Below, piece by piece: positions 1-62,076 of a stretch of DNA of 62,076 nucleotides; within the stretch, counting starts at the first letter, position 1, and each line of letters begins with the position of its first letter. Origin of the DNA: Acidimicrobiales bacterium (GTDB lineage Bacteria > Actinomycetota > Acidimicrobiia > Acidimicrobiales > RAAP-2). The notes beneath the pieces were generated by a model, which saw only the letters and a program-made list of their open reading frames with translations, had not been told where the DNA came from and did no database searches. Where the stretch lies: the NCBI GenBank assembly GCA_025362585.1, contig JANYFR010000064.1, positions 1 to 62,076 on the forward strand, written 5' to 3'. The position numbers were made by a program, and so were the translations under genes.

Positions 1-359
1 CTTCAGTGCTCGTTCCAAGCGGTATCCGAAGGTTCGACTCTCGAAGACTTGCGTCAGGGACGTGGGCGAGGCGTCGTAACACTCCCACGGACCACACCAG
101 AGTTCCCCGTGGTCGCGAACGGCCACTCCCATCACCTCACAGGCGTCGACCGTCGGACACATCTCATCCCAGCCGAAGTGGTCGGTCTCGGTAAGAGTGG
201 TTCGTTGCACCTTGCTACGGCCCCCCGATGTCGTGGTCCGACCAGCCACTCGCGCCTCGCCTGGCGATCGAGCACGCTCGCGACCCGCGCGCCGAGAGTG
301 GTGACGACCTGGACCTCGAGGTCGTCACTGTAAAGGAGGTGGCGTTCGCCGTCCATCAT
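1..359 (-). pseudogene. Mutarotase-like (aldose 1-epimerase family) gene, frameshifted and cut by the window edge
   Basis: This is the 5' part of a minus-strand gene that leaves the window at base 1. From the ATG at 359 (or 356) the first 40 or so residues resemble the opening strands of galactose-mutarotase-like proteins ('LEVQVVTTLGARVASVLD', 'REWLVG'). The reading then breaks near a run of six C (221-226 on the plus strand). One frame shift later the family-like motifs 'HFGWDEMCPTV' and 'RDHGELWCGPWE' appear, and that frame stays open to the edge. Such proteins bind or epimerise sugars. It starts 2 nt after the enolase-family gene, so it belongs to the same operon. The break is either a real inactivating indel or an error in a homopolymer. 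Confidence 0.6.
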
Positions 360-361
360 GA

Positions 362-1504
362 TCAGCTCGGCGATAACTGGTACGGCCAGAACTGCCCATC
401 ACGCTCAAACGACTCGCGGGCCGCCCCAAGAGCGTCCTCGTCGACGACAACGCCCAGACCCGGAGCGGTCGGTGCTCCCCAACGAGGTCCTACCGCGAGG
501 GGCAAGGTCCCTCGCAGAATATCGCCGGTCATGTGGGCCGAAGTCTGCTGGTGACCCTCGACCACTGAGGGCAACGTCAGCGTCACGTGGTGCGCCGCGG
601 TAGCCGCGATACCCAATTCACCGTGCGTGTGCTTGCAGACCCGACTTCCGTGCTCGTGGGCGAGGAATCCCAGCCGCTGAAATCCACGGAGCGATCCCAC
701 CCAGTAGGGACTGAAGCAGTACACGTCGGCCACTCGCGCCTCGATCCGCTCGCGCGCCTGCTCCTCGCTCCATAGTCCCTCGTTGGCCGCCAGCGGCACC
801 GAGATCACGTGACGCAGGTCCTTCATGAGATCACGCGGCACCTCCCGCACGGGCTGCTCGACGAAGTCAAGATGGACCGACTCGAGACGGCGCAGGGCCT
901 CGCGCGCCTCGCTCACCGACCACGCGGCGTTGGCGTCGACGCGAAGTCGCGCGTTGCCAATCGCGTCGCGCACTTTGAACACTCGGGCGAGGTCCACCTC
1001 CAAGTCGCGCCCCACCTTCAAGTAGTAGGTGTCGTAACCACGTGCGAGACCCACTCGCGCAGACTTGATCAGTTCGTCGTCGTTGTCACCACTGAGGTAC
1101 CAGAAGTAACTGAGCGACTCGTGCAACGCGCCACCGAGCAGGGCGTGCACCGGCACGCCCGCCGCCTGGGCGCAGATATCCGTCATGGCCATGTCGATGC
1201 CGGCCCAAGCAAAGTTGCCCGTTCCTTCGCGGAACTGCCACAGGCCGCGGTGCCACAGGTCGCGACGCATCGCCTCGCCGGTCCAGGGATCACCCCCAAT
1301 GACGAAGGGCATCATGGCGCGGACCGCGTCAATCACCGAGGCCAGGTCGGCCCCCGCGCACGTTTCGCCCCACCCGACCAGACCGTCGTCGGTCTCGAGG
1401 CGCAGCACACCCGCCGTAACCCCGTCGCGTTCCACCACGGCGGACGTCTCGCGGTGCTGATAGGCCACGTTCGCGCCGACGATCCGGTAGCGCGCGATCC
1501 TCAC
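362..1504 (-). CDS. Enolase-superfamily sugar-acid dehydratase or racemase
   Basis: A 380-residue mandelate racemase / muconate lactonizing enzyme-like protein with the usual capping domain and (beta/alpha)7 barrel. Likely catalytic features are Lys163 ('YYLKVG'), metal ligands Asp190 ('RVDAN'), Glu216 ('FVEQP') and Glu242 ('AANEG'), and a histidine motif 'KHTHGELG' at 291-298. Family members abstract a proton alpha to a carboxylate and then dehydrate or racemise a sugar acid. The histidine-bearing barrel end looks closest to glucarate-dehydratase-like branches, but the substrate cannot be read. The GTG start overlaps the SDR stop (GTGA), so the two are translationally coupled. Confidence 0.85.
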   Translation of the reverse strand: MRIARYRIVGANVAYQHRETSAVVERDGVTAGVLRLETDDGLVGWGETCAGADLASVIDAVRAMMPFVIGGDPWTGEAMRRDLWHRGLWQFREGTGNFAWAGIDMAMTDICAQAAGVPVHALLGGALHESLSYFWYLSGDNDDELIKSARVGLARGYDTYYLKVGRDLEVDLARVFKVRDAIGNARLRVDANAAWSVSEAREALRRLESVHLDFVEQPVREVPRDLMKDLRHVISVPLAANEGLWSEEQARERIEARVADVYCFSPYWVGSLRGFQRLGFLAHEHGSRVCKHTHGELGIAATAAHHVTLTLPSVVEGHQQTSAHMTGDILRGTLPLAVGPRWGAPTAPGLGVVVDEDALGAARESFERDGQFWPYQLSPS

Positions 1505-2316
1505 GTCAGCTCGTCGTTGTTGTACTTCAGAGGCGGCCCCGAGGGCAGCCCGGCCATGAGGCCACCGTCGACGGCGTAGAGCGCTCCGGTCACGAAACTC
1601 GCCAGTGGCGACGCCAGAAACAGCGCGACGTTCGCCACCTCTTCCGACTGACCGAGGCGGCCCAAGGGATGTGTCGCCGCCATGCGCTGCAACTGCAGCG
1701 CTGGATCCTTGGCCGCTTGAGCCTCGCGACGGACCATGGGCGTATCAATCGTGCCGGGCACAATGCCGTTGACGCGCACGTCGTAGGCCGCTCCCTCGAG
1801 GGCCATTGCGTGCACGAGGGCGTGGGCGGCGCCCTTGGACGCCGCGTAGGCGCCAGCGTCGGGAACGGTAGCCGTGGCGTGCGGCGACGAGGTGACCACG
1901 ATAGCTCCCGATCCGCGCTCACACATTCCCAAGAGGGCGCGACGTCCAAAAAGGAAGAGGCCGTCGAGATTGACGCTCAGCACCCGGTGCCATTCCTCAA
2001 AGGTTGTGTGTCGCACGTCCTTGACCCACTCGATAGCGGCGTTGGCGTGGACGACGTCGGGTACACCCGCGGTGGCGCTGATTTCGTCGAACACTGACTC
2101 GACCTCTCGCTCGGAACTCACGTCGCAGTGCCGGAAATGAACGCGCAGTCCCTCGCCACGAAGGCGATCCGCCAGTTCCTCGCCGACCGAGTCGGCGACG
2201 TCGGTGATGTACGTGATGGCCTCAGCGCGAGCGAACCCTTCGGAGGACGCGGCGCCGATGCCCATCGCTCCGCCGCCGATGACGACAACTTTGTCCCGAA
2301 AGTACTCATTCCACAT
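1501..2316 (-). CDS. SDR-family NAD(P)-dependent oxidoreductase
   Basis: A 271-residue classical short-chain dehydrogenase. It has a Rossmann motif 'GGGAMGIG' near residue 14, the 'ANAA' element in place of the usual NAG, a catalytic Ser ('VTSSP'), the 'YAASK' Tyr-Lys pair and the 'VNGIVPGTIDTPM' segment. It should oxidise or reduce a hydroxyl/keto group on the cluster's substrate. The ATG at 2316 is chosen because AAGGAG lies 5 nt upstream; a GTG at 2322 is too close to it. The gene follows the SelA-like gene directly and overlaps the enolase-family gene by 4 nt. Confidence 0.88.
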   Translation of the reverse strand: MWNEYFRDKVVVIGGGAMGIGAASSEGFARAEAITYITDVADSVGEELADRLRGEGLRVHFRHCDVSSEREVESVFDEISATAGVPDVVHANAAIEWVKDVRHTTFEEWHRVLSVNLDGLFLFGRRALLGMCERGSGAIVVTSSPHATATVPDAGAYAASKGAAHALVHAMALEGAAYDVRVNGIVPGTIDTPMVRREAQAAKDPALQLQRMAATHPLGRLGQSEEVANVALFLASPLASFVTGALYAVDGGLMAGLPSGPPLKYNNDELT

Positions 2317-2318
2317 GA

Positions 2319-3446
2319 TCACTCCTTGATTGCAGACGTGGCGAGGGCGCGACGCACCCTGACCGCGACGAGTTGCGCGTCGGCGTCGCTGGTGACACCG
2401 TCGGGCGACAGGTACATACGACGCTGGGCGTCAACGTACACGGCCACGCGAGGTGTGTCATTCCACAACGTGGCCACCACCGTGTCGACGCGGCGCGAAT
2501 CGAACGTGAGGCGCAGGCGCGGTACTGGTTGTCCCGCCTCATTGAAGGGGTCGCGCTCGGCGAGCACCCCATTGAGGCCACTCAACTGGTGCCGCCACTG
2601 TTCGACGCGCGCTTCCCACGATCCGTACAGAACGTCGTGGTCGAGTTCCACGTAGCGTTCGAGCGCCGCGACGAGGCCGGCGATCTCCTCTTTGCCGACC
2701 TTCAGAGCGCGTGCCAGGCGCTGGTGCGGCGACGCGTTGGCTCGTGCCGCGTCGAGAAAGTCGCGACGTCCAACGATCAGACCACTGGCCTGCGGGCCCT
2801 GCAGGGCCTTGCCCCCGCTGAACAGCGCGGCATCGACCCCGAGATCTCGGGTGAAGTGCCAGAGATTTGAGAGTGGGGGCAATTGGGCGGCGGCGTCCAC
2901 AATCACCGGAACCCCGTAGTCGTGGGCCCGGGAGACGGTGTGTTCGAGCGAGAGAGTGCTCGTGGGCAGGTGCGAACCCGCGATCCACACCACCGCGGCC
3001 GCGCCCTCGTCGAGCGCTGCATCCAGTTCCCATTCCAGGGTCTGGATGACGTTGCCGATCTGCACAATGCGTCCGCCGGCCAAATGAATGGCCCGTTCGT
3101 AGGGAATCCGGTGCGCGCAGTGGATCACCACACGACGTTCCAGCGTCGCGTCGGCGGGGAGGCGCGCGATCGTCTCGGGGCGACCCTTCGTGATCGACGC
3201 AAGCACGCACAGGACAATTGCCGCGGCACACCCCGACGTCACGTAGGCGTCCTCGTTACGCGTCAGGTGGGCCAGTCGACGACTGGCGGCGTCGTGCAGC
3301 TCGAACATGTCGACGCACGACGCACCGGCCGCGACTATCGCCTCAACGACCTCTTCGGGCAGCGTGGTACCTCCGAGAGCGGTCAGGGTCGTCGCCGCGT
3401 TGATAACCGGCGTCACACCAAGTTCGTCGTAGATGTCGCGCGTCAC
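2319..3446 (-). CDS. SelA-like PLP-dependent lyase or transferase
   Basis: A 375-residue fold-type I PLP protein of the L-seryl-tRNA(Sec) selenium transferase / D-glucosaminate-6-phosphate ammonia-lyase group. Visible landmarks are the opening 'YDELGVTPVINAATTLTALGG', here shortened to its core 'GVTPVINAATTLTALGG', the glycine/alanine phosphate-binding segment 'VTSGCAAAIVL', the Asp motif 'VIVDAAAQLPP' and the probable PLP lysine in 'SGGKALQGPQ'. There is no sign of selenocysteine biosynthesis nearby (no selB, selD or tRNA-Sec seen), so a catabolic ammonia-lyase or aldolase role on an amino-sugar acid is more likely. GTG start; GGAG lies about 10 nt upstream. Confidence 0.8.
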   Translation of the reverse strand: MTRDIYDELGVTPVINAATTLTALGGTTLPEEVVEAIVAAGASCVDMFELHDAASRRLAHLTRNEDAYVTSGCAAAIVLCVLASITKGRPETIARLPADATLERRVVIHCAHRIPYERAIHLAGGRIVQIGNVIQTLEWELDAALDEGAAAVVWIAGSHLPTSTLSLEHTVSRAHDYGVPVIVDAAAQLPPLSNLWHFTRDLGVDAALFSGGKALQGPQASGLIVGRRDFLDAARANASPHQRLARALKVGKEEIAGLVAALERYVELDHDVLYGSWEARVEQWRHQLSGLNGVLAERDPFNEAGQPVPRLRLTFDSRRVDTVVATLWNDTPRVAVYVDAQRRMYLSPDGVTSDADAQLVAVRVRRALATSAIKE

Positions 3447-3452
3447 CGTTGA

Positions 3453-3836
3453 CTACTCCACGATGGCGAGAACGGTGATCTCGATCTTCATGCCCGGAGC
3501 CGGCAGTTCGACGCCAAAGGTCGTGCGGGTGGGGTACGGAGGGTTGAAGATGGACGCGTACACCTCATTCATCTGCGCGAACTGCGCGACGTCCGCCAGG
3601 AACACGTCCACGCGAATGACGTCGTCCATCGTGGCGCCCACGGTCGCCAGACACGCCTCGATGTTCTTGAAGGTCTGCACACACTGCTCGACCACGCCGG
3701 GGCCGACCAGTTGACCGGTGGCGACGTCGAATCCGCCCTGACCCGCGACGGACACGGTGTTGCCAACGCGCACGGCCTGGGAGTAGGCACCGACGGGGAC
3801 GGGAGCCGCACTAGTGGTACCGGATTGACGAGTCAT
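3453..3836 (-). CDS. ridA: RidA-family reactive-intermediate deaminase
   Basis: A 127-residue RidA (YjgF/YER057c/UK114) protein: 'APVPVGAYSQAVRVGNTVSVAGQ' reduced to its hallmark 'VGAYSQAVRVG', 'GVVEQCVQTFKNIEACLA' and the C-terminal 'PYPTRTTFGVELPAPGMKIEI', seen as 'YPTRTTFGVELP'. RidA hydrolyses enamine/imine products released by PLP-dependent lyases. That fits its place beside the SelA-like PLP enzyme in the same operon. The ATG at 3836 is preceded by GGAGAA. Family length and order of motifs are normal. Confidence 0.93.
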   Translation of the reverse strand: MTRQSGTTSAAPVPVGAYSQAVRVGNTVSVAGQGGFDVATGQLVGPGVVEQCVQTFKNIEACLATVGATMDDVIRVDVFLADVAQFAQMNEVYASIFNPPYPTRTTFGVELPAPGMKIEITVLAIVE

Positions 3837-3866
3837 GACTTCTCCTTGGCTGGTGGTGGTACGGCA

Positions 3867-4685
3867 CTACTTCCCGATACCGGCGGTCAATCCACGCACG
3901 AAGAACCTCTGGCCGAAGACGTAGAGCACGCCGAGGGGCAGGATCGAGAGGAAGGCCGCCGACATCAGCAACGGCTCGTTCGTGATGTAGCGCCCCTGGT
4001 AGAGGGCGAGGCCCGCCATGAGGGTACGACTGCCATTGGCTTGGAGAAAGACCAGGGCGATGAGCAGTTCGTTCCACACGAAGATCGCATTGACAATCAC
4101 GAGGGTCACCGTGGAGGCGCCCGACAGGGGAATGATGACGCTGCGCAGAATCCGGCGCTGGGGGGCCCCGTCGACGTGGGCGGCCTCGACGAGCTCGAGG
4201 GGGATTTCGCGGAAGAAGTTGACGAAGAAGAAGATCGAAAAGGGAATCAACAGTCCGGTGTAGACGAAGATCACGGAGGGCAACTGATTGATGAGCTTGA
4301 CCTGAACCATCAATATGTACATCGGCACCAGCAGGGCCACTGGCGGGATCGCCATGAGCGCGATGTTGGTGCGAAACAGCCCTTCACGGCCGTGGGCCGA
4401 GGAGAAGACGATGGCGAAGGCCGCCATCATCGAGATGACCGTGGAGACCACCACCGACACGCCCGTCGCAACCAGCGAGTTCAGCATCCAGTGGGCGATC
4501 GGCCATTGGTGCATCACCGCGAAGAAGTTGTTCAGGTTGGGGTGCGCGGGCAGCGCCGTGGCGTGAAGTGCGTACTCGCTGGGTGACTTCAGGGCCGTGA
4601 TCAACATGAACCACACGGGATAGAGCGAGATAATGGCCAGCGCCACCAGCAGCGTGTGACGTCCTATGACCCGTAGGTGGGACAT
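3867..4685 (-). CDS. Carbohydrate ABC transporter permease (MalG/UgpE type)
   Basis: A 272-residue inner-membrane permease with about six hydrophobic helices. The first begins near residue 11 and the last ends shortly before 'RFFVRGLTAGIGK'. The cytoplasmic EAA loop that contacts the ATPase is 'EAAHVDGAPQRRILRSVIIP'. The C-terminal 'GLTAGIGK' is typical of the second carbohydrate permease. Its ATG overlaps the stop of the partner permease by one base (TGATG). Together with the binding protein and the ATPase at 9.7 kb it forms an importer. Confidence 0.93.
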   Translation of the reverse strand: MSHLRVIGRHTLLVALAIISLYPVWFMLITALKSPSEYALHATALPAHPNLNNFFAVMHQWPIAHWMLNSLVATGVSVVVSTVISMMAAFAIVFSSAHGREGLFRTNIALMAIPPVALLVPMYILMVQVKLINQLPSVIFVYTGLLIPFSIFFFVNFFREIPLELVEAAHVDGAPQRRILRSVIIPLSGASTVTLVIVNAIFVWNELLIALVFLQANGSRTLMAGLALYQGRYITNEPLLMSAAFLSILPLGVLYVFGQRFFVRGLTAGIGK

Positions 4686-5614
4686 CAGCTCACCTTCGTA
4701 ATCTTAGAAGAACGCGTGCGGTTCCAGATGTAGAGAGCGATGAACATGCTCGCGATGCCTAAGAGGACCACAGCGCCCGCCGAGGCGATGCCGATCGATC
4801 CGTTCGCAAATCCGTTTTGGTAGATGTAGAACTCCATGACGCTGGACGAATAGGCGGGGCCGCCCCCGGTCAACACGTAGACGTACGTAAAGACAGAACT
4901 CAGCACGATGATCGCCTGGAGGATCACGAAGAACTCGATGATGCGGCGAATCTGAGGAATGAGGATGCGCCGCTGCACGACCCACCACGATGCTCCGTCG
5001 ATGCGCGCGGCCTCGACGGTCTCCTGGGGAACAGCCAGCAAGGCGGCGGAGAAGACGACAACGCCGAAGCCAAACTGCTGCCAAACAATGACGCCGCCGA
5101 TTGAGAACATCACCCAACTCGGTGAACCCAGCCAATCGTGGATGAGGAAAGAGAGGTGCAGATGCGTCAGCAGCGAGTCGAGGACGCCGTTGCCCTGCAG
5201 GAGGTACGAGAAGGAGAGGCCCATGGCCGTCGCAGGCAGGATGTAGGGCAGGAAGATGATCGCGCGATAGACCCGCAATCCGCGAAACGTGGTGTTAATC
5301 ATCAACGCGGCCGACAGTGACAGGGTCGTGACGATGGGCACGGTCAACAGCAACTTGAAGTTGTTGAACATCGAATGGATGAACTGCGGGTCGTGGAACA
5401 GTTCCTTGTAGTTCGCCCAGCCCACCCACACCAACTGGCCGACGCTCCCCGCATAGAACGAGTAGTGCGCCACCTGGTAGAAGGAGTAGCCGAAGGTGAC
5501 ACCAAGGACCATCAGCACGGGGGCCATGTAGCCGTAGGGCCAGTAGGCCCGACGGCGCCGCACACGCGAGGTGCGCGGCGCCGTTGGTGCCGACGTCGTC
5601 GTCAAGGTGGTCAC
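4685..5614 (-). CDS. Carbohydrate ABC transporter permease (MalF/UgpA type)
   Basis: A 309-residue permease with an arginine-rich cytoplasmic N-terminus ('RTSRVRRRRAYWPYGYMAP') and about six membrane helices. The EAA motif is 'EAARIDGASWWVVQRRILIP', and 'LTGGGPAYSS' is the usual loop before the last helices of MalF-type permeases. It pairs with the downstream MalG-type subunit in a heterodimer. GTG start at 5614; only a distant AAAGG is seen upstream, so a few codons of uncertainty remain. Confidence 0.92.
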   Translation of the reverse strand: MTTLTTTSAPTAPRTSRVRRRRAYWPYGYMAPVLMVLGVTFGYSFYQVAHYSFYAGSVGQLVWVGWANYKELFHDPQFIHSMFNNFKLLLTVPIVTTLSLSAALMINTTFRGLRVYRAIIFLPYILPATAMGLSFSYLLQGNGVLDSLLTHLHLSFLIHDWLGSPSWVMFSIGGVIVWQQFGFGVVVFSAALLAVPQETVEAARIDGASWWVVQRRILIPQIRRIIEFFVILQAIIVLSSVFTYVYVLTGGGPAYSSSVMEFYIYQNGFANGSIGIASAGAVVLLGIASMFIALYIWNRTRSSKITKVS

Positions 5615-5649
5615 GGGAGAGTCAGACGACCTTTCCTAGTGGTGACGAC

Positions 5650-7026
5650 TCACGAGGCCGAGGCCAGCTTCTTGAACAACTGGAATTGCACCGGCTGCTG
5701 GAGTTGCCACTTCTCGATCTGCTGCATCCACAACTGCGCCGCCTGAGCGGGCGTGCCCGATCCCGAGGTGATCAACTGACCGGCCGGCAGGTCGGCGTTG
5801 GTGTCGATCTGGGGCGGAATGTAGTTCTCCAACCACACCGACTTACCTGACGTGTCGAGCCCGTCGAGCAGTTTGGGTAGGGTACCCGTGACGCGCGACA
5901 ACGGGAAGCGGTCGTCGGCGGGGAACGCCCCGGTTTCGGCGTAGAGCGCCATCATGTTCGCGGGCGTGTGCAAGAAAGCGAGGAACTTCGCCGTGGCGGC
6001 CTTGTTGGTCGACCACGACGTGATGAACTCGTCCGAAGACTGGGTCGCGTCATACGTGCTCGCCAACTTGCCCGTACCCCAGATTGGCGGCCGCCCGACG
6101 CCGACGTTCTGCGCACCCAGGGTCTTCGCCCAGGCGAGCACATTGCCGTCCGTCGTGAACGACATCGCGGCCTTCTTCTGAGGGAAGAGCTGCCAGCCTT
6201 GATTGAGCGAGAGCGACTCCACGTTCGAGTTGACGTAGCCGGCCTTGATCAGTCCCTGGAACATCGTGTACATTGCGGTCAGCGATTTCAACAACGCGGT
6301 GCGCTTCGCACCAGTGGTGGCCACTCCTTGAGACAACTGGGAAATTGTGTTCAGCTGCTGCTTTTCGTAGATGGCGAACATCCACGCGCCGAAGTAGCCA
6401 TCTTGGTTGCCCATGCCGAAGGGGGTAATGCCGTGGGCCTTGAGGGCCTTGCAGTCCGCGAGGAATGCCGTCCACGTGGTGGGCGCCTTGTTGGGGTCGA
6501 GACCGGCCTTCTTGAAGAGTTGCTTGTTCCACACGAGGGGCACGCCCAGGAGGTAGAGCGGCATCGCGTAGATCTGTCCCTTGTAACTGTTCTCATTGAC
6601 GTTGAGCCAGTGCTTGGTCTCGCTGGCCGGCACGTAGTTAGAGATCGGCGTCACCGAACCCTGCAGCGCGGGCTGCAGGGTGGGAAGTGTCGCCCACTGA
6701 GTGTCCATGTCCGGACCGGTCTTGCCCTGAGCGGCCAAGGAGAAACTCGTAATAATCGTCGAGTTGGACTGGGGCACGACGGCGACCTTGACGTTCGGGT
6801 TGGCCTTCTCGTAGAGTGCCACCCGCTGGTTCAGCCACGTGGTGATGCCGGGGATGTCACTCTCGCCCCAGAACCAGAATGTCAGTTTGGTCTGTGAGGA
6901 GGCACCGGCGGATCCCGACAGCGGGACGGCAGCGATGCCCAGGGCCATTGAAGCGACCGTCAAACTCGCGATGAGCTTGTTCCGAAAATGTGGTGCCCGA
7001 GATCGAGCTGACCAATCCTTACTCAT
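5650..7026 (-). CDS. Extracellular sugar-type solute-binding protein
   Basis: A 458-residue family 1 solute-binding protein. A signal peptide runs from 'FRNKLIASLTVASMALGI' to about 'GSAGA', followed by the mature start 'KLTFWFWGESD', typical of sugar-binding proteins. No cysteine follows the hydrophobic stretch, so it lacks a lipobox. Other family segments are 'GPDMDTQWATLPTLQ', 'PLYLLGVPLVWNKQLFKKAG' and 'FPQKKAAMSFTTDGN'. The ATG at 7026 is chosen because GGGGAGA lies just upstream and the signal peptide then starts close to the N-terminus; an ATG at 7110 would add 28 unlikely residues. First gene of the minus-strand arm. Confidence 0.92.
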   Translation of the reverse strand: MSKDWSARSRAPHFRNKLIASLTVASMALGIAAVPLSGSAGASSQTKLTFWFWGESDIPGITTWLNQRVALYEKANPNVKVAVVPQSNSTIITSFSLAAQGKTGPDMDTQWATLPTLQPALQGSVTPISNYVPASETKHWLNVNENSYKGQIYAMPLYLLGVPLVWNKQLFKKAGLDPNKAPTTWTAFLADCKALKAHGITPFGMGNQDGYFGAWMFAIYEKQQLNTISQLSQGVATTGAKRTALLKSLTAMYTMFQGLIKAGYVNSNVESLSLNQGWQLFPQKKAAMSFTTDGNVLAWAKTLGAQNVGVGRPPIWGTGKLASTYDATQSSDEFITSWSTNKAATAKFLAFLHTPANMMALYAETGAFPADDRFPLSRVTGTLPKLLDGLDTSGKSVWLENYIPPQIDTNADLPAGQLITSGSGTPAQAAQLWMQQIEKWQLQQPVQFQLFKKLASAS

Positions 7027-7058
7027 GTTTTCTCCCCTTAACCGTGATGATTTCTCAC

Positions 7059-7084
7059 AAACTAGCCCACTGCTAAAACTAGCC
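7059..7084. promoter_or_regulatory. Repeated AAACTAGCC element in the divergent control region
   Basis: Two exact copies of AAACTAGCC begin at 7059 and 7076, 17 bp apart. The second is part of the palindrome GCTA-AAAC-TAGC (7072-7083). They lie 33-58 bp upstream of the binding-protein start, between the two divergent arms of the island. This is a plausible operator for an unlinked regulator; no regulator gene is seen within the island. Confidence 0.4.
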
Positions 7085-7248
7085 ACGTTGCGCACGGATA
7101 GATAGTCCAATACCTACTGCGTGTCCCCCAATTTTCTGAAGAATCGAAAAAGTTCTGCCCAGCGCAACGGTGGCGGGAGTTTCGAGATGGTGGCGTCGCG
7201 GCCCGGGCCCCTCGCAGCGTTCGTACACTCGACGATGGAGGAGAGTTC

Positions 7249-8184
7249 ATGAGAGCACTGGTTTTTGTCGAATTGAATACCGTGGAAGTCCGCGACGAGC
7301 GAGAGGTCGTCGCCGGCGAGAGTGAAGTGATCGTTCACGTCGCTCGCACCGGCATTTGTGGCAGCGAACTCCACGGAATCTCCCAGCCCGGCCTTCGCAC
7401 GCCTCCACTGATCATGGGCCACGAGTTCGTCGGAACGACGGACGATGGTCGCCGAGTGGTGGTCAATCCCTTAGTGACCTGCGCCGAGTGCGACAGCTGT
7501 CGGCGAGGAGAGACGAATCTGTGTCGTCGCCGGGAGTTCCTCGGCATACATCGACCGGGCGGCCACGCCGAGCGCGTCGTCGTTCCGCATCACCTCATCC
7601 ACGACCTTCCCGTCGAGTTGAGCTGGGACCGTGCAGCCCTGGTGGAACCAATCGCCAACGCGGTCCACGCGTGGAATGTGGCCGGACGTCCCGTCGGAGG
7701 GCGGGTCGGTGTCATTGGCTGCGGGCCCATTGGGCTGGCGTGCATCGAGGTGGCGCGCCACTTCGGAGCGAGTGGGGTCGACGCCTGCGACCTCTCCGAA
7801 GAGCGTCGGGGGTTCGCCAGCACGCTCGGCGCCGATACCGTCGACGTTGCTCTCGGAGGGGAATACGACGTGGTCTTTGAGGCCGTCGGCGTCGACGTCA
7901 CCCGTCGATCCTCCATTGAGTGCATTCGCCCGGGAGGTATCGCGGTATGGCTCGGTCTCACCGCGACCGACGCGAACATCGATGCCGCACACCTCGTGCG
8001 TTTCGAGAAGCGCGTGAGGGGAGCCTTCGCCTACACCGATGAGGAGTTTCGCCTCGCACTCGACATCGCTCCCTCATTGCAACTGAACTGGTCGACGACA
8101 TTCGACTTCGCTGACGGTGCCGCGGTTTTCACGTCCCTCATGAACGGTGCCGATAAACCCATTAAGGCGTTGCTGAAGCCATGA
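7249..8184 (+). CDS. Zinc-dependent medium-chain dehydrogenase
   Basis: A 311-residue alcohol/sorbitol dehydrogenase-like protein, slightly shorter than usual. Catalytic zinc ligands are Cys37 ('GICGSELHG'), His58 and Glu59 ('MGHEFVG'). The structural zinc cysteines are Cys78, 81, 84 and 92 ('CAECDSCRRGETNLC'). The NAD-binding turn is 'VIGCGPIGLA'. It should oxidise a secondary alcohol of a polyol or sugar acid. GGAGGAGAG precedes the ATG. The next gene overlaps it by 4 nt (ATGA). It heads the plus-strand arm, divergent from the importer operon. Confidence 0.9.
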   Translation: MRALVFVELNTVEVRDEREVVAGESEVIVHVARTGICGSELHGISQPGLRTPPLIMGHEFVGTTDDGRRVVVNPLVTCAECDSCRRGETNLCRRREFLGIHRPGGHAERVVVPHHLIHDLPVELSWDRAALVEPIANAVHAWNVAGRPVGGRVGVIGCGPIGLACIEVARHFGASGVDACDLSEERRGFASTLGADTVDVALGGEYDVVFEAVGVDVTRRSSIECIRPGGIAVWLGLTATDANIDAAHLVRFEKRVRGAFAYTDEEFRLALDIAPSLQLNWSTTFDFADGAAVFTSLMNGADKPIKALLKP

Positions 8185-9272
8185 ACCTCTTCGAACTCGA
8201 CACTCCGCGTCTGGTGGTAGACCTCGACCGACTGGAACGCAACGTCGACGAGATGGCCTCGGTCGCCCGCGAGCACCACGTGCGACTCCGTCCCCACACC
8301 AAAACGCACAAGATCCCCGAATTCGCCCACATGCAACTGTCGGCCGGCGCGGCCGGTATTACCGTGGCGAAACTGGGCGAGGCCGAGGTCATGGCCGACA
8401 GCGGTATCGACGATATTCTCGTCGCCTACCCCCTCTGGGGGACCGAGAAACTCGAACGTCTACGGGCCTTGCGGGAACGGGCACGGATTCTGGTGAGCCT
8501 GGACTCCTTCGAGGTGGGCGAGGGCATTGCTCGTGTCGGACGCGAGCAACGGCGAGACGTCGAGGTCTACCTCGAAGTCGACACCGGACATCACCGCATG
8601 GGGGTGTCCCCGGGCGACGAAGCGCGCCTCCTCGCTCGACGCCTCTCGACGCTGACTGGCATCGCCGTCACGGGTCTGCTCACCCACGCTGGCCACGCCT
8701 ACGCCGCACCACTCGCGACACGCGACCAGGTAGTGGCGCGCGAGATCCAGGACCTAGTGATGACCCGCGCGTCGTGCCAAGCTGACGGACTCGAGATCAC
8801 CGAGATCAGCGTTGGTTCAACGCCCTCAGCGCGCATGGAGTCTCTCGAGCCCGGCGTCACCGAGGTGCGGCCCGGAACCTACATCTGCAACGACACGGCG
8901 ATGGTCAATCTCGGCGTGGCCACCCTTGAGCAGTGCGCGGCCACGATCCTCGCGACCGTCGTGGGACGTCCGAGCCCCGATCGCTTCGTCATTGACGCGG
9001 GAACAAAGTGCTTCACGTCCGACGGTGTCGGTCGATCGGGATGGCTGCACGTCGTGGGACGACCGGATCTGACGATGGAGTTCATCACCGAGGAGCATGG
9101 CGTGGGCACCATCGATCGTGACGCCGGACACCCATTGCGCATTGGCGATACCTTGCAGATCATCCCGAGCCACGTATGTCCCGTCTTCAACCTCTTTGAC
9201 GTCGTCACCACGTACCGAGGCACGACCGTCGAGGGCGAGCTTCGTGTCGCCGGTCGAGGCAAGGTCCGCTAG
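8181..9272 (+). CDS. D-threonine aldolase / D-serine dehydratase-like PLP enzyme
   Basis: A 363-residue fold-type III PLP protein. The N-terminal alanine-racemase-like barrel carries the probable PLP lysine Lys41 in 'RPHTKTHK', and 'VDTGHHRMGV' is a typical barrel segment. The C-terminal beta domain carries the metal-binding His/Cys pair in 'SHVCPVFNLFD'. Family members cleave or dehydrate D-3-hydroxy amino acids (D-threonine, D-serine, 3-hydroxy-D-aspartate). With RidA and a second PLP enzyme nearby, the island probably handles an amino-hydroxy acid. Which reaction applies cannot be decided from sequence. Confidence 0.85.
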   Translation: MNLFELDTPRLVVDLDRLERNVDEMASVAREHHVRLRPHTKTHKIPEFAHMQLSAGAAGITVAKLGEAEVMADSGIDDILVAYPLWGTEKLERLRALRERARILVSLDSFEVGEGIARVGREQRRDVEVYLEVDTGHHRMGVSPGDEARLLARRLSTLTGIAVTGLLTHAGHAYAAPLATRDQVVAREIQDLVMTRASCQADGLEITEISVGSTPSARMESLEPGVTEVRPGTYICNDTAMVNLGVATLEQCAATILATVVGRPSPDRFVIDAGTKCFTSDGVGRSGWLHVVGRPDLTMEFITEEHGVGTIDRDAGHPLRIGDTLQIIPSHVCPVFNLFDVVTTYRGTTVEGELRVAGRGKVR

Positions 9273-9399
9273 CCAGTGAACCCACGATGGGAACTTGCGA
9301 ATGAGACGTGCGTGGACGTTGGCGCGGACCGACTTCGTAGGTACATTTCTGAGATGGTCAGTGACGTCGACTCGAACAGTTCCGCGTGGCGGATCTGGA

Positions 9400-9428
9400 T
9401 TCTGAACGACAATCCCCCTCGCTATAGT
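9400..9428 (+). promoter_or_regulatory. Promoter TTCTGA-N17-TATAGT
   Basis: TTCTGA (9400-9405) and TATAGT (9423-9428) are separated by exactly 17 bp, a well-formed housekeeping promoter. Transcription would begin near 9435, about 280 nt before the ABC ATPase start. The downstream leader contains two perfect hairpins. Confidence 0.5.
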
Positions 9429-9434
9429 GATGCC

Positions 9435-9635
9435 ACGCAACAGCCGCCGCTGCCGCGACTGCAAGGGGAAACCGTGTGAGTCTCGCTCATTCAAGAAGCA
9501 ACGAGCCTTGCGACGAAATCGGTGGCGTACGGGGTGCCGACCACCTCCTTGCCCTCCGGCGATCGAGGGACAAATGCCCGTCGGTCGTCGGTCTCAAGGA
9601 GACAGCCGGCGCTAGGAGCGCCGATGGCCATTTTT
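9435..9635 (+). ncRNA. Candidate structured leader or small RNA
   Basis: Between the aldolase-like gene and the ABC ATPase (9273-9711) no convincing gene was found. Downstream of the promoter at 9400-9428 the sequence ends in two consecutive hairpins: GTCTC-AAG-GAGAC (9591-9603) and CGGCGCT-AGG-AGCGCCG (9607-9623). A run of five T follows at 9631-9635. This could be an untranslated leader with an attenuator for the ATPase gene, or a free RNA of about 200 nt. The T run is 7 nt from the stem, which weakens the terminator reading. No known riboswitch class was recognised. Confidence 0.3.
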
Positions 9636-9711
9636 ACCCAACGACTGTCCAAAGTTCGAGAGATTATTCAAGTCGAATTGAGAACCGTATCGCCGTGACG
9701 AAGAGTTCATC

Positions 9712-10878
9712 GTGACCGCGATTTCGCTGCGCGGAATCAACAAGATCTACCCCAACGGCTACCACGCCGTTCACGACTTGTCGCTCGACATTGCCGAGGG
9801 CGAGTTGATGGTCATGGTCGGTCCGTCCGGTTGCGGCAAAACCACCGGACTTCGAATGGTTGCCGGTCTCGAAGACATCACGTCGGGCGAACTTCTCTTT
9901 GGTGAGCAGTTGGTCAATAACTTGACGTCCAAACAACGCGATATCGCGATGGTGTTCCAGAACTACGCTCTGTATCCCCACATGACGGTGGCGCAAAACA
10001 TCGGCTTCTCGCTCGAGCTGCGCAAAATGAGTAAAACCGAGATCGCGGAGAGGGTCAAGAAGGCGGCCACCATTCTGGGCCTCAACGAGTGGCTGAATCG
10101 CAAGCCCGCGCAACTCTCAGGTGGCCAGCGCCAGCGCGTGGCGATGGGGCGAGCCATCGTACGCGAACCGGCCGTCTTCTTGATGGACGAACCGCTCTCG
10201 AACCTTGACGCAAAGTTGCGCGTGCAAATGCGCACCGAAGTGAGCCGCATCCAGCGCCGCATCGGTGTCGCCACGCTCTACGTGACCCACGACCAGACCG
10301 AAGCCATGACCATGGGCGACCGCGTCGCCGTCATGCGCGAGGGCCGACTCCAGCAGTGCGACCAGCCCCGAGTGCTCTACCACGAGCCCTGCAATCTCTT
10401 TGTAGCGTCATTCATTGGTTCGCCCGCGATGAATCTCTACCGCTCATCACTCAGCGATGACGGTCGAACGCTCCTTCTGGGGTCGCAGCGCATCGCCCTG
10501 AGCGATCACGCACTGGCCCTGCGTCCCGGTCTCTCTCGGTATCGTGGCCGCGAAGTCGTCATAGGTTTGCGCCCCGAGGACTTACCGCTCTCGGACTCAA
10601 TTGACGACACCAGCCTCACGGTCGACGTCGAGTTGGTCGAGGAGCTCGGCTCGGAGCTATTGGTGCACTTCACTACTGACGCCACTCGCGCGCACGTTGA
10701 GCGCGGGAGCCACGATGAAGACGACGACGCGCCGGCGTTGATCGACGCAGGGGGTGAAGGCGTGGCCCGTATCGATCCGCGCTCCAGAGTCACCCGAGGA
10801 GAATCAGTGCGCCTGCGAGTCTTCGTGGAACGTTGCCACTTCTTCGATCACACGACCGAACAAGCGATCATCAACTAA
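9712..10878 (+). CDS. Carbohydrate ABC transporter ATPase (MsmK/UgpC/MalK type)
   Basis: A 388-residue ATPase: Walker A 'GPSGCGKTT', Q-loop 'MVFQNYALYPH', signature 'LSGGQRQR', Walker B 'VFLMDEPLSNLD', H-loop 'YVTHDQTEAM', then a C-terminal TOBE/regulatory domain with 'VVIGLRPEDL'. It should energise import of sugar-like solutes. It most likely serves the permeases at 3.9-5.6 kb, which have no ATPase of their own; MsmK-type ATPases can also serve several importers. GTG start with weak GAAGAG upstream. It is the last gene of the island. Confidence 0.92.
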   Translation: MTAISLRGINKIYPNGYHAVHDLSLDIAEGELMVMVGPSGCGKTTGLRMVAGLEDITSGELLFGEQLVNNLTSKQRDIAMVFQNYALYPHMTVAQNIGFSLELRKMSKTEIAERVKKAATILGLNEWLNRKPAQLSGGQRQRVAMGRAIVREPAVFLMDEPLSNLDAKLRVQMRTEVSRIQRRIGVATLYVTHDQTEAMTMGDRVAVMREGRLQQCDQPRVLYHEPCNLFVASFIGSPAMNLYRSSLSDDGRTLLLGSQRIALSDHALALRPGLSRYRGREVVIGLRPEDLPLSDSIDDTSLTVDVELVEELGSELLVHFTTDATRAHVERGSHDEDDDAPALIDAGGEGVARIDPRSRVTRGESVRLRVFVERCHFFDHTTEQAIIN

Positions 10879-11081
10879 CCGGACGACTCGCCTCACAATC
10901 GACGGTCTCCGTTGGAACTTGACGACTGCACTCAATTCTCACGACTCTCCCCTACGCGTAGGAGCAACGGGCTGCCAGAAACTTGCCTGTCGGTCGAGTC
11001 GTTCAGCCGGCGAGCACGAGCTCGATGCAGGGACGCTACGACGTCGATTCTCGCCACACTGTCCCGTCCTTCGCTGACTCG

Positions 11082-11154
11082 CTGGCGGGGGAGGGCTCGA
11101 ACCTCCAACCTACGGATTCAAAGTCCGTCGTTCTGCCAATTGAACTACCCGCCA
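11082..11154 (-). tRNA. tRNA-Gln (anticodon TTG)
   Basis: On the minus strand a 73-nt cloverleaf folds completely: 7-bp acceptor TGGCGGG/CCCGCCA, D stem GTTC/GAAC, anticodon stem ACGGA/TCCGT with loop CTTTGAA giving anticodon TTG (reads CAA and, with wobble, CAG), variable loop AGGTT and T stem GGAGG/CCTCC with loop TTCGAGC. The discriminator base is G and CCA is not encoded. It lies alone between the ABC ATPase and the divergent response-regulator gene. Confidence 0.95.
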
Positions 11155-11192
11155 AAAACGGTACGCTGACAATCTTCGGTGATTCTTAATGA

Positions 11193-11963
11193 ATGAGTGA
11201 GGATGACTTATACCAATCAGCAACACTAGAGCCTGATGCCTCGCCCGTAGAAAGCCGCGCCGTGACCACCGCCCCCTCCCCGAACTCCTACATCGCGATC
11301 GTCGACGATGACGCCGCGATTCGCACCGCACTCGGGCGAGCGCTCCGAATGGAGAACTACGACGTGGAACTCTTCGATGACGGCGTCAGCGCTCTGAAGT
11401 CGATCCAGCTGCGCGCCCCCGACGCCATTGTTCTCGACCTGCAGCTGCCCGACATTGACGGCCTCGAAATCTGTCGACGAATCCGCCGCTCCGGCGACAC
11501 CACGCCCATTCTGATGCTCACCGCGCGAGACGCGGTGAACGACCGCGTCGCCGGTCTCGACGTGGGTGCCGACGACTACCTGGTGAAACCGTTCGACCTC
11601 GCCGAACTGCTCGCCCGTCTGCGCGCACTCCTTCGCCGGCACAACGTGGGCGACGGGGATGGCTCGGTCCTGCGCTTCGAGGACCTGACGTTGAGTCCCC
11701 AAACTCGAGAGGTGCACCGAGGCGGACGTAGTGTCGAGTTGACCAAGATTGAGTTCGACCTCCTCGAGCTCTTTCTGCAGCACCCTCGTCAGGTGCTCAC
11801 TCGCGATCAGATTCTCGACCTCGTCTGGGGCTACAACTTCGACTCCGGCACGAATTCGCTGGCCGTGTACATCGGCTATCTGCGTCGCAAACTCGAAGAG
11901 AGTGGCGAGTCCCGTCTCATCCAGACGGTGCGCGGCGTGGGTTACGCCCTTCGCACGACGTGA
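11193..11963 (+). CDS. OmpR-family response regulator (MprA/PrrA-like)
   Basis: A 256-residue two-component regulator. The receiver domain has the acidic pocket 'IVDDDAA', phospho-acceptor Asp in '[11 protein letters not shown]' and '[10 protein letters not shown]'. The C-terminal winged helix has '[20 protein letters not shown]' and 'YLRRKLE'. The first ~30 residues before the receiver are an unusual disordered-looking extension; a GTG at 11262 would remove most of it. The kinase gene overlaps it by 4 nt. The ApbE / membrane electron-transfer genes follow on the same strand and are its likely targets. Confidence 0.93.
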
Positions 11964-13318
11964 CGTTTCGCACCCGGGTCATCACCGCGACGGTCGCCGC
12001 CGCGACCATCGCCGTCATGCTCGCCTGCCTGGCCTCGTTCATCACCACTCGCTCGGCGCTCTTGCACTCGGTCGACGTCTCCCTCCTCTCTCAGGCTTCG
12101 CAGAACACTCCCAAGGGCGGCAACGACGAGACGCAAATCGGTGCCTACGTGGTACTGGTTCTCCCTTCGGGTCAGACAGTACCCTCGTCGGCGGTACCGG
12201 TCGACGCCGCAATCCGCGCCGTCGCGAAGGGCCAGAGCGATCAGGTGCTGCGCGACTTCACTTTTAAAGGCCACACCTACCGGGAGTTGGTCGTCCCCCT
12301 TCCCAAGGGCACGGACATCACGTCGACTAACGGCGTGTACACCACCAAGACCACCACGGCGGAACTGTTCATCATCAACATCACCGGACAGATCACGGAG
12401 TTGCGCAATCTCGTGCGGACGCTGCTCCTGGTGGCGGTGGGCGGGCTCCTCCTGGCCCTCGGCCTCGGCCTCTTCCTCGCACGCGCGGCCCTGCGCCCCC
12501 TTGAAGAGGTCACCAACGAGATCGAGACCGTCGCGGAGACGAACGACATGGCCTACCGGCTCGTCGAGGGCGAGGCCGACGAACTTGGTCGCCTGCGCCG
12601 CGTCTTTAACAGACTGCTCAGCACCGTTGAAGCGAGCCAGACCCTCCAACGCCAGCTCGTCGTCGACGCCAGTCACGAACTTCGCACTCCCCTGACGTCG
12701 TTGCGCACCAACGCCCAAGTCCTCACACGCGCCCGCGAGCTGAACCCGGAGGACCTGAGCCAGCTCACGGGCGACATGGTCACCCAGGTTGACGAGCTCG
12801 CGGCGCTCGTGGCCGACCTTGGCGAGCTCGCCCGGGGCGAGCGCAGCGAGGGCGCCATTGAATCACTACGACTCGACGAGTGCGTGGACGAGTGCGTGGA
12901 CACGGCGCGAACGTACGCCCGGATCAAGGACATCGCTCTCGAGGCGCACGTGCAGCCGTCAACCGTGCTCGGCCGACACGACCGACTGGTGCGCGCCATC
13001 TCGAATCTCTTGACCAACGCGGTGAAGTTCACCCCGAGCGGCGGGCAGATCGTTGTGGCGTCGAGCAAGGGCGCCATTTCGGTGAGTGACAGCGGACCGG
13101 GAATCAACGACCAGGACTTGCCGTTCGTCTTTGACCGGTTCTGGCGTTCACCAACGGCACGCGCCCTGCCCGGGTCGGGTCTCGGTCTCTCAATCGTCGC
13201 CCAAGTGGTGGCCGAACTGCAGGGTACCGTCGAGGTTGACCGCGACCCCGTACTTAAGGGGGCACGCTTCACGATCACCATGCCGATCGCCCCCACCGAG
13301 GCGCCCGTCGGGTTGTAG
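11960..13318 (+). CDS. HAMP-containing sensor histidine kinase (MprB/PrrB-like)
   Basis: A 452-residue membrane kinase. A helix near residues 5-27 and a second after '[16 protein letters not shown]' bracket an external sensor region of about 120 residues. HAMP follows, then HisKA with the phospho-acceptor in '[14 protein letters not shown]', and an ATPase domain with N box '[10 protein letters not shown]', 'SDSGPGI' and 'GSGLGLSIV'. GTG start in a GTGA overlap with the response regulator. The sensor region has no recognised ligand domain, so the signal is unknown. Confidence 0.92.
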
Positions 13319-13401
13319 TCACCTTCTGTCAATTTTCTTACGGCACCGCTGATGGCTCCTTAGGTGCCCGGGTGACATTTCGAGGGAAAGGATCTCCCAC
13401 C

Positions 13402-13605
13402 ATGACGTTGCCTCGCCACACCCCTCAACAGCGCAGTCTCCGTGTGACGCCCCGGGGCCTCCCGGGGTCGACGCCCGGCGCCGTCCAACCGCCATCGACC
13501 GTTGCCGACCTGGCCGCGGTGGACGCGGCCGCTATCAATACCTTGCCCACCTTCGGACCCCGCCGTCAACTCGGCCGGCCCCTCGGGCACTACGGTCGGG
13601 AATGA
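13402..13605 (+). CDS. Small hypothetical protein upstream of ApbE
   Basis: A 67-residue ORF starting at ATG 13402 after 'GAAAGGA', with a possible earlier ATG at 13372. It is rich in Pro, Arg, Thr and Ala and has no membrane helix, cysteine or known motif. It ends 9 nt before the ApbE start, so it may be co-transcribed. Flavin transferases often sit next to their FMN-acceptor protein, but no FMN-attachment motif of the (S/T)GA(S/T) type is seen here. It could be a leader peptide, a small partner, or not translated. Confidence 0.4.
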   Translation: MTLPRHTPQQRSLRVTPRGLPGSTPGAVQPPSTVADLAAVDAAAINTLPTFGPRRQLGRPLGHYGRE

Positions 13606-13614
13606 GCGTCGAGA

Positions 13615-14520
13615 ATGAACTTCCAAATCTGGGGCCTGAGTGGTTCACTACATACCCAGCACGAGAGCAGCATGGCCTTCGCCGAAGAGCGGCTCTGGCA
13701 CTGGATTAACAAGGTGGACGCCGCGTGCAATCGATTCCGTCGAGACTCCGAGATCTCACGCCTGAATGCCATGGGCGGCCAGACCGTCGCCGTCAGCGCG
13801 ACCCTCGAACGGGCGATCGACGCAGCGATCCGCGCCGGTGAGGCGACGGGGGGGCTCTGTGACCCCACGGTGCTGCCGGCCCTGGTGGCCCTCGGTTACG
13901 ACCGCGACTACGACGAACTGGTCACCCGCACCGACACTGTTGTTGGGGTGCCCGTGCCCGCGCCCGGTCTCGACGCCATCACGCTCGACGCCGCCAACCA
14001 CACGCTCAGCCTCGCCCCCCACTGTCAGATCGACCTCGGGGCCAGTGCGAAGGCCCTCGTCGTCGACATCGTCGCCGACGAGGTATGGCGCCACGGCGAT
14101 GGCGTGGTCGTGGAGCTTGGTGGCGACGTCGCCGTGCGCGGTTCGGGACCCCTCGGTCCCTGGGTAATCGGCGTCAGTGACTCACTCGACGTGGGCCCCG
14201 ACGTGCCAAGAGTCAGCTTCGGCCACGGCGGCATCGCCACGTCCTCCACTCGCTCGAGGACGTGGCGCGCGGGCACTGAGGTCGTCAACCACATCATCGA
14301 TCCGCGCACCGGCTCGTACGCGCGGGGCCCCTACGTCACCGCCACCGTCTCAGCGAGCGACTGCGTGCTCGCCAACGCCTTCGCCACCGCCGCGCTGCTC
14401 TGGGACGACGACGCCGGCTACTTCATTGCCCAGGCCGGTTGGTCGGCACGCCTGATCCGTTTCGACGGTACGGTTGAGTTCGTAGGTGGGTGGCCAGCAG
14501 AAGGAGAGATCTCCCCATGA
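13615..14520 (+). CDS. apbE: FAD:protein FMN transferase
   Basis: A 301-residue ApbE-family protein. ApbE uses FAD and Mg2+ to attach FMN covalently to a Thr/Ser of electron-transfer proteins. Family segments are 'ISRLNA', 'GEATGGLCDPTVLPAL', 'CQIDLGASAKALVVD', 'VVELGGDVAVRG' and 'HIIDPRTG'. No signal peptide or lipobox is present, so it should act in the cytoplasm. It overlaps the ferric-reductase-like gene by 4 nt (ATGA). Its acceptor protein is not obvious in the window. Confidence 0.93.
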   Translation: MNFQIWGLSGSLHTQHESSMAFAEERLWHWINKVDAACNRFRRDSEISRLNAMGGQTVAVSATLERAIDAAIRAGEATGGLCDPTVLPALVALGYDRDYDELVTRTDTVVGVPVPAPGLDAITLDAANHTLSLAPHCQIDLGASAKALVVDIVADEVWRHGDGVVVELGGDVAVRGSGPLGPWVIGVSDSLDVGPDVPRVSFGHGGIATSSTRSRTWRAGTEVVNHIIDPRTGSYARGPYVTATVSASDCVLANAFATAALLWDDDAGYFIAQAGWSARLIRFDGTVEFVGGWPAEGEISP

Positions 14521-15212
14521 TTGCCCTGACTTCACCGTATCTCTGGTACACGACCCGCGCCACGGGATTCGTCGCCCTAATCCTCTTCACGCTCGTGGCG
14601 TCGCTCGGGACCTTCGTCGCCAACCGAATCGGCGGAACGTACATCGGTCGCTTCGAACTGAATGAACTGCACCGTTCGGTGTCGATCATTGCCATCATGT
14701 TCCTCGTTATCCACATCACCACCACCGTGATCGACAGTTTCGTCTCGACCGGCTGGACCTCGGCGTTGGTGCCGATGACGTCGGCCTACAAGCGCCTGCC
14801 GGTCACGCTGGGCACCGTGGCGTTTGACCTCATTCTCGCCGTGTGGATCTCGAGCCTCTTGAAGGCACGTATCGCGAACGGGACCTGGCGGTTCATCCAC
14901 TGGTTCAGTTGGTTGGCCTTGGCGACCGCGGTGGTCCACGGGATCCTCGTCGGTACCGACAGCCGCCGCAGCTTCGGGCTCGTCATCGTCGTCGTCTGCT
15001 CGCTCGTCGTGGTCGCTAGCGCGTTCTGGCGTTACCTGGGGCGCCCCACCCGGGCCGCGGGCCGCACCGCGCTGTCACCGCTCGCGCCGATCGACCGTGC
15101 CACTCGCCCGCCCCGGGCGTCGGGCAACGACCCGGCGACAACGCCCCGCCGCGGGGTCCGGCCTTCGTCGCCCACCACTCCCCCCGATGACGCACGACGG
15201 GGGCGCCGGTGA
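14517..15212 (+). CDS. Ferric-reductase-like transmembrane diheme protein
   Basis: A 231-residue membrane protein with about six helices in the first 175 residues and a Pro/Arg-rich cytoplasmic tail. Two histidine pairs, His52/His66 ('LHRS', 'LVIHIT') and His128/His141 ('RFIHWF', 'VVHGIL'), have the 13- and 12-residue spacings expected for two stacked b hemes in the ferric reductase / NOX / MsrQ fold. It lacks the FAD and NAD domains of full-length ferric reductases, so electrons must come from another protein, probably the NuoF-like gene that follows. AAGGAG precedes the ATG, which overlaps the apbE stop. GTGA overlap downstream. Confidence 0.85.
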   Translation: MIALTSPYLWYTTRATGFVALILFTLVASLGTFVANRIGGTYIGRFELNELHRSVSIIAIMFLVIHITTTVIDSFVSTGWTSALVPMTSAYKRLPVTLGTVAFDLILAVWISSLLKARIANGTWRFIHWFSWLALATAVVHGILVGTDSRRSFGLVIVVVCSLVVVASAFWRYLGRPTRAAGRTALSPLAPIDRATRPPRASGNDPATTPRRGVRPSSPTTPPDDARRGRR

Positions 15213-16486
15213 TTGCCGCCACCACTCTGCCGCGCGTGCTCCACGGCGCGAGCGGTCGTCCCCTCACGCTCGAACAGCACGAGGAGGCCTTTTCGATGAC
15301 CGAGCGGCCCGGCACACTGGTCGAGCAACTTGAGGCGGCGGGACTGACGGGACGCGGCGGCGCGGCCTTCCCCACGTACCGAAAGGTCCAACTGATCGCC
15401 AACCAGCGCAGTCACCACAAGTTCATGGTGGTGAACGCCATGGAGGGGGAACCGGCCGCGCACAAGGACCAGACGTTGCTGTCGTCCAACCCCCACCTCG
15501 TCCTCGACGGCGCCGAGTTCCTGGCGGCCGCGATCGGGGCGAAGAACATCGCCATCTGCGTGGCGCGCGACAATCCGAAGGTCGTGCATCACGTCCAACG
15601 CGCAATCCACGAGCGCTCGCGGCGCGGCCGCCGTGGACCGAAACTCGAACTCCACGCCCCGCCGTGGCGCTACGTCGCGGGCGAGGAGTCGGCCCTGGTG
15701 CACTGGCTCAACAACCACGAGTCGCTTCCCCAGTACCGGCCCGACCGGCCGCATATTCTGCGAATCGACAACGGTCCGGCACTCGTGGACAACGCCGAGA
15801 CCTGCGCCAACGTGGGACTGATCGGCCGGTTCGGGGCCGACTGGTTTCGCGCACTCGGTACCGCCGAGAGTCCGGGCAGCACCCTCGTGTCACTGTCCGG
15901 TGCGATCACGCGTCCCACCGTCCTCGAGGTACCACTCGGTGCGTCATTGCGCTCAATTCTCGTAGCGGGCGGCGCCGACCCCGACCCCCAGGCCGTTCTC
16001 ACCGGCGGCTACGGCGGAGCGTGGTTGAGCGGTGACCACCTCGACACCCCCTACACCAATCAGGCCCTCGGGGCCCTCGGGGCGACCGTCGGCGCGGGTA
16101 TTCTCGTCGTGATCCCGAAGAGCGCCTGCGGTCTCGTCGAGACCCATCGGATCGCCCGGTGGATGGCCAACGAGAGCGCTCGCCAGTGCGGGCCGTGCGC
16201 CTTCGGCCTGCCGGCGCTCGCCGAGGACCTGCGCGAACTGGCCTACGGGTCGCGCGACCCCCGGGCCGTCCTGGCGCGACTCGTCGAACGCTGCGGAGTG
16301 ATTGAGGGCCGGGGTGCCTGTCGCCATCCAGACGGCGTGACCCGGCTGATCAAGTCGGCGCTGGAGGTCTTCGCGACCGACCTCAACCACCACATGCTCG
16401 GCGCACCCTGCGTCGGCAGCGGCTCGACCCGGCACTACGTGCCCATTCCGGCGCTGGAGCGTGAAGAGGAGATGGTGTGGGAGTGA
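15209..16486 (+). CDS. NuoF-like NADH-binding flavoprotein with SLBB and Fe-S region
   Basis: A 425-residue protein resembling the 51-kDa subunit of complex I. The NADH/FMN site is seen at 48-59 ('GRGGAAFPTYRK') and 'NAMEGEPAAHKDQ' near 76, with 'YVAGEESALV' near 155 and 'NAETCANV' near 195. An SLBB-like stretch covers about 225-275. In the C-terminal cluster region the usual four cysteines are reduced: Cys327 and Cys330 ('QCGPC') and Cys371 ('GACRHPDG') remain, while the first is Ala324. It probably feeds electrons from NAD(P)H to the ferredoxin and the membrane hemes. GTG start overlaps the membrane-protein stop. No other complex I subunits are nearby. Confidence 0.85.
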   Translation: MIAATTLPRVLHGASGRPLTLEQHEEAFSMTERPGTLVEQLEAAGLTGRGGAAFPTYRKVQLIANQRSHHKFMVVNAMEGEPAAHKDQTLLSSNPHLVLDGAEFLAAAIGAKNIAICVARDNPKVVHHVQRAIHERSRRGRRGPKLELHAPPWRYVAGEESALVHWLNNHESLPQYRPDRPHILRIDNGPALVDNAETCANVGLIGRFGADWFRALGTAESPGSTLVSLSGAITRPTVLEVPLGASLRSILVAGGADPDPQAVLTGGYGGAWLSGDHLDTPYTNQALGALGATVGAGILVVIPKSACGLVETHRIARWMANESARQCGPCAFGLPALAEDLRELAYGSRDPRAVLARLVERCGVIEGRGACRHPDGVTRLIKSALEVFATDLNHHMLGAPCVGSGSTRHYVPIPALEREEEMVWE

Positions 16487-16719
16487 GGCGAAAGGTCGGC
16501 GGATTCGTCCTGAAAGTCAACCCGATCCTCTGTGACGGATTCGGGCACTGCCACGAGTTGGCCCCCGAACTCGTCAAGATCGATGAGTGGGGCTACCCGA
16601 TCATTCTCGGGACCCCGACGCCACTCGCCGACGGCGCGGCTCTCGAATCGGCCCGCTACGCAGTACGCGGTTGTCCACGCCAGGCACTCACCATCGCACG
16701 TGTCGACGAACAGTCCTAA
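16477..16719 (+). CDS. Small [3Fe-4S]-type ferredoxin
   Basis: An 80-residue ferredoxin with three cluster cysteines: Cys19, Cys25 ('CDGFGHC') and Cys66 ('GCPRQAL'). Phe replaces the middle cysteine of a CxxCxxC motif, which is the pattern of [3Fe-4S] ferredoxins. 'HELAPELVKIDEWGYP' is the standard segment between them. Start GTG 16477 is 6 nt after GAGGAG; a GTG at 16483 overlapping the stop of the previous gene is the alternative. It should shuttle single electrons for the NuoF-like protein. It might also serve the P450 at 36.7 kb. Confidence 0.88.
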   Translation: MGVRRKVGGFVLKVNPILCDGFGHCHELAPELVKIDEWGYPIILGTPTPLADGAALESARYAVRGCPRQALTIARVDEQS

Positions 16720-16792
16720 GGCGACCGGACCCCGATTTCGAGTCGGGCCCCCAAAGAGGGGTCCCGGGATATCTAGTAAGGTCGTCGGAGCC
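16720..16792 (+). promoter_or_regulatory. bS22 promoter preceded by a hairpin
   Basis: A stem CCCGA/TCGGG (16730-16746 region) nested between GGACCCC and GGGGTCC lies just after the ferredoxin stop and could end the upstream transcript, though no T run follows. A -10-like TAAGGT (16777-16782) ends 10 nt before the bS22 ATG, giving a very short leader. Confidence 0.35.
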
Positions 16793-16894
16793 ATGGGATC
16801 ACTAATCAAGAAGCGCCGCAAGCGCATGCGCAAGAAGAAGCACAAGAAGATGCTGAAGCGAACCCGTTTTCAGCGTCGCGCCGCCGGTAAATAG
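16793..16894 (+). CDS. Small ribosomal subunit protein bS22
   Basis: A 33-residue very basic protein, 'MGSLIKKRRKRMRKKKHK' and on to 'RTRFQRRAAGK'. It matches almost position for position the actinobacterial bS22 (AURKAIP1/COX24-like) protein found in mycobacterial 30S subunits near the decoding centre. It is easily missed because of its size. The mRNA has a very short leader. It converges with ispE, whose stop lies 13 nt further on. Confidence 0.9.
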   Translation: MGSLIKKRRKRMRKKKHKKMLKRTRFQRRAAGK

Positions 16895-16907
16895 CTCGCG
16901 CGAACGC

Positions 16908-17657
16908 CTAGGTCGGCGTCGTGGTGGTCTGCAGAACCTGGATTGGGCCCGCGGGACCCTCGACGCGCCGTGGGGCCTCGGGCGCGAGGTGGCGACCGAG
17001 AAACATCGTCGAGCCCGATCCGGCCAGTTGCACGTCGTCGCCGTACTCAGCGCGCAGCCACGCGAGCGACGCCCTGAGCCGCGGCTCCACGACCCCCGCC
17101 GGCTCCTCCAGGTGATTGAGACCCCCCGGCGACCAGCCGCCGTCGCGCAGCTCGTCGTAGGCCCGGTAACAGTTCGCCGTTGAGACCGCGAACTCGGTCA
17201 TGAACAACGTGACGTCACGCGCCTGGAAGTCGAGCGGCGTCAGTCGCTCCCCGCATCCCTCGACGAGGGCCCGACCGCCCCGTTGGCAAAACGGCACGTC
17301 GCTCCCGAGGGCGAGGGCGACCTCGTCGGCGACACCGCCGGCCCAGCGCAGAATCGCCGCGGCGTCGGCGCTGCCACCGCCGAGGCCTCCCCCCACGGGA
17401 ATCCGCTTCTCAATCGTGACGCCGGCACGGCGTTGCACGACGCGAAGGGCCCGAGCGACCAGATTCGCCTCGTCCGCGAGCACGGGCGCGACGAACGGGC
17501 TGAAGACTTTGAGGTAGTCCGCCGACTCGTCGATCACCAGGCGGTCGTGCAACGAGAGGGTCGTCATTTCGCAGCGCAGTTCGTGCAGCCCGGCGTCGCG
17601 ACGACCAGTGATCTCGAGGGTCCACGTGAGCTTGGCGGGGGCCCCCAGCGTGATCAT
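16908..17657 (-). CDS. ispE: 4-diphosphocytidyl-2-C-methyl-D-erythritol kinase
   Basis: A 249-residue GHMP kinase of the MEP isoprenoid pathway, phosphorylating the 2-hydroxyl of CDP-methylerythritol. It shows the N-terminal 'APAKLTWTLEITGRRDAGLHE', here represented by 'PAKLTWTLEITG', the ATP loop 'PVGGGLGGGSADAAA' and the C-terminal 'VQLAGSGSTMF'. It is slightly shorter than typical IspE (about 280-310). The start overlaps the rsmA stop by 4 nt, as in the conserved rsmA-ispE pair of actinobacteria. Confidence 0.92.
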   Translation of the reverse strand: MITLGAPAKLTWTLEITGRRDAGLHELRCEMTTLSLHDRLVIDESADYLKVFSPFVAPVLADEANLVARALRVVQRRAGVTIEKRIPVGGGLGGGSADAAAILRWAGGVADEVALALGSDVPFCQRGGRALVEGCGERLTPLDFQARDVTLFMTEFAVSTANCYRAYDELRDGGWSPGGLNHLEEPAGVVEPRLRASLAWLRAEYGDDVQLAGSGSTMFLGRHLAPEAPRRVEGPAGPIQVLQTTTTPT

Positions 17658-18469
17658 CGCGCCGAGGCCAGTCGCGCGAACTCCTCAATGGTCAGCTCCT
17701 CGGGCCGACGCGTCTCGAGGACACCGGCCCGCTCGAAGACGCCCTCGGTCGCCCAAGCGCCGAGCGAGCGACGCAGCATCTTGCGACGCTGGCCGAACGA
17801 CGTGCGGATGACTTCGAAGAGGGCGGCCTCGCTCACCACGATGGGGTCGATTCTTACCTGGTCGCGACGGACGATCGCCACGAGCGCGGAGTCGACAGAG
17901 GGTCGAGGCAAGAAGACCGAGGGGCCGACCTTGCCGACGACCTTCGCGTCGGCGAAGTACTGCACCCGCAGTGACGCGGCGCCGTAGGCGTCGTCGCCGG
18001 CCCCCGCGGCGAATCGCTCACCAACCTCCTTTTGGACCATGACGAGCATCCGACGGATCAGCGGCTGCGCCTCGAGCAGGTGGAGCACGAGGGGCGTGGC
18101 GACGTTGTAGGGCAAGTTGGCCACGACGACGGCCCGGCGACCACCAAGGATCTGGTCGTAGTCCGCGCTGAGCGCGTCGCCGTGATGAACCGTGACGCCA
18201 CGCGGCTCGACGACTGATCGCAGTGCTCCGAGGAGGTAGCGGTCGATTTCCATCGCGTGGACCTCCGCACCGGTCTCGCACAGGGCGAGGGTGAGTGAAC
18301 CGAGCCCCGCTCCGATTTCGAGTACCAGGTCACCCCCGCCCACGCCCGCGAGACGCGCAATGCGTCGCACGGTATTCGGATCGACGACAAAGTTCTGACC
18401 GAGGGCTCGCGACGGTCGCAGCCCGTGTTCGTCGAGGAGGGCCGAGAGTTCGGTGCGGGTGTGGGTCAC
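17654..18469 (-). CDS. rsmA: 16S rRNA (adenine1518-N6/adenine1519-N6)-dimethyltransferase
   Basis: A 271-residue KsgA/RsmA enzyme that dimethylates two adjacent adenines in the 3' hairpin of 16S rRNA. Motifs are 'LGQNFVVDPN', SAM-binding 'VLEIGAGLGSLT', 'AMEIDRYL', 'HGDALS' and catalytic 'VANLPYN'. The GTG at 18469 is preferred because it overlaps the stop of the upstream gene (GTGA) and gives the usual length; an ATG at 18502 would lie inside that gene. Confidence 0.93.
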   Translation of the reverse strand: MTHTRTELSALLDEHGLRPSRALGQNFVVDPNTVRRIARLAGVGGGDLVLEIGAGLGSLTLALCETGAEVHAMEIDRYLLGALRSVVEPRGVTVHHGDALSADYDQILGGRRAVVVANLPYNVATPLVLHLLEAQPLIRRMLVMVQKEVGERFAAGAGDDAYGAASLRVQYFADAKVVGKVGPSVFLPRPSVDSALVAIVRRDQVRIDPIVVSEAALFEVIRTSFGQRRKMLRRSLGAWATEGVFERAGVLETRRPEELTIEEFARLASAR

Positions 18470-19482
18470 CAGGAGACTTCGACGTCGACGACGCCGCGCC
18501 ACAGTGGCGCGAGCTGCGCGAACTGCTCCCTCGAAAGGTCGACCACCCGACTGCCCCGCGCGACCTCACGGTCGGTGACCACGCACGTGATTGACCGGCC
18601 GGTCGCCAGATCGCGCACCACCACGCGGGTCCCGAACGGGAGGTACCACGTGGCACATCGACCGGGGAAGTACTCGTACCAGGTCGCGACACCAACGCGG
18701 AAGCGCTTCGCCCTGATCTTGGCCTTGGGGGTGGTGGTGGTCGTCGGATGGACGGTGGTGGTGGTCGGATGGAGGGTGGTCGTCGCCCCCGGAGCGGTCG
18801 TCGTCGAATTCGTTGACGTCGTCGTCGTACCGGGACTGGTAGTCGTGGGGACGGGTACGGTCGTCGTGGCGACGGCCGTGGTGGTGGTCGTGGTCGTGCG
18901 ACGCACCACGGTGGTCGTCGGATGGTGCACCGTCGTCGTGGGGTCGGATTCGGGGCGCACCCTCTTCACTGGCGGGCGGGCACGATGGGTGCCCACCGTA
19001 AGTTCGACCGTCGCGTGCCAGGCCACCCGCGTGCCCGGGGCCGGTAACTGGTGCAGGACCACGACCCAAGTTTCAGTCAGACTTCCTGGTCCCCGGGTCG
19101 AAAAGTACAGGCCGGCGCGCTTCATCGCGAGGAACGTTCGTGCCCGGGAGAGTCCGGTCAGGCGCGGGACTGGTCGGGGGCCGCGCGGGGACCGGGTCGT
19201 GACCGTCAAGTGCACCAGGGCGTGCCAGGCAACGACCGTCCCCGGCGCGGGCGACTGGGCCGTCACCTCGAGCCAGTGGCCCGTCGCGCTGCCCGGTCCG
19301 GTCGTCGAGAAGTACAGCTGGTCGGCCCTCATGATGGCGAAGACCCGTTCCCGCGAGAGTCCGACGAGCCTCGGCACGTGGCGCGGTGCGTGCGCGGAGA
19401 GGGCGCCGACGTCGAGGGGCGTGACGAGCACCATTGAGAGTGCCAGTGTGGCGACCACTCTCAGACGGAACCAGGAGCGCAC
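18466..19482 (-). CDS. Secreted PASTA-repeat, DPBB (RlpA-like) cell-wall protein
   Basis: A 338-residue exported protein. After a signal peptide ('WFRLRVVATLALSMVLVTP') come two PASTA-like repeats ('VPRLVGLSRERVF', 'VPRLTGLSRARTF', each ending 'PAPGTxVAWHA'). A long Thr/Pro linker of about 85 residues follows, then a C-terminal double-psi beta-barrel resembling RlpA ('GVATWYEYFPGRCA', 'LPFGTRVVVRDLATGRS', 'VVTDREVARGSRVVDLS'). PASTA repeats bind peptidoglycan; RlpA-type barrels bind or cleave denuded glycan. It occupies the slot normally held by rpfB between tatD and rsmA. GTG 19482 is chosen for AAGGGG 6 nt upstream. Confidence 0.82.
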   Translation of the reverse strand: MRSWFRLRVVATLALSMVLVTPLDVGALSAHAPRHVPRLVGLSRERVFAIMRADQLYFSTTGPGSATGHWLEVTAQSPAPGTVVAWHALVHLTVTTRSPRGPRPVPRLTGLSRARTFLAMKRAGLYFSTRGPGSLTETWVVVLHQLPAPGTRVAWHATVELTVGTHRARPPVKRVRPESDPTTTVHHPTTTVVRRTTTTTTTAVATTTVPVPTTTSPGTTTTSTNSTTTAPGATTTLHPTTTTVHPTTTTTPKAKIRAKRFRVGVATWYEYFPGRCATWYLPFGTRVVVRDLATGRSITCVVTDREVARGSRVVDLSREQFAQLAPLWRGVVDVEVSW

Positions 19483-19635
19483 CGGCGCCCCTTGGGATAA
19501 TGCCCTCAGATCTCCACCCTCCACCCGAACCTCGCAGCTCCATGGCCACGCCGCGACCCTCAACGCTAGGAGAGGACGAGTCCTACGGCAACTCGCGGGA
19601 ACCCTGCCACTGATCTACCTGACCACGATAGGTTT

Positions 19636-20427
19636 TTACGGTTGCAGTCCGAACAGACGGGCCGTATTGGCCCTGGTCGCCTCGCGTACCGCCGTGAAAC
19701 TCTCCCCGCGCAGTTCGGCGACGTACTCGCCCACCACCGTCACGAAGGCCGGCTCGTTGGTCTTGCCCCGGTATGGCACCGGTGCGAGATAGGGGCTGTC
19801 GGTCTCGACGTGGAGGCGATCAAGCGGCACGAGTCGAACGGCGTCGCGCAACGACTGCGCGTTCTTGAAGGTCACGACCCCCGAGACCGAGATGTCGCAA
19901 CCGATCTCGAGACAACGAACCACCTCGTTCGCGTCGCCAGTGAAGCAGTGCACCACCGTGCGCGAGGGTACGCCCTCGCTCGCCAACACGTCGAGCAGAT
20001 CGTCGAAGGCGTCGCGCGCGTGGATGACGAGGGCCAGGTCCAGCTCCTGGGCGAGGGCGATTTGGGTGGCGAAGGCCGCACGCTGCGACGAGCGCGGCGA
20101 GTGCTCGTAGTAGTAGTCGAGACCGCACTCGCCAATGCCGACCAACCTCGGGTGGCCCTCGCGGGCCAACGCCGATACCGGTTCGAGGTCGCTGAGGGCG
20201 TCGTGGGGGTGTTGGCCCACGGTGGCGTAGATCTCGACGGGGCCCGAGAGTGCGGTCATCGCAAGGGCTTCGCGCGACGTCGCGAGGTCGGTGCCGATCA
20301 CGATGACGCGGTCGACGCCGCCCTCGTAGGCGCGCGCCAGCGTCTCACGGGCGTCGTCGACAACTCGGTCGTCTTGCGAGAGAAACCGGTCCTGCAAGTG
20401 ACAGTGCGCGTCGGTCCAGTGGCTCAT
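19636..20427 (-). CDS. tatD: TatD-family metal-dependent hydrolase (DNase)
   Basis: A 263-residue TIM-barrel amidohydrolase-type nuclease. Metal-binding motifs are 'TDAHCHLQ', 'GIGECGLDYYYEHS', 'VIHARDAFDDLL', 'VVHCFTGDA' and 'ETDSPYLAPVPYRGKTNEP'. TatD enzymes have 3'-5' exonuclease activity and roles in DNA repair and turnover. ATG 20427 overlaps the metG stop (ATGA). The 153 nt between its stop and the wall-protein start hold no gene. Confidence 0.93.
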   Translation of the reverse strand: MSHWTDAHCHLQDRFLSQDDRVVDDARETLARAYEGGVDRVIVIGTDLATSREALAMTALSGPVEIYATVGQHPHDALSDLEPVSALAREGHPRLVGIGECGLDYYYEHSPRSSQRAAFATQIALAQELDLALVIHARDAFDDLLDVLASEGVPSRTVVHCFTGDANEVVRCLEIGCDISVSGVVTFKNAQSLRDAVRLVPLDRLHVETDSPYLAPVPYRGKTNEPAFVTVVGEYVAELRGESFTAVREATRANTARLFGLQP

Positions 20428-21956
20428 GGTCTCTTCACGATACGTGGAAAGAGTGGTTCGCCGCGTTCGACGGGGCCGTCGGCGCAGTACTGGCCCCAGA
20501 CGACGCTCTGCGGATACGTCTGGCCACTCGGTGAGCCGGCGAGCCCGACGCGACGCCAAATCTCCTCACAGACCTCCGGCATCGCGGGCGTCGAGAGGAT
20601 AGCGACGAGGCGGATCGCTTCGAGGGCGTCGCCGAGGACGGCGTCGACGTCGGGACCGGGTTCCATCTTCCAGGGCGCGTGACGCTCGAGGTAGGCGTTC
20701 GTCGCGCCAATGAGAGTCCAGGTCGCCTCGAGCGCGCCCTGGGGTGAGAACCGGTTCCACGCCTCGGCGGCCCGGGCAATCGCCGCCTCCGCCTCAATGC
20801 GCAGCACGGAGTTCGCCTGAGGCGCCGGGCCGACGCCAGCGCATTTGGAGCTGACGACTGTCGTCACGCGGGCCACCAGATTACCCAAGTTGTTCGCGAG
20901 ATCCGTGTTGTAGCGCTGCGTGATGCCCTCGTGAGAGAACTCCCCGTCGTTGCCGAGCGAGGTCTCGCGCAAGAGGTAGTAGCGCACCGGGTCAACGCCG
21001 AACTCGTTGGTGAGGGTCACCGGCGCAATGTCGGTGAGGCGCACTTCACCCTCGGCGGCCATTGTCTTGGAGAGCTTTTGGCCACCCACCAGGAGCCACC
21101 CGTGGACCTGCACGTGACTCGGTGGCTCGAGACCGGCGGCCATGCACATCGCCGGCCACCACACACAGTGGAACCGGATGATCTCCTTGCCAATGAGGTG
21201 GTGCGAGTGTGGCCACCACCGCGCGACCTCGTCGTCGTCGCGGCCGTAGCCAATGGCGGTGAGGTAGTTGATGAGCGCGTCGTACCAGACGTAGAAGACG
21301 TGCTTCTCGTCCCAGGGCACGGGGATGCCCCACGAGATCGACGTGCGGGTAATCGAGATATCGCGAAGACCCCCCTTGATGAACGAGTACGCCTCATTGC
21401 GCTTCGTCTCGGGGGTCACGAAATTCGGGTTGGTCGTGTAGTACTCGATCAGTCGGTCCTCGAAAGCGCTTAGCTTGAAGAACCAGTTCTCCTCTTCCAT
21501 CTCGACGAGCGCCCGTTCGTGAATCGGGCAGTTGCCGTGCACGCTCGACTCGAGCGTGTAGTAGTCCTCACAGCTCACGCAGTAGAGGCCCTTGTAGACG
21601 TCCTTGTAGATATAGCCGTTCTCGTAGATGGCGGTGAGGAACTTCTGCACGCTCTCGAAGTGGCGCGGCTCGGTGGTGCGGATGAAGTCGTCGTAACTGA
21701 TGTTGAGAGCGTCCCACGCCTCACGAAATCGGGCCGACGTTTGGTCGGTCCACGCCCGGGGGCTCATCTCGTGCTTCGCGGCGGCGTCGGCCACCTTCTG
21801 GCCGTGCTCGTCGGTACCGGTAAGGAATTTCGTCTCGTCGCCAATGAGGCGATGCCAGCGGGCGACGGCGTCGGCGTTGACCGTGGTGTAGGCGTGCCCG
21901 ACGTGGGGGGCGTCGTTGACGTAGTAAATCGGCGTGGTGACGTAGAAGCGACCCAT
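20424..21956 (-). CDS. metG: Methionyl-tRNA synthetase
   Basis: A 510-residue class I synthetase that charges tRNA-Met and initiator tRNA. It has the HIGH-type motif 'PHVGHAYTT' (residues 17-25), the insertion 'CVSCEDYYTLE' with 'NCPIHE', 'SISWGIPVPWDEKHVFYVWY' seen as 'SWGIPVPWDEKHVFYVWYDA', and the KMSKS-type loop 'KLSKT'. It ends after the anticodon-binding helical domain without the C-terminal tRNA-binding extension, as in other actinobacteria. The second Met (21956) gives the standard 'GRFYVTTPIYY' start. Confidence 0.95.
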   Translation of the reverse strand: MGRFYVTTPIYYVNDAPHVGHAYTTVNADAVARWHRLIGDETKFLTGTDEHGQKVADAAAKHEMSPRAWTDQTSARFREAWDALNISYDDFIRTTEPRHFESVQKFLTAIYENGYIYKDVYKGLYCVSCEDYYTLESSVHGNCPIHERALVEMEEENWFFKLSAFEDRLIEYYTTNPNFVTPETKRNEAYSFIKGGLRDISITRTSISWGIPVPWDEKHVFYVWYDALINYLTAIGYGRDDDEVARWWPHSHHLIGKEIIRFHCVWWPAMCMAAGLEPPSHVQVHGWLLVGGQKLSKTMAAEGEVRLTDIAPVTLTNEFGVDPVRYYLLRETSLGNDGEFSHEGITQRYNTDLANNLGNLVARVTTVVSSKCAGVGPAPQANSVLRIEAEAAIARAAEAWNRFSPQGALEATWTLIGATNAYLERHAPWKMEPGPDVDAVLGDALEAIRLVAILSTPAMPEVCEEIWRRVGLAGSPSGQTYPQSVVWGQYCADGPVERGEPLFPRIVKRP

Positions 21957-21973
21957 CAATCAAGGCTACCGAG

Positions 21974-22837
21974 TCACTGGCGTTGGCCCGCCCGTAGCTC
22001 AAGGGCGAGCCGGTACACCACGCGGTGCGCGACGCCGAGCGAGGACTCGACGAAGGAGACCGCGTCTCGCGTCGAAAGGCCCCGCGTCAGTTGTTCGACG
22101 AGGGCGAGGCGCACGAGTTCATCGTCAATTGGTGGCGCGCAGGGCGCGCCCTCGAGCACGACCACGACCTCGCCAATGACCTCACGCTGCGCGAGTGTCG
22201 CAGCGACCTCGACGACGGTTCCGCGCAGCACCTCCTCGTGGAGCTTGGTCAACTCTCGCGCCACCACCACCCGACGGTTGGGGAAGATCTCGGACATCTC
22301 GCGCAACGTCGTCACCAGGCGCTGGGGCGATTCGTAGAAGACAGTGGTGCGCGGCTCGACTACCCACTGCGCGTACAGGCGATCGCGTTCGCCGACCTTG
22401 CGGGGCAGGAATCCCTCCATACAGAACCGCTCAGTCGACAGGCCACTGATCGAGAGCGCCGCGACGACCGCCGACGGTCCGGGTGCCGTGGTCACCTCGA
22501 GCCCGGCCGCGACGACCGCGGCGACGAGACGTTCGCCCGGGTCGCTGATGGCGGGGGTGCCGGCATCACTGACCAGCACAATGACCTGGCCCAACGAAAT
22601 CTGGCCGATAATCTCCTCACTTAAGGCAACTTCGTTGTGCTCGTGCAACGACCGGAGTCGACCCCGCACCGCAATGGCGTTGGCGCTAAATAGGGTGCTC
22701 GATCGGCGCGTGTCCTCGCAGTAGACGAGGTCAGCGTCAGTGAGCAGTTCGAGTGCTCGGCGCGAGATATCACCCAGGTTCCCGAGGGGCGTGGCGACGA
22801 GGACGAGTCGACCGCGTTCGTTTACTTGGTCGTCCAC
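21974..22837 (-). CDS. rsmI: 16S rRNA (cytidine1402-2'-O)-methyltransferase
   Basis: A 287-residue tetrapyrrole-methylase-fold enzyme. It shows 'LVLVATPLGNLGDIS', 'YCEDTRRSSTL', 'VSDAGTPAISDPGE', 'PGPSAVVAALSISGL' and 'FYESPQRL', all standard for RsmI. It modifies C1402 in the decoding centre of 16S rRNA. GTG start preceded by GAGGGG. It sits head-to-head with bL37 and starts the rsmI-metG-tatD-wall protein-rsmA-ispE series, so two of six genes act on the same ribosomal region. Confidence 0.93.
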   Translation of the reverse strand: MDDQVNERGRLVLVATPLGNLGDISRRALELLTDADLVYCEDTRRSSTLFSANAIAVRGRLRSLHEHNEVALSEEIIGQISLGQVIVLVSDAGTPAISDPGERLVAAVVAAGLEVTTAPGPSAVVAALSISGLSTERFCMEGFLPRKVGERDRLYAQWVVEPRTTVFYESPQRLVTTLREMSEIFPNRRVVVARELTKLHEEVLRGTVVEVAATLAQREVIGEVVVVLEGAPCAPPIDDELVRLALVEQLTRGLSTRDAVSFVESSLGVAHRVVYRLALELRAGQRQ

Positions 22838-22876
22838 GAAAGTCCCCTCGTTTGGCTAGATCGGCCCCGCACCCAC

Positions 22877-22882
22877 TAACAT
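22877..22882 (+). promoter_or_regulatory. -10 box of a leaderless bL37 transcript
   Basis: TAACAT ends 8 nt before the bL37 ATG and no ribosome-binding site lies between, so transcription would start at or next to the start codon. Confidence 0.55.
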
Positions 22883-22890
22883 TGTCACTT

Positions 22891-22974
22891 ATGTCAAAGC
22901 GGACGGTGAAGCGCAAGCTGCGCGCAAAGAAGAAGGCTAACCACGGTAAGAAGCCGAACTGCGGTCGCGGTTAA
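22891..22974 (+). CDS. Large ribosomal subunit protein bL37
   Basis: A 27-residue basic protein, 'MSKRTVKRKLRAKKKANH' followed by 'GKKPNCGRG'. The 'KANHGKKPN' core matches the tiny actinobacterial 50S protein bL37 described in mycobacteria. Compared with those forms as remembered, it carries a few extra C-terminal residues including a Cys. It appears to be read from a leaderless mRNA. It converges with the GDPD gene. Confidence 0.82.
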   Translation: MSKRTVKRKLRAKKKANHGKKPNCGRG

Positions 22975-22985
22975 GGCCGTTTGCG

Positions 22986-23840
22986 CTACAGGTTCCCGTC
23001 CCACGCGCAGTTACGGTTCCTCAAGAGGGCGGCGAGCGGCGTCGGCGTGTCGCTGATGATGCCGTCGACGCCGAGATCGATCAATCGTCCCATCTCGTCC
23101 ACGTCGTTGATGGTCCACACGTGCACCGCAACGTTGGCCGCGTGCGCCGCCAACACGAAACGTTCATCGACGACCGTGATATCCCCAAAACTGGCCGGGA
23201 CCTGGAAGGCGCAGACGGGCGCGACGACCGGTGCATCTTCGCCGAGCGAGAAGAAGAATGCCGCCGCCTCGCCCGTCGCGGCCGAGGTCGCCACGCCCGG
23301 GGCGACTCGACGGAACTCTTGGATGGCTGCGTCGAGAAATGACGCGACGATGACCGAACGCCCGAGCTCCAGGCGCTGTAATTCGTCGGCGAGCAATCTT
23401 TCGTAGGGTTCGACGTCCGGGTCGGAGCGCTTGATGTCCAGGTTCAAGAGAACACCTGGGAACTCGGTCGCCACTTCCTCGAGAGTGGCAATACCGAAGC
23501 GCCGATCGGCCGGGGACTTTCCGCGATGGACGTACTCGTGGTCGACCCTGCCCGGGGTGACCGCCTCGCCAGCAATCCACCAGTAGGCGTTGTCCATCTC
23601 ACGAAGTTCACCCAACGTCCACGCGGCAATCTCGCCGGAGTGGTTCGTCGTGCGATCAACCGTTTCGTCGTGCGACACGACCAGACGGCGATCCTTCGTC
23701 GCGTGGACGTCGAGTTCAATCGCGCTGGCTCCGTGGGCGAGTGCGCGATCGATCGCCGCCAGCGTCGAGGATGGTGCCTCGAACGAGCCGCCCTGGTGGG
23801 CGTAAGCGATGACCCGGCGATCGAGCCAGGGGCTACTCAC
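22986..23840 (-). CDS. Glycerophosphodiester phosphodiesterase
   Basis: A 284-residue GDPD TIM-barrel enzyme hydrolysing glycerophosphodiesters to glycerol-3-phosphate and an alcohol. Active-site motifs are 'AHQGGSFEAPSSTLAA' (His15, Glu21), 'IELDVHATKD' (Glu42, Asp44) and 'VVSHDETVDRTT' (His57). The common HRG triplet is HQG here. No signal peptide is seen. GTG start overlaps the DUF3817 stop by 4 nt, so it is the last gene of a three-gene operon. Confidence 0.9.
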   Translation of the reverse strand: MSSPWLDRRVIAYAHQGGSFEAPSSTLAAIDRALAHGASAIELDVHATKDRRLVVSHDETVDRTTNHSGEIAAWTLGELREMDNAYWWIAGEAVTPGRVDHEYVHRGKSPADRRFGIATLEEVATEFPGVLLNLDIKRSDPDVEPYERLLADELQRLELGRSVIVASFLDAAIQEFRRVAPGVATSAATGEAAAFFFSLGEDAPVVAPVCAFQVPASFGDITVVDERFVLAAHAANVAVHVWTINDVDEMGRLIDLGVDGIISDTPTPLAALLRNRNCAWDGNL

Positions 23841-24166
23841 GGGTGTTCGAACCCGCCTGGAAAGAGTTTCAGACGCATCCGGTGCTCGAGGTAGAAGGCG
23901 AGACCCGGCACGAAACCGGCCAGGAGCATGACGAGGAGGTACCAGACGTCAAGTCGAAACTTCAGCACCAACTGAAAGCACATGATCAAGTAGATCGGAT
24001 AGAGCACCACGCCGTGCCCGACGCCGAGGACCTCGCGAAAGATCTTCAGGTGCTGCCACAGTGCGTGATCGAGGGACTGTAACGAAAGGGTCGCGAAGAG
24101 TATCAGCAGCGTCGTACCCGTGACGAATGACATGAGCCGGTAACGCCAGAACGTGTCGGCCATCAA
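23837..24166 (-). CDS. DUF3817 integral membrane protein
   Basis: A 109-residue protein with three hydrophobic helices. 'FWRYRLMSFVTGTTLLIL', 'GHGVVLYPIYL' and 'LAGFVPGLAFYLE' match the DUF3817 family of actinobacteria, whose function is unknown. It overlaps both neighbours by 4 nt (ATGA upstream, GTGA downstream). Confidence 0.85.
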   Translation of the reverse strand: MMADTFWRYRLMSFVTGTTLLILFATLSLQSLDHALWQHLKIFREVLGVGHGVVLYPIYLIMCFQLVLKFRLDVWYLLVMLLAGFVPGLAFYLEHRMRLKLFPGGFEHP

Positions 24167-24537
24167 TGTCCCCAGAGTCTCTTCTTTGGCGCAGTGGCGA
24201 TGGTAGCGAGGTGGTCGTTGTACGCGGCGAGTAGTGGATCTTCGGACTCGACGCTCGCGACGCGCGCTTCGCGCGCCTCGGCGCGCTTTCGCGCCTCGTA
24301 CTCTCGGCGCGCCTGCTCATCGTGCTCGGTGACCTTCTCTAGGTTCAGTAAGGCGTACCAACCGAGGACACCGAAAATGCCAAAAACTGGCCACTCAATG
24401 GCGTAGAAGTAACTGAGGGAACTGCCCTCGATCGCGCGTCCCACCTGCCACCACGCGGCACTCGCGCACAGAGCAATCCAGATGGCAAGGGCGAGATGGA
24501 GGCCGAAGGCTCGGCGGTTCAAGTACTTCGACTGCAC
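24163..24537 (-). CDS. Conserved two-helix membrane protein
   Basis: A 124-residue protein with two membrane helices ('LHLALAIWIALCASAAWW' and 'WPVFGIFGVLGWYALLNL') and an Arg/Glu/Ala-rich helical, possibly coiled-coil C-terminus. 'SLSYFYAIEWPVFGIFG' recurs in actinobacterial proteins encoded next to DUF3817 genes, so a complex with that protein is plausible. Function unknown. First gene of the operon with DUF3817 and GDPD. Confidence 0.75.
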   Translation of the reverse strand: MQSKYLNRRAFGLHLALAIWIALCASAAWWQVGRAIEGSSLSYFYAIEWPVFGIFGVLGWYALLNLEKVTEHDEQARREYEARKRAEAREARVASVESEDPLLAAYNDHLATIATAPKKRLWGH

Positions 24538-24825
24538 GAGGCCATCCTACCGAAGGGTTTTCCCAGCCACGCCTCAGGCGTTCGCGGCCGCTGACCTACT
24601 CTTCATCGTGAAGTCACCGAGTGGTGTCGTGTTCTGAGCGGCGCCTCTCGTCCTAGCTCGCTGACCATACCTCGCTTCGGTGACGTTTTCGATCCGTGCG
24701 ATGACTCGCCACCGCCGTGTCGTCGTCGAATATCGTCGACTTTCGTCGTACGCGTAGGGCGCGCACTCCTGCTACCGATGGCGCTCACTCCCGCTAGGCG
24801 AGGGTGACTTGGTTGCGCCTCTCCA
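24538..24825. other. Intergenic stretch without recognised gene
   Basis: These 288 nt lie between the two-helix membrane protein start and the adenosine-kinase stop. Open frames here are short and show no known motif. It must hold the promoter of the minus-strand membrane-protein operon; nothing else is seen. Confidence 0.5.
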
Positions 24826-25863
24826 CTAAAGTAGTCCGGCTTCGATTGCCAGTTCCTCGAGGTCACTCTCGGGGCGTGCGCCGAGGTGCGCAATGATCTC
24901 ACCCGCACAGAGCGAACCGAGTTCAGCCGCCTCCACGGGGTCCGCGCCGAGCGCGAGACCGTAGAGGAAACCGGAGGCGAACATGTCGCCCGCGCCGTTC
25001 TGATCGACCACGTTATCGACCTCCCGGGCGGGAACGCTGACGATACCTGACACCGTCGCGACGTCAGCTCCCCTAGGTCCTCGAGTAACGACTGCCAGTA
25101 TCCCCAACTCCTCAATCGCACCGAAGGCCGCATCGAGTGACGCGACGTTGAACAGCGAGCAGATTTCGGTCTCATTGGCGAGCAGCACGTCGACGTCCTG
25201 AGTTACGAGATCGAGAAAGTCACGACGATGGCGCTCGACGCAGAACATGTCCGACAACGAGAGTGCGACCATCGAGTCATGTTCGTGCGCGAAATTGACC
25301 ACTTTGCGGATCGCCTCTTTCGCCGGCGGGAGATCGAAGAGGTAGCCCTCGACGTAGGTGATCTCCGAGCGGGCAATCAGTGTTTCGTTGATGTCCGTTA
25401 CCCGCAGCTGGTTTGACGCGCCAAGGTACGTCGCCATAGTGCGTTGCGCGTCGTCGGTGATGAAGACGTGACAACGCCCGGTCGCGCCTTCGCCCTCGCC
25501 CGCGATTGCCAGGTCGAGTTCAACACCCATGGTCTGGAGGTCGTGGGTGAAGCATTGCCCGAAGTCGTCATTGGCGACCTTGCCGATGTAGCCGCAGGTC
25601 CCGCCGAGCGCCGCGACGCCCGCGATGGAGTTCGCGACGGAGCCTCCCGACATCTGGATCGTCGGACCCATCGCGCTGTAGTAGGTCTCGAGCTGGTGCT
25701 CTTCAATCAGGGTCATGGCCGCCTTCACCAGTCCGAGCTGGCGGTAGACCTCTTGAGAGTCGCGGGTGATGATGTCCAACATCGCATTGCCAATGCCCGT
25801 CACCGCAAGCCGATTGGGACCGGGCTTCACGCGAAGGGAGACGGACGTGGGGGTATTTGTCAC
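24826..25863 (-). CDS. PfkB-family kinase, adenosine-kinase-like
   Basis: A 345-residue ribokinase-fold protein. 'GIGNAMLDIITRDSQE' and 'MSGGSVANSIAGVAALGG' are the N-terminal substrate-binding motifs, and 'DQNGAGDMFASGFLYGLA' is the second PfkB signature with the catalytic Asp. 'GASNQL' and 'EGYLFDLP' are typical of the adenosine kinase branch. It probably phosphorylates adenosine or another nucleoside. GTG start; -10 TACGCT lies 6 nt upstream, so the mRNA should be leaderless. Divergent from pepN with only 39 bp between. Confidence 0.82.
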   Translation of the reverse strand: MTNTPTSVSLRVKPGPNRLAVTGIGNAMLDIITRDSQEVYRQLGLVKAAMTLIEEHQLETYYSAMGPTIQMSGGSVANSIAGVAALGGTCGYIGKVANDDFGQCFTHDLQTMGVELDLAIAGEGEGATGRCHVFITDDAQRTMATYLGASNQLRVTDINETLIARSEITYVEGYLFDLPPAKEAIRKVVNFAHEHDSMVALSLSDMFCVERHRRDFLDLVTQDVDVLLANETEICSLFNVASLDAAFGAIEELGILAVVTRGPRGADVATVSGIVSVPAREVDNVVDQNGAGDMFASGFLYGLALGADPVEAAELGSLCAGEIIAHLGARPESDLEELAIEAGLL

Positions 25864-25902
25864 TTAGCGAGCGTAGAACTTTTGGCCCTAAGGTTGCTTC
25901 CT
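25864..25902. promoter_or_regulatory. Back-to-back leaderless promoters of the kinase and pepN
   Basis: In 39 bp there are two divergent -10 boxes: TACGCT on the minus strand (25870-25875), 6 nt from the kinase GTG, and TAAGGT on the plus strand (25889-25894), 8 nt from the pepN ATG. The -35 position of pepN would fall on the -10 of the kinase, so the two polymerases probably compete. Confidence 0.55.
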
Positions 25903-28404
25903 ATGCCATTGTCCTCCAACCCCTACCGCCTCGACCGAAACGTGGTCCCTTCCGCGTACCGGATCTTCATCACCCCCGACCTGGAGGCGGCCACCTTCGC
26001 CGGTCGGGTCGAGATTGACGTCGAAATCGTGGACGCGGTCGCCCAACTCACGCTTAATTCGATCGAACTCGTGCTCGGCGCCGCCACGGTCACCGCCGCG
26101 GGCACCGGCTATCGCTCGGTAGAGCTCAATGTTGACGAGGAGTTCGAGACGGCCTCATTCTCCTTCGACGACAAGTTGCCCGTCGGTCCGGCCGTCGTCG
26201 AGATCGCCTTCACGGGCATCTTGAACGACCAGCTCCACGGCTTCTACCGTTCAACGTTTACTGACACCGCGGGTACCAAGCACACCATCGCCACGACGCA
26301 GTTCGAGAATACCGACGCCCGACGCGCCTTCCCCTGTTGGGATGAACCGGCGTTCAAGGCGACGTACCAGGTGAATCTCACGGTGCCGAGCCATCTCGCC
26401 GCCTACTCCAATTCGCCGGTCACCTCCGACACCGACCTCGGCAACGGGCAGCGCACCGTCAGCTTCTCTCCGACCATGAAAATGTCTACCTACCTCGTCG
26501 CCTTCATCGTTGGACCGTTCGAGGAGACGGCGGCCCTCGACGTCGATGGAGTGCCGTTGCGCATTGTCTGTCCCGTCGGCAACGGCCACTTGACCGCCCA
26601 CGCCCTCGAAGCCGGGGCGTTCGCGTTGCGATTCTTTACTGAGTACTTCGACATTCCCTACCCCGGGGAGAAACTGGACATGGTCGCGATCCCCGACTTC
26701 GCCCAGGGGGCGATGGAGAACCTCGGTTGCATCACCTACCGCACGTCGGACCTCCTCGTCGACCCCGCGACGGCCTCTCTCTCAGAGATGAAGCGCGTCG
26801 CCAAGGTCGTTGCCCACGAGATCGCGCACATGTGGTTCGGCGACCTCGTCACCATGGAGTGGTGGGAGGGCATCTGGCTCAACGAGGCCTTCGCGAGCTT
26901 CATGGAGGTGCTCTGTCAGGACGCCTTTCGCCCCCAGTGGCAAGCGTGGGTCACCTTCGCGAGTGAGCGCGACGTGGCCTTCGCGATCGACGGCCTGCAC
27001 GCAACGCGTCCGATTGAGTACGAAGTGATCTCACCAGAGGACACCCGCGGCATGTTCGATCCCCTGACTTACGAAAAGGGCGCGGCGGTCCTTCGCATGC
27101 TGGAGCAGTACATCGGGCCCGAGACGTTCCGCGATGGGATCCGCCACTACCTCGTCAAGCACAGCTACGCGAATACGCACACGACGGACCTGTGGGACGC
27201 CCTCGACGACGTCTCGGACGCACCGGTGCGCGACATCATGGACACCTGGATCTACCAAGGTGGTTTCCCCCTCGTCACGCTCGATGACGGTTCGTTGAGC
27301 CAAAGGCCGTTCGCCTACGGCGCGTCGCGCGGCGAGAGCGCCATTGGCACTTCGTGGAAGGTTCCGGTCATGACCCGTTCGTTGACTGACGGCGCGGTCA
27401 CGAGTCACCTCCTCGACGACGGCGTCGTGCAAGTAGGCAGCGTCGATCCGACTGTCGTCAACGCCGGCGGTTCGGGCTACTACCGAACTCGCTACGTCGG
27501 CGAGGGCCTGAACCAGATCACGCAACAAATCAACGAGCTCGAACCGATTGAACGCGCGACCGTCCTCTCCGACAGTTGGGCGCTGCTCTACTCGAGCCAG
27601 ATCACCTGGGACGAGTTCTACAACATCGCGAAGAGCCTCGGGGAGGGTGACGAGCCCACCACGTGGGGTACCGTCGCGTCGGCGGTCAACTTCGTCCATC
27701 GGGCGCTCGACGACGATCAGCGCGGACGCCTCGCCGCGACGGTGCGCTCGCTCTTCGGTCCACAGTTCACGCGCCTCGGGTGGGAGGCCGCACCCGGTGA
27801 GAGCGAGCTGACACCGCAGTTGCGAGCGATCGTGCTGGCGACACTCGGCACGATCGGTCTCGACGAGTCGATTCGCCTCGAAGCGGTACGACGCTTTGAG
27901 GCCAATACCCTCGACGGGGACCTCGCGTACGCGATCCTCAGTGTCGTCGCGCACCAGGACCGGCCCGGTGACTACGAGGAGTTCCTCGAGCGCTACCGTC
28001 ACGCGCCGAGCCCCCAGGTCGTGCAGCGCTATCAGTACAGTCTGCGGGGATTCAGCGAAGAGCGCGTCGCGCTCGACGCCGCGGAGCGGGCCTTCAGCGA
28101 GTTCCGCAATCAGGACGCGTCGAGCATCATCGGCAGTCTGAGCACGAATGCCACGACCGGCCCGGCCGTCTGGCGTTACGTCACCGGTCGCTGGGACGAG
28201 GTGCTCAAGCGATTCCCCCTCAACACCCTCTCCTACATCGCGCAAGGTCTGCCCACGTTCGTGAACGACGCCGCCTTCGCTGACGAGGTCGAGGCGTTCC
28301 ACCGCGCGCACTCGCTCGGTGGTGAGCAGAGACTGATCGAGCAGTTGATCGAACGGATGCGGGTCGGGATTACCTTCGCCTCGACCATGCGCGAGCAGTT
28401 CTAG
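25903..28404 (+). CDS. pepN: Aminopeptidase N (M1 family)
   Basis: An 833-residue zinc aminopeptidase releasing N-terminal amino acids. The exopeptidase motif is 'QGAMENLG', and the zinc site is 'HEIAHMWFGD' with the third ligand Glu in 'WLNEAFASF'. The N-terminal beta domain, thermolysin-like domain and long C-terminal helical domain are all present. The ATG at 25903 gives the standard 'NPYRLDRNVVPSAYRI' beginning and has a -10 box at leaderless distance; the frame is open far upstream into the kinase gene, but that part is not coding. Confidence 0.95.
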   Translation: MPLSSNPYRLDRNVVPSAYRIFITPDLEAATFAGRVEIDVEIVDAVAQLTLNSIELVLGAATVTAAGTGYRSVELNVDEEFETASFSFDDKLPVGPAVVEIAFTGILNDQLHGFYRSTFTDTAGTKHTIATTQFENTDARRAFPCWDEPAFKATYQVNLTVPSHLAAYSNSPVTSDTDLGNGQRTVSFSPTMKMSTYLVAFIVGPFEETAALDVDGVPLRIVCPVGNGHLTAHALEAGAFALRFFTEYFDIPYPGEKLDMVAIPDFAQGAMENLGCITYRTSDLLVDPATASLSEMKRVAKVVAHEIAHMWFGDLVTMEWWEGIWLNEAFASFMEVLCQDAFRPQWQAWVTFASERDVAFAIDGLHATRPIEYEVISPEDTRGMFDPLTYEKGAAVLRMLEQYIGPETFRDGIRHYLVKHSYANTHTTDLWDALDDVSDAPVRDIMDTWIYQGGFPLVTLDDGSLSQRPFAYGASRGESAIGTSWKVPVMTRSLTDGAVTSHLLDDGVVQVGSVDPTVVNAGGSGYYRTRYVGEGLNQITQQINELEPIERATVLSDSWALLYSSQITWDEFYNIAKSLGEGDEPTTWGTVASAVNFVHRALDDDQRGRLAATVRSLFGPQFTRLGWEAAPGESELTPQLRAIVLATLGTIGLDESIRLEAVRRFEANTLDGDLAYAILSVVAHQDRPGDYEEFLERYRHAPSPQVVQRYQYSLRGFSEERVALDAAERAFSEFRNQDASSIIGSLSTNATTGPAVWRYVTGRWDEVLKRFPLNTLSYIAQGLPTFVNDAAFADEVEAFHRAHSLGGEQRLIEQLIERMRVGITFASTMREQF

Positions 28405-28410
28405 GACGCC

Positions 28411-29004
28411 GTGAGCGTCGGCGCCTACGTGGGCATCTTTGCCCTGATGTTCGTGCTGGAGCTACCCGACAAATCGTTCATCGCGATGGTCATCATGAGT
28501 ACGCGGGCCCGTCCCGCCATGATCGTTATCGGATCGTCAATGGCCTTCGTCGTCCAGATGGCGCTCGCCGTAGGGGCCGGCAGCCTCCTCACCCTCTTTC
28601 CAGCTACCTGGAAGGATCTCATCGTCGGGCTGCTCTTCCTGGGTGGCGCCGCCTACCTACTGTTCGTCTCCGAGGAAGAGGAGGAGGAGCGGGGTGCAGA
28701 GGAGGCCGAGCCCGAAAAGGCGGGCACCCGACTTCGCGAAATTACTACGGCCTTCGCCGTGATCTTCGTCGGGGAGTTCGGCGACCTGACCCAGATCCAA
28801 GCCGCGAACTTTGAAGTGAAGCTCCATCAGCCCCTGGAGGTCTTTCTCGCCTCGTCCGCCGCGATGATCGTCGTCTCGTTCATTGGCGCCTACGGCGGAC
28901 AGGCGCTCCAGCGGGTCGTGCCGCTCAAGAGAATCCGGCTGGTCGGCGGACTAATCTTCGCCGGGCTCGGCCTCTGGACTCTCGGATCGTTGGCTTTCGG
29001 TTGA
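28411..29004 (+). CDS. GDT1/TMEM165 (UPF0016) family cation transporter
   Basis: A 197-residue membrane protein with about six helices in two inverted halves. Each half carries the family's acidic motif: 'ELPDKSF' and 'EFGDLTQ' (consensus ExGDxx). A charged loop 'SEEEEEERGAEEAEPEK' separates the halves. Homologues export or exchange Mn2+ or Ca2+. GTG start 6 nt after the pepN stop; its end overlaps the next gene by 4 nt. A link to metal supply for the metalloenzyme pepN is possible but unproven. Confidence 0.85.
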   Translation: MSVGAYVGIFALMFVLELPDKSFIAMVIMSTRARPAMIVIGSSMAFVVQMALAVGAGSLLTLFPATWKDLIVGLLFLGGAAYLLFVSEEEEEERGAEEAEPEKAGTRLREITTAFAVIFVGEFGDLTQIQAANFEVKLHQPLEVFLASSAAMIVVSFIGAYGGQALQRVVPLKRIRLVGGLIFAGLGLWTLGSLAFG

Positions 29005-29639
29005 GTCGAACCACAGAACTACTCGACATCGCCGACAGAGTGAAGGGCTTCATGCCCCGTGATGAGGGACTTGCCCTGCACTACGCGGCGCGTGCGCACG
29101 CGAACAGCGTCCCCGGGGCGACGTGGCTCGAAGTGGGCGCCTGGTGTGGCAAGTCAGCCGTGTACCTCGGCGCCGCCGCCGAGCCGTCGACGACGGTCCT
29201 CTACTCTCTCGACCATCACCGCGGCAGCGAGGAGAACCAGGATGGCTGGGAGCACTTCGACGCCACCCTGGTGGACCCGGTTGACGGACGGCTAAACACG
29301 CTGCCCACGTGGCAGCGCACCATTGCCGAGGCCGGACTCGAATCGACCGTCCTCGGGCTCGTGGGACCGTCCCAGGTCGTGGCGGCCCACTTCGCCCAGC
29401 CACTCGATCTGCTCTTCGTCGACGGCGGTCACGGCGTCGAGGTCGCCTGGGCCGACTACGAATCGTGGACCCCCAAGGTCGTCGTCGGCGGACTCCTCAT
29501 GATTCACGACGTGTTCGTCAACGAGGCGGACGGCGGGCGTCCGCCCTACGAGATCTACCGCGCGGCGCTCGACAGCGGTCGCTTCGTTGACGAAGAAGCG
29601 ACCGGCTCGCTACGGATACTGCGTCGCGTGGGGACGTAG
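29001..29639 (+). CDS. Class I SAM-dependent methyltransferase (Methyltransf_24-like)
   Basis: A 212-residue protein with the SAM motif 'TWLEVGAWCGKSAVYLGAAA', 'LYSLDHHRGSEENQ', and 'LDLLFVDGGHGVEVAWADY', typical of the O-methyltransferase-like family seen next to glycosyltransferases. TTG start inferred from a TTGA overlap with the transporter stop. The substrate is unknown. It converges with the glycoconjugate operon at 29.7-32.9 kb and may serve it. Confidence 0.78.
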   Translation: MSRTTELLDIADRVKGFMPRDEGLALHYAARAHANSVPGATWLEVGAWCGKSAVYLGAAAEPSTTVLYSLDHHRGSEENQDGWEHFDATLVDPVDGRLNTLPTWQRTIAEAGLESTVLGLVGPSQVVAAHFAQPLDLLFVDGGHGVEVAWADYESWTPKVVVGGLLMIHDVFVNEADGGRPPYEIYRAALDSGRFVDEEATGSLRILRRVGT

Positions 29640-29731
29640 ACCCCGACGGGCCGACCCGGTCGGGCCGGTGACGACTACGGACCGGCGCTCCAAAGAGTAC
29701 GAACGCTCTCGACGGCAACGCCGCCCGTGGG

Positions 29732-30814
29732 TTACGTCAAGCGAGCGAGCGGGCAGCCGGGTTCGGCGAGGTCGACCGGGCGCGGCAGGGCGTCGTGGCG
29801 AAAGAGTCCCGATGCCGAGGACGATGACGTCAGCGCGTCGGCCGCGAGGATGATGGCCGCCGCGGTGTACGACGTCGTCTCGAGGCCCGGAAAGGTCAAC
29901 TCCTCGGGGTAGCTAATGCCGGTCCAGTAGGCTCCGTCGTCACGTCGGTGACGACGGGTGTAGCTGAAGAGGTCGAGCGCGCGACTGGTCTGCCCGAGCG
30001 CGTCGAGGGCCAGGACGCACTCGGCCGTCTCGGCGGCGGTCACCCAGTCGTTCGTCGAAACACAGCGCACGCCGTAGCCGTCCATGACGTGGCGCTCCCA
30101 ACCGTCCTCGATACGCTTCTCGCCGGGCACGCCGCGTAACGCACCCGAGAAGATCGGGTAGTACCAGTCCATGGCGAACTCGTTCTTCGGGGCGAAGGCC
30201 CCGGGATGGTGCGCAACGGCGTGGCCGAGCCGTCCGGCCGCCAGCTCCCACGAGGGCCGAGCCTGGTCCAGTCGTTCTCCGAGCGCGACGGCGCTGCAGA
30301 GCGAGTGAAAGATCGACGCCGAGCCGGTCAGCAGCGCGTAGCTTTCCGGACGGCCCAGTGCGTCGAGCGACCAACGGATGGTGCCGTCGTCGAGCTGCCA
30401 TCGCAAGACAAACTCAATGGCCCGCTCGACGCTCGGCCACAGCTCCACGGCGAAGTCGAGGTCGTTCGTCGCGAGGACGTAGTGGTAGAGACCGGTCGCC
30501 ACGTAGGCGCAGACGTTGGTGTCGAGGCGAGCGTCTTTCACGCGATGCTCGAGGTAGTAGTTGAACCAACTGCCGTCACCCAACTGATTCTGGGCCAGCC
30601 ACCGATAGGCGGCCCGGGCCTCGGCGGCGTAGCCCGTCACGGTGAGAGCCATGGCCGCTTCCACGTGGTTCCAGGGGTCGCAGTGCCCACCGGGAAACCA
30701 GGGGATCTGTCCACTACGAATCTGGAGCGACGCGAGATGGGCCGCCGTCGCGGCGATCTCCTCGCCACTGAGTAAGCCCGGCACGCCACCGAGCGTGGCC
30801 GTCGTTGAACTCAC
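29732..30814 (-). CDS. Predicted (alpha/alpha)6-barrel protein, prenyltransferase-like
   Basis: A 360-residue protein made of repeated helical hairpins with aromatic-glycine turns ('GQIPWFPGGHCDPWNHVEA', 'LGDGSWFNYYLE', 'LDDGTIRWSLDA', 'DDGAYWTGISYPEEL'), as in terpene-cyclase/prenyltransferase-like and glycoside-hydrolase-like alpha barrels. Acidic residues in 'HCDPWNHVEA', 'RLDTNVCAY' and 'FAMDWYYP' could line an active site. It may process an isoprenoid-linked or sugar substrate. The GTG start at 30814 overlaps the upstream methyltransferase stop by 4 nt; the frame stays open further upstream, but that part is antisense to real genes. Confidence 0.65.
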   Translation of the reverse strand: MSSTTATLGGVPGLLSGEEIAATAAHLASLQIRSGQIPWFPGGHCDPWNHVEAAMALTVTGYAAEARAAYRWLAQNQLGDGSWFNYYLEHRVKDARLDTNVCAYVATGLYHYVLATNDLDFAVELWPSVERAIEFVLRWQLDDGTIRWSLDALGRPESYALLTGSASIFHSLCSAVALGERLDQARPSWELAAGRLGHAVAHHPGAFAPKNEFAMDWYYPIFSGALRGVPGEKRIEDGWERHVMDGYGVRCVSTNDWVTAAETAECVLALDALGQTSRALDLFSYTRRHRRDDGAYWTGISYPEELTFPGLETTSYTAAAIILAADALTSSSSASGLFRHDALPRPVDLAEPGCPLARLT

Positions 30815-31530
30815 GCGGGTGATTTCGTGAGGTAGATGATGATGGACTTCCCCATGAGCGGTGCGAGAATTCGTTCGGCGTAGCGGGTCGTGCGCGGTCC
30901 CTTGACGATGTCCCAGACCAGCAGTTCGTGATACTTCTTCACGAGCCAGTGGCTCTCGTTGGTGGTACCAACGAGACACTTCAGCCACCAGTAGGGGCTG
31001 TGCAGACCGTGTGCGTAACGGTGCCCAGTGACGCGCAGTCCCACTGAAGCGAGCCGCTCTTCGAGGACCGAGCGACGATAGATGCGGATGTGGCCGCCGG
31101 GCACGTTGTGGTACTCGTCGGACAGCGCCCAGTTGATCAGTTCGGGCCCGAAACGCGGCACGGTGACCGCCATGGTGCCCCCGGGACGCAGGACGCGGGC
31201 GAGCTCGCCCATGGCCGCGACGTCCTCGGAAATGTGCTCGAGGACCTCGGAACAGATGACGCGGTCGAAGGCTCCGTCGGGAAACGGCAGGTGGAGGGCG
31301 TCGCCCTGCACCGCCACGGTGTGGCGGGTCCCCTCGACCAGTTCGCCGGCCTCGAGCATTGCCTCGAACATCGCGGCAACGCCCTCGACCTCGTCGCGAC
31401 CGGCGTCGAGCGCGACGACGTCGGCACCGCGACGCGCCGCCTCGAAGGCGTGGCGTCCAAATCCGCAACCGAGGTCGAGAATCGTGTCACCGCGCTCGAG
31501 CCCCAGGAGATCGTAATCGGCCGTCAGCAT
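30811..31530 (-). CDS. Class I SAM-dependent methyltransferase (UbiE/Methyltransf_11-like)
   Basis: A 239-residue methyltransferase: 'ILDLGCGFGRHAFEAARRG' (motif I), 'VVALDAG', 'FDRVICSEVLEHI' and 'ARVLRPGGTMAVTVPRF'. The C-terminal region 'GLHSPYWWLKCLVG' is probably substrate-specific. ATG 31530 overlaps the glycosyltransferase stop by one base (TGATG), and its own stop overlaps the next start (GTGA), so the three genes are coupled. Confidence 0.85.
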   Translation of the reverse strand: MLTADYDLLGLERGDTILDLGCGFGRHAFEAARRGADVVALDAGRDEVEGVAAMFEAMLEAGELVEGTRHTVAVQGDALHLPFPDGAFDRVICSEVLEHISEDVAAMGELARVLRPGGTMAVTVPRFGPELINWALSDEYHNVPGGHIRIYRRSVLEERLASVGLRVTGHRYAHGLHSPYWWLKCLVGTTNESHWLVKKYHELLVWDIVKGPRTTRYAERILAPLMGKSIIIYLTKSPA

Positions 31531-32900
31531 CAGTCGAAGTCCATCGATTCGGGCAACGGTTGGGCGCGCAGGATTGCGTCGTAGCAGGCGGCCGTGCCCC
31601 GCGCGGTCACCTGCCACGTGAAGCGTTCGATGACGCGTTGACGTCCCGCGGCGCCGAGTCGCTCACGCAACGCCTCGTCGTCGAGCAGTCGTCGAATGGC
31701 GTCGACGAGAGCCTCGGGATTGTTCGGCTCGACGAGCAGTCCGGTCTCGTCGCTCACCCCTACGACCTCGGGCAACGCACCCCCAGTGGTCGCCACGACC
31801 GGTACCCCGCAGCTCATTGCCTCGATGGCGGGGAGGGAGAAACCCTCGTAGAGGCTCGGGACCACGGCGACCTCGGCTTCGCCGTACAGGCGCGCCAGCT
31901 CTTCGTCACTCACGCCCGTGATCGTCGTCACGATGTCATTGAGTCCGAGGCGGTCCATGGTCTGGGCCACGCGACCATTGGGCCGGGGCCGACCAATCAC
32001 CACCAGGTCAATGTCGCGCTCGGTGCGCAGCTTGGCAATCGCCTCGAGCAGCGGCACGAGACCCTTCATTGGCACGTCGCTGCTGGTCGTGACCATCAGG
32101 CGACCGCTCACCTTCACCACGTCGGCGTAGGGCTTGAAGACGGTGGCGTCCACCCCGACCGGCACCACCGTGAGCCGCTCGAGGGCCACGCCCATCTGTG
32201 CGTTGATGTCGGTCTTGGAGTTGTGTGAGACCGTGAGGACGGCGGGCAGTTGCTTGACGACGCGCACCTGCGTGCGCAAGAAACCGAACCACCGCCGCGT
32301 GCTGTAGCGCTTCCACGCGGTTTCGGCGTGGTCCAGTGCGATCGAGCGATCGACGGTGATGGGGTGATGGAGCGTCTCGAGCAGGGGCCACCCCTCACGG
32401 TGCAGGCGCAGGATGCCTGGTCCCATGCACTGGTTGTCGTGGATGATGTCGAAGTCCTGTCGCCGTTGGGCGAGGATGGTGGCGACGCGCATCGAAAATG
32501 CGAGTGGTTCGCCAAATCCGCCGCTCATCATGACGGCGAATTCGGCGACGTCGGCCGCCGACGTGAACTCCGAGGGCGCCGGAATCCGGAAGGGGTCCGG
32601 ATCGCGATAGAGGTCGAGACCGCGCACCGGGGTGAAGCCCACACCCTCGTCGATCTCGGGCCACGGGGGCCCCGAGAAGACCTCGACGCTGTGGCCGAGC
32701 GCCACGAGCTCTCTCGTGAGGTGCCTGGTGTACACGCCCTGGCCGCCGCACTGGGGGTTGCCCCGGTAGATCAGGAAGGCTACGCGATGTTTGCCCGGCT
32801 CGGCCGCTCGCGCCGCGATGTGCGGAGGAAGCGTGATGGCCTGGGAACGGGCCCAGGACGCCTTCGTCTCATCAATGGTCTGGCGCAGGGTGCGGGTCAC
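31530..32900 (-). CDS. Glycosyltransferase family 4
   Basis: A 456-residue GT-B glycosyltransferase. N-terminal 'LIYRGNPQCGGQGVYTRHLT' carries the glycine loop, and the C-terminal domain has 'VPVGVDATVFKP', 'MVTTSSDVPMKGLVPLLEA' and the donor-binding 'VVPSLYEGFSLPAIEAMSCG' with the EX7E motif. It should transfer a sugar from a nucleotide donor onto a lipid or glycan at the membrane face. First gene of the three-gene operon with a methyltransferase and an alpha-barrel protein. Confidence 0.9.
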   Translation of the reverse strand: MTRTLRQTIDETKASWARSQAITLPPHIAARAAEPGKHRVAFLIYRGNPQCGGQGVYTRHLTRELVALGHSVEVFSGPPWPEIDEGVGFTPVRGLDLYRDPDPFRIPAPSEFTSAADVAEFAVMMSGGFGEPLAFSMRVATILAQRRQDFDIIHDNQCMGPGILRLHREGWPLLETLHHPITVDRSIALDHAETAWKRYSTRRWFGFLRTQVRVVKQLPAVLTVSHNSKTDINAQMGVALERLTVVPVGVDATVFKPYADVVKVSGRLMVTTSSDVPMKGLVPLLEAIAKLRTERDIDLVVIGRPRPNGRVAQTMDRLGLNDIVTTITGVSDEELARLYGEAEVAVVPSLYEGFSLPAIEAMSCGVPVVATTGGALPEVVGVSDETGLLVEPNNPEALVDAIRRLLDDEALRERLGAAGRQRVIERFTWQVTARGTAACYDAILRAQPLPESMDFD

Positions 32901-32990
32901 GGGTCAACTTTCGGTTCAGGCGAAGTTCCCTAGTCTCCCCCAAGTGGCGAGGTCGCACAAATGACCGATGGACGTCACTCGGACGTTGGC

Positions 32991-32996
32991 TACAGT
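32991..32996 (+). promoter_or_regulatory. -10 box of a leaderless acyl-CoA dehydrogenase transcript
   Basis: TACAGT ends 7 nt before ATG 33004, with no ribosome-binding site between. This supports 33004 over the ATG at 32968. Confidence 0.5.
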
Positions 32997-33003
32997 GCCT
33001 CCT

Positions 33004-34242
33004 ATGGATCTCACCTACCCTGCAGAAGCCGAAACGTTCCGCGCCGACATTCGTGGCTGGCTTGAGGAGAACCTGCCCGCAGGCTGGTTCGCGCCGGGAT
33101 TTACGATGACGGCGGCCGAGCGTCGGGCCTTCAATGACAGTTGGAATGAGAAGCTGTTCGCGGGTGGGTGGATCTGCGCCGGGTGGCCCGTCGAGTACGG
33201 CGGCAAGGGCCTCACGCTGCTCCAGCAGGTCGTGCTCAACGAGGAGTTCGCCAAGGCTGGTGCGCCCATGCGTGCGGACTTCTTTGGTGACACGCTCGTC
33301 GGACCGACGATTCTTCAGTGGGGCACCGAAGAGCAGAAGAAGGAGTTCATTCCGGGCATTCTGCAGGGAAAGATTGCGTGGTGCCAAGGATTCTCCGAGC
33401 CCGACTCGGGTTCGGACCTGGCGAGCCTGAAGACGACCGCGGTCCTCGACGGCGATGAATGGGTTATCAATGGCCAGAAGGTGTGGACCAGCCAAGCCCA
33501 ACACGCCGACTACGTCTTCTTGATGGTCCGCACCGATCCTCTCGCCCCCCAACACGCCGGCATCAGTTACCTGCTCGTGCCAATGCACCAACCCGGAGTT
33601 GAAGTGCGACCAATCATCCAGGTCGACGGTTCGGGAGACTTCAACGAGGTCTTCTTCACCAACGCCCGCTGCGCGAAGGGTAACGCCGTTGGTGGCGTCA
33701 ACAACGGCTGGAAAGTCGCTATGACCACCCTCGGCTTCGAGCGCGGTTCGTCATCGACGACCGGCTATCGACGATTCTTGAAGGAGTGGGAGCAGATCGT
33801 GCACGAGGCGAACCGTTTGCACAAGAACAGTGATCCCCTGGTGCGCGACCAACTGGTGAGGGCCTGGGAGCGCGTGAAGATAATGGAGATCAACGGCTAC
33901 CGTTCCCTGACCGACTCGCTCAACGGCACGCACAACACCGCGTTGCTCGGCGCCTGCAACAAGATGTTCTGGTCCGAGGCTCACCGCGCGACATTGGAGT
34001 TGGCGCTCGACGTGCTCGGCATGGAGGCTCAGATTCTCACCGGCAACGCCACCAATGAGGCCGCCGAGCCCGGTCTGCGAAGGGGCCGCGCTGACTATCC
34101 GGTCTCGGAGCTACAGGGCTCGTTCTTCTTTTCGCGCTCCGAAACAATCTGGGGGGGCACCGCCGAGATCCAGCGCAATATCATTGGCGAGCGGGCCCTG
34201 GGGCTGCCGAAGGAGCCCAAGGTGCAGACCGCCCCGGCCTAG
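33004..34242 (+). CDS. Acyl-CoA dehydrogenase
   Basis: A 412-residue FAD-dependent dehydrogenase introducing a 2,3-double bond into an acyl-CoA. It has 'WCQGFSEPDSGSDLASLKT', 'INGQKVWTSQAQHADY', the C-terminal 'SETIWGGTAEIQRNIIGERALGLP' (FAD/substrate loop), seen as 'IWGGTAEIQRNIIGERALGL', and normal family length. The exact acyl chain is unknown; this subgroup often acts on branched, cholate- or steroid-derived acyl-CoAs. Converges with, and overlaps by 4 nt, the MFS gene. Confidence 0.9.
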   Translation: MDLTYPAEAETFRADIRGWLEENLPAGWFAPGFTMTAAERRAFNDSWNEKLFAGGWICAGWPVEYGGKGLTLLQQVVLNEEFAKAGAPMRADFFGDTLVGPTILQWGTEEQKKEFIPGILQGKIAWCQGFSEPDSGSDLASLKTTAVLDGDEWVINGQKVWTSQAQHADYVFLMVRTDPLAPQHAGISYLLVPMHQPGVEVRPIIQVDGSGDFNEVFFTNARCAKGNAVGGVNNGWKVAMTTLGFERGSSSTTGYRRFLKEWEQIVHEANRLHKNSDPLVRDQLVRAWERVKIMEINGYRSLTDSLNGTHNTALLGACNKMFWSEAHRATLELALDVLGMEAQILTGNATNEAAEPGLRRGRADYPVSELQGSFFFSRSETIWGGTAEIQRNIIGERALGLPKEPKVQTAPA

Positions 34243-35480
34243 GCCGTCGAGAGCGCCAATTCACCGCCACGGTGGCGCAGTTGGACCACCAACATGGTGC
34301 CAGTCAAGAACGTCAGCGTCGCGCCCACGAGGATGCCAATGCGCGGGTTCGCCCCCGCGACGATCAGACCGATGAGCGGCGCGCCGATCGGCGTGGTGCC
34401 GAGGAAGGCGGTCGCGTAGAGGCTCATGACCCTCCCACGCATTTGCTCACTCGAGTTCAACTGCAGAGTGGCGTTGGCGCTCGACAGGAAGGCAATCGAG
34501 AAGGCTCCGGTGGGGACCATTGCCAACTCCGCGAGGGTGATCGACGGCGCGAGTGCGACGAGCGTCATAAAGCCTCCGAAGCCCAGCGCGAGGACGGCTA
34601 ACAACTTGGGCGTCGGACGTGAACGGTGCGCGATGAAGAGCCCTCCAATGATGGCGCCGATCCCCATCGCACCCATCAAAATGCCGTAGTGCGCCGCCGT
34701 GCGCTCGTGAAAGGTCGTGCGCGCGAGCAGCGGCAACGTCACCGTGAAGTTGAAGGCGAAGGTCCCCACGACGGCGACCGCCGCAATGACGTTGCGTAAC
34801 TGCGGCGTGTTCCACACGTAACGCAGACCCAAACGAAGTTGGCCGCGCTCACGGGTCACGGTCCTCATCGGCACGAAGTCGGCCCGGCGCATCATGGCGA
34901 GCGCGACCAGCACCGCCAGGTACGAGACGGCGTTGACGTAAAACGACCCGGCGGTGCCGATGAGGGCGATAAACGCCGCGGCGATGCCGGGCCCGATGAC
35001 CCGTCCGGCGTTCATCAACACGCTGTTGAGGCTCACAGCATTGGCGATGAGGTCGCGCCCCACCATCTCTTGGACGAAGGCCTGGCGGGCCGGTACGTCG
35101 AAGAGGTTCACGAGGCCGAGTCCGAACGCAATCACGTAGACCGTCATGGGGCGAACGTGATTGGTCGTGACGAGCACCCCGAGCAGCAGCGCCAAGAGGC
35201 CCGCGGCGATCTGCGTGAAGTAGAGGATGCGCCGCTTCTCGTGGCGGTCGGCGACGAGACCGCCGTAGGAGCCGGCGAGCAGGATGGGCAGGTACTGGAG
35301 GGCCACCGCGATGCCGAGGTCGACCGACGAGCCAGTCAACTGGAGGACCAGCCAGCCCTGGGCGACCGACTGCATCCACGTGCCCGACACTGATATCAAC
35401 TGTCCAATGAAGTACAGCCGGAAGTTTCGCACCTTCAACGCGGCAAAGGTCCTCGAAGAGATCTTGAGCGCCGCGTTCAC
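34239..35480 (-). CDS. MFS transporter (MFS_3 / EntS-like exporter)
   Basis: A 413-residue major facilitator with about 12 helices. 'YFIGQLISVSGTWMQSVAQGWL' (here 'QLISVSGTWMQSVAQGWL'), 'SYGGLVADRHEKRRIL' and 'VLMNAGRVIGPGIAA' are typical of the MFS_3 drug/siderophore exporter branch. GTG start overlaps the marR stop by 4 nt, so the pump is co-expressed with and likely controlled by that regulator, a common resistance-pump arrangement. Confidence 0.88.
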   Translation of the reverse strand: MNAALKISSRTFAALKVRNFRLYFIGQLISVSGTWMQSVAQGWLVLQLTGSSVDLGIAVALQYLPILLAGSYGGLVADRHEKRRILYFTQIAAGLLALLLGVLVTTNHVRPMTVYVIAFGLGLVNLFDVPARQAFVQEMVGRDLIANAVSLNSVLMNAGRVIGPGIAAAFIALIGTAGSFYVNAVSYLAVLVALAMMRRADFVPMRTVTRERGQLRLGLRYVWNTPQLRNVIAAVAVVGTFAFNFTVTLPLLARTTFHERTAAHYGILMGAMGIGAIIGGLFIAHRSRPTPKLLAVLALGFGGFMTLVALAPSITLAELAMVPTGAFSIAFLSSANATLQLNSSEQMRGRVMSLYATAFLGTTPIGAPLIGLIVAGANPRIGILVGATLTFLTGTMLVVQLRHRGGELALSTA

Positions 35481-35905
35481 TCCGTCTCCAACAGCAGTTC
35501 AAGGAAACGAACCAGTTCCTCGGCCCTCTGACGGTCACCTGATGAGAGCGACTGGAGCTTGCGTTCGAGGAATTCGGTCTTGCGTTTTCGGATCTGCTCA
35601 ACCTCTTGGCGACCCAATTTCGTGATCTGCACTCTCGTACAGCGGCGGTCGTCGGGATCGGCCACGCATTTGATGAGGCCGGCCTGTTCCATCGTGCGCA
35701 CGAGCCGCGTTACTGACGGCGGCTGAATCTGTTCGGCCGAGGCGAGGTCGCCGAGCGAAGGATTGTGGAGTGATTCGACCGAGGCGAGCATCGAGGCCTG
35801 CGCCGGCGAGATGCCGCCCAGGGCGGAGTGGCGCAGTCGCCGGTTCATTCGCGTGATGGCTCGACGCAATCGGGCGGCGGTCTCGGTAGTAGTCGTTATT
35901 TCCAT
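35477..35905 (-). CDS. MarR-family transcriptional regulator
   Basis: A 142-residue winged-helix repressor. 'ISPAQASMLASVE', 'SLGDLASAEQIQPPSVTRLV' (recognition helix), and the wing 'ADPDDRRCTRVQITKLGRQ' are standard MarR features, followed by dimerisation helices. Ligand unknown. It probably represses its own operon with the MFS pump through the palindrome overlapping its start codon, and is released by a pump substrate. Confidence 0.92.
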   Translation of the reverse strand: MEITTTTETAARLRRAITRMNRRLRHSALGGISPAQASMLASVESLHNPSLGDLASAEQIQPPSVTRLVRTMEQAGLIKCVADPDDRRCTRVQITKLGRQEVEQIRKRKTEFLERKLQSLSSGDRQRAEELVRFLELLLETE

Positions 35906-35927
35906 TAGTTCACCTAACTAAATAGTA
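35905..35927 (-). promoter_or_regulatory. marR promoter -10 and palindromic operator
   Basis: A perfect inverted repeat TTAGTT-N5-AACTAA (35905-35921) reaches the first base of the marR ATG and contains the AGGTGA ribosome-binding site. The minus-strand -10 box TACTAT (35922-35927) abuts it. A repressor bound here would block both transcription start and ribosome binding. Confidence 0.6.
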
Positions 35928-35939
35928 GCGGGGCCGGGT

Positions 35940-36280
35940 GCGGACGTGACCGGACTCATCGTGCCGGTAGGGCCTCGCGAAATGGGTCAATCGGGGCAGC
36001 GATGCCAGCGCGGACCCCCCTGGGCCGTCGCGACGGCGCCGTCCTCGCGATTGGACTGGTTCGAAAGATCGTCACGGTCGAGGTGGCGGCGGAGTCCCCG
36101 GGGCATCTCCCTACCGAGACAACCAGGGCTCCCCAGAGGGATCGTGGCTCGCCGATGATCGGCCAAGACCAGTGCTCCGGCTGCCTACCTCTCATGGGGT
36201 CGGTCAGCCCACGTCGGGCGAGGATACCGTGGTCATCAATCGAGGGCTGTGGCCCGTTGGCGTGGGGAACCGCACTCGGT
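35940..36280. other. Intergenic stretch without recognised gene
   Basis: About 340 nt between the marR promoter and the nfu stop. Several frames are open on the plus strand because of GC content, but none shows a known motif or a good ribosome-binding site. Nothing else was seen. Confidence 0.4.
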
Positions 36281-36613
36281 TCAGAGTTGGCGGTAACGGG
36301 GCACGTAGCCCCCGACACCGAGGGACATCGAATCCTCGGGGTCGATGGAGTCATCGACCCCGCCGAGCACTTCCGTGACCCACTTCAGGCGGTCCATCAG
36401 GATCCTCGTGACGCCGCCCTGGAGAGTGTCGGAGGAGATCGCGCAGCTCGAACAGGCGCCCTGGAGCTGCACCTCGACGACCCCGGTGGCCACGTCCGCG
36501 CGAATCAGTACGAGGTCTCCCCCATCGGCCTGCACTGAAGGACGCATGAGGTCGAGCAGGGCGTTCAGGGCCTTCAGACGACTGGAGCGCTCCTGGTCGG
36601 TCAGTTCTTCCAT
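36281..36613 (-). CDS. Nfu-type Fe-S cluster scaffold (NifU C-terminal domain)
   Basis: A 110-residue protein with a single NifU C-terminal domain. The cluster-binding CxxC is Cys54-Cys57 in 'GACSSCAIS', preceded by 'LMRPSVQADGGDLVLI', the family signature. It would carry a [4Fe-4S] cluster between subunits to target proteins; the NuoF-like protein in the window is a candidate client. The last ~25 residues after the domain are not conserved in my reading. Confidence 0.88.
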   Translation of the reverse strand: MEELTDQERSSRLKALNALLDLMRPSVQADGGDLVLIRADVATGVVEVQLQGACSSCAISSDTLQGGVTRILMDRLKWVTEVLGGVDDSIDPEDSMSLGVGGYVPRYRQL

Positions 36614-36665
36614 GACTCCAGTCTGCCGTAAGAATCGAATGCCGTGACCGGGAATTTCCTTTCAC

Positions 36666-36671
36666 TACGAT
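36666..36671 (+). promoter_or_regulatory. -10 box of a leaderless P450 transcript
   Basis: TACGAT ends 7 nt before ATG 36679; GTGACC sits 16 bp further upstream as a possible -35. The earlier ATG at 36670 overlaps the -10 box, so it is unlikely to be the start. Confidence 0.5.
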
Positions 36672-36678
36672 GGCTCCG

Positions 36679-37947
36679 ATGGAGCCAAAAGTTGACTGGC
36701 GCGTCGACGAGATAGACCTCTCGGATCTGGAGTTTTGGAAGCGCCCGTGGGGCGAACGCGAAGCGGCCTTTGCGACGCTGCGACGCGATCGCCCCATCGC
36801 CCACTTCGAGGATTCGATTCTCGAAGGGAGTCTGGCCCTGATCTTTCCTCCGGGCAACGGCAACTACGCCCTGACCCGCCACCGCGACATTGCGGAGGCC
36901 TCTCGCCACCCCGAGATCTTTCTCTCGGGCCCCGGCGCGGTCTCCCAATTTGACCTTCCGCCCGAGATGGTCGAGTACTTCTCGGGGATGATCTCGACGG
37001 ACAACCCCAAGCACGCGCGTCTGCGCCGCATTGTCTCAAACGCCTTCAATCCTCGCAACGTCCGCGGGGTCGAGGAGTCCATAGAGCGAGTCGCCGCCGC
37101 CGTGCTCGACCGAGCGCGCCACCACGGTTCGGGCGACTTCGTTCGCGACATCGCCGCTCCCCTGCCCCTGGTGATCATCTGCGACATGATGGGCGTGCCG
37201 CCAAGCGAGTACGAGACCGTGTTGCGATGCTCGAACGTGATCCTCTCTATGGGCGATCCCGAAATAATCGGCGAGGGTACGGACCCCGTCGTCGCCGTGC
37301 TCGAGGCCGGCGCCACGCTCACGGGCATCATGGAAGAGCTCGGCAAGTACCGATTGGACGAGCCGATCGACGACATTACGAGCGCGCTCGTCAACGCTGA
37401 GATTGAGTCGGAGAAGTTGACCCAGCAGGAGCTCGCGTCATTTTTCGTCCTGCTCGTGACCGCCGGCAACGAGACGACCCGAACAGCGCTGGCCCACAGC
37501 CTGCACGCGCTGAGCGAGTTCCCCGAGCAGAGAGCGCGCCTCGTGGCCGATTTCGGGGGTCTCTCGAAGACCGCGACCGACGAGATCGTGCGATGGGCCT
37601 CGCCGGTGATCTGGATGCGGCGTACTCTCGCCGAGGACTACACGCTCTCGGGCGTTGAGTTGAAAGCCAATGACAAGGTCCTGCTGTACTACAACTCGGC
37701 CAATCGCGACGAGGACGTCTTTGTCGACCCGCTCGTCTTCGACGTCGGACGTTCGCCGAATGACCACTACGGATTCGGCGCGCCCGGTCCCCACTTCTGC
37801 CTCGGGGCGCACCTCGCGCGCCGCGAAATCACCGTCATGTGGCGCGAACTGCTCGACAAGACCCCCGCCATCCACGCGACCGGCGCGCCCTCGCAACTCG
37901 CGTCGAACTTCGTGAACGGGATCAAGCGTCTCGACTACAGCTTCTAG
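36679..37947 (+). CDS. Cytochrome P450
   Basis: A 422-residue soluble bacterial P450. The oxygen-activating I-helix is 'LLVTAGNETTRTA', the ExxR motif lies in 'TDEIVRWASPV', and the heme-thiolate loop is 'FGAPGPHFCLGAHLARRE'. It resembles the mycobacterial CYP125/CYP126-like group acting on sterol or lipid substrates. Electrons could come from a 3Fe-4S ferredoxin such as the one at 16.5 kb. Its end overlaps the convergent AhpD-like gene by 4 nt. Confidence 0.92.
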   Translation: MEPKVDWRVDEIDLSDLEFWKRPWGEREAAFATLRRDRPIAHFEDSILEGSLALIFPPGNGNYALTRHRDIAEASRHPEIFLSGPGAVSQFDLPPEMVEYFSGMISTDNPKHARLRRIVSNAFNPRNVRGVEESIERVAAAVLDRARHHGSGDFVRDIAAPLPLVIICDMMGVPPSEYETVLRCSNVILSMGDPEIIGEGTDPVVAVLEAGATLTGIMEELGKYRLDEPIDDITSALVNAEIESEKLTQQELASFFVLLVTAGNETTRTALAHSLHALSEFPEQRARLVADFGGLSKTATDEIVRWASPVIWMRRTLAEDYTLSGVELKANDKVLLYYNSANRDEDVFVDPLVFDVGRSPNDHYGFGAPGPHFCLGAHLARREITVMWRELLDKTPAIHATGAPSQLASNFVNGIKRLDYSF

Positions 37948-38300
37948 GATGCCTCCGCCGCGACGGCCTCGTCGAAAGACCGCAGGGCCCGAGGACCCCA
38001 CACCGTACCGGGCCCCCCGTTCATCAGCACGGCCACGCCAATCGCCTCAGCCATCTGTTGGCGCGAGACGCCCCGGCGGGCCGCACCGCGCGCGTGCGCC
38101 ACGATGCAGCCGTCGCACTCGCGCGTGATCGCGATCACCATCGCCAGCAGCTCCTTGGTCGCTGACGTCAGTTCCCCCGGGGCCATCGACGCAGCCGATA
38201 ACGCCGCGTAACCCTTCATCACCTCGGGGATCAGACCGCGAAGGTCAAGGGCTGGCTGACGCAACTCGTCGTGCACCTCGCTCGTGTTTTCCATCGCCAC
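37944..38300 (-). CDS. AhpD-like carboxymuconolactone-decarboxylase-family protein
   Basis: A 118-residue all-helical protein. The redox motif E-CxxC-xxx-H is Glu61, Cys62, Cys65 and His69 ('ECDGCIVAHARGA'), the signature of AhpD-type alkylhydroperoxidases rather than of true decarboxylases. 'GVSRQQMAEAIGVAVLMNGGP' (core 'MAEAIGVAVLMNGGP') completes the domain. It probably acts in peroxide or thiol redox chemistry. Confidence 0.88.
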   Translation of the reverse strand: MAMENTSEVHDELRQPALDLRGLIPEVMKGYAALSAASMAPGELTSATKELLAMVIAITRECDGCIVAHARGAARRGVSRQQMAEAIGVAVLMNGGPGTVWGPRALRSFDEAVAAEAS

Positions 38301-38357
38301 CTCCCCTTCCGATCGTAGCGACCATCACCCGAGCCACGTCCGAGTCCGACAGACTTC

Positions 38358-38363
38358 TAGGAT
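38358..38363 (+). promoter_or_regulatory. -10 box of a leaderless carbonic anhydrase transcript
   Basis: TAGGAT ends 6 nt before ATG 38370 with no ribosome-binding site between. Confidence 0.5.
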
Positions 38364-38369
38364 GTTTCG

Positions 38370-38864
38370 ATGAACGTGATCGATAAGCTCCTGGCGCACA
38401 ATCGCGACTACGTCGCGCGACACGGCCACCGTGAGTTGGCGACGGCGCCGCGCCGCCACCTCGCCGTTCTGACCTGCATGGACTCGCGCCTCGACCTCTT
38501 TGGCGCGCTCGGCCTCGACCTGGGTGAGGCCCACCTCATTCGAAACGCCGGCGGGCTCGCGACCGACGATGCGGTCCGCTCACTCCTCTTGAGCCAGCGC
38601 CTGCTCGGCACGAGCGCGGTCATGGTGATCCACCACACTCGCTGCGGCCTCGAATCCTTCGACGAGGAGACCCTCCAGCGTGAACTAGAGGCGACCGTCG
38701 GCGAACGACCACCGTTTCGCCTGGGTGCCTACGTCGACGTCGACGTCGACGTGCGGGCCACCGTGGCGACCCTGCGGGCCAGTCCGTTCCTGTTGAGCAC
38801 CGACGTGCGGGGCTTCGTGTTCGACGTCGACGAGGGTGGCTTACGCGAGGTGGTGGTCGCCTAA
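38370..38864 (+). CDS. Beta-class carbonic anhydrase
   Basis: A 164-residue zinc enzyme interconverting CO2 and bicarbonate. Zinc ligands are Cys36, His89 and Cys92, with the Asp38/Arg40 dyad in 'CMDSR' and 'HHTRCGLESF'. It is of the short actinobacterial type. The C-terminus contains a repeated 'VDVDVDV' strand. It overlaps the 3' end of the decayed GNAT gene on the other strand. Confidence 0.92.
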   Translation: MNVIDKLLAHNRDYVARHGHRELATAPRRHLAVLTCMDSRLDLFGALGLDLGEAHLIRNAGGLATDDAVRSLLLSQRLLGTSAVMVIHHTRCGLESFDEETLQRELEATVGERPPFRLGAYVDVDVDVRATVATLRASPFLLSTDVRGFVFDVDEGGLREVVVA

Positions 38865-39300
38865 CGGCTTGTTGAAGCGCTGACTGGTCTGTTCGAACCC
38901 AAGTCGTCGAAAGAAGCGGTGGGCATCGGCGCGGACGTTGCGACTCGTGAACTGGATTTGCTAGCACCCACGACGATTCGCCAGGTCCGGTGCCTCCTTC
39001 AACAGCGCGGCGCCGCTACCGCGTCCGCGCAGGTCGCTTCGCACGTGCACGCTCTCGACTTCGCAGCACCACCCGCCGGTGTGCTGAAAGTGAGGAAAGA
39101 CAAACACCTGGCAGAGGCCGACCACGTCACCGTTGCACTCGGCGACAAGGACGTCGCCGAGCCGCGCGAGTCTCTTGCACCGCGGCCCAGTAGCAATCCC
39201 TCTCGTTCTCCTGTTCAACCTCGGGAGTGTGCAACTCCTCGCCCAGAAGCGACGGCGCCCGCACGTCGCCCCGGGCGATCGGGCGAATGAGTGCCACCAC
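38841..39300 (-). pseudogene. GNAT-family acetyltransferase remnant
   Basis: The acetyl-CoA-binding part is clear: 'LVAECNGDVVGLCQVFVFPH' and 'VHVRSDLRGRGSGAALLKEA'. It is interrupted by an in-frame TAG at 38961-38963, after which the same frame continues with the family C-terminus 'QIQFTSRNVRADAHRFFRRL' to a TAA at 38841. The N-terminus is also displaced: from GTG 39300 or 39297 another frame reads 'ELHTPEVEQENERDCYWAAV' and must shift near 39180 to join the core. One nonsense change and one frameshift therefore separate it from a working gene. It follows the amidase gene by 3 nt. Confidence 0.75.
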
Positions 39301-39303
39301 GAC

Positions 39304-40704
39304 CTACGCGCGCGGATCAATGGGGGTCATGACACCGATCGCGTCTTCGACCACCTGAGCGGCGTCGAGGCAGAGGTCGTCGCGGAAGATGTCGCCGATA
39401 ATCTGGGCCCCCGTCGGCAGGCCGTTCGCGACGCCCGTGGGCACGCAGGCGGCCGGGAGTCCCAGGAGGTTGGCCGGCAACACGAAGCGGAAGTTCTCCA
39501 CGACCCTCATCGCCGACTGGACGTCGCGAATGTCGAAACCGTGTTCGAAGGGCGGCTGGGTCCACGTCGGTCCCACGATCAAGGGGTAGGTGGTGAGGAA
39601 CTGACGCCACGCTCTCGCCACCATGTGGCGACTCTCGTGCATCATCTCGAGCGATTCGGGCGTCGCCGCAGGGAAGTCCGCGCTCGCCAATTCGACGAAT
39701 CGTCGTCCGCCGTCGCCCATGACGCCCATCAAGGCCGGACCGTAGACTTGAAAGTTCGCGGTCATCAGCTCGGCCCAACCAACGTAGGACTCGAAGAGCA
39801 TCGGCGGCTCGATCTCGACGACCTCGTAGCCGGCATCCTCGAGCGCCCGGCCGGCGGCACGCACGCCGTTGGCGACGTCGGCGTCAGTCTCACCGCCCAT
39901 GGGCGTCGCCACGAGCGCCACGCGCTTGGGGACCGGCCGTCCGCGCAGGGCGACGTCGACGGAGAATGGATCCAACTCATGGGCGCCCATGAGGACTTCG
40001 AGTCCTAGGCGAAGGTCGGCGACGTGGCGCGCGAGCGGACCTTCGGCGAGCATCACCTGTGAGTTGAACGTCATCTCCTGGGTCGCGCTGGGGTTGCCCT
40101 GCGGCACACGCCCCCGTGAAGGCTTGATCGAAGCGATTCCGCAGGCGTAGGCCGGGTTGCGCAGCGACCCCCCGATGTCGTTGCCGAGTCCGATCGGGCT
40201 CATACCCGACGCGATCGCGGCGGCCTCGCCGCCCGACGAACCTCCCGCCGTGCGTCCGTGCATCCAGGGATTATGCGTGGCACCGTAGAGCGACGACTCC
40301 GTATTCACGCGCAGGCCCAAGTCGGGCATGTTCGTTCGCGCGAGCACCACCGCGCCGGCACCGCGCATCCGCTCGACTGTCGGAGCGTCCGAGTGCGCCA
40401 CGAAGTCCTTCAGGGCCACGCAGCCTTCGGTCGTGGCGTAGCCGGCCACGTCAATATTGGTCTTGATCGTGAAAGGCACGCCGTGGAGCGGACCTCGCGC
40501 CTGACCGGCGCGTTGCAGCGCGTCGGCGGCGTCGGCCTCGCGGCGCACCTCGTCGGGGCGAATCTCCACGACGGCGTTCACGGCGTCGTTGACGGCATCG
40601 ATACGTGAGAGGTGCGCTTCGATGACCTCGCGCGACGTCGTCACCCCACGGCGGATCAATTCGGCCAGCCGCGAAGCCGACTCCTGCCATAATTCGTTCG
40701 CCAT
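39304..40704 (-). CDS. Amidase (amidase signature family)
   Basis: A 466-residue amidase with the Ser-cisSer-Lys triad: Lys81 in 'TIKTNIDVAG', Ser156 in 'TAGGSSGGEAAAIASG' and nucleophile Ser180 in 'GNDIGGSLRNPAYACG'. Such enzymes hydrolyse carboxylic amides to acid and ammonia. 'HGVPFTIKTNID' shows it is not obviously GatA, and no gatB/gatC are near. GGGAG precedes the ATG. The decayed GNAT gene follows in the same direction. Confidence 0.9.
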   Translation of the reverse strand: MANELWQESASRLAELIRRGVTTSREVIEAHLSRIDAVNDAVNAVVEIRPDEVRREADAADALQRAGQARGPLHGVPFTIKTNIDVAGYATTEGCVALKDFVAHSDAPTVERMRGAGAVVLARTNMPDLGLRVNTESSLYGATHNPWMHGRTAGGSSGGEAAAIASGMSPIGLGNDIGGSLRNPAYACGIASIKPSRGRVPQGNPSATQEMTFNSQVMLAEGPLARHVADLRLGLEVLMGAHELDPFSVDVALRGRPVPKRVALVATPMGGETDADVANGVRAAGRALEDAGYEVVEIEPPMLFESYVGWAELMTANFQVYGPALMGVMGDGGRRFVELASADFPAATPESLEMMHESRHMVARAWRQFLTTYPLIVGPTWTQPPFEHGFDIRDVQSAMRVVENFRFVLPANLLGLPAACVPTGVANGLPTGAQIIGDIFRDDLCLDAAQVVEDAIGVMTPIDPRA

Positions 40705-40757
40705 CTAAGCTCCCGTTCTCTACTCCGGGCAGTTTGTCACGCTCGGCTGAGTGCGGA

Positions 40758-41597
40758 TCAGCCGAATCGGCCGAGGGTGTAGTCGAGGGTGCGAGGGTCG
40801 ATGGGATTGTTGAAGATCTTCTCGGTGGTGTCGAACTCAATGAGCTCGCCCGCTCGGTCCTCGCCCATCAACAAGAAGGCGCAGTCGTCCGAGATCCGGG
40901 CCGCCTGCTGCATGTTGTGGGTCACGATGACGACCGTGACGCGCTGCTTCAGCGACGTCATCAACTCCTCGATTCGCAGTGTCGCTATCGGGTCCAGCGC
41001 AGAGGTCGGCTCGTCCATCAAAATCACTTCAGGGTCCATTGCCAGCGCCCGGGCAATACAGAGGCGCTGCTGCTCACCACCGGAAAGGTTGGACGCGGCG
41101 ACCTTCAGACGACTCTCCACACTGTCCCAGAGTGCGGCCGATCGCAGAGACGACTCGGCGGCCTCGTCGAGAATCGACTTCTTCTTCACGCCGTTGAAGC
41201 GCAGTCCCGAGATCGCGTTGTCGTAGATCGACATCGTGGGGAACGGGTTCGGACGCTGGAACACCATGCCCACGCGTGTGCGTAGTTCAGTCACGGTGAG
41301 ATCACCGCGGTAGATGTCCACGCCGTCGAGCAGGATTTGACCGGCGACCTTGGCGCCGGGGGTCAAGTCGTGCAGGCGATTGAGCGCCCGCAGCAACGTG
41401 GTCTTACCCGAGCCCGATGGCCCAATGAGGCTCGTGACTCGATTCTTCGCGATGTCGAAGGTGCAGTCGCGCACCGCGGTGCGTCCGTGAAACGAGACCG
41501 CGACGTCCTTCAGTTGCATCGCAATCACGCTGCGTGCCGGTGCTGTGCTTTTATCCACGACTTCCATTTTGACCTTCGCCATAAATTCCTGATCCAT
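40758..41597 (-). CDS. pstB: Phosphate ABC transporter ATPase
   Basis: A 279-residue ATPase with Walker A '[16 protein letters not shown]', '[18 protein letters not shown]' (PstB-specific Q-loop region), signature '[16 protein letters not shown]' and Walker B '[13 protein letters not shown]'. It drives phosphate import by PstC/PstA. It starts 3 nt after the pstA stop; the Met at residue 6 is an alternative start. No phoU follows. Confidence 0.95.
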
Positions 41598-41600
41598 TGG

Positions 41601-42533
41601 TTACCTTGCCCGTTGCTTTCTCGACGCCCATATGCGGGCACTCAAACTCAAAATGAAGACGAATACCACCAACACCAAGGCAATGCCCCACACTTGCGTG
41701 CGCAGACTGGGCCACTGCGACTTGGCGTTTTCGTAAATCGACAACGGTAGGGCCGACACCGGATTCAAAGGTTTCCACGAATTAATGTAGCCGCCGCCGA
41801 TGACCAGAAGCACTGGCGCGGTCTCACCTATGGCCCGCGACACCGCCAGGATGATCCCGGTCACAATGCCCGTCACCGCGGCGGGTAGGACGATCCTCAT
41901 CGAGACCTTGTGCGGCTTGGCTCCGAGCGCGAGACCGGCCTCGCGAAGCGTGTTGGGCACCCCGCGCACGGCAATCTCCGAGGAGATCACGATGACCGGC
42001 AGCATCAGTACCGCGAGGGCGAACGATCCGGCAATCGCCGAGAATCCGATGTGCAGGGCTCGTACGACGAACGAAAAGGCGAAGAGGCCCATCAGGATCG
42101 AGGGCGCCCCCGCCATGGTCTGAGCAATGATCCGCAGCATCGTCGCCAACTTCGAGTCCGATTCGGCGAGGTAGACCCCCGCGAGAACGCCCACGGGAAT
42201 TGCCATGACCGCGGCGTAGGCGGAGAGTACGATGCTGCCGATGATGGCGTTCGACACGCCGCCCGTCACGTTCGGGGCTACCAGGCTGGGCGTCTGGGGC
42301 AGTTGGGTGTAGAAACCCGTGTGCAAAACCACCGGAAGGCCCCGATGGAAGAGCTCGAAGAGCAGCAGCAGCAGCGGCACAGCAGTGACCGCGAGGGCGA
42401 CGCCGCACAGCGCCACCATGATGGTCGAGCGTACCTGGCGACGTCGACGTAGATGGTCCGAGATGCGTCGGATCTCGTCGCGCATCTCGTGACCGATTTC
42501 GTGTGGTGATTGGAGGTCCACCAAGTCGCTCAT
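41601..42533 (-). CDS. pstA: Phosphate ABC transporter permease
   Basis: A 310-residue permease with about six helices. 'GGVSNAIIGSIVLSAYAAVM', 'TMAGAPSILMGLFAF' and the EAA-type loop 'REAGLALGAKPHKVSMRIVL' identify PstA. The basic N-terminus 'RRISDHLRRRRQVRS' is cytoplasmic. ATG overlaps the pstC stop by 4 nt. Confidence 0.95.
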   Translation of the reverse strand: MSDLVDLQSPHEIGHEMRDEIRRISDHLRRRRQVRSTIMVALCGVALAVTAVPLLLLLFELFHRGLPVVLHTGFYTQLPQTPSLVAPNVTGGVSNAIIGSIVLSAYAAVMAIPVGVLAGVYLAESDSKLATMLRIIAQTMAGAPSILMGLFAFSFVVRALHIGFSAIAGSFALAVLMLPVIVISSEIAVRGVPNTLREAGLALGAKPHKVSMRIVLPAAVTGIVTGIILAVSRAIGETAPVLLVIGGGYINSWKPLNPVSALPLSIYENAKSQWPSLRTQVWGIALVLVVFVFILSLSARIWASRKQRAR

Positions 42534-43540
42534 ACGACCGCCAGTATTTTGCGCTGGCGGTTCACGAGCCCGCGACTGATCAGTGAGAGGCCGAAATTGA
42601 TGATCATCAAGATGACGCCCAGCGCCATCAGCGCCGAAATTTCGGTGCTCGAGGACTCACCGAACTGAGTGGCAATCCACGCCGCGATCGACGTGCCCGG
42701 ATACAACAAGTGGAACTGCACATTGGCAACTCCCCCAGCGACGAGGGCGACCGCCACGGTCTCGCCGGTCGCTCGGGCGAGGGCGAGGAACGTGGCGCCG
42801 AAGAGACCGACCCTCGCCGTGGGCAGGACGACCTCGCGGATAACCTGCCAGCGCGTCGCCCCCAGCGAAAGACTCGCCTCGATGAGGTCCTGGGGCACCA
42901 CCGCAATGACCTCGCGGCTGATCGCCACGAACGTGGGCAGGATCATGACCGCGAGCACGATGGAGGCCAGCAGGAGTGACGTGCCGAACTCCTGACCCGG
43001 ATTGCCGAAGATGGCCTTGGCGAAGGGCCAACTGTTGAGCCACGGATTGACGGTGGTGAGCATCCACGGAGCGAGTACCAGGAAGCCCCAGAGTCCGTAC
43101 ACAATGCTCGGAACGGCGGCGAGCAGTTCCACCAGCGTCGCAACGATGTTGCGGAATCGTCTCGGTATGAGAAAGACGATTGAGATTGAGGTACCGATGC
43201 CGATCACGACGGCGAGAGCCAACGCGATCAGCGAGGTCTCGAGGGTGCCCACGATCATCGCGAGGCCACCGAAAGGTCCGATTGGCGCCTGCCAGCCTCT
43301 GCCGCCGAGCAAGGTCCTCGAGTGGTGCGCCCACTCGGGCAGTGAGTTCCAGAGGATTGTCCCGACGAAGCCCACGCTCACCGCGGCGAACACGAGGCTC
43401 GCCACGATCAACAGGTAGTGATACCACGTGCGAGAAGTGGTGACGGAATTGAACTCCGCCACTACCTCGGCTTGTCGTTGCAAATCAGGGGGAAGGAGGT
43501 CAGTGAAATCGACCCCGTCGTCCGCTCCCCGATCCGCCAT
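42530..43540 (-). CDS. pstC: Phosphate ABC transporter permease
   Basis: A 336-residue permease. 'VELLAAVPSIVYGLWGFLVL' is the PstC hallmark, with the EAA loop 'IEASLSLGATRWQVIREVVL' and 'ARATGETVAVALVAGG'. An acidic cytoplasmic N-terminus of about 40 residues precedes the first helix. It lies 13 nt after pstS and overlaps pstA. Confidence 0.95.
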   Translation of the reverse strand: MADRGADDGVDFTDLLPPDLQRQAEVVAEFNSVTTSRTWYHYLLIVASLVFAAVSVGFVGTILWNSLPEWAHHSRTLLGGRGWQAPIGPFGGLAMIVGTLETSLIALALAVVIGIGTSISIVFLIPRRFRNIVATLVELLAAVPSIVYGLWGFLVLAPWMLTTVNPWLNSWPFAKAIFGNPGQEFGTSLLLASIVLAVMILPTFVAISREVIAVVPQDLIEASLSLGATRWQVIREVVLPTARVGLFGATFLALARATGETVAVALVAGGVANVQFHLLYPGTSIAAWIATQFGESSSTEISALMALGVILMIINFGLSLISRGLVNRQRKILAVV

Positions 43541-43553
43541 GGTCTGACCCTAC

Positions 43554-44900
43554 TTAGGAAGATTGCGTCAACAGCACGGTGCCGTTGAATTTCACGCCTT
43601 GTAGCTGACTGCGCGCGTACGCGGCGACCGCGGCAGGCAACGGTACGTAGCCCTCCGCCGAGGCCAGGGCGCCTTGGGCGTAATGGGTCTCCCAGTCGAG
43701 GTACTTCACCACGGCCTCACCGGTCGCCTCATTGGGCTGGTTCTTCGCCACTAAGGCCCAGCTGTAGGTCGCGAGTGGCCACACGTTGCTGCCCGGCTCG
43801 TTCACGATTGAGAAGTTGTCGGGCGCGATGTTGGTACCGGCAGCGGCACCGGCGTTGCCGATGTTGGCGAGCGTCGGGACGAGCCACTGACCGTTGCGGT
43901 CCTGGAGGTCGGCGGTCTGAATCGCCGCGTTGCCGGGGATCAGCAGGTAGCTGTACTCGACGTACCCGATCGAACCGGGGTTCGCGTTGACGTCGGTCGC
44001 CATTGCGGCGTTGTTGGCGGCGGCGAGGATGTTGGACGCGCCCCACGCGTTGCCGCTGCCCTCCATCACGCTGCCACTCACCTTGTGCGAGGAGCCGCCC
44101 GAGTTGTTCAGCCAGTCGGTGAAGGCGAAGGTCGTACCCGAGCTGGCCCCTCGGTAAATGACCTTGATGGTGTTCTTGGATGCACCACTCCTGTAGAGGG
44201 CATGCAGCGCCTTGCCGGTGGCCGTACTCGTGCCACCGTTAGTCGCGACGATCGCGGGGTTCGACCACTCAGTGATCTGGCCGTCGTAGATCTTCGCGAC
44301 TTCGTTCGACGTCAACTTCACGTGGTCGAGCCCCGAGCCCAGGTTGTACGCGACGACCGCGCCACCGAGAATGTACGGAACCTGTACGAAGTTCGACTCC
44401 GTTGCCCCCGACGGCAGAGTGCCCGACCCGGGCGTCATGGGCTGGTCGGAGAACCCGATGTTGATGCTGCCGTTGACAATGGCCGTGCGACCGGTGCCCG
44501 ATCCGGCGGCCGGATACGAGCTGAAAGCGACCTTGCCGCCGGCCGAGAAGGCCGTCGAACCGCTGGTCGTGACCCCCACCATTGGCGCGTCAAAGGAGGA
44601 ACCGTTGATCGCCAGCGACGACGAGCCCGGGACGACGAGGTCGATGTCGCCCGACTTGCCGGTACCTTGAAGGTTGCCAATAGGCTTGGGTGGCTTCGGC
44701 GTGGGCTTGTGTTTGGAGTAGCCCTTGCCGCACACGCCCTTAGCGTTGTGGAACTTCACCGTATGCACCTTGTTGTTCACCAACTTGTAGCAGGTGACGG
44801 TCTTGGTCACTGTGCTGGCCGTGGCGGACAGGGCGGTGACGCTGAGTAGACCGGTCAAGGCCAGCAGCGCCGCTACGAGCGATCGGTATAGATTCTTCAT
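43554..44900 (-). CDS. pstS: Phosphate-binding protein
   Basis: A 448-residue exported phosphate-binding protein. A signal peptide ('LYRSLVAALLALTGLLSVT', cleaved after about 'ATAS') is followed by an unusual ~50-residue N-terminal segment with two cysteines and a Lys/Pro-rich stretch ('GYSKHKPTPKPPKPIG'). The PstS core then begins ('SSFDAPMV', 'GSGTGRTAIVNGSINIGFSD', 'IYDGQITEWSNPAI', 'RGASSGTTFAFTDWL'). No lipobox is present. GAGGAGAA precedes the ATG. PHO-box-like repeats lie upstream, so induction by phosphate starvation is expected. Confidence 0.94.
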   Translation of the reverse strand: MKNLYRSLVAALLALTGLLSVTALSATASTVTKTVTCYKLVNNKVHTVKFHNAKGVCGKGYSKHKPTPKPPKPIGNLQGTGKSGDIDLVVPGSSSLAINGSSFDAPMVGVTTSGSTAFSAGGKVAFSSYPAAGSGTGRTAIVNGSINIGFSDQPMTPGSGTLPSGATESNFVQVPYILGGAVVAYNLGSGLDHVKLTSNEVAKIYDGQITEWSNPAIVATNGGTSTATGKALHALYRSGASKNTIKVIYRGASSGTTFAFTDWLNNSGGSSHKVSGSVMEGSGNAWGASNILAAANNAAMATDVNANPGSIGYVEYSYLLIPGNAAIQTADLQDRNGQWLVPTLANIGNAGAAAGTNIAPDNFSIVNEPGSNVWPLATYSWALVAKNQPNEATGEAVVKYLDWETHYAQGALASAEGYVPLPAAVAAYARSQLQGVKFNGTVLLTQSS

Positions 44901-44986
44901 TCTGAACTGTTCTCCTCAAGAAAGTGATTCCCGGTCGACATGTCCGTCCAACAATCGAACGCTCCGCCTCTATGGAACCTACGGAG

Positions 44987-45031
44987 CGAAGGTAAACAGA
45001 AGGTGACCCGCAAGGACTATCCCGGTGAAAA
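44987..45031 (-). promoter_or_regulatory. Candidate PHO boxes upstream of pstS
   Basis: On the minus strand GGTCACCTTCT is followed directly by GTTTACCTTCG (44987-45008), two 11-bp units resembling PhoP direct repeats (consensus near GTTCACC). A further TTTTCACC (45024-45031) lies 15 bp upstream of them. They sit about 90-130 bp before the pstS ATG. No phoPR genes are in the window. Confidence 0.45.
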
Positions 45032-45066
45032 GTTAAGGAACTGTTGAGGTCGCCAAAAGATGCGAT

Positions 45067-45282
45067 TTAATCGCAACAACTGTCGCGCCAGCCGCACGTC
45101 AGACACCGAAAGTGGGCGTGTTCGGGACTGAGGTCCGATCCACAGTGGGGGCACTCGGAGAAGACTGCGAAGCGGTTGACGAGAGCGCGCGCGTCGCTGC
45201 GGGGCACCACCATGGCACCTGGCTCGCCGTTCTGCACTCCCCCAGTATCGGCCAACCGGTGGCCCAATCGAGTGACCGTCAA
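45067..45282 (-). CDS. Small zinc-ribbon protein
   Basis: A 71-residue protein whose C-terminal half is a zinc ribbon: 'CPHCGSDLSPEHAHFRCLTC' followed by 'GWRDSCCD'. Similar short ribbons ending in RDSCC are encoded in other actinobacteria; function unknown. The TTG start overlaps the tdk stop (TTGA). Because the first ~35 residues look unconserved, a start at the internal ATG 45213 is equally possible. Confidence 0.65.
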   Translation of the reverse strand: MTVTRLGHRLADTGGVQNGEPGAMVVPRSDARALVNRFAVFSECPHCGSDLSPEHAHFRCLTCGWRDSCCD

Positions 45283-45899
45283 ATGGCTCCGGGCACTGGC
45301 CTCGCTCCCGACGTCGGACCCAGTTGTCCGAGGCGGTAGTGCGGGCGACAGAGCACCTGGTAGTGGGTCACACCCTCGTGGACGTCGCCGGTAAAGTACT
45401 GGTCACCTTCGCGCGCCACCACGCCATCAACGACGCGAGCGTTGCAACGGCCGCGCCCCCCGCACCAGCACGTCGAGGTGAGCGGCAGTTCGTGGGACAC
45501 GTCGGCGATCGCAAAAAGGCGGGCCGAGCCCGGAAAGATGTTGAGAAGAAAGTCCGCCGAGAGACCAAAGGCGTGCACGTCGATGCCTTCGTCGTCGACC
45601 GCTCGGGCCAACGCGTCAACCTGGTCGGCGCTGGCGAACTGGACCTCGTCGATCACGAGGATCCGGACCCCTTGATCCACCAGCCCACGCACCTGGGGGG
45701 CGAGGTTCGCGCCCGGAGTCACGGCTTCGGCCTTCGCCTCGATGCCAATGCGACTCGTGACCATTCCGTCGGCGCTACGGTCACCGAACGTCCACAGAGC
45801 GACGTCACTGCGCCCCTGACGAAGTTGCCAGCACAGCTGAAGCGCGAGGGTCGACTTCCCGGCCGCCATCGTCCCGTACGTAAAGGTCAGTTCTGCCAT
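45279..45899 (-). CDS. tdk: Thymidine kinase
   Basis: A 206-residue type II thymidine kinase phosphorylating thymidine in pyrimidine salvage. P-loop 'TYGTMAAGKST', Walker B 'VIDEVQFAS', and the lasso/zinc region 'CWCGGRGRCNARVVDG' with 'YQVLCRPHY' are present. ATG 45899 is preferred since GAAGG lies 9 nt upstream; GTG 45908 is too close. The zinc-ribbon gene is coupled behind it. Confidence 0.93.
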   Translation of the reverse strand: MAELTFTYGTMAAGKSTLALQLCWQLRQGRSDVALWTFGDRSADGMVTSRIGIEAKAEAVTPGANLAPQVRGLVDQGVRILVIDEVQFASADQVDALARAVDDEGIDVHAFGLSADFLLNIFPGSARLFAIADVSHELPLTSTCWCGGRGRCNARVVDGVVAREGDQYFTGDVHEGVTHYQVLCRPHYRLGQLGPTSGARPVPGAI

Positions 45900-46000
45900 C
45901 AGTGTCACCCTTCGACGGACGTCCCACGTTACCGCTCACCGTCCGCTCGGTTCGTAGCATTTCGGCCACGCACGTCTGCGGTCTATCAAGGCGACGTCGG

Positions 46001-46006
46001 TAGATT
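46001..46006 (+). promoter_or_regulatory. -10 box of a leaderless trmO transcript
   Basis: TAGATT ends 6 nt before the GTG start of the broken trmO gene. The promoter looks intact although the reading frame is not. Confidence 0.45.
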
Positions 46007-46012
46007 GGCCAC

Positions 46013-46461
46013 GTGTATTACAGCGTTCGACCGGTCGCCTACATTCGCAATGAACGCTGCGAGGCGCTCGACGACAGTTGGGACGACGTCGTGAGTACCG
46101 TGGAACTGGCCAACGACGTCCCGAGTGATTCCCTCCGCGGACTCGTGGACTTCTCGCACGTCGAGATTGTCTTCTTCGCCGATTGGGCCGAGGACGTTCC
46201 GCCGGGACCGTGGCACCGTCGTCCGCGCCAACGCACAGTGGCCCGACGTCGGCGTCTTCGGTTAGCGCAACAAGGACCGTCCGAAGCGGCTATCACGACC
46301 GCCGCCATTGACGAACTGAGCGAAGGCTGGTTCAGTGTGCGGGGCCCCGACGGCATCGACGGAACGCCCGTGCTGGACATTGAGCCGGTCTTCCGTTGGA
46401 GCGTTCCGCGCGGCGAACTGCGCGCCCGTGGAGCGAGGAACTCGGCGAAAAGTATCTCTAA
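46013..46461 (+). pseudogene. trmO: tRNA (adenine37-N6)-methyltransferase TrmO-like remnant
   Basis: The N-terminal half reads as a TsaA/TrmO protein ('VRPVAYIRNERCEALDDSWD', 'LRGLVDFSHVEIVFFADW'). Near 46225 the family continues in another frame ('NAQWPDVGVFG', TAG at 46263-46265, 'RNKDRPKRLS'). It then returns to the first frame for 'GPDGIDGTPVLDIEPVF', and the natural C-terminus 'WSEELGEKYL' plus TAA lies in the third frame (to 46461). At least three frameshifts and one stop therefore separate it from a working enzyme. The first frame alone stays open for 152 codons and could be misannotated as intact. TrmO methylates t6A37 in tRNA-Thr. Confidence 0.8.
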
Positions 46462-47366
46462 GGTTGCATGAAGCGGTTGACGACCTCCGAAAGTTCTGGC
46501 CCCTTCTGCTCTTGCAAGAAGTGACCCGCTCCTTCGATAGTGACGTGAGGCTGGCCGTGCGCACCGGGGACAACACTCAGGAACTTGGCGTCCACGCCCC
46601 TCGTGATCGCGTCACCATCGGAGTAACAGCAGAGAAAGGGTTTGGTCCAGGTAGCGAGCACTCGCCACGCGGCGGCGTTCGCGTCGTGCGCCGGGTCGTC
46701 GGGTGCGGTCGGCACCAGCACCGGGAACTGGCGGGCCCCCTCTTTGAACGTCTCGTCGGGAAACGGTGCGTCGTAGGCATCGACAACCTCAGGGCCCAAG
46801 CGCTCGGTGCAACCTCCCGAGACAATGGCCCCGACGTGTAGTTCAGGGGTGGTTTGGCTGAACTGCTGCCACGCGCGAAACGGCTCGTTCATTCGTTCGT
46901 CACCCGTCGGCAGACCGCCATTGCCAATCGCAACACGCGCAAATCGACCGGGGTGCTCAGCGACGAGGCGCAGCCCAATGAGCGAACCCCAGTCCTGCGC
47001 GAAGAGAGTGACGTCGACCAGGTCGAGGTGGTCGAAGAGGAGTTGTCTCACCCACTCGACGTGTCGGGCGTAGGTGTACTCCCGTCGATCGTTCGGCTTG
47101 TCGGAGCGACCAAAGCCGATCAAGTCCGGAGCGATCACCCGACGCCCTCCTTCGACCAGACCGGGGATCATGAAGCGATAGAGGTAGGACCACGTCGGTT
47201 CACCGTGCAGCAGCACCACGACGTCGCCGCCCGCCGGCCCTTCGTCGAGGTACGCCATGCGCAACGCGTCGCCACCCGTTGGATCGGCGACTTCGACGTA
47301 GTGCGGTGCAAACGCGAAGTCCGCCAGGTCCTCGAATCGCCGGTCGGGCGTACGCACTCGTTGCAT
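46458..47366 (-). CDS. Haloalkane dehalogenase (HLD-I, DhmA/DhlA-like)
   Basis: A 302-residue alpha/beta hydrolase. The oxyanion motif 'LLHGEPTWSYLYR' and nucleophile motif 'FAQDWGSLIGLR' (Asp then halide-binding Trp) are those of subfamily I haloalkane dehalogenases. The cap has the second candidate halide Trp in 'FRAWQQFSQ', the acid is probably Asp in 'SDGDAITRG', and the base is His in 'GAGHFLQEQKG'. It should hydrolyse a haloalkane to alcohol and halide; epoxide hydrolase is less likely. Tail overlaps the trmO remnant by 4 nt. Confidence 0.82.
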   Translation of the reverse strand: MQRVRTPDRRFEDLADFAFAPHYVEVADPTGGDALRMAYLDEGPAGGDVVVLLHGEPTWSYLYRFMIPGLVEGGRRVIAPDLIGFGRSDKPNDRREYTYARHVEWVRQLLFDHLDLVDVTLFAQDWGSLIGLRLVAEHPGRFARVAIGNGGLPTGDERMNEPFRAWQQFSQTTPELHVGAIVSGGCTERLGPEVVDAYDAPFPDETFKEGARQFPVLVPTAPDDPAHDANAAAWRVLATWTKPFLCCYSDGDAITRGVDAKFLSVVPGAHGQPHVTIEGAGHFLQEQKGPELSEVVNRFMQP

Positions 47367-47542
47367 CACTGCTGTTCTAACGGCGAGCGACGCCCACGGC
47401 CCGGCGTCGCCACGTCCTCGGCGGCAAGAGGCCGCGAGTGCTCGATGTCCCCGTTGCTCCGGCGCATTTCAAACGGTTCGTGACAGTTCACGGAGCCTCC
47501 TAACGATGGCCACGCTAGAACACCTCCACGTCGGCCAACGAC

Positions 47543-48469
47543 TTACGTCGCCATGAACTGCGTGACGACCTCGCGGCTGGGGCCGTGGCCCGGACCGAGG
47601 TGAGCGATCGACAGCGCCGCGGCGGCGTTGGCACGAAGGGCCGACGCGACGACGCTCGTTCCGTGACTGAGCTCGGCGAAGAAGACCCCGCTGTGGACGT
47701 CGCCAGCTCCGTTGGTGTCCACAACGGTCGTACTGAAACCCTTCACGGCAACGGGTCGACTGCCCCGTTCGATCACGGTGCAGCCAGTGGCTCCGTGGCG
47801 CACGATCACGTTGCCTCGTTGCGTTTGCTCCGCGAGTATTGTCGCGGCCCCCGCGATGGTGCCCGCGCCCGACATCAGCGAAGCCTCGACTGCATTGCAG
47901 ACAAGCCAATCGCAGCGCGACATCGCGGCGTCGAGATGGGCTCTCGCTATGTCCAGTACGCGGTTGCTGGGGTCGAACGCCACGATCGTCGACGTTGGAA
48001 GTGCGCCCAGCCACTCGAGCACGAAGGACGCGCTGTCGGCGTACAGGACGTTGTATCCCGACACCAGCACCACGTCGCCACTACCAACGTCGAGGTCGTC
48101 GAGATCGCTAGAGCGCAGCGTCGCCTCGGCGCCGCGGGCGGTGACGAACGTGCGCTCCCCCATGGCCTCAACGAACACGACGCAGAATCCATTGTCGATT
48201 TCGCGATTCGCGGTAATCGGCGCAGTAATGCCGTCCCGCTCGAAGGAGGCCAGGGCGAGGGAGCTGAGTGGTCCGGTGCCTAATCGCCCGGTGTAGACCG
48301 CCGGCAGGCCCTGGCGCGCCGCAGCGCTCATGGCGTTGTAGCCTCCACCGGTCGCGAGCAACTGGCCGGACGCGAGTACGTCAGCACCGCTCGCGGGCAG
48401 CGACCGCACGGAAACGACGACGTCGATCATCACCGTGTCGAGACAGAACAGACGCGGCGAAGTACTCAC
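47543..48469 (-). CDS. PfkB-family carbohydrate or nucleoside kinase
   Basis: A 308-residue ribokinase-fold protein. 'LATGGGYNAMSAAARQGL' is the substrate-binding glycine motif, and 'TTVVDTNGAGDVHSGVFFAE' contains the catalytic Asp and anion hole. The substrate is open. It is divergent from an NCS1 nucleobase/hydantoin permease, so a ribosyl compound taken up by that permease is a reasonable guess. GTG start; -10 TAGGGT (48476-48481) lies 6 nt upstream, indicating a leaderless mRNA. Confidence 0.8.
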   Translation of the reverse strand: MSTSPRLFCLDTVMIDVVVSVRSLPASGADVLASGQLLATGGGYNAMSAAARQGLPAVYTGRLGTGPLSSLALASFERDGITAPITANREIDNGFCVVFVEAMGERTFVTARGAEATLRSSDLDDLDVGSGDVVLVSGYNVLYADSASFVLEWLGALPTSTIVAFDPSNRVLDIARAHLDAAMSRCDWLVCNAVEASLMSGAGTIAGAATILAEQTQRGNVIVRHGATGCTVIERGSRPVAVKGFSTTVVDTNGAGDVHSGVFFAELSHGTSVVASALRANAAAALSIAHLGPGHGPSREVVTQFMAT

Positions 48470-48475
48470 GGAAGT

Positions 48476-48481
48476 ACCCTA
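48476..48481 (-). promoter_or_regulatory. -10 box of a leaderless PfkB-kinase transcript
   Basis: On the minus strand TAGGGT ends 6 nt before the GTG start of the kinase, without a ribosome-binding site between. Confidence 0.45.
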
Positions 48482-48526
48482 CCGACAGGATTAATGGTGG
48501 TCTCGAAGCGCGATGTAGGCCGCATG

Positions 48527-48555
48527 GTGACATTCGCGCTGCGCCGACCTAAAAT
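48527..48555 (+). promoter_or_regulatory. NCS1 permease promoter GTGACA-N17-TAAAAT
   Basis: GTGACA (48527-48532) and TAAAAT (48550-48555) are spaced 17 bp. Transcription would start near 48562 and run through GAGGAGG just before the GTG at 48593. This argues that in-frame codons upstream of 48562 are not translated. Confidence 0.55.
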
Positions 48556-48592
48556 CGCCGAAGGTGGTGCATCGTGCCCCCGAGGAGGCAAC

Positions 48593-50068
48593 GTGATCGA
48601 CGAACGTTTCGCACTGGGGGAGACCGGCAGCGTGGCCACGCTGCGCGTCGAGGAGAACGGCATCAACGTCATCGCCGCGCACGAGCGCAGGGGTCGACCG
48701 CGCGGGCTGTTCTGGCCCTGGTTCGGCGCGAACGTCTCAGTCTTCGGCATCGGCTTCGGTGCGTACATCCTGGCTTCGACAATTTCGTTCTGGCAGGCGC
48801 TCGCCGTTGGCGTCCTCGGCATTGTCGCGAGTTTCTGGTTGTGCGGCGTGATCGCGACTGCGGGCAAACGCGGCTCGGCTCCCACCATGATTCTCAGTCG
48901 AGCGGCGTACGGAATCCGCGGCAATCGCTTGCCGTCGACCTTCTCTTGGCTGCTCTGCGTCGGGTGGGAGACGGTGCTGACGGTGACCGCCGTCTTGGCC
49001 ACGTCAACCGTCGTCCAGCGCCTCGGCTGGGGCGGCGGCACGGCCGTCAAACTCGTGGCGACACTGGTCGTCGCCGCACTGATTATCGCGGGTGGCGTCA
49101 TGGGATTCGACTTGATCATGAGGCTGCAGCGCTACATCACATTCGTCACGGCCCTGCTCACGGTCGTCTTCATGGCCCTCACGCTGAACCACGTCCAGTG
49201 GCACGTCGCGTCGCACCTGCCCGCGGGCGGCTTGGCGAGTCTCGTGGGAGGATTTCTGTTGCTCGTCACCGGATTCGGTCTTGGCTGGGTGAACACCGCG
49301 GCCGACTACTCGCGCTACCTCCCGCGCAACGCCTCCACCAAAGGCGTCATGTGGTGGACGACCCTCGGTGGCGCGGTCGCGCCCATCCTGCTCTTCGTCT
49401 TCGGACTGCTCCTCGCCGGATCGTCACCTTCGCTGCGATCCGCGATCGGAGCCAACCCGGTCGGCGCCCTCGCGAACCTCCTGCCGTCATGGTTTCTCGT
49501 GCCTTTCGCGGTGACCGCCATACTCGGTCTGGTCGGTGGCGCGGTGCTCGACATCTACTCCTCGGGGCTCTCGATGCTGTCGGCCGGGGTGCGGATCCCC
49601 CGCTTTGCCGCGGCCGCGGTGGACGGCGTCATCATGCTGGTCGGCACCGTCTATATCGTCTTCGCCAACGCGAATAGTTTCCTCATCCAGTTCCAGGGTT
49701 TCCTTACCACGGTCGGCGTGTTGATCGCGGCGTGGTGCGGCGTGTTTCTCGGCGACCTCGTGCTTCGGCGAGAGAACTACGTCGACGCGGACCTCTATTC
49801 GACTACCGGTCGATACGGCGACGTGCGGCCAGTGCCCTTCGTGGCGACGGTCCTGGCGACGTTCGTCGGGTGGGGGCTCGTGACTAACGGGTACGCCTCG
49901 TGGTTGACGTGGCAGGGCTACCTCCTCAAGCCATTCGGCCTCGGCGGCAAGTCGGGCGGCTGGGCCTTCGCCGACCTCGGCGTCCTCGTCGCGCTCGCAC
50001 TGAGCTTCTCCATCACTGCGCTCTTCAGCGCTCGCGAGATACGTCGACAAGAGGTCCTCGCTCACTGA
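48593..50068 (+). CDS. NCS1-family permease (purine/cytosine/hydantoin type)
   Basis: A 491-residue transporter with about 12 helices. 'FWPWFGANVSVFGIGFGAYI', 'SRAAYGIRGNRLPS' and 'NTAADYSRYLP' match the NCS1 cytosine/purine/allantoin/hydantoin family, which imports by H+ or Na+ symport. The GTG at 48593 is chosen because GAGGAGG lies 4-5 nt upstream and a promoter lies at 48527-48555. The 120-bp region upstream is shared with the divergent PfkB kinase. Confidence 0.88.
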   Translation: MIDERFALGETGSVATLRVEENGINVIAAHERRGRPRGLFWPWFGANVSVFGIGFGAYILASTISFWQALAVGVLGIVASFWLCGVIATAGKRGSAPTMILSRAAYGIRGNRLPSTFSWLLCVGWETVLTVTAVLATSTVVQRLGWGGGTAVKLVATLVVAALIIAGGVMGFDLIMRLQRYITFVTALLTVVFMALTLNHVQWHVASHLPAGGLASLVGGFLLLVTGFGLGWVNTAADYSRYLPRNASTKGVMWWTTLGGAVAPILLFVFGLLLAGSSPSLRSAIGANPVGALANLLPSWFLVPFAVTAILGLVGGAVLDIYSSGLSMLSAGVRIPRFAAAAVDGVIMLVGTVYIVFANANSFLIQFQGFLTTVGVLIAAWCGVFLGDLVLRRENYVDADLYSTTGRYGDVRPVPFVATVLATFVGWGLVTNGYASWLTWQGYLLKPFGLGGKSGGWAFADLGVLVALALSFSITALFSAREIRRQEVLAH

Positions 50069-50126
50069 ACCAACGAGAGTGCGGTCAGCCCCGTTCTAGA
50101 CTGGTTGCAAATTGCGGAGGAGAGCC

Positions 50127-51158
50127 ATGCGAATCGGAGTCCTGACCGCAGGAGGCGACGCCCCCGGTTTGAACGCCGCGATCCGCGCGATCGGCGAGAT
50201 GGCGATTCGCGACGGCCACGAGATCATCGGCATCGCCAATGGATGGGCGGGCCTGGCCCTCGACTTCGCCGGCTCGACGCTCGGCGAAGAGAGTCTGCGC
50301 GGCGTGATCGCCCAGGGCGGGACGCTCCTGGGTACCGCTCGCTACAACCTCGATCAACCGGCCGGTGGTCGCGATAGGGTCCTGCAGGCAATCGGCGAGC
50401 ATCTCGACGCTCTGGTGGCGATCGGGGGCGACGGCACCCAGCGGATCTCCACTTGGCTCGCCGACCGCGGTGCGCCCATCGTCGGCGTGCCCAAGACCCT
50501 CGACAACGACCTCCAAGTGACCGATTACTGCATCGGGTTTGACACGGCAATCAGCATCGTGGCCGAGTCGCTCGACCGTCTCTACACCACCGCGGCATCG
50601 CACCACCGGGTCATGGTGGTCGAGACAATGGGGCGCTCAACTGGGTGGGTGGCGGCCATGGGTGGGCTCGCGGGCGGCGCCGACATGATCGTCATTCCCG
50701 AGTTCCCCGTCACGATGGATGAGATCGTGCGTCACCTCGATAAGCGTCGTCGGGCCGGACTCGCCTTCTCGGTGGTCGTCGTCGCCGAAGGAGTCAACCT
50801 CTCGACGCTCGGCGGCGTCGAGTCTTCGGAGCTGGCGAGTGAGGGCGTCGGTGGCGTGCGACTCGCGACGCGGGGCGTCGGACAGTTCGTGGCCACCCAG
50901 ATTGAAGAGAGCGGTGACTTCGAAGTACGCACCACTGTCTTAGGGCACCTGCAACGCGGCGGCAGTCCGACCGCCCACGACCGAATTTGGGCGACCCGCG
51001 TCGGGGCGGGCGCCTACGAAGCGGTCGTCGCGGGCAAGTTCGGCATGATTCCCGTCGTGCGAGACGACGGCGTCGTGCTGGCGCCCCTGGCCGCAGTCTG
51101 TGAGGGCCGTCGACAGGTTCCGCGCGAGATCTACGACCTCTGCGCCATCTTCTTCTAG
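50127..51158 (+). CDS. pfkA: 6-phosphofructokinase
   Basis: A 343-residue PfkA. 'GVLTAGGDAPGLNAAIR', 'GGDGTQRIS', 'VPKTLDNDL', 'ETMGRSTGWVA' and 'LGHLQRGGSPT' are the substrate and phosphate-donor motifs. The donor site combines Gly in GGDG (ATP type) with Lys in PKTLDND (often seen in PPi type), as in actinobacterial mixed-group enzymes. GGAGGAG precedes the ATG, and TAGACT (about 50095) is a likely -10. It commits fructose-6-phosphate to glycolysis. Confidence 0.92.
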   Translation: MRIGVLTAGGDAPGLNAAIRAIGEMAIRDGHEIIGIANGWAGLALDFAGSTLGEESLRGVIAQGGTLLGTARYNLDQPAGGRDRVLQAIGEHLDALVAIGGDGTQRISTWLADRGAPIVGVPKTLDNDLQVTDYCIGFDTAISIVAESLDRLYTTAASHHRVMVVETMGRSTGWVAAMGGLAGGADMIVIPEFPVTMDEIVRHLDKRRRAGLAFSVVVVAEGVNLSTLGGVESSELASEGVGGVRLATRGVGQFVATQIEESGDFEVRTTVLGHLQRGGSPTAHDRIWATRVGAGAYEAVVAGKFGMIPVVRDDGVVLAPLAAVCEGRRQVPREIYDLCAIFF

Positions 51159-51214
51159 AGGAGCGTGCTCGGAGCGAGGGACTTAGAGTTGGCCTCAGAG
51201 GACAAGGAGCCCCA

Positions 51215-51538
51215 ATGTTGATATCCACCATGAACGACCTACCCGGCTACAAGATCACCCGCGTCATCGGAGAAGTGAATGGCCTGACCGTGCGTACGCG
51301 CAACGTCGGCGCCCAGATAGGTGCCACGTTGAAGGCAATCGGTGGCGGCGAACTGCGGGGTCTGACCAAGCAACTCCAGGAGTCGAGGGCCGAAGCGCTG
51401 AGCCGCCTCGGCGCCGCCGCCGCCGAAGCGGGCGCCACCGCAGTGGTGGCCATGCGCTACGACTCGAATGAACTGGCGGGCACTTTCCAGGAGATCCTCG
51501 CCTACGGCACCGCCGTGGTGGCGGAGCCCCTCGCCTAA
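51215..51538 (+). CDS. YbjQ-family (UPF0145) protein
   Basis: A 107-residue protein with 'TMNDLPGYKITRVIGEVNGL', and 'AAEAGATAVVAMRYDSNELA', the two conserved blocks of YbjQ/UPF0145 proteins, which form pentameric rings and have been called heavy-metal-binding without firm function. AAGGAG precedes the ATG. It lies 56 nt after pfkA on the same strand and may be co-transcribed. Confidence 0.88.
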   Translation: MLISTMNDLPGYKITRVIGEVNGLTVRTRNVGAQIGATLKAIGGGELRGLTKQLQESRAEALSRLGAAAAEAGATAVVAMRYDSNELAGTFQEILAYGTAVVAEPLA

Positions 51539-51579
51539 ACCGTGACGGTTCAGTGGTTCGGGCTCGACCCGGTGCGCCA

Positions 51580-52902
51580 ATGATTCCGCTGCTCGGTAGC
51601 GCCGCGATGCGCGTCGCCGACGCCGCGGCGGTCGCGTCGCGCGGCAGCGACGCACTGGTCGCGGCCGCGGGCACGGCCGTCGCCCTCGAAGCGAAGCGCA
51701 TGCTCGGCTCGTGCTACGGCGCACGCGTGGCGGTGGTCGTGGGGCCGGGACTCAACGGGGCCGATGGTCGGGTCGCGGCGTCGTGGCTGGTGACCCGGGG
51801 TGCCCGGGTGACGGTCTTTGACGTGGAGCATCAGCCGACGACACTCGCTGGCTACCACCTGGTGATTGACGCGGCCTTCGGGTTGGGATGTTCGAGACCG
51901 TACGAGGCGCCCACGGTCGCCCCGGGCACCCTGGTGCTCGCCCTCGACCTGCCCTCGGGGGTGGACGCCGACACCGGTGCGATCCTCGGGTCGCCCCTCG
52001 GCGCGGACGTGACCCTCGCGATCGGGGCACTGAAGCCCGCGCACGTCGATGGTCCTTCCGCGACACTGATTGGAGAACTCCGCTTCGCGGGTCTCGGCAT
52101 TGTCAGTACGTTCGACGACGGCCTGATGGAGGACCGCGACCTCGCCACGATGGTCATCCGACGCTTCGACGACCACAAGTGGTCACACGCCCTTCACGTC
52201 CTGGCCGGTTCGCCCCTCATGCCCGGGGCCGCCGAGTTGTGCGTGCGTGGCGCGCTGGCGGGCGGTGCGTCGATGGTGCGCCTCACTGGCCGAGGCGACC
52301 TCGCGGGTCTGGCCGACTGGCCGCCTGAGATGGTGCACGCGGGAGAGGGCGCTTTCGACCAGCGCTGTCGCAGTGTCGTCGCCGGTCCGGGACTCGGCGA
52401 CGGCGCCGCCGCGTGGCTGCTCCCGCGACTGCACGACGTCGCCGTACCGGTCGTGCTGGACGCCGACGGACTCGACCGCTCGATCTGGCCGGTGTCGGCG
52501 ACGGCGGCGAGTCGTTGGGTGTTGACACCGCACGCCGGCGAGTTCGTCCGCCTCACCGGGCGTGCGATGCCCGTTCGCCGCTTCGACGCCGTGCGCGAAC
52601 TCGCGCGCGAGAGCGGGTGCGTGGTGCTCCTGAAGGGCCCGACCACGGTCATCGCTAGTCCCGAGGGACACCTGCGGATTGTCCGATCGGGCACGGCCGC
52701 GCTGGCGACCGCCGGAACGGGCGACGTGCTCGGAGGGCTCATCGGGGCGACAATCGCGCGGGGTCATGGTTCGCTCGAAGCGGCGGCCCTCGCCGCGCAC
52801 CTGCACGGCCGAGCCGGTGCCCTGCTGGGGACCTACGGACGCGCCTGTGATCTGACTCGGGCGATCGCCGTCGTTCTCGAACGAGTCGTCGGGGCACCCT
52901 GA
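51580..52902 (+). CDS. nnr: NAD(P)HX epimerase/dehydratase (bifunctional repair enzyme)
   Basis: A 440-residue fusion. The N-terminal ~190 residues are a YjeF_N-type epimerase domain ('VVVGPGLNGADGRVAASWL', 'VIDAAFGLG', 'ALDLPSGVDADTG'). The C-terminal part is the ADP-dependent dehydratase ('VAGPGLGDG', 'LDADGLD', 'LTPHAGEFVRL', 'LKGPTTVIA', 'GTGDVLGGLIGA'). It repairs hydrated NADH/NADPH. The epimerase loop reads LNGADG instead of the usual NNGGDG, so that half may be weakened. The start is uncertain: ATG 51580 or 51607. Confidence 0.9.
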   Translation: MIPLLGSAAMRVADAAAVASRGSDALVAAAGTAVALEAKRMLGSCYGARVAVVVGPGLNGADGRVAASWLVTRGARVTVFDVEHQPTTLAGYHLVIDAAFGLGCSRPYEAPTVAPGTLVLALDLPSGVDADTGAILGSPLGADVTLAIGALKPAHVDGPSATLIGELRFAGLGIVSTFDDGLMEDRDLATMVIRRFDDHKWSHALHVLAGSPLMPGAAELCVRGALAGGASMVRLTGRGDLAGLADWPPEMVHAGEGAFDQRCRSVVAGPGLGDGAAAWLLPRLHDVAVPVVLDADGLDRSIWPVSATAASRWVLTPHAGEFVRLTGRAMPVRRFDAVRELARESGCVVLLKGPTTVIASPEGHLRIVRSGTAALATAGTGDVLGGLIGATIARGHGSLEAAALAAHLHGRAGALLGTYGRACDLTRAIAVVLERVVGAP

Positions 52903-52984
52903 ATCTGGTCGCGAGTCGGTGGCAATCAGGGACAGCGACGATTGACGAGTGGCGCGAGCGCCCGGCACCCGCGCCTACGCCGGC

Positions 52985-52998
52985 GCTACCTTGGTAGC
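52985..52998. promoter_or_regulatory. Palindrome GCTACC-TT-GGTAGC before the second acyl-CoA dehydrogenase
   Basis: A perfect 6-bp inverted repeat with a 2-bp spacer lies 11 nt upstream of ATG 53009 and contains a possible -10 box TACCTT (52987-52992). It could be a repressor operator over the promoter, or a hairpin at the 5' end of the mRNA. Confidence 0.35.
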
Positions 52999-53008
52999 GG
53001 GGGTATCC

Positions 53009-54214
53009 ATGGAGAGTTCGACGGTCGCGCGGTCCGACCACGACGGCGAGGGCCGGGGCCTCCTCGCCCCGATGACCGTAGCGGTCAACGACGCCGGCGC
53101 GCGACAAGACGACCCCCGCCGACTCGATCTGCGCGCGTGGCTCGAGCGCCATCCGGCGCCGAGCGGCCGGGAACTGGCGGGGGCCGGTCTCGTCGCCCCG
53201 AACCTTCCCCCTCCTTGGGGACGCGGGGCCGACGTCGACTACCAACTCTTGATCGACGACGAACTCTGTCGCGCGGGCGTGCAACGACCGATTAACCCAA
53301 TTGGCATCGGCTGGGCCGGCCCGACGATTCTCTACGCCGGCACCGTTGAGCAACAGGAGCGCTGGATGCCCGGACTCTTGAGCGGCGAGGAGTTCTGGTG
53401 TCAACTCTTCAGCGAGCCCGGCGCGGGCAGCGACCTCGCGTCACTGACGACCACGGCGCGACGTGACGGTGATGAGTGGGTCATCTCCGGACAGAAGGTC
53501 TGGACGAGTTACGCCCACATGGCATCGTGGGGCATCCTCCTCGCGCGAACCTCGAGCGAGGGGTCGCTCCAGCGGGGTATCAGTTACTTCGTCTGTCCGA
53601 TGCGCGCCCTCGGGCTCACGATCCGACCGATTGTTGACTTAACGGGCGACCACGCCTTTAACGAGGTCTTCTTCGACGACGTGCGCCTCCCGATCGACTA
53701 CCTCATTGGCGAAGTTAGTGACGGGTGGCGCCTCGCGAAGGTCACCCTCGGCAACGAACGGGTCTCGCTGTCGGGCGAAGGCGTGCTCTGGGGACGTGGG
53801 CCGACGGCGAACGACCTGGTCGCCCTCGTGCGCGAGCGTCACGTCGCGCACACGGCGCTCGAGCGCGATGAACTTGTCAAGTGCTGGTCACACGGCGAGA
53901 TATTGCGACTGCTGCGCCTCCGGCTCGTCTCGGCGGCACTGGCCGGACGCGAACCGGGACCTGAGGCGAGCCTGCGCAAGGCCCTGGCCGACGACCACGG
54001 CCAAGAGGTAATGACGCTCGCCCACCGCCTCGCTGGCGCGGCCGGCATGCTCGCCCAACGTGGTCCCGGCGGCGTCGCGGGCGCGGAGGGCGCGACCTGG
54101 TCGTACGGATTCCTCTACGCGCAGGCCCTCACGATCGGTGGCGGCACCGCGGCGGTGCAGCGCAACATCATTGGCGAGCGCGTGCTCGGACTGCCCCGCG
54201 ATCCGGCGCACTGA
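53009..54214 (+). CDS. Acyl-CoA dehydrogenase family protein
   Basis: A 401-residue flavoprotein: 'WCQLFSEPGAGSDLASLTTT', 'ISGQKVWTSYAHMASWGILL', 'NEVFFDDVRLP' and the C-terminal 'GGGTAAVQRNIIGERVLGLP'. The N-terminal helical domain is shortened and begins with a ~35-residue variable segment. Such forms occur among actinobacterial lipid and steroid side-chain dehydrogenases, which can work as heteromers. ATG 53009 is preferred over the upstream GTG 52949, which would add 20 unlikely residues. It is not adjacent to the paralogue at 33 kb. Confidence 0.85.
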   Translation: MESSTVARSDHDGEGRGLLAPMTVAVNDAGARQDDPRRLDLRAWLERHPAPSGRELAGAGLVAPNLPPPWGRGADVDYQLLIDDELCRAGVQRPINPIGIGWAGPTILYAGTVEQQERWMPGLLSGEEFWCQLFSEPGAGSDLASLTTTARRDGDEWVISGQKVWTSYAHMASWGILLARTSSEGSLQRGISYFVCPMRALGLTIRPIVDLTGDHAFNEVFFDDVRLPIDYLIGEVSDGWRLAKVTLGNERVSLSGEGVLWGRGPTANDLVALVRERHVAHTALERDELVKCWSHGEILRLLRLRLVSAALAGREPGPEASLRKALADDHGQEVMTLAHRLAGAAGMLAQRGPGGVAGAEGATWSYGFLYAQALTIGGGTAAVQRNIIGERVLGLPRDPAH

Positions 54215-54232
54215 TCACTGTCGACGTTTTCG

Positions 54233-54655
54233 CTACTCGGGCTCGGCGTACCGAGCGACCGTGAAGGCGGCCGTGGTCGGCACGCACAGAGTGAAGACGA
54301 GGAGGCTCAGCGACACAATCACGAGCGACGAACCGCGCACGTGATCGCGAACGAAGGCCAACTCAATCATGCCCGCGACCACGATGTAGGCGAGCAGCTC
54401 CCACTTAAAGACCTTGAAGAAGGTCCCCCACGCGAAGTCCGGTAAGCGAGCGAGTAGGACAACAGCGCTCAGCAGCAGCGCCGCGCCCGCGCTCAAGAGC
54501 AGGACCGAGGCGCCGAGTGGCGCTCGACGCGGGGCGTAGGAGGCGAGCAGGATGCCGCCAACGACCACGCACGCGAGGGCCAACGTACTCAGCCACGCGA
54601 TTGGGGGGAACGGACGGTCCGGCGCGTCGGCTCCGTGGGTCGCCTCGACGCTCAT
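54233..54655 (-). CDS. Membrane protein with four helices, function unknown
   Basis: A 140-residue protein with about four hydrophobic helices ('LSTLALACVVVGGILLAS', 'LGASVLLLSAGAALLLSAVV', 'ELLAYIVVAGMIELAFV', 'LVIVSLSLLVFTLCVPTTAA'). The segment 'FAWGTFFKVFKWELLAYI' has aromatic and charged residues at the membrane edge. No family recognised. ATG overlaps the upstream membrane-protein stop (ATGA), so the two probably work together. Confidence 0.65.
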   Translation of the reverse strand: MSVEATHGADAPDRPFPPIAWLSTLALACVVVGGILLASYAPRRAPLGASVLLLSAGAALLLSAVVLLARLPDFAWGTFFKVFKWELLAYIVVAGMIELAFVRDHVRGSSLVIVSLSLLVFTLCVPTTAAFTVARYAEPE

Positions 54656-55260
54656 CGTGAGGCCACCCTCGTCATAATCACCAGCGTCGCGATCTGCATG
54701 AGGCCCGTGATGCCCGCGGTGTAGATGAACCGGTTCATCAGACGTTGAATCCGCGCACCGTTCGGTACCGATCTATTCATCTCGAACAGGACGGCGATAT
54801 TCGCCGGCTCGAGGATGCCCAGTGCGACGACGGCCATGACGCCAACGACGCAGAACGACACGATCAGCCAGGCATGGTTGGGACTCGTGGTGGAGAGGTT
54901 CCCGAGCAACCGCGCCACCTGAAATCCGGTGGCGAGGGTCATGGTCACGACCGTCGGCATGATGATCACCATCGCGGGCATGAACTTGGCGGAGAACTCG
55001 GCGCGCGCCGGAATCGAGAGTCGTCCGAGAATCGGGCCGATCACGAATCCGACGAAGAGGTCGATGCCGGTCCAGAGCCCTCCGCCGACCACGTGACAAA
55101 AGACGAGGCCCCACTTCCAGTTGGCGACCACCGACACGACGACAAAGGCGAGGATGACGGCGACGAGTGGGAGACCCTTCAGCGGCACCACGGCGATCGG
55201 CGGTCGCGATGATGGTCCTTCGCGAGTCGCCGCAACTGCATCCACAAGATCGTCGCTCAC
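54652..55260 (-). CDS. Multi-pass membrane protein, DUF2269-like, function unknown
   Basis: A 202-residue protein with a cytoplasmic N-terminus and about five or six helices. 'LVFCHVVGGGLWTGIDLFVG' and 'FVIGPILGRLSIPARAEF' recall DUF2269-like membrane proteins, in which a helix His and a Trp-Gly turn recur; heme or metal binding is possible but unproven. GTG 55260 is chosen for GGAGAGG 7 nt upstream. First gene of a two-gene operon. Confidence 0.65.
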   Translation of the reverse strand: MSDDLVDAVAATREGPSSRPPIAVVPLKGLPLVAVILAFVVVSVVANWKWGLVFCHVVGGGLWTGIDLFVGFVIGPILGRLSIPARAEFSAKFMPAMVIIMPTVVTMTLATGFQVARLLGNLSTTSPNHAWLIVSFCVVGVMAVVALGILEPANIAVLFEMNRSVPNGARIQRLMNRFIYTAGITGLMQIATLVIMTRVASR

Positions 55261-55487
55261 GTCACCGCCTCTCCGGCTCGTTGATGCGACGAATCCTACG
55301 GCGCGCGACGCCGTGGCGCTGGCCCCGCGTCGAAACAAGATAAGAAACCTCTTCGCTACTGGGGCGTAACGTGCCCCGAACTGGACGTCGCGGACAAATC
55401 AATCGAAGACGGAGGCGAGGAAGCGTTTTCTTAGAACGGCACTGCAGCAGTCAACGTGCCAGTCGACCTCGTCACCACGAACCGTTG

Positions 55488-58052
55488 CTAGGGCAGACTC
55501 ACGCTGGCGTGAAGTGAGAGATCCACCGATGAGTGGCCGACGTCGATGCCGTAGCGACCGGCCAAGGTCGTCAAAGCACTGTTTCGGTAGGTCTGAAAGC
55601 CGGACCACGGGATGGTCACGGACACGCGCGTGTTCGCCGACGGCGCCAGGCGCACCCGGGCAAACGTGCGGAGTTGTTCGGGGGGTTCACCGGCGCCGCT
55701 CGGATAGTGCACGTAAACCTGCACCACGTCGGCCCCGAGGCGTGGGCCGACGTTGGCCACCGTGACGTGGACGACGACGCCGGCGACGGATTTGGTGACC
55801 TTGAGATCGGACAGCGAGAAGCTGGAGTAGCCGAGTCCGAAGCCGAAGGGGAAGAGTGGCGTCACTCGGTTCGTCTGGTACCAGCGGTAGCCGATGTTCA
55901 GTCCCGTGCTGAAGTTGACGACGCCGTTGACGCCCGGGAACTGGCTGGTCACCGCAAGGGGGGTCGATGCTCTATCCGTCGGAAACGTAATGGGGAGTCG
56001 ACCCGACGGATTCACCCGACCAGTCAAGACCGCCGCGATCGCGGTGCCGTCCTCCTGACCCGGGTACCACGCCTCGAGCACCGCGGCGACGTGGCTGAGC
56101 CACGGCATGTACACTGCGCCACCGGTGTTGAGCACGACGATCGTGTGGGGATTGACCGCGGCGACCGCCGAGATGAGGGCGTTACCGACACCGGGCAGGT
56201 TGAGGTTGGCGCGGTCGGTGCCCTCCTGGTTGTAGTCCCCGGCGAAGACAATGGCCACCTGGGACCGGCGCGCTGCGGCGACCGCGGCGTTGATCTGCGG
56301 TGTCACGTCCTGGATGCCGAACTGGGGCGCCCGGTGGCCCCGCACCGCGAACCAGGCGGCGGAGAATTCGTAGCGGCGACCGGCAACCAGTGAGACCGTC
56401 GTCGCAATGTCCGAGCGGATGTGCAGGCCGGGCGACGAGAGGATCTCGTGGCCGTTAAGGTACAACCACGTATCGCCGACTTGCTGGAACGAGAGTTCGT
56501 AGGTTCCGGTCTTCACCGCCCTCACCACGGCCGACCACTTCATCCACCCTTCACTCGTACCCGGGGACGTCGCCGTCGCGAGCGCGGGGGTGACGTTCGG
56601 ACTGTCGACGATCAGCACGTCAGCCTTGCCGGGTTCGGGTCGGCCGTTGATCGGCGTCACGAGGCTCAGTGGTGTGCCCCCGACGATATCGACGTCGCCC
56701 AGTCGATCGAGTTCGAGTCCCGGGGGGCCGCCGGGCTTGTAGGTCACGTGGACCCGGCGACCGAAAACCGCGCGCAGGGCCGACAGCGGGGTGATCACGT
56801 AGGGCGCGACGACTGCCGAGCTCCCGCCGCCCGCGACCAGAGGCCGCTGGCCGGCGGTGTCGCCAATGACCGCGACCGACGTGACGTTCTTTCCAAGTGG
56901 CAGGATCGACCCGGCGTTCTTTAACAACACGATGCTGTTTTCAGCGGTGTGCAGGGCCACGAGGGCGTGGGCTGGCGTCACGGCCTTCGCGTAGAGCGAT
57001 CCCGTGAGGGGGTGGGCGATGAGCCCGAAGCGAAACATCTGGGTCAGCACAGCGTGCACGGCCCGATTGAGATCACTGAGTGCGAGGAACTTCGTCCTCA
57101 CGAGGTGCTCGACGGTGGACGGCAAGGCGGGTTTGATCACTGAGATCCCCGCTCGAAAAGCCAGCGCCACGTTGGGAACGGCCTGCATATCGGAACGGAC
57201 GAAGCCCGAGAAGCCCCAGCTGCGCAATGTCTGGTAGAGCGCAGGGCTCGAACAGGTGTTGACACCATTGAGCTTGCCGTAAGAGCACATCAGCGAAGCG
57301 ACGTGGGCCTGTTGGACGGCCGAGCGAAAGGGCACGTTATAGAGCTCAGCCAGCGCTCGCGGCGAGACCAACTGGTTGAGCCGCACGCGCGCGGTCTCTT
57401 GGGTGTAGGCGCTGTAGTGCTTGGCGTTGTCCATGATGCCGCGCGACTGGATACCCAGGATGTTCGCCACCCCGAGAATGCTGGCGAGGTACGGGTCCTC
57501 ACCGTAGGTCTCGAAGATTCGTCCACTTTGAGGAACACGCGCGAGGTTCATCTCGGTCGCCTGAACGGCGGAAATTCCCTTCGTACGGGCCTCCTCGGCA
57601 ATCGCCACCCCGACGGCACGCGCGATCCTCGGGTTCCACGTGGCGGCGACCGCAATCGGCGATGGGAACTGCGTCACTCCCTGCAGGCCGTTAGCGAGAC
57701 CGCTCGGGCCGTCGGACATTGAGAGGGGAGGAATACAGAGTGACGGGACACCGATGTTCTCGTTTTGCAGTGGTGGGCGCTTGCGTAACACGACGAACGC
57801 CGCCTTCTGGGCGAGCGTCATCTGGGAGAGGACTTCATTACTGAGGGCGCTGGGGCTGGCGGCGTGGTGCAACGACTGGGCGACCCACGGACAGTGTCCG
57901 CTCTCGAGAACCGTGGGCGCCGGGGTCGGTGAGATGGCTTGGCTCGCCAGGGCCGTCGTGGGGCCGAGAGCCCCCAAGACCATGGGAACGACCGCGAGCA
58001 TGGACACGAAAGTCGTGCGCCAGCGGGGGCGACCAGACGAACTTCGAGTCAC
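55488..58052 (-). CDS. Secreted glycoside hydrolase family 3 with PA14 domain
   Basis: An 854-residue exported beta-glycosidase. A signal peptide ('WRTTFVSMLAVVPMVLGALG', cleaved near 'ALAS') precedes the GH3 barrel ('SDGPSGLANG', 'NLARVPQSGRIFETYGEDPY', 'NAKHYSAYTQE', nucleophile Asp in 'GFVRSDMQAV'), the GH3 C-domain, an inserted PA14 sugar-binding domain ('GWMKWSAVVRAVKTGTYELS', 'GDTWLYLNG') and a C-terminal fibronectin-like domain. It removes beta-linked sugars from oligosaccharides or glycosides outside the cell. GTG 58052 follows GGAAAGGA; an ATG at 58085 lacks a site. Confidence 0.9.
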   Translation of the reverse strand: MTRSSSGRPRWRTTFVSMLAVVPMVLGALGPTTALASQAISPTPAPTVLESGHCPWVAQSLHHAASPSALSNEVLSQMTLAQKAAFVVLRKRPPLQNENIGVPSLCIPPLSMSDGPSGLANGLQGVTQFPSPIAVAATWNPRIARAVGVAIAEEARTKGISAVQATEMNLARVPQSGRIFETYGEDPYLASILGVANILGIQSRGIMDNAKHYSAYTQETARVRLNQLVSPRALAELYNVPFRSAVQQAHVASLMCSYGKLNGVNTCSSPALYQTLRSWGFSGFVRSDMQAVPNVALAFRAGISVIKPALPSTVEHLVRTKFLALSDLNRAVHAVLTQMFRFGLIAHPLTGSLYAKAVTPAHALVALHTAENSIVLLKNAGSILPLGKNVTSVAVIGDTAGQRPLVAGGGSSAVVAPYVITPLSALRAVFGRRVHVTYKPGGPPGLELDRLGDVDIVGGTPLSLVTPINGRPEPGKADVLIVDSPNVTPALATATSPGTSEGWMKWSAVVRAVKTGTYELSFQQVGDTWLYLNGHEILSSPGLHIRSDIATTVSLVAGRRYEFSAAWFAVRGHRAPQFGIQDVTPQINAAVAAARRSQVAIVFAGDYNQEGTDRANLNLPGVGNALISAVAAVNPHTIVVLNTGGAVYMPWLSHVAAVLEAWYPGQEDGTAIAAVLTGRVNPSGRLPITFPTDRASTPLAVTSQFPGVNGVVNFSTGLNIGYRWYQTNRVTPLFPFGFGLGYSSFSLSDLKVTKSVAGVVVHVTVANVGPRLGADVVQVYVHYPSGAGEPPEQLRTFARVRLAPSANTRVSVTIPWSGFQTYRNSALTTLAGRYGIDVGHSSVDLSLHASVSLP

Positions 58053-58165
58053 AGATCCTTTCCCAACGTATCGAGAAGTCTTCATCGTCGAGATCGGGAG
58101 ATGAAGACGAGGGCACCGCGAAAGCGACACCGACGGACAGGTAACCGTAGCAGCCTGAAAGGTCG

Positions 58166-58194
58166 TTGAATTTACCGGAAGATTTTGATAAGAC
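58166..58194 (+). promoter_or_regulatory. Possible promoter TTGAAT-N17-TAAGAC upstream of mscL
   Basis: TTGAAT (58166-58171) and TAAGAC (58189-58194) are 17 bp apart, about 130 bp before the mscL ATG, in the divergent region shared with the GH3 gene. Confidence 0.35.
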
Positions 58195-58324
58195 TGGTCC
58201 AGATTCGTCGCACCTACATGGTCTCGAGTTTGGTGGCGTGCCATTGGCGCCTCACACGAGCATCACGAGTTCGGAGGGGTCGACGGACGCAATGGTTGCG
58301 ACCGTTCGAAGAGGGGGGACGGGC

Positions 58325-58735
58325 ATGAAGGGCTTCAAGAGTTTCCTAATGCAGGGCGAACTGATAGTGATCGCGGTGGGGTTGGTCGTCGCGCTGGCAT
58401 TCAGCACGCTCATCAAGGCGTTCACCGACAACATCATCACCCCGCTCGTCAACGCCGCCGCCGGCGGCGGCTCCACCGGGCAGGGGTTGGGGTGGACAGT
58501 CAGCGGTCAGCGAATAAACCTAGGGGCGTTCATCTCGGGAATCGTCTACTTCATTACGTTCATGGCCGTCATCTACTTCGCCATCGTCGTGCCGTATCGC
58601 TCGTACATGCAACGCCGTGGCACCTCCGTGTTCGGCGAGGCGGCGCCCTCCAAGGCCTGCCCAAACTGTCTCTCCGCCGGGCTGCCAGTGGCCGCCACGA
58701 AGTGCAAATTCTGTGCCAGTGAGCTCGTCGCCTGA
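58325..58735 (+). CDS. mscL: Large-conductance mechanosensitive channel with zinc-ribbon tail
   Basis: A 136-residue MscL. 'MKGFKSFLMQGELIVIAVGL' is the N-terminal amphipathic helix and TM1, 'STLIKAFTDNIITPLVNAAA' the pore helix end, and 'FISGIVYFITFMAVIYFAIV' TM2. The C-terminal cytoplasmic tail is not the usual helical bundle but a zinc ribbon ('CPNCLSAGLPVAATKCKFCA'). It opens under membrane tension to release solutes. ATG 58325 follows an AGAGGGGGG tract; upstream in-frame codons look non-coding. Confidence 0.92.
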   Translation: MKGFKSFLMQGELIVIAVGLVVALAFSTLIKAFTDNIITPLVNAAAGGGSTGQGLGWTVSGQRINLGAFISGIVYFITFMAVIYFAIVVPYRSYMQRRGTSVFGEAAPSKACPNCLSAGLPVAATKCKFCASELVA

Positions 58736-59157
58736 CGGCACCCGAGAGCGAGAGCACACTCAATCCAACAGTGGGTGCACGGGCTCCCAACGTCGTGAAC
58801 ACTCGTGTCGTCGAGCTGGTACGCGAGAAGAGTTCGTTCGTCCCCGGTTAGCCGCAGAGGCGGTGTAATGAGGCGTCTCTGGATTTGACCCTCACCGATT
58901 ATTCGTCTCAATATCACGGGGCTGAGAAGATTCCCGCCAAGCCGGAATACAACCGAAGTACATGACACGACGACGCTGGCATTCTCGACCAGATCGCATC
59001 AATCCAAGAGGTTTCGAGTGACCTTCCTTGATGGTGCGCAATGTCGGGTTGACGCGCACTTGAGGCACATCGCACCACGGTCCTTCGCCCTCCGTGCGCA
59101 GACGCACCACTGTCTCTGCCGAACGACGTTGGTCCGTCAACCAATCGTTGTCGGGTC
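58736..59157. other. Intergenic stretch without recognised gene
   Basis: About 420 nt between mscL and the S51-like gene. Codon bias looks weaker than in neighbouring genes and only short frames without known motifs occur. It may contain decayed coding sequence; nothing specific can be named. Confidence 0.4.
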
Positions 59158-59892
59158 TTAATCGCCACTCACCAGCGGTGTCGTGATCTTCGAACCGGTG
59201 GCGAACTGCTCTCGTCCCGAGTTCGTCAACACCCAAGCGGACTGCCGGCCCTCAACCGTCCACTCGCCTGGGCCACCGACCAGGGCGGTGTCCTCATCAA
59301 TACCAATGACCGTGACTGCCTCTTCATGAGGAAGTATGAAACGAGTCAAGAGGTCGGGAATCCTGGCCGCGAAGGCATCGAAATGGGGAAGTACCCGAAT
59401 GTGGGGCAGGAGTCCCAGACCCTGCGTACCTCCTTCGCGAGGGTGACGTAGTGAAGGCACCCACGACGTCAGGGCCATCGCGCCCGCGCTACAACCGGCT
59501 AATGCCGACCCTGAACGCCAGGCCGACTCGATGGCCTCCCAGACGAGACTGTCGCGAAGAGTGTCGGCGAGAAATGAGGGATGGCCCCCGGACAAGTAAA
59601 TGAGTCCCGCCCCGGCGATCTGATCTGCCAGCACCGCGTCGTTGGCCTGACTGCGGTCTTGGACGTCGACGACAATGGACTCAACACCGAGGCGCTCAGC
59701 CTGGGCTCTACCAAGGCGATGCCACCGATCGACCACCGCCGGTCCGTCCGGCACCGCGGCGGTCGCCAACTGCACGTACCGTGGCGGCCGACCGGCCAAA
59801 AGAGAACGTTCGATCTCCACCATTTGCGGCAAATACTCACCTGAACCGACCAGAGCGAGAGGACCCGGTTGGAACTCAGACGCCACGACCAC
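59158..59892 (-). CDS. Peptidase S51 / cyanophycinase-like class I glutamine amidotransferase fold protein
   Basis: A 244-residue protein. 'GPLALVGSGEYLPQM', 'LIYLSGGHPSFLADTL', and the nucleophile elbow 'GSALAGCSAGAMALTSW' (Ser in SAG) are typical of the S51 group (dipeptidase E, cyanophycinase). 'GIDEDTALVGG' is the conserved segment near the third catalytic region. The substrate is probably a small Asp-containing or isopeptide-linked peptide. GTG start; 59886 is an alternative. Confidence 0.82.
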   Translation of the reverse strand: MVVASEFQPGPLALVGSGEYLPQMVEIERSLLAGRPPRYVQLATAAVPDGPAVVDRWHRLGRAQAERLGVESIVVDVQDRSQANDAVLADQIAGAGLIYLSGGHPSFLADTLRDSLVWEAIESAWRSGSALAGCSAGAMALTSWVPSLRHPREGGTQGLGLLPHIRVLPHFDAFAARIPDLLTRFILPHEEAVTVIGIDEDTALVGGPGEWTVEGRQSAWVLTNSGREQFATGSKITTPLVSGD

Positions 59893-60692
59893 TCATCCTC
59901 ACGTCATTCGTCGAGTTGTTTGTCGCGAACCAAGAATAGGAGAAAGGGATCCCTCGCAGCATCTCCCAAACTCTAGCGAGGAGCGAAATCAAGCCAAGCG
60001 CCTCCGTTGATCGATGGCGCTCCTCTCCTATCGGATGAGATCAAGGTGATGCGGTTGATTCGACATCCTTCCATTGCGCGTCAGGCCTGGCTACGGCGCC
60101 CCCAACCATTTTTGCGAATCCAGCACGTATTTTCAGATCCAGCATCCTTTGACTCCACTTCAATCGAACGAGACCTCCGTGGTCCCAGCAAACCTACGGG
60201 GACCATCACTGGTGACTGTTGCGGGGAATGCCGACGACGACACGATTGGATTAACCCCAGACGTGGCGACGCGATTGGCAGGCACCACAATCGAACGACA
60301 CGGCGTCAAGCGCGGCGTCGTTCTTAAGCGTCGCGATTCGAACTGTCCTAGCCGAGACTGTCTAGTTGAGACACAATCGAAGTGGTCGGTCCGTCAGCAA
60401 CCTCGCTCACGCTGGCCATTGAAAACGACGACAAGGTCGAAGTCGACCACCATTCCAGGGGCACCCGGTGCGGCCACGGATGCTTGCGAATGCATAGTGG
60501 GGCGCATTCATGAGTCCAACGGCAGCGGAGATTCTCAATTGGTCTCGTCCTCGCGAACGGCCGTTCGTGATCGACGTCGGAGTCCTTCACTCGGCGTCTA
60601 CAATCTCGATTGACCGACCGGATCGAATGGGCGTCGCGTGTCGGCGGCGGGCTCAGCGTTGATTGGCGTCCTCGAAGGGAGCAGTGCTTGCC
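59893..60692. other. Sparse 800-nt stretch, possible gene remnants
   Basis: No convincing gene was found. Pieces look coding-like without matching a family I know: 'GPSLVTVAGNADDDTIGLTP' around 60200, and two short frames joined by an ATGA overlap at 60510-60513. The second of these is a 50-codon ORF (60510-60662, 'MSPTAAEILNWSRPRERPFV'). Stops and frame changes break all longer readings. The region may be the worn remains of one or more genes, or foreign DNA. Confidence 0.35.
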
Positions 60693-62076
60693 GTGCACGA
60701 AGCTACTCCCGACTCGTCGGACGGTCAACGAGTTGGCGCGGCGGGAATGAAGCCTCGAACAGGTATGACTTCATCTGGCGGTGATGATGACGGCCAGGGA
60801 TCGCTCCCGGAGGGCGGTGGCGTCGGCCTGGTGTGGTTTCGACGAGATCTTCGCCTCGGAGATAATCCTGCTCTCGTTGAAGCGCTCAGCGCCCACGAAT
60901 CAATCGTTCCCCTGTTCGTGTGGGATCCGCATTTGACGAAAGGAGCCGGGGACAATCGTTTGACATTCCTGTTCGGCTGCCTCGCGGAGCTGAACCGTTC
61001 ACTCGGCGGCCGGCTCGTGATCCGGTCCGGCGACCCATCACAAGTTGTGCCCCAAGTTGCCAGCGAAGCCGGTGCTCGCGCGGTGTGGTGCGCGGAGGAT
61101 TTTGGTCCCTACGGAGCCAGACGCGACGCGACGGTAGCGAAATTACTCGCCTTGCGGGGTGTTCAACTCCATCGATCGGGATCGCCCTACGCGGTTGCGC
61201 CGGGTGAGATATTGAACCGAGCAGACAAGCCCTATCAGGTGTTCACTCCATTTTTTAAGGCCTGGCTGGCCCACGGCTGGGATGCACCGATTGGACCTCC
61301 CCGTCTGGCGGACATCGAGGTACCACGATTGCCCAGCGAGGATCTGATGACGCCGCCCGTGGTCGCCGCCTCACTCCCTCGTCCAGGTGAGGATGCTGCT
61401 CATCGACAGTTGGAGCAGTTCCTCGACCATTTTGTAAATCGCTACGATGAGCTCAGAGATAGACCGGACGTCGACGGCACCTCGCGCCTCTCGCCCTATT
61501 TGAAGTTCGGGTGCCTGCATCCTCGTCAGGTGTTAAGTCGCCTCGACCCAACGAATCCTGCCCATCGTCGGTACGAGACGGAGCTCTGCTGGCGTGACTT
61601 CTATGCCGACGTGCTTTCGCACCGGCCCGACTCCGCTTGGGCACCCTTTCGAACCGAATGGCGGGATTTCGTTGTCGACAGTGGCGAGGCGGCCGACGCT
61701 CGCTTCGAAGCATGGTCCTACGGCCGAACCGGATTCCCGATTGTCGATGCGGGCATGCGCCAATTACTTTCCGAAGGTTGGATGCACAATCGGGTCCGAA
61801 TGATCGTGGCCAGTTTTTTGGTCAAGGATCTGCATCTGGATTGGCGACGAGGAGCCCAGTGGTTTATGGAGCACCTCGTCGACGGCGACTTGGCCTCCAA
61901 TCAGCACGGCTGGCAGTGGGTGGCGGGAACTGGCACTGACGCGGCGCCCTACTTCCGCGTCTTCAACCCGGTTGCCCAGGGCAAGCGTTTTGATCCTCAA
62001 GGAACCTACGTCAGACGTTGGGTGCCAGAACTCGCCACCTTGCCCGACAACGCCATCCACGAACCATCGAATCCAG
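60693..62076 (+). CDS. Deoxyribodipyrimidine photolyase (3' end outside window)
   Basis: At least 461 codons, open to the window end. The N-terminal photolyase domain starts with 'GLVWFRRDLRLGDNPALVEA'. The FAD-binding domain shows 'RLSPYLKFGCLHPRQV', 'CWRDFYADVL', 'WSYGRTGFPIVDAGMRQL', 'MHNRVRMIVASFLVKDLH', 'DLASNQHGWQWVAGTGTDAA' and 'PYFRVFNP', as in class I CPD photolyases that repair pyrimidine dimers with light. The start is unsure: GTG 60693 has AAGGGAG 11 nt upstream but adds ~46 Gly/Asp-rich residues; ATG 60747 or 60765 would be closer to the usual length. Confidence 0.9.
   Translation, partial: MHEATPDSSDGQRVGAAGMKPRTGMTSSGGDDDGQGSLPEGGGVGLVWFRRDLRLGDNPALVEALSAHESIVPLFVWDPHLTKGAGDNRLTFLFGCLAELNRSLGGRLVIRSGDPSQVVPQVASEAGARAVWCAEDFGPYGARRDATVAKLLALRGVQLHRSGSPYAVAPGEILNRADKPYQVFTPFFKAWLAHGWDAPIGPPRLADIEVPRLPSEDLMTPPVVAASLPRPGEDAAHRQLEQFLDHFVNRYDELRDRPDVDGTSRLSPYLKFGCLHPRQVLSRLDPTNPAHRRYETELCWRDFYADVLSHRPDSAWAPFRTEWRDFVVDSGEAADARFEAWSYGRTGFPIVDAGMRQLLSEGWMHNRVRMIVASFLVKDLHLDWRRGAQWFMEHLVDGDLASNQHGWQWVAGTGTDAAPYFRVFNPVAQGKRFDPQGTYVRRWVPELATLPDNAIHEPSNP

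Follow-up and report, generated by a model that had tools for sequence, protein, structure and literature searches.

A probably two-component-regulated apbE locus of an Acidimicrobiales bacterium and candidate flavin-tail proteins in place of an FMN_bind partner

A run of six genes in a 62-kb stretch of Acidimicrobiales DNA (the window, meaning the whole stretch analysed) combines apbE with genes for a ferric-reductase-like membrane protein and a NuoF-like protein, and it raises the question of which protein the ApbE would flavinylate. The core of the locus is of a known kind (MsrQ-like, NuoF-like and apbE): a PF01794 membrane protein, a NuoF-like protein and apbE have been described in Actinobacteria as a system for transmembrane electron transfer linked to flavinylation (Meheust et al. 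2021, PMC8238504), with 31 clusters that contain a NuoF-like gene, FMN_bind as a typical member and, in the part of that paper considered, no report of a tested function. The initial annotation had allowed for a published identical complex; the core is indeed described, but the FMN_bind gene typical of it is absent here.

Gene set, regulation and electron carriers

The same-strand run of overlapping genes described in the initial annotation (11193–16719; RR, HK, apbE, FRD, NuoF-like, ferredoxin) was confirmed in its coordinates, but the gene slot that separates HK from apbE had been overlooked; relatives have a conserved small gene there. This small tail gene and the missing FMN_bind partner are what is new here. 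The features are as follows.

11183–11210, + strand: operator-like repeat TTCTTA-N18-CTTA at the 5′ end of the RR gene
11193–11963, + strand: RR, OmpR/PhoB-type response regulator (Pfam Response_reg and Trans_reg_C)
11960–13318, + strand: HK, membrane sensor histidine kinase (Pfam HAMP, HisKA, HATPase_c) with an extracytoplasmic loop read from sequence
13335–13362, + strand: operator-like repeat TTCTTA-N18-CTTA upstream of the small gene/apbE operon
13402–13605, + strand: degenerate small gene (tail protein) between HK and apbE, compared with the intact orthologues L032, L074 and L093
13615–14520, + strand: apbE (Pfam ApbE PF02424, 142.9 bits)
14517–15212, + strand: FRD, ferric-reductase-like diheme membrane protein (Pfam Ferric_reduct PF01794)
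15209–16486, + strand: NuoF-like NAD(P)H:acceptor subunit with FMN and Fe-S (Pfam Complex1_51K and NADH_4Fe-4S)
16477–16719, + strand: 3Fe-4S-type ferredoxin (Pfam Fer4_15)

The genes overlap by GTGA (RR/HK and FRD/NuoF-like), by ATGA (apbE/FRD) and by 10 bases (NuoF-like/ferredoxin), and the set is co-conserved. A window-type NuoF-like protein is found in 31 of the 37 genomes of the Acidimicrobiales genus, its own included (matches >450 bits), and the order apbE-FRD-NuoF-Fd in 31 window-type loci among 46 loci, the remainder being contig-end cuts or more distant clusters. The dN/dS values of 0.12–0.29 for apbE, FRD, NuoF and Fd (window versus L032/L074) indicate purifying selection.

The proposed two-component control is supported, because one operator-like direct repeat is common to the upstream regions of the regulator gene and the operon. 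TTCTTA-N18-CTTA has just two matches in the window, where 100 shuffles lead to an expectation of 0.00. TTCTTA lies near the start of the homologous RR gene in 31/31 relatives (in 30 of them at most 24 bases away), with the full pair at this site in 20/31, and among the rows upstream of the operon, the window included, TTCTTA is present in 36/39 and the full pair in 31/39. Since the annotated RR start at 11193 overlaps the repeat it appears to be too early, and to judge from the sequence GTG 11262 is probably the true start. Among the NCBIfam matches listed for RR, none of the 25 models reaches its cut-off.

FRD scores 30.1 bits against PF01794 (cut-off 28) and contains the four heme histidines noted initially (H52, H66, H128 and H141), heme-ligand candidates that are invariant in 21/21 rows, with no NAD or flavin domain by Pfam. 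Its model has five long helices at low confidence (pLDDT 62), compared to six transmembrane helices in the known cluster type, and the fold search with this model was weak (best E 0.012; STEAP2, STEAP1 and NOX on top), giving a consistent hint at most. The NuoF-like protein is not NuoF of complex I (NCBIfam TIGR01959 203.6 bits versus a cut-off of 558.65); in its N3-cluster motif SCGxCxPC the first Cys is Ala and the remaining three Cys are present, and Cys307 or Cys401 could substitute for the missing one. A second NuoF-like match is located on contig C12 of the source genome. The ferredoxin is of the 3Fe-4S type, as initially assigned (C-x5-C...CP, three Cys), and its match lies in the C-terminal portion of 6mcw, an entry with the name Cytochrome P450 51 that is a ferredoxin fusion. 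At four distant loci of Actinobacteria (L201, L202, L203, L210) a single ORF encodes NuoF-like protein and ferredoxin as a fusion, which supports the suggested electron transfer from one to the other.

ApbE, the absent FMN_bind partner and a small upstream gene

The presence of apbE had been taken to imply a flavinylated partner, for which an FMN-binding domain would be expected. FMN_bind (PF04205) is absent from the operon, from the source assembly (96% complete, not finished) and from 12 other genomes of the genus, and each of these 13 out of 41 genomes keeps one apbE gene (that of G014, matched in two pieces, counted as one). FMN_bind is present somewhere in the other 28/41, always adjoining an ApbE match of its own (28/28). 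Among 28 further genomes with related clusters FMN_bind is absent from 15, and ApbE is present in all 28. The search for ApbE targets covered FMN_bind, DUF2271 and NqrB/RnfD, and neither DUF2271 nor NqrB/RnfD occurs in any of 21 FMN_bind-free genomes.

In relatives a small gene upstream of apbE encodes one hydrophobic helix, a Ser/Thr/Pro-rich linker and a short C-terminal motif, with no shared Pfam or NCBIfam domain attached. Thirty-four loci were considered, namely all 25 non-genus matches >400 bits, G044, G056 and G057, three loci from within the window's genus (L107, L109, L178) and three stretches from a phylum survey (L206, L208, L209); 33 of them gave a tail gene, L158 being cut by a contig end. 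The C-terminus reads [S/T]G[A/G/S/Q][S/T] or close to it, as in ApbE targets, in 29 of these 33 loci outside the window-type locus (the canonical [S/T]GA[S/T] in nine). By comparison the same motif ends 13/1392 background ORFs and 5/340 TM-positive ORFs, counts that include spurious ORFs, and it turns up in 6% of cases when the last 40 residues are shuffled. The tails of L110, L165, L206 and L209 misfit the strict motif (4/33); the more distant loci L204 and L205, outside the 33, have a small protein ending in SRGS and no apbE match, and adding them gives 29/35. The tail genes were chosen by eye, taking the closest upstream ORF with a membrane helix relative to apbE or FRD, which leaves room for some bias in the choice, and the counts are not independent because the loci share descent. 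Within the phylum survey, 33 of 396 genomes had a match and 12 stretches were examined: clusters that we guess to be Streptomyces-like have FRD and a NuoF-Fd fusion with no apbE match within the stretch, L211 and L212 are without an FRD match, and L207 is truncated where its contig begins. The tail pattern is thus demonstrated mainly for Acidimicrobiia. We found no description of such flavin tails in the open-access literature searched.

Within the window's genus a member of the tail family lies ≤400 bp from the window-type apbE in 36 of 38 genomes (the 38 of 41 for which a window-type apbE is listed), and its motif is altered to C-x-[ST]-x-[PA]-SG-xxx-C, with both Cys invariant in 39/39 aligned rows. 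Aligning its SG directly on [S/T]GA[S/T] was rejected on the residues at the acceptor position, two after SG: of the 39 rows, 17 have Val there, 15 Thr, 3 Phe, 2 Arg and one each Ser and Leu. Because of these 17 Val, flavin would have to be attached to the invariant Ser of [ST]-x-[PA]-SG instead. The [ST]-x-[PA]-S reading fits 39/39 window-genus tails, a post hoc match, and a comparably relaxed end motif is common by chance (154/1493 ORFs, 57/388 TM-positive).

The window's own copy (13402–13605) keeps the start region and ribosome-binding site, and the hydrophobic segment and C-terminal Cys motif are absent in frame; the 67-codon ORF was accordingly rejected as a working small protein. Its degenerate look may possibly reflect an assembly consensus error rather than decay. 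Two intact paralogues are encoded on contigs C27 and C18 of the source genome and probably stand in for the decayed local gene.

The window ApbE is the sole ApbE match in the source genome, and its model (pLDDT 89.7) is structurally closest to V. cholerae ApbE 6nxi (TM-score 0.78). In V. cholerae numbering, mapped via 6nxi/6nxj, the equivalents of Ser241 and His257 are kept in 48/48 genus and 28/28 other rows. The position of Asp285, which a review (PMC12052999) lists among three conserved residues of the active site, is Asn in the window and in 48/48 genus rows (at least one locus counted twice, L045 and L073 being apparently the same contig), Asn in 20 and Glu in 8 of the 28 other rows, and Asp in 19/19 FMN_bind-linked rows of the genus. 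This residue covaries with the tail type: TTGA[S/T] tails pair with Glu/Lys ApbEs (6/6), and the 18 ApbE-bearing loci with an [S/T]G-type tail end all have Asn. The Glu/Lys form also occurs in L165 and L206, two loci without TTGA[S/T] tails. In an ApbE tree the genus's FMN_bind-associated ApbEs branch off in a clade of their own (19 rows, support 100), and the window genus nests within a clade of tail-locus ApbEs; the tree was built by a quick method from 59 rows, dropping rows outside 201–419 residues, with one in four of the genus rows (12) and 27/28 tail-group rows.

No signal peptide is evident in the window ApbE: its N-terminus is not hydrophobic (hydropathy over 15 residues at most 0.20), and its model starts with a strand; by these two measures it does not have the lipoprotein or secretion signal seen in most characterised ApbEs. 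A strongly hydrophobic start is also lacking in 17/19 ApbEs of FMN_bind clusters. Such an ApbE speaks against the flavin-tail explanation set out below, as the tail should sit outside.

A flavin-tail reading and its rivals

Electron export is plausible because the core is of the kind described in PMC8238504. NAD(P)H would reduce the NuoF-like protein (FMN, Fe-S), from which electrons would pass via the ferredoxin and the two b hemes of FRD to the outer membrane face. There a single-helix tail protein would take them up, with no FMN_bind protein involved: the end peptide of its low-complexity, Ser/Thr/Pro-rich extracytoplasmic arm would be flavinylated by ApbE, as a natural C-terminal flavin tag that swings, tethered, between the FRD hemes and an outside acceptor, with ferric iron as a first guess from the superfamily. 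The tail gene would normally come first in the operon, and in the window's species the local copy would have decayed and its paralogues taken over. The path and direction of the electrons, the topology and tethering of the tails and their flavinylation by ApbE are all inferred. We propose the tails as a new class of ApbE substrates, natural "flavin tags". For the explanation as a whole, a two-component-regulated electron-export module with flavin-tail proteins, we consider the case evenly balanced. We hold a little more tentatively the general claim that Acidimicrobiia have a new class of flavoproteins lacking any flavin-binding fold, in which the C-terminal [S/T]G[A/G][S/T] of a low-complexity arm tethered to the membrane is flavinylated by a dedicated Asn/Glu-type ApbE subfamily and replaces FMN_bind in NuoF-driven transmembrane export. 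The degenerate state of the window's own tail gene, the post hoc acceptor reading for tails of the window's genus, the changed Asp285 position and the four loci off motif count against the explanation.

The locus might instead encode plain MsrQ-like export, with a flavinylated FMN_bind protein missing from the assembly or encoded far off and the tail an unrelated envelope protein. That known clusters typically carry FMN_bind (PMC8238504), that the assembly is unfinished and that most genomes of the genus have FMN_bind somewhere would fit this; however, FMN_bind adjoins its own ApbE in every one of these genomes, the two kinds of ApbE cluster split in the tree, FMN_bind is wholly absent from 13 genus and 15/28 other genomes, and the tail motif statistics are also contrary, which makes it unlikely. 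We regard as equally unlikely that the tail-type ApbE has lost its role as FMN transferase, having become a FAD-binding redox or sensor subunit or a transferase of another group, and that the motif is a docking peptide. An Asp-to-Asn change at a conserved active-site position (PMC12052999) could abolish FMN transfer, and the change is uniform in the genus and absent from FMN_bind-linked ApbEs, but the Ser241 and His257 equivalents are kept throughout, the fold is that of active ApbEs and the tails bear the transferase's own target motif.

For the window's genus, the invariant Cys pair and a flavin acceptor that is not plainly conserved would suit a thiol relay, in which the tail Cys are a redox centre and the module reduces an extracytoplasmic disulfide. 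This would leave apbE unexplained, and none of the 37 tail proteins compared, within whose ApbE clade the genus nests, has a Cys in its last 26 residues; we think it rather improbable. Least probable to us is a quinone-linked system, assimilatory or respiratory, in which electrons run inward and the quinone pool or an external donor reduces NAD+ or ferredoxin. MsrQ binds quinone as a subunit of a methionine sulfoxide reductase, and in principle the flow can be reversed (PMC8238504), but the conserved block, as far as covered, includes no donor enzyme.

If the flavin-tail explanation is true, a short peptide tail can carry the flavin for electron export with no need of a flavin-binding domain, and an ApbE subfamily whose altered active-site residue goes with the type of tail would inform how ApbE chooses its targets and could offer new tagging enzymes. 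Meheust et al. 2021 (PMC8238504) raised as an open question the 670 genomes in which apbE occurs and a substrate is not recognised; the tail proteins would give a concrete answer for a group of Actinomycetota.

Known systems compared

Like the MsrQ-like/NuoF-like clusters of PMC8238504, also from Actinobacteria, the window has a PF01794 diheme protein, a NuoF-like protein (PF10589) and apbE. Unlike those clusters as described there, it has no FMN_bind in cluster or genome and a short tail protein in its place, a separate ferredoxin, a dedicated two-component system and a membrane protein that lacks an NAD domain. Within the genus, clusters with FMN_bind, an NAD-domain ferric reductase and ApbE (L058, L070) share the single-pass anchor, the low-complexity linker, an SGAT or SGAS motif and an ApbE without an evident signal peptide, but differ in having the flavin in the FMN_bind domain, Asp at the Asp285 position of ApbE and, judged by eye, an NAD domain on the membrane protein. 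In the Flavodoxin_4 and FMN_red substrates of ApbE (mSystems 2024, PMC11334425) the flavinylation motif likewise lies within an insertion or on an unstructured extension of the C-terminus; in those proteins the tail follows on from a flavin-binding fold, whereas the tails here have no shared Pfam or NCBIfam domain attached. The engineered flavin tag (Tong et al. 2021, via PMC12052999) is comparable in that the minimal ApbE site is seven residues long and works best at a terminus; the engineered tag is D-x-x-[S/T]GA[S/T], whereas the natural tails have no such Asp, and their A is often replaced by G, S or Q.

Composition and conservation of the module

Gene and domain analysis of the module (11193–16719, plus strand) bore out all the genes named in the initial annotation, including their overlaps. 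The ferric-reductase-like membrane protein had been described as carrying four heme histidines without a flavin domain, and indeed all 21 rows compared keep His 52, 66, 128 and 141, and the Pfam scan returned Ferric_reduct, at a score slightly above the cut-off, as its sole domain. The NuoF-like protein likewise contains both the FMN/NADH domain and the iron-sulfur domain ascribed to it; it scores far under the cut-off of the curated complex I model and has Ala in place of the first of the four usual N3 cysteines. Its nearest named relatives come from MAGs recorded as Acidimicrobiales, Acidimicrobiaceae, Actinomycetes or uncultured actinobacterium, with one recorded as Acidobacteria, and several of these MAGs are labelled palsa, bog or fen. 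A second NuoF-like match lies on contig C12 of the same genome.

Of 37 genus genomes, 31, its own among them, encode the window-type NuoF-like protein. The proposed check of gene-set conservation gave the order apbE, ferric-reductase-like gene, NuoF-like gene and ferredoxin in 31 window-type loci among 46 examined, usually with the same response regulator and sensor kinase genes upstream and ispE downstream. As dN/dS is 0.12–0.29 for these four genes (window versus loci L032 and L074) and the gene set and order are conserved, the module is maintained. The ferric-reductase-like proteins of other families (L105, L110, L111) are extended at the C-terminus by a long segment whose end is rich in Ser and Gly, absent from that of the window. 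Two further features border the module:

11081–11154, minus strand: tRNA-Gln (anticodon ttg), directly before the response regulator gene
16793–16894: 33-codon ORF, very basic (MGSLIKKRRKRMRKKKHKK...), between the ferredoxin gene and ispE, presumably resembling a small ribosomal protein of the bS22/AURKAIP1 type

An orphan apbE and the small gene beside it

The initial annotation took ApbE to imply a covalent-FMN protein and suggested a genome search for FMN-binding domains; this search gave no FMN_bind (PF04205) match anywhere in the window's assembly (2.09 Mb, 96% complete). The genome has exactly one ApbE match, that of the operon, which is an orphan apbE as defined by Meheust et al. FMN_bind was found in 28 of 41 genus genomes, and in all 28 an FMN_bind match adjoins an ApbE match (match lists compared by eye); the 13 FMN_bind-free genomes have one apbE gene each (matched in two pieces in G014). 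Among 28 genomes with related clusters outside the genus, ApbE is present in all and FMN_bind absent from 15. DUF2271 and NqrB/RnfD had no match in any of the 21 FMN_bind-free genomes searched.

In relatives, the slot between the sensor kinase gene and apbE (13402–13605 in the window) encodes a protein of about 100–190 residues, here called the tail protein, whose N-terminus is rich in Arg and is followed by a single hydrophobic helix, a Thr/Pro-rich linker and a near-terminal C-x-[ST]-x-[PA]-SG-x3-C. Arg11, Arg19, Cys93, Ser98, Gly99 and Cys103 (L074 numbering) are invariant across 39 rows. In 36 of 38 genomes a family member lies ≤400 bp from the window-type apbE; the two that differ are the window's own and G035, whose apbE abuts the end of a contig. 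The window's slot ORF keeps the ribosome-binding site and start (TPQQR), but both the hydrophobic helix and the Cys motif are lacking in frame; judging from its sequence, the local tail gene is degenerate. Intact paralogues lie elsewhere in the genome:

L112:4292–4939 (contig C27): intact tail paralogue
L113:3990–4664 (contig C18): intact tail paralogue

On C18 (L113:3990–6082) the paralogue sits beside a further small membrane protein, a second tail copy that looks broken, and a DUF4232 protein. Some loci have a tandem pair of tail genes before apbE (L034:5257–5571 and 5799–6383; also L107 and L109).

The 62-kb window contains two copies of the repeat TTCTTA-N18-CTTA, against an expected count of 0.00 (100 shuffles):

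11183–11210: copy at the response regulator gene, whose start therefore probably lies further downstream
13335: copy before the small gene

TTCTTA is found near the response regulator start in 31/31 relatives (full pair 20/31) and upstream of the small gene in 36/39 rows (full pair 31/39). We infer that the repeat is a putative operator of the response regulator, which would control itself and the module.

Tail motifs and the ApbE active site

We inspected the slot before apbE or the ferric-reductase-like gene in 34 loci outside the window-type locus. One of these is cut by a contig end; in the other 33 the encoded protein combines a hydrophobic helix with a low-complexity arm. A tail motif, defined as either a terminal or near-terminal [ST]G[AGSQ]?[ST] or an [ST]GA[ST] in the last 30 residues, is present in 29 of the 33, with endings SGAS, SGGS, TGGS, SGGT, SGQS, SGSS, SSGS, TSGS or TTGA[S/T] (canonical [S/T]GA[S/T] in nine loci). 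It is missing from L110 (LSSSSSF), L165 (SRGS), L206 (TFAS) and L209 (SNAS); counting the more distant L204 and L205, which end in SRGS and have no apbE match, the tally is 29/35. The background is 13/1392 other ORFs, 5/340 ORFs with a hydrophobic stretch and 6% of shuffled tails. Scanning 42 tail proteins against Pfam and NCBIfam revealed no shared family, just single scattered matches. The review PMC12052999 reports that seven residues suffice as an ApbE site, best at a terminus, and that the site can lose its Asp and, to some extent, Gly and Ala.

The SRGS-ending proteins are small and single-helix: those of L204 (G381) and L205 (G673) precede the ferric-reductase-like and NuoF-like genes, with no apbE match within the fetched stretch, and that of L165 (G277) precedes a Glu/Lys-type apbE. 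In L171 (G335:C51, reverse strand 5104–5802) a 233-residue membrane protein beside the tail gene itself ends in LSGAS; it looks like a b-type cytochrome by eye, has no Pfam match, and is perhaps a cytochrome with its own flavin tail.

The window ApbE, modelled with confidence (pLDDT 89.7), matches known ApbEs. Ser241, His257 and Asp285 (V. cholerae numbering) were located via 6nxi and the H257G mutant 6nxj. The Ser and His equivalents are kept in every tail-type ApbE row; the Asp285 position is Asn in 48/48 genus rows and Asn (20) or Glu (8) among 28 others, and it is Asp in all 19 FMN_bind-linked ApbEs of the genus. This changed Asp gives the best reason to doubt that transfer proceeds as in the known enzymes. 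The substitution also follows the tails, as the Glu/Lys form accompanies TTGA[S/T] tails (6/6) and Asn is found in all 18 ApbE-bearing loci with other motif endings; L165 and L206 have the Glu/Lys form and neither tail type. In a quick tree a branch with support 100 separates the FMN_bind-linked ApbEs from the rest. The window genus forms one clade (support 100), nesting (SH-aLRT 93) with L152, L153, L155, L164 and L170, which have the tail endings SGGS, TGGS, SGGT.., SGQS and SSGS.

Proposed electron path and relation to known systems

The simplest order would take electrons from NAD(P)H through the NuoF-like protein and the ferredoxin to the hemes. Its NuoF-to-ferredoxin step is supported by four distant loci (L201, L202, L203, L210) in which the two proteins are fused in one ORF; the fused gene follows a long ferric-reductase-like gene there, and apbE had no match in these stretches. 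From the hemes, electrons would pass to a flavin on the tethered tail and on to an outside acceptor. The location of ApbE does not decide the matter, because the same problem is common to the FMN_bind clusters, where 17 of 19 ApbEs start without a strongly hydrophobic segment. Flavinylation of the tail is an unproven proposal, and the case is weakest for the window genus.

The FMN_bind proteins of two same-genus clusters have an anchor and linker like those of the tail proteins, and their SGAT or SGAS site sits in a folded domain. The core of the module adds a member to a published class, and the tail proteins with their matched ApbEs set it apart as a new variant of that class.
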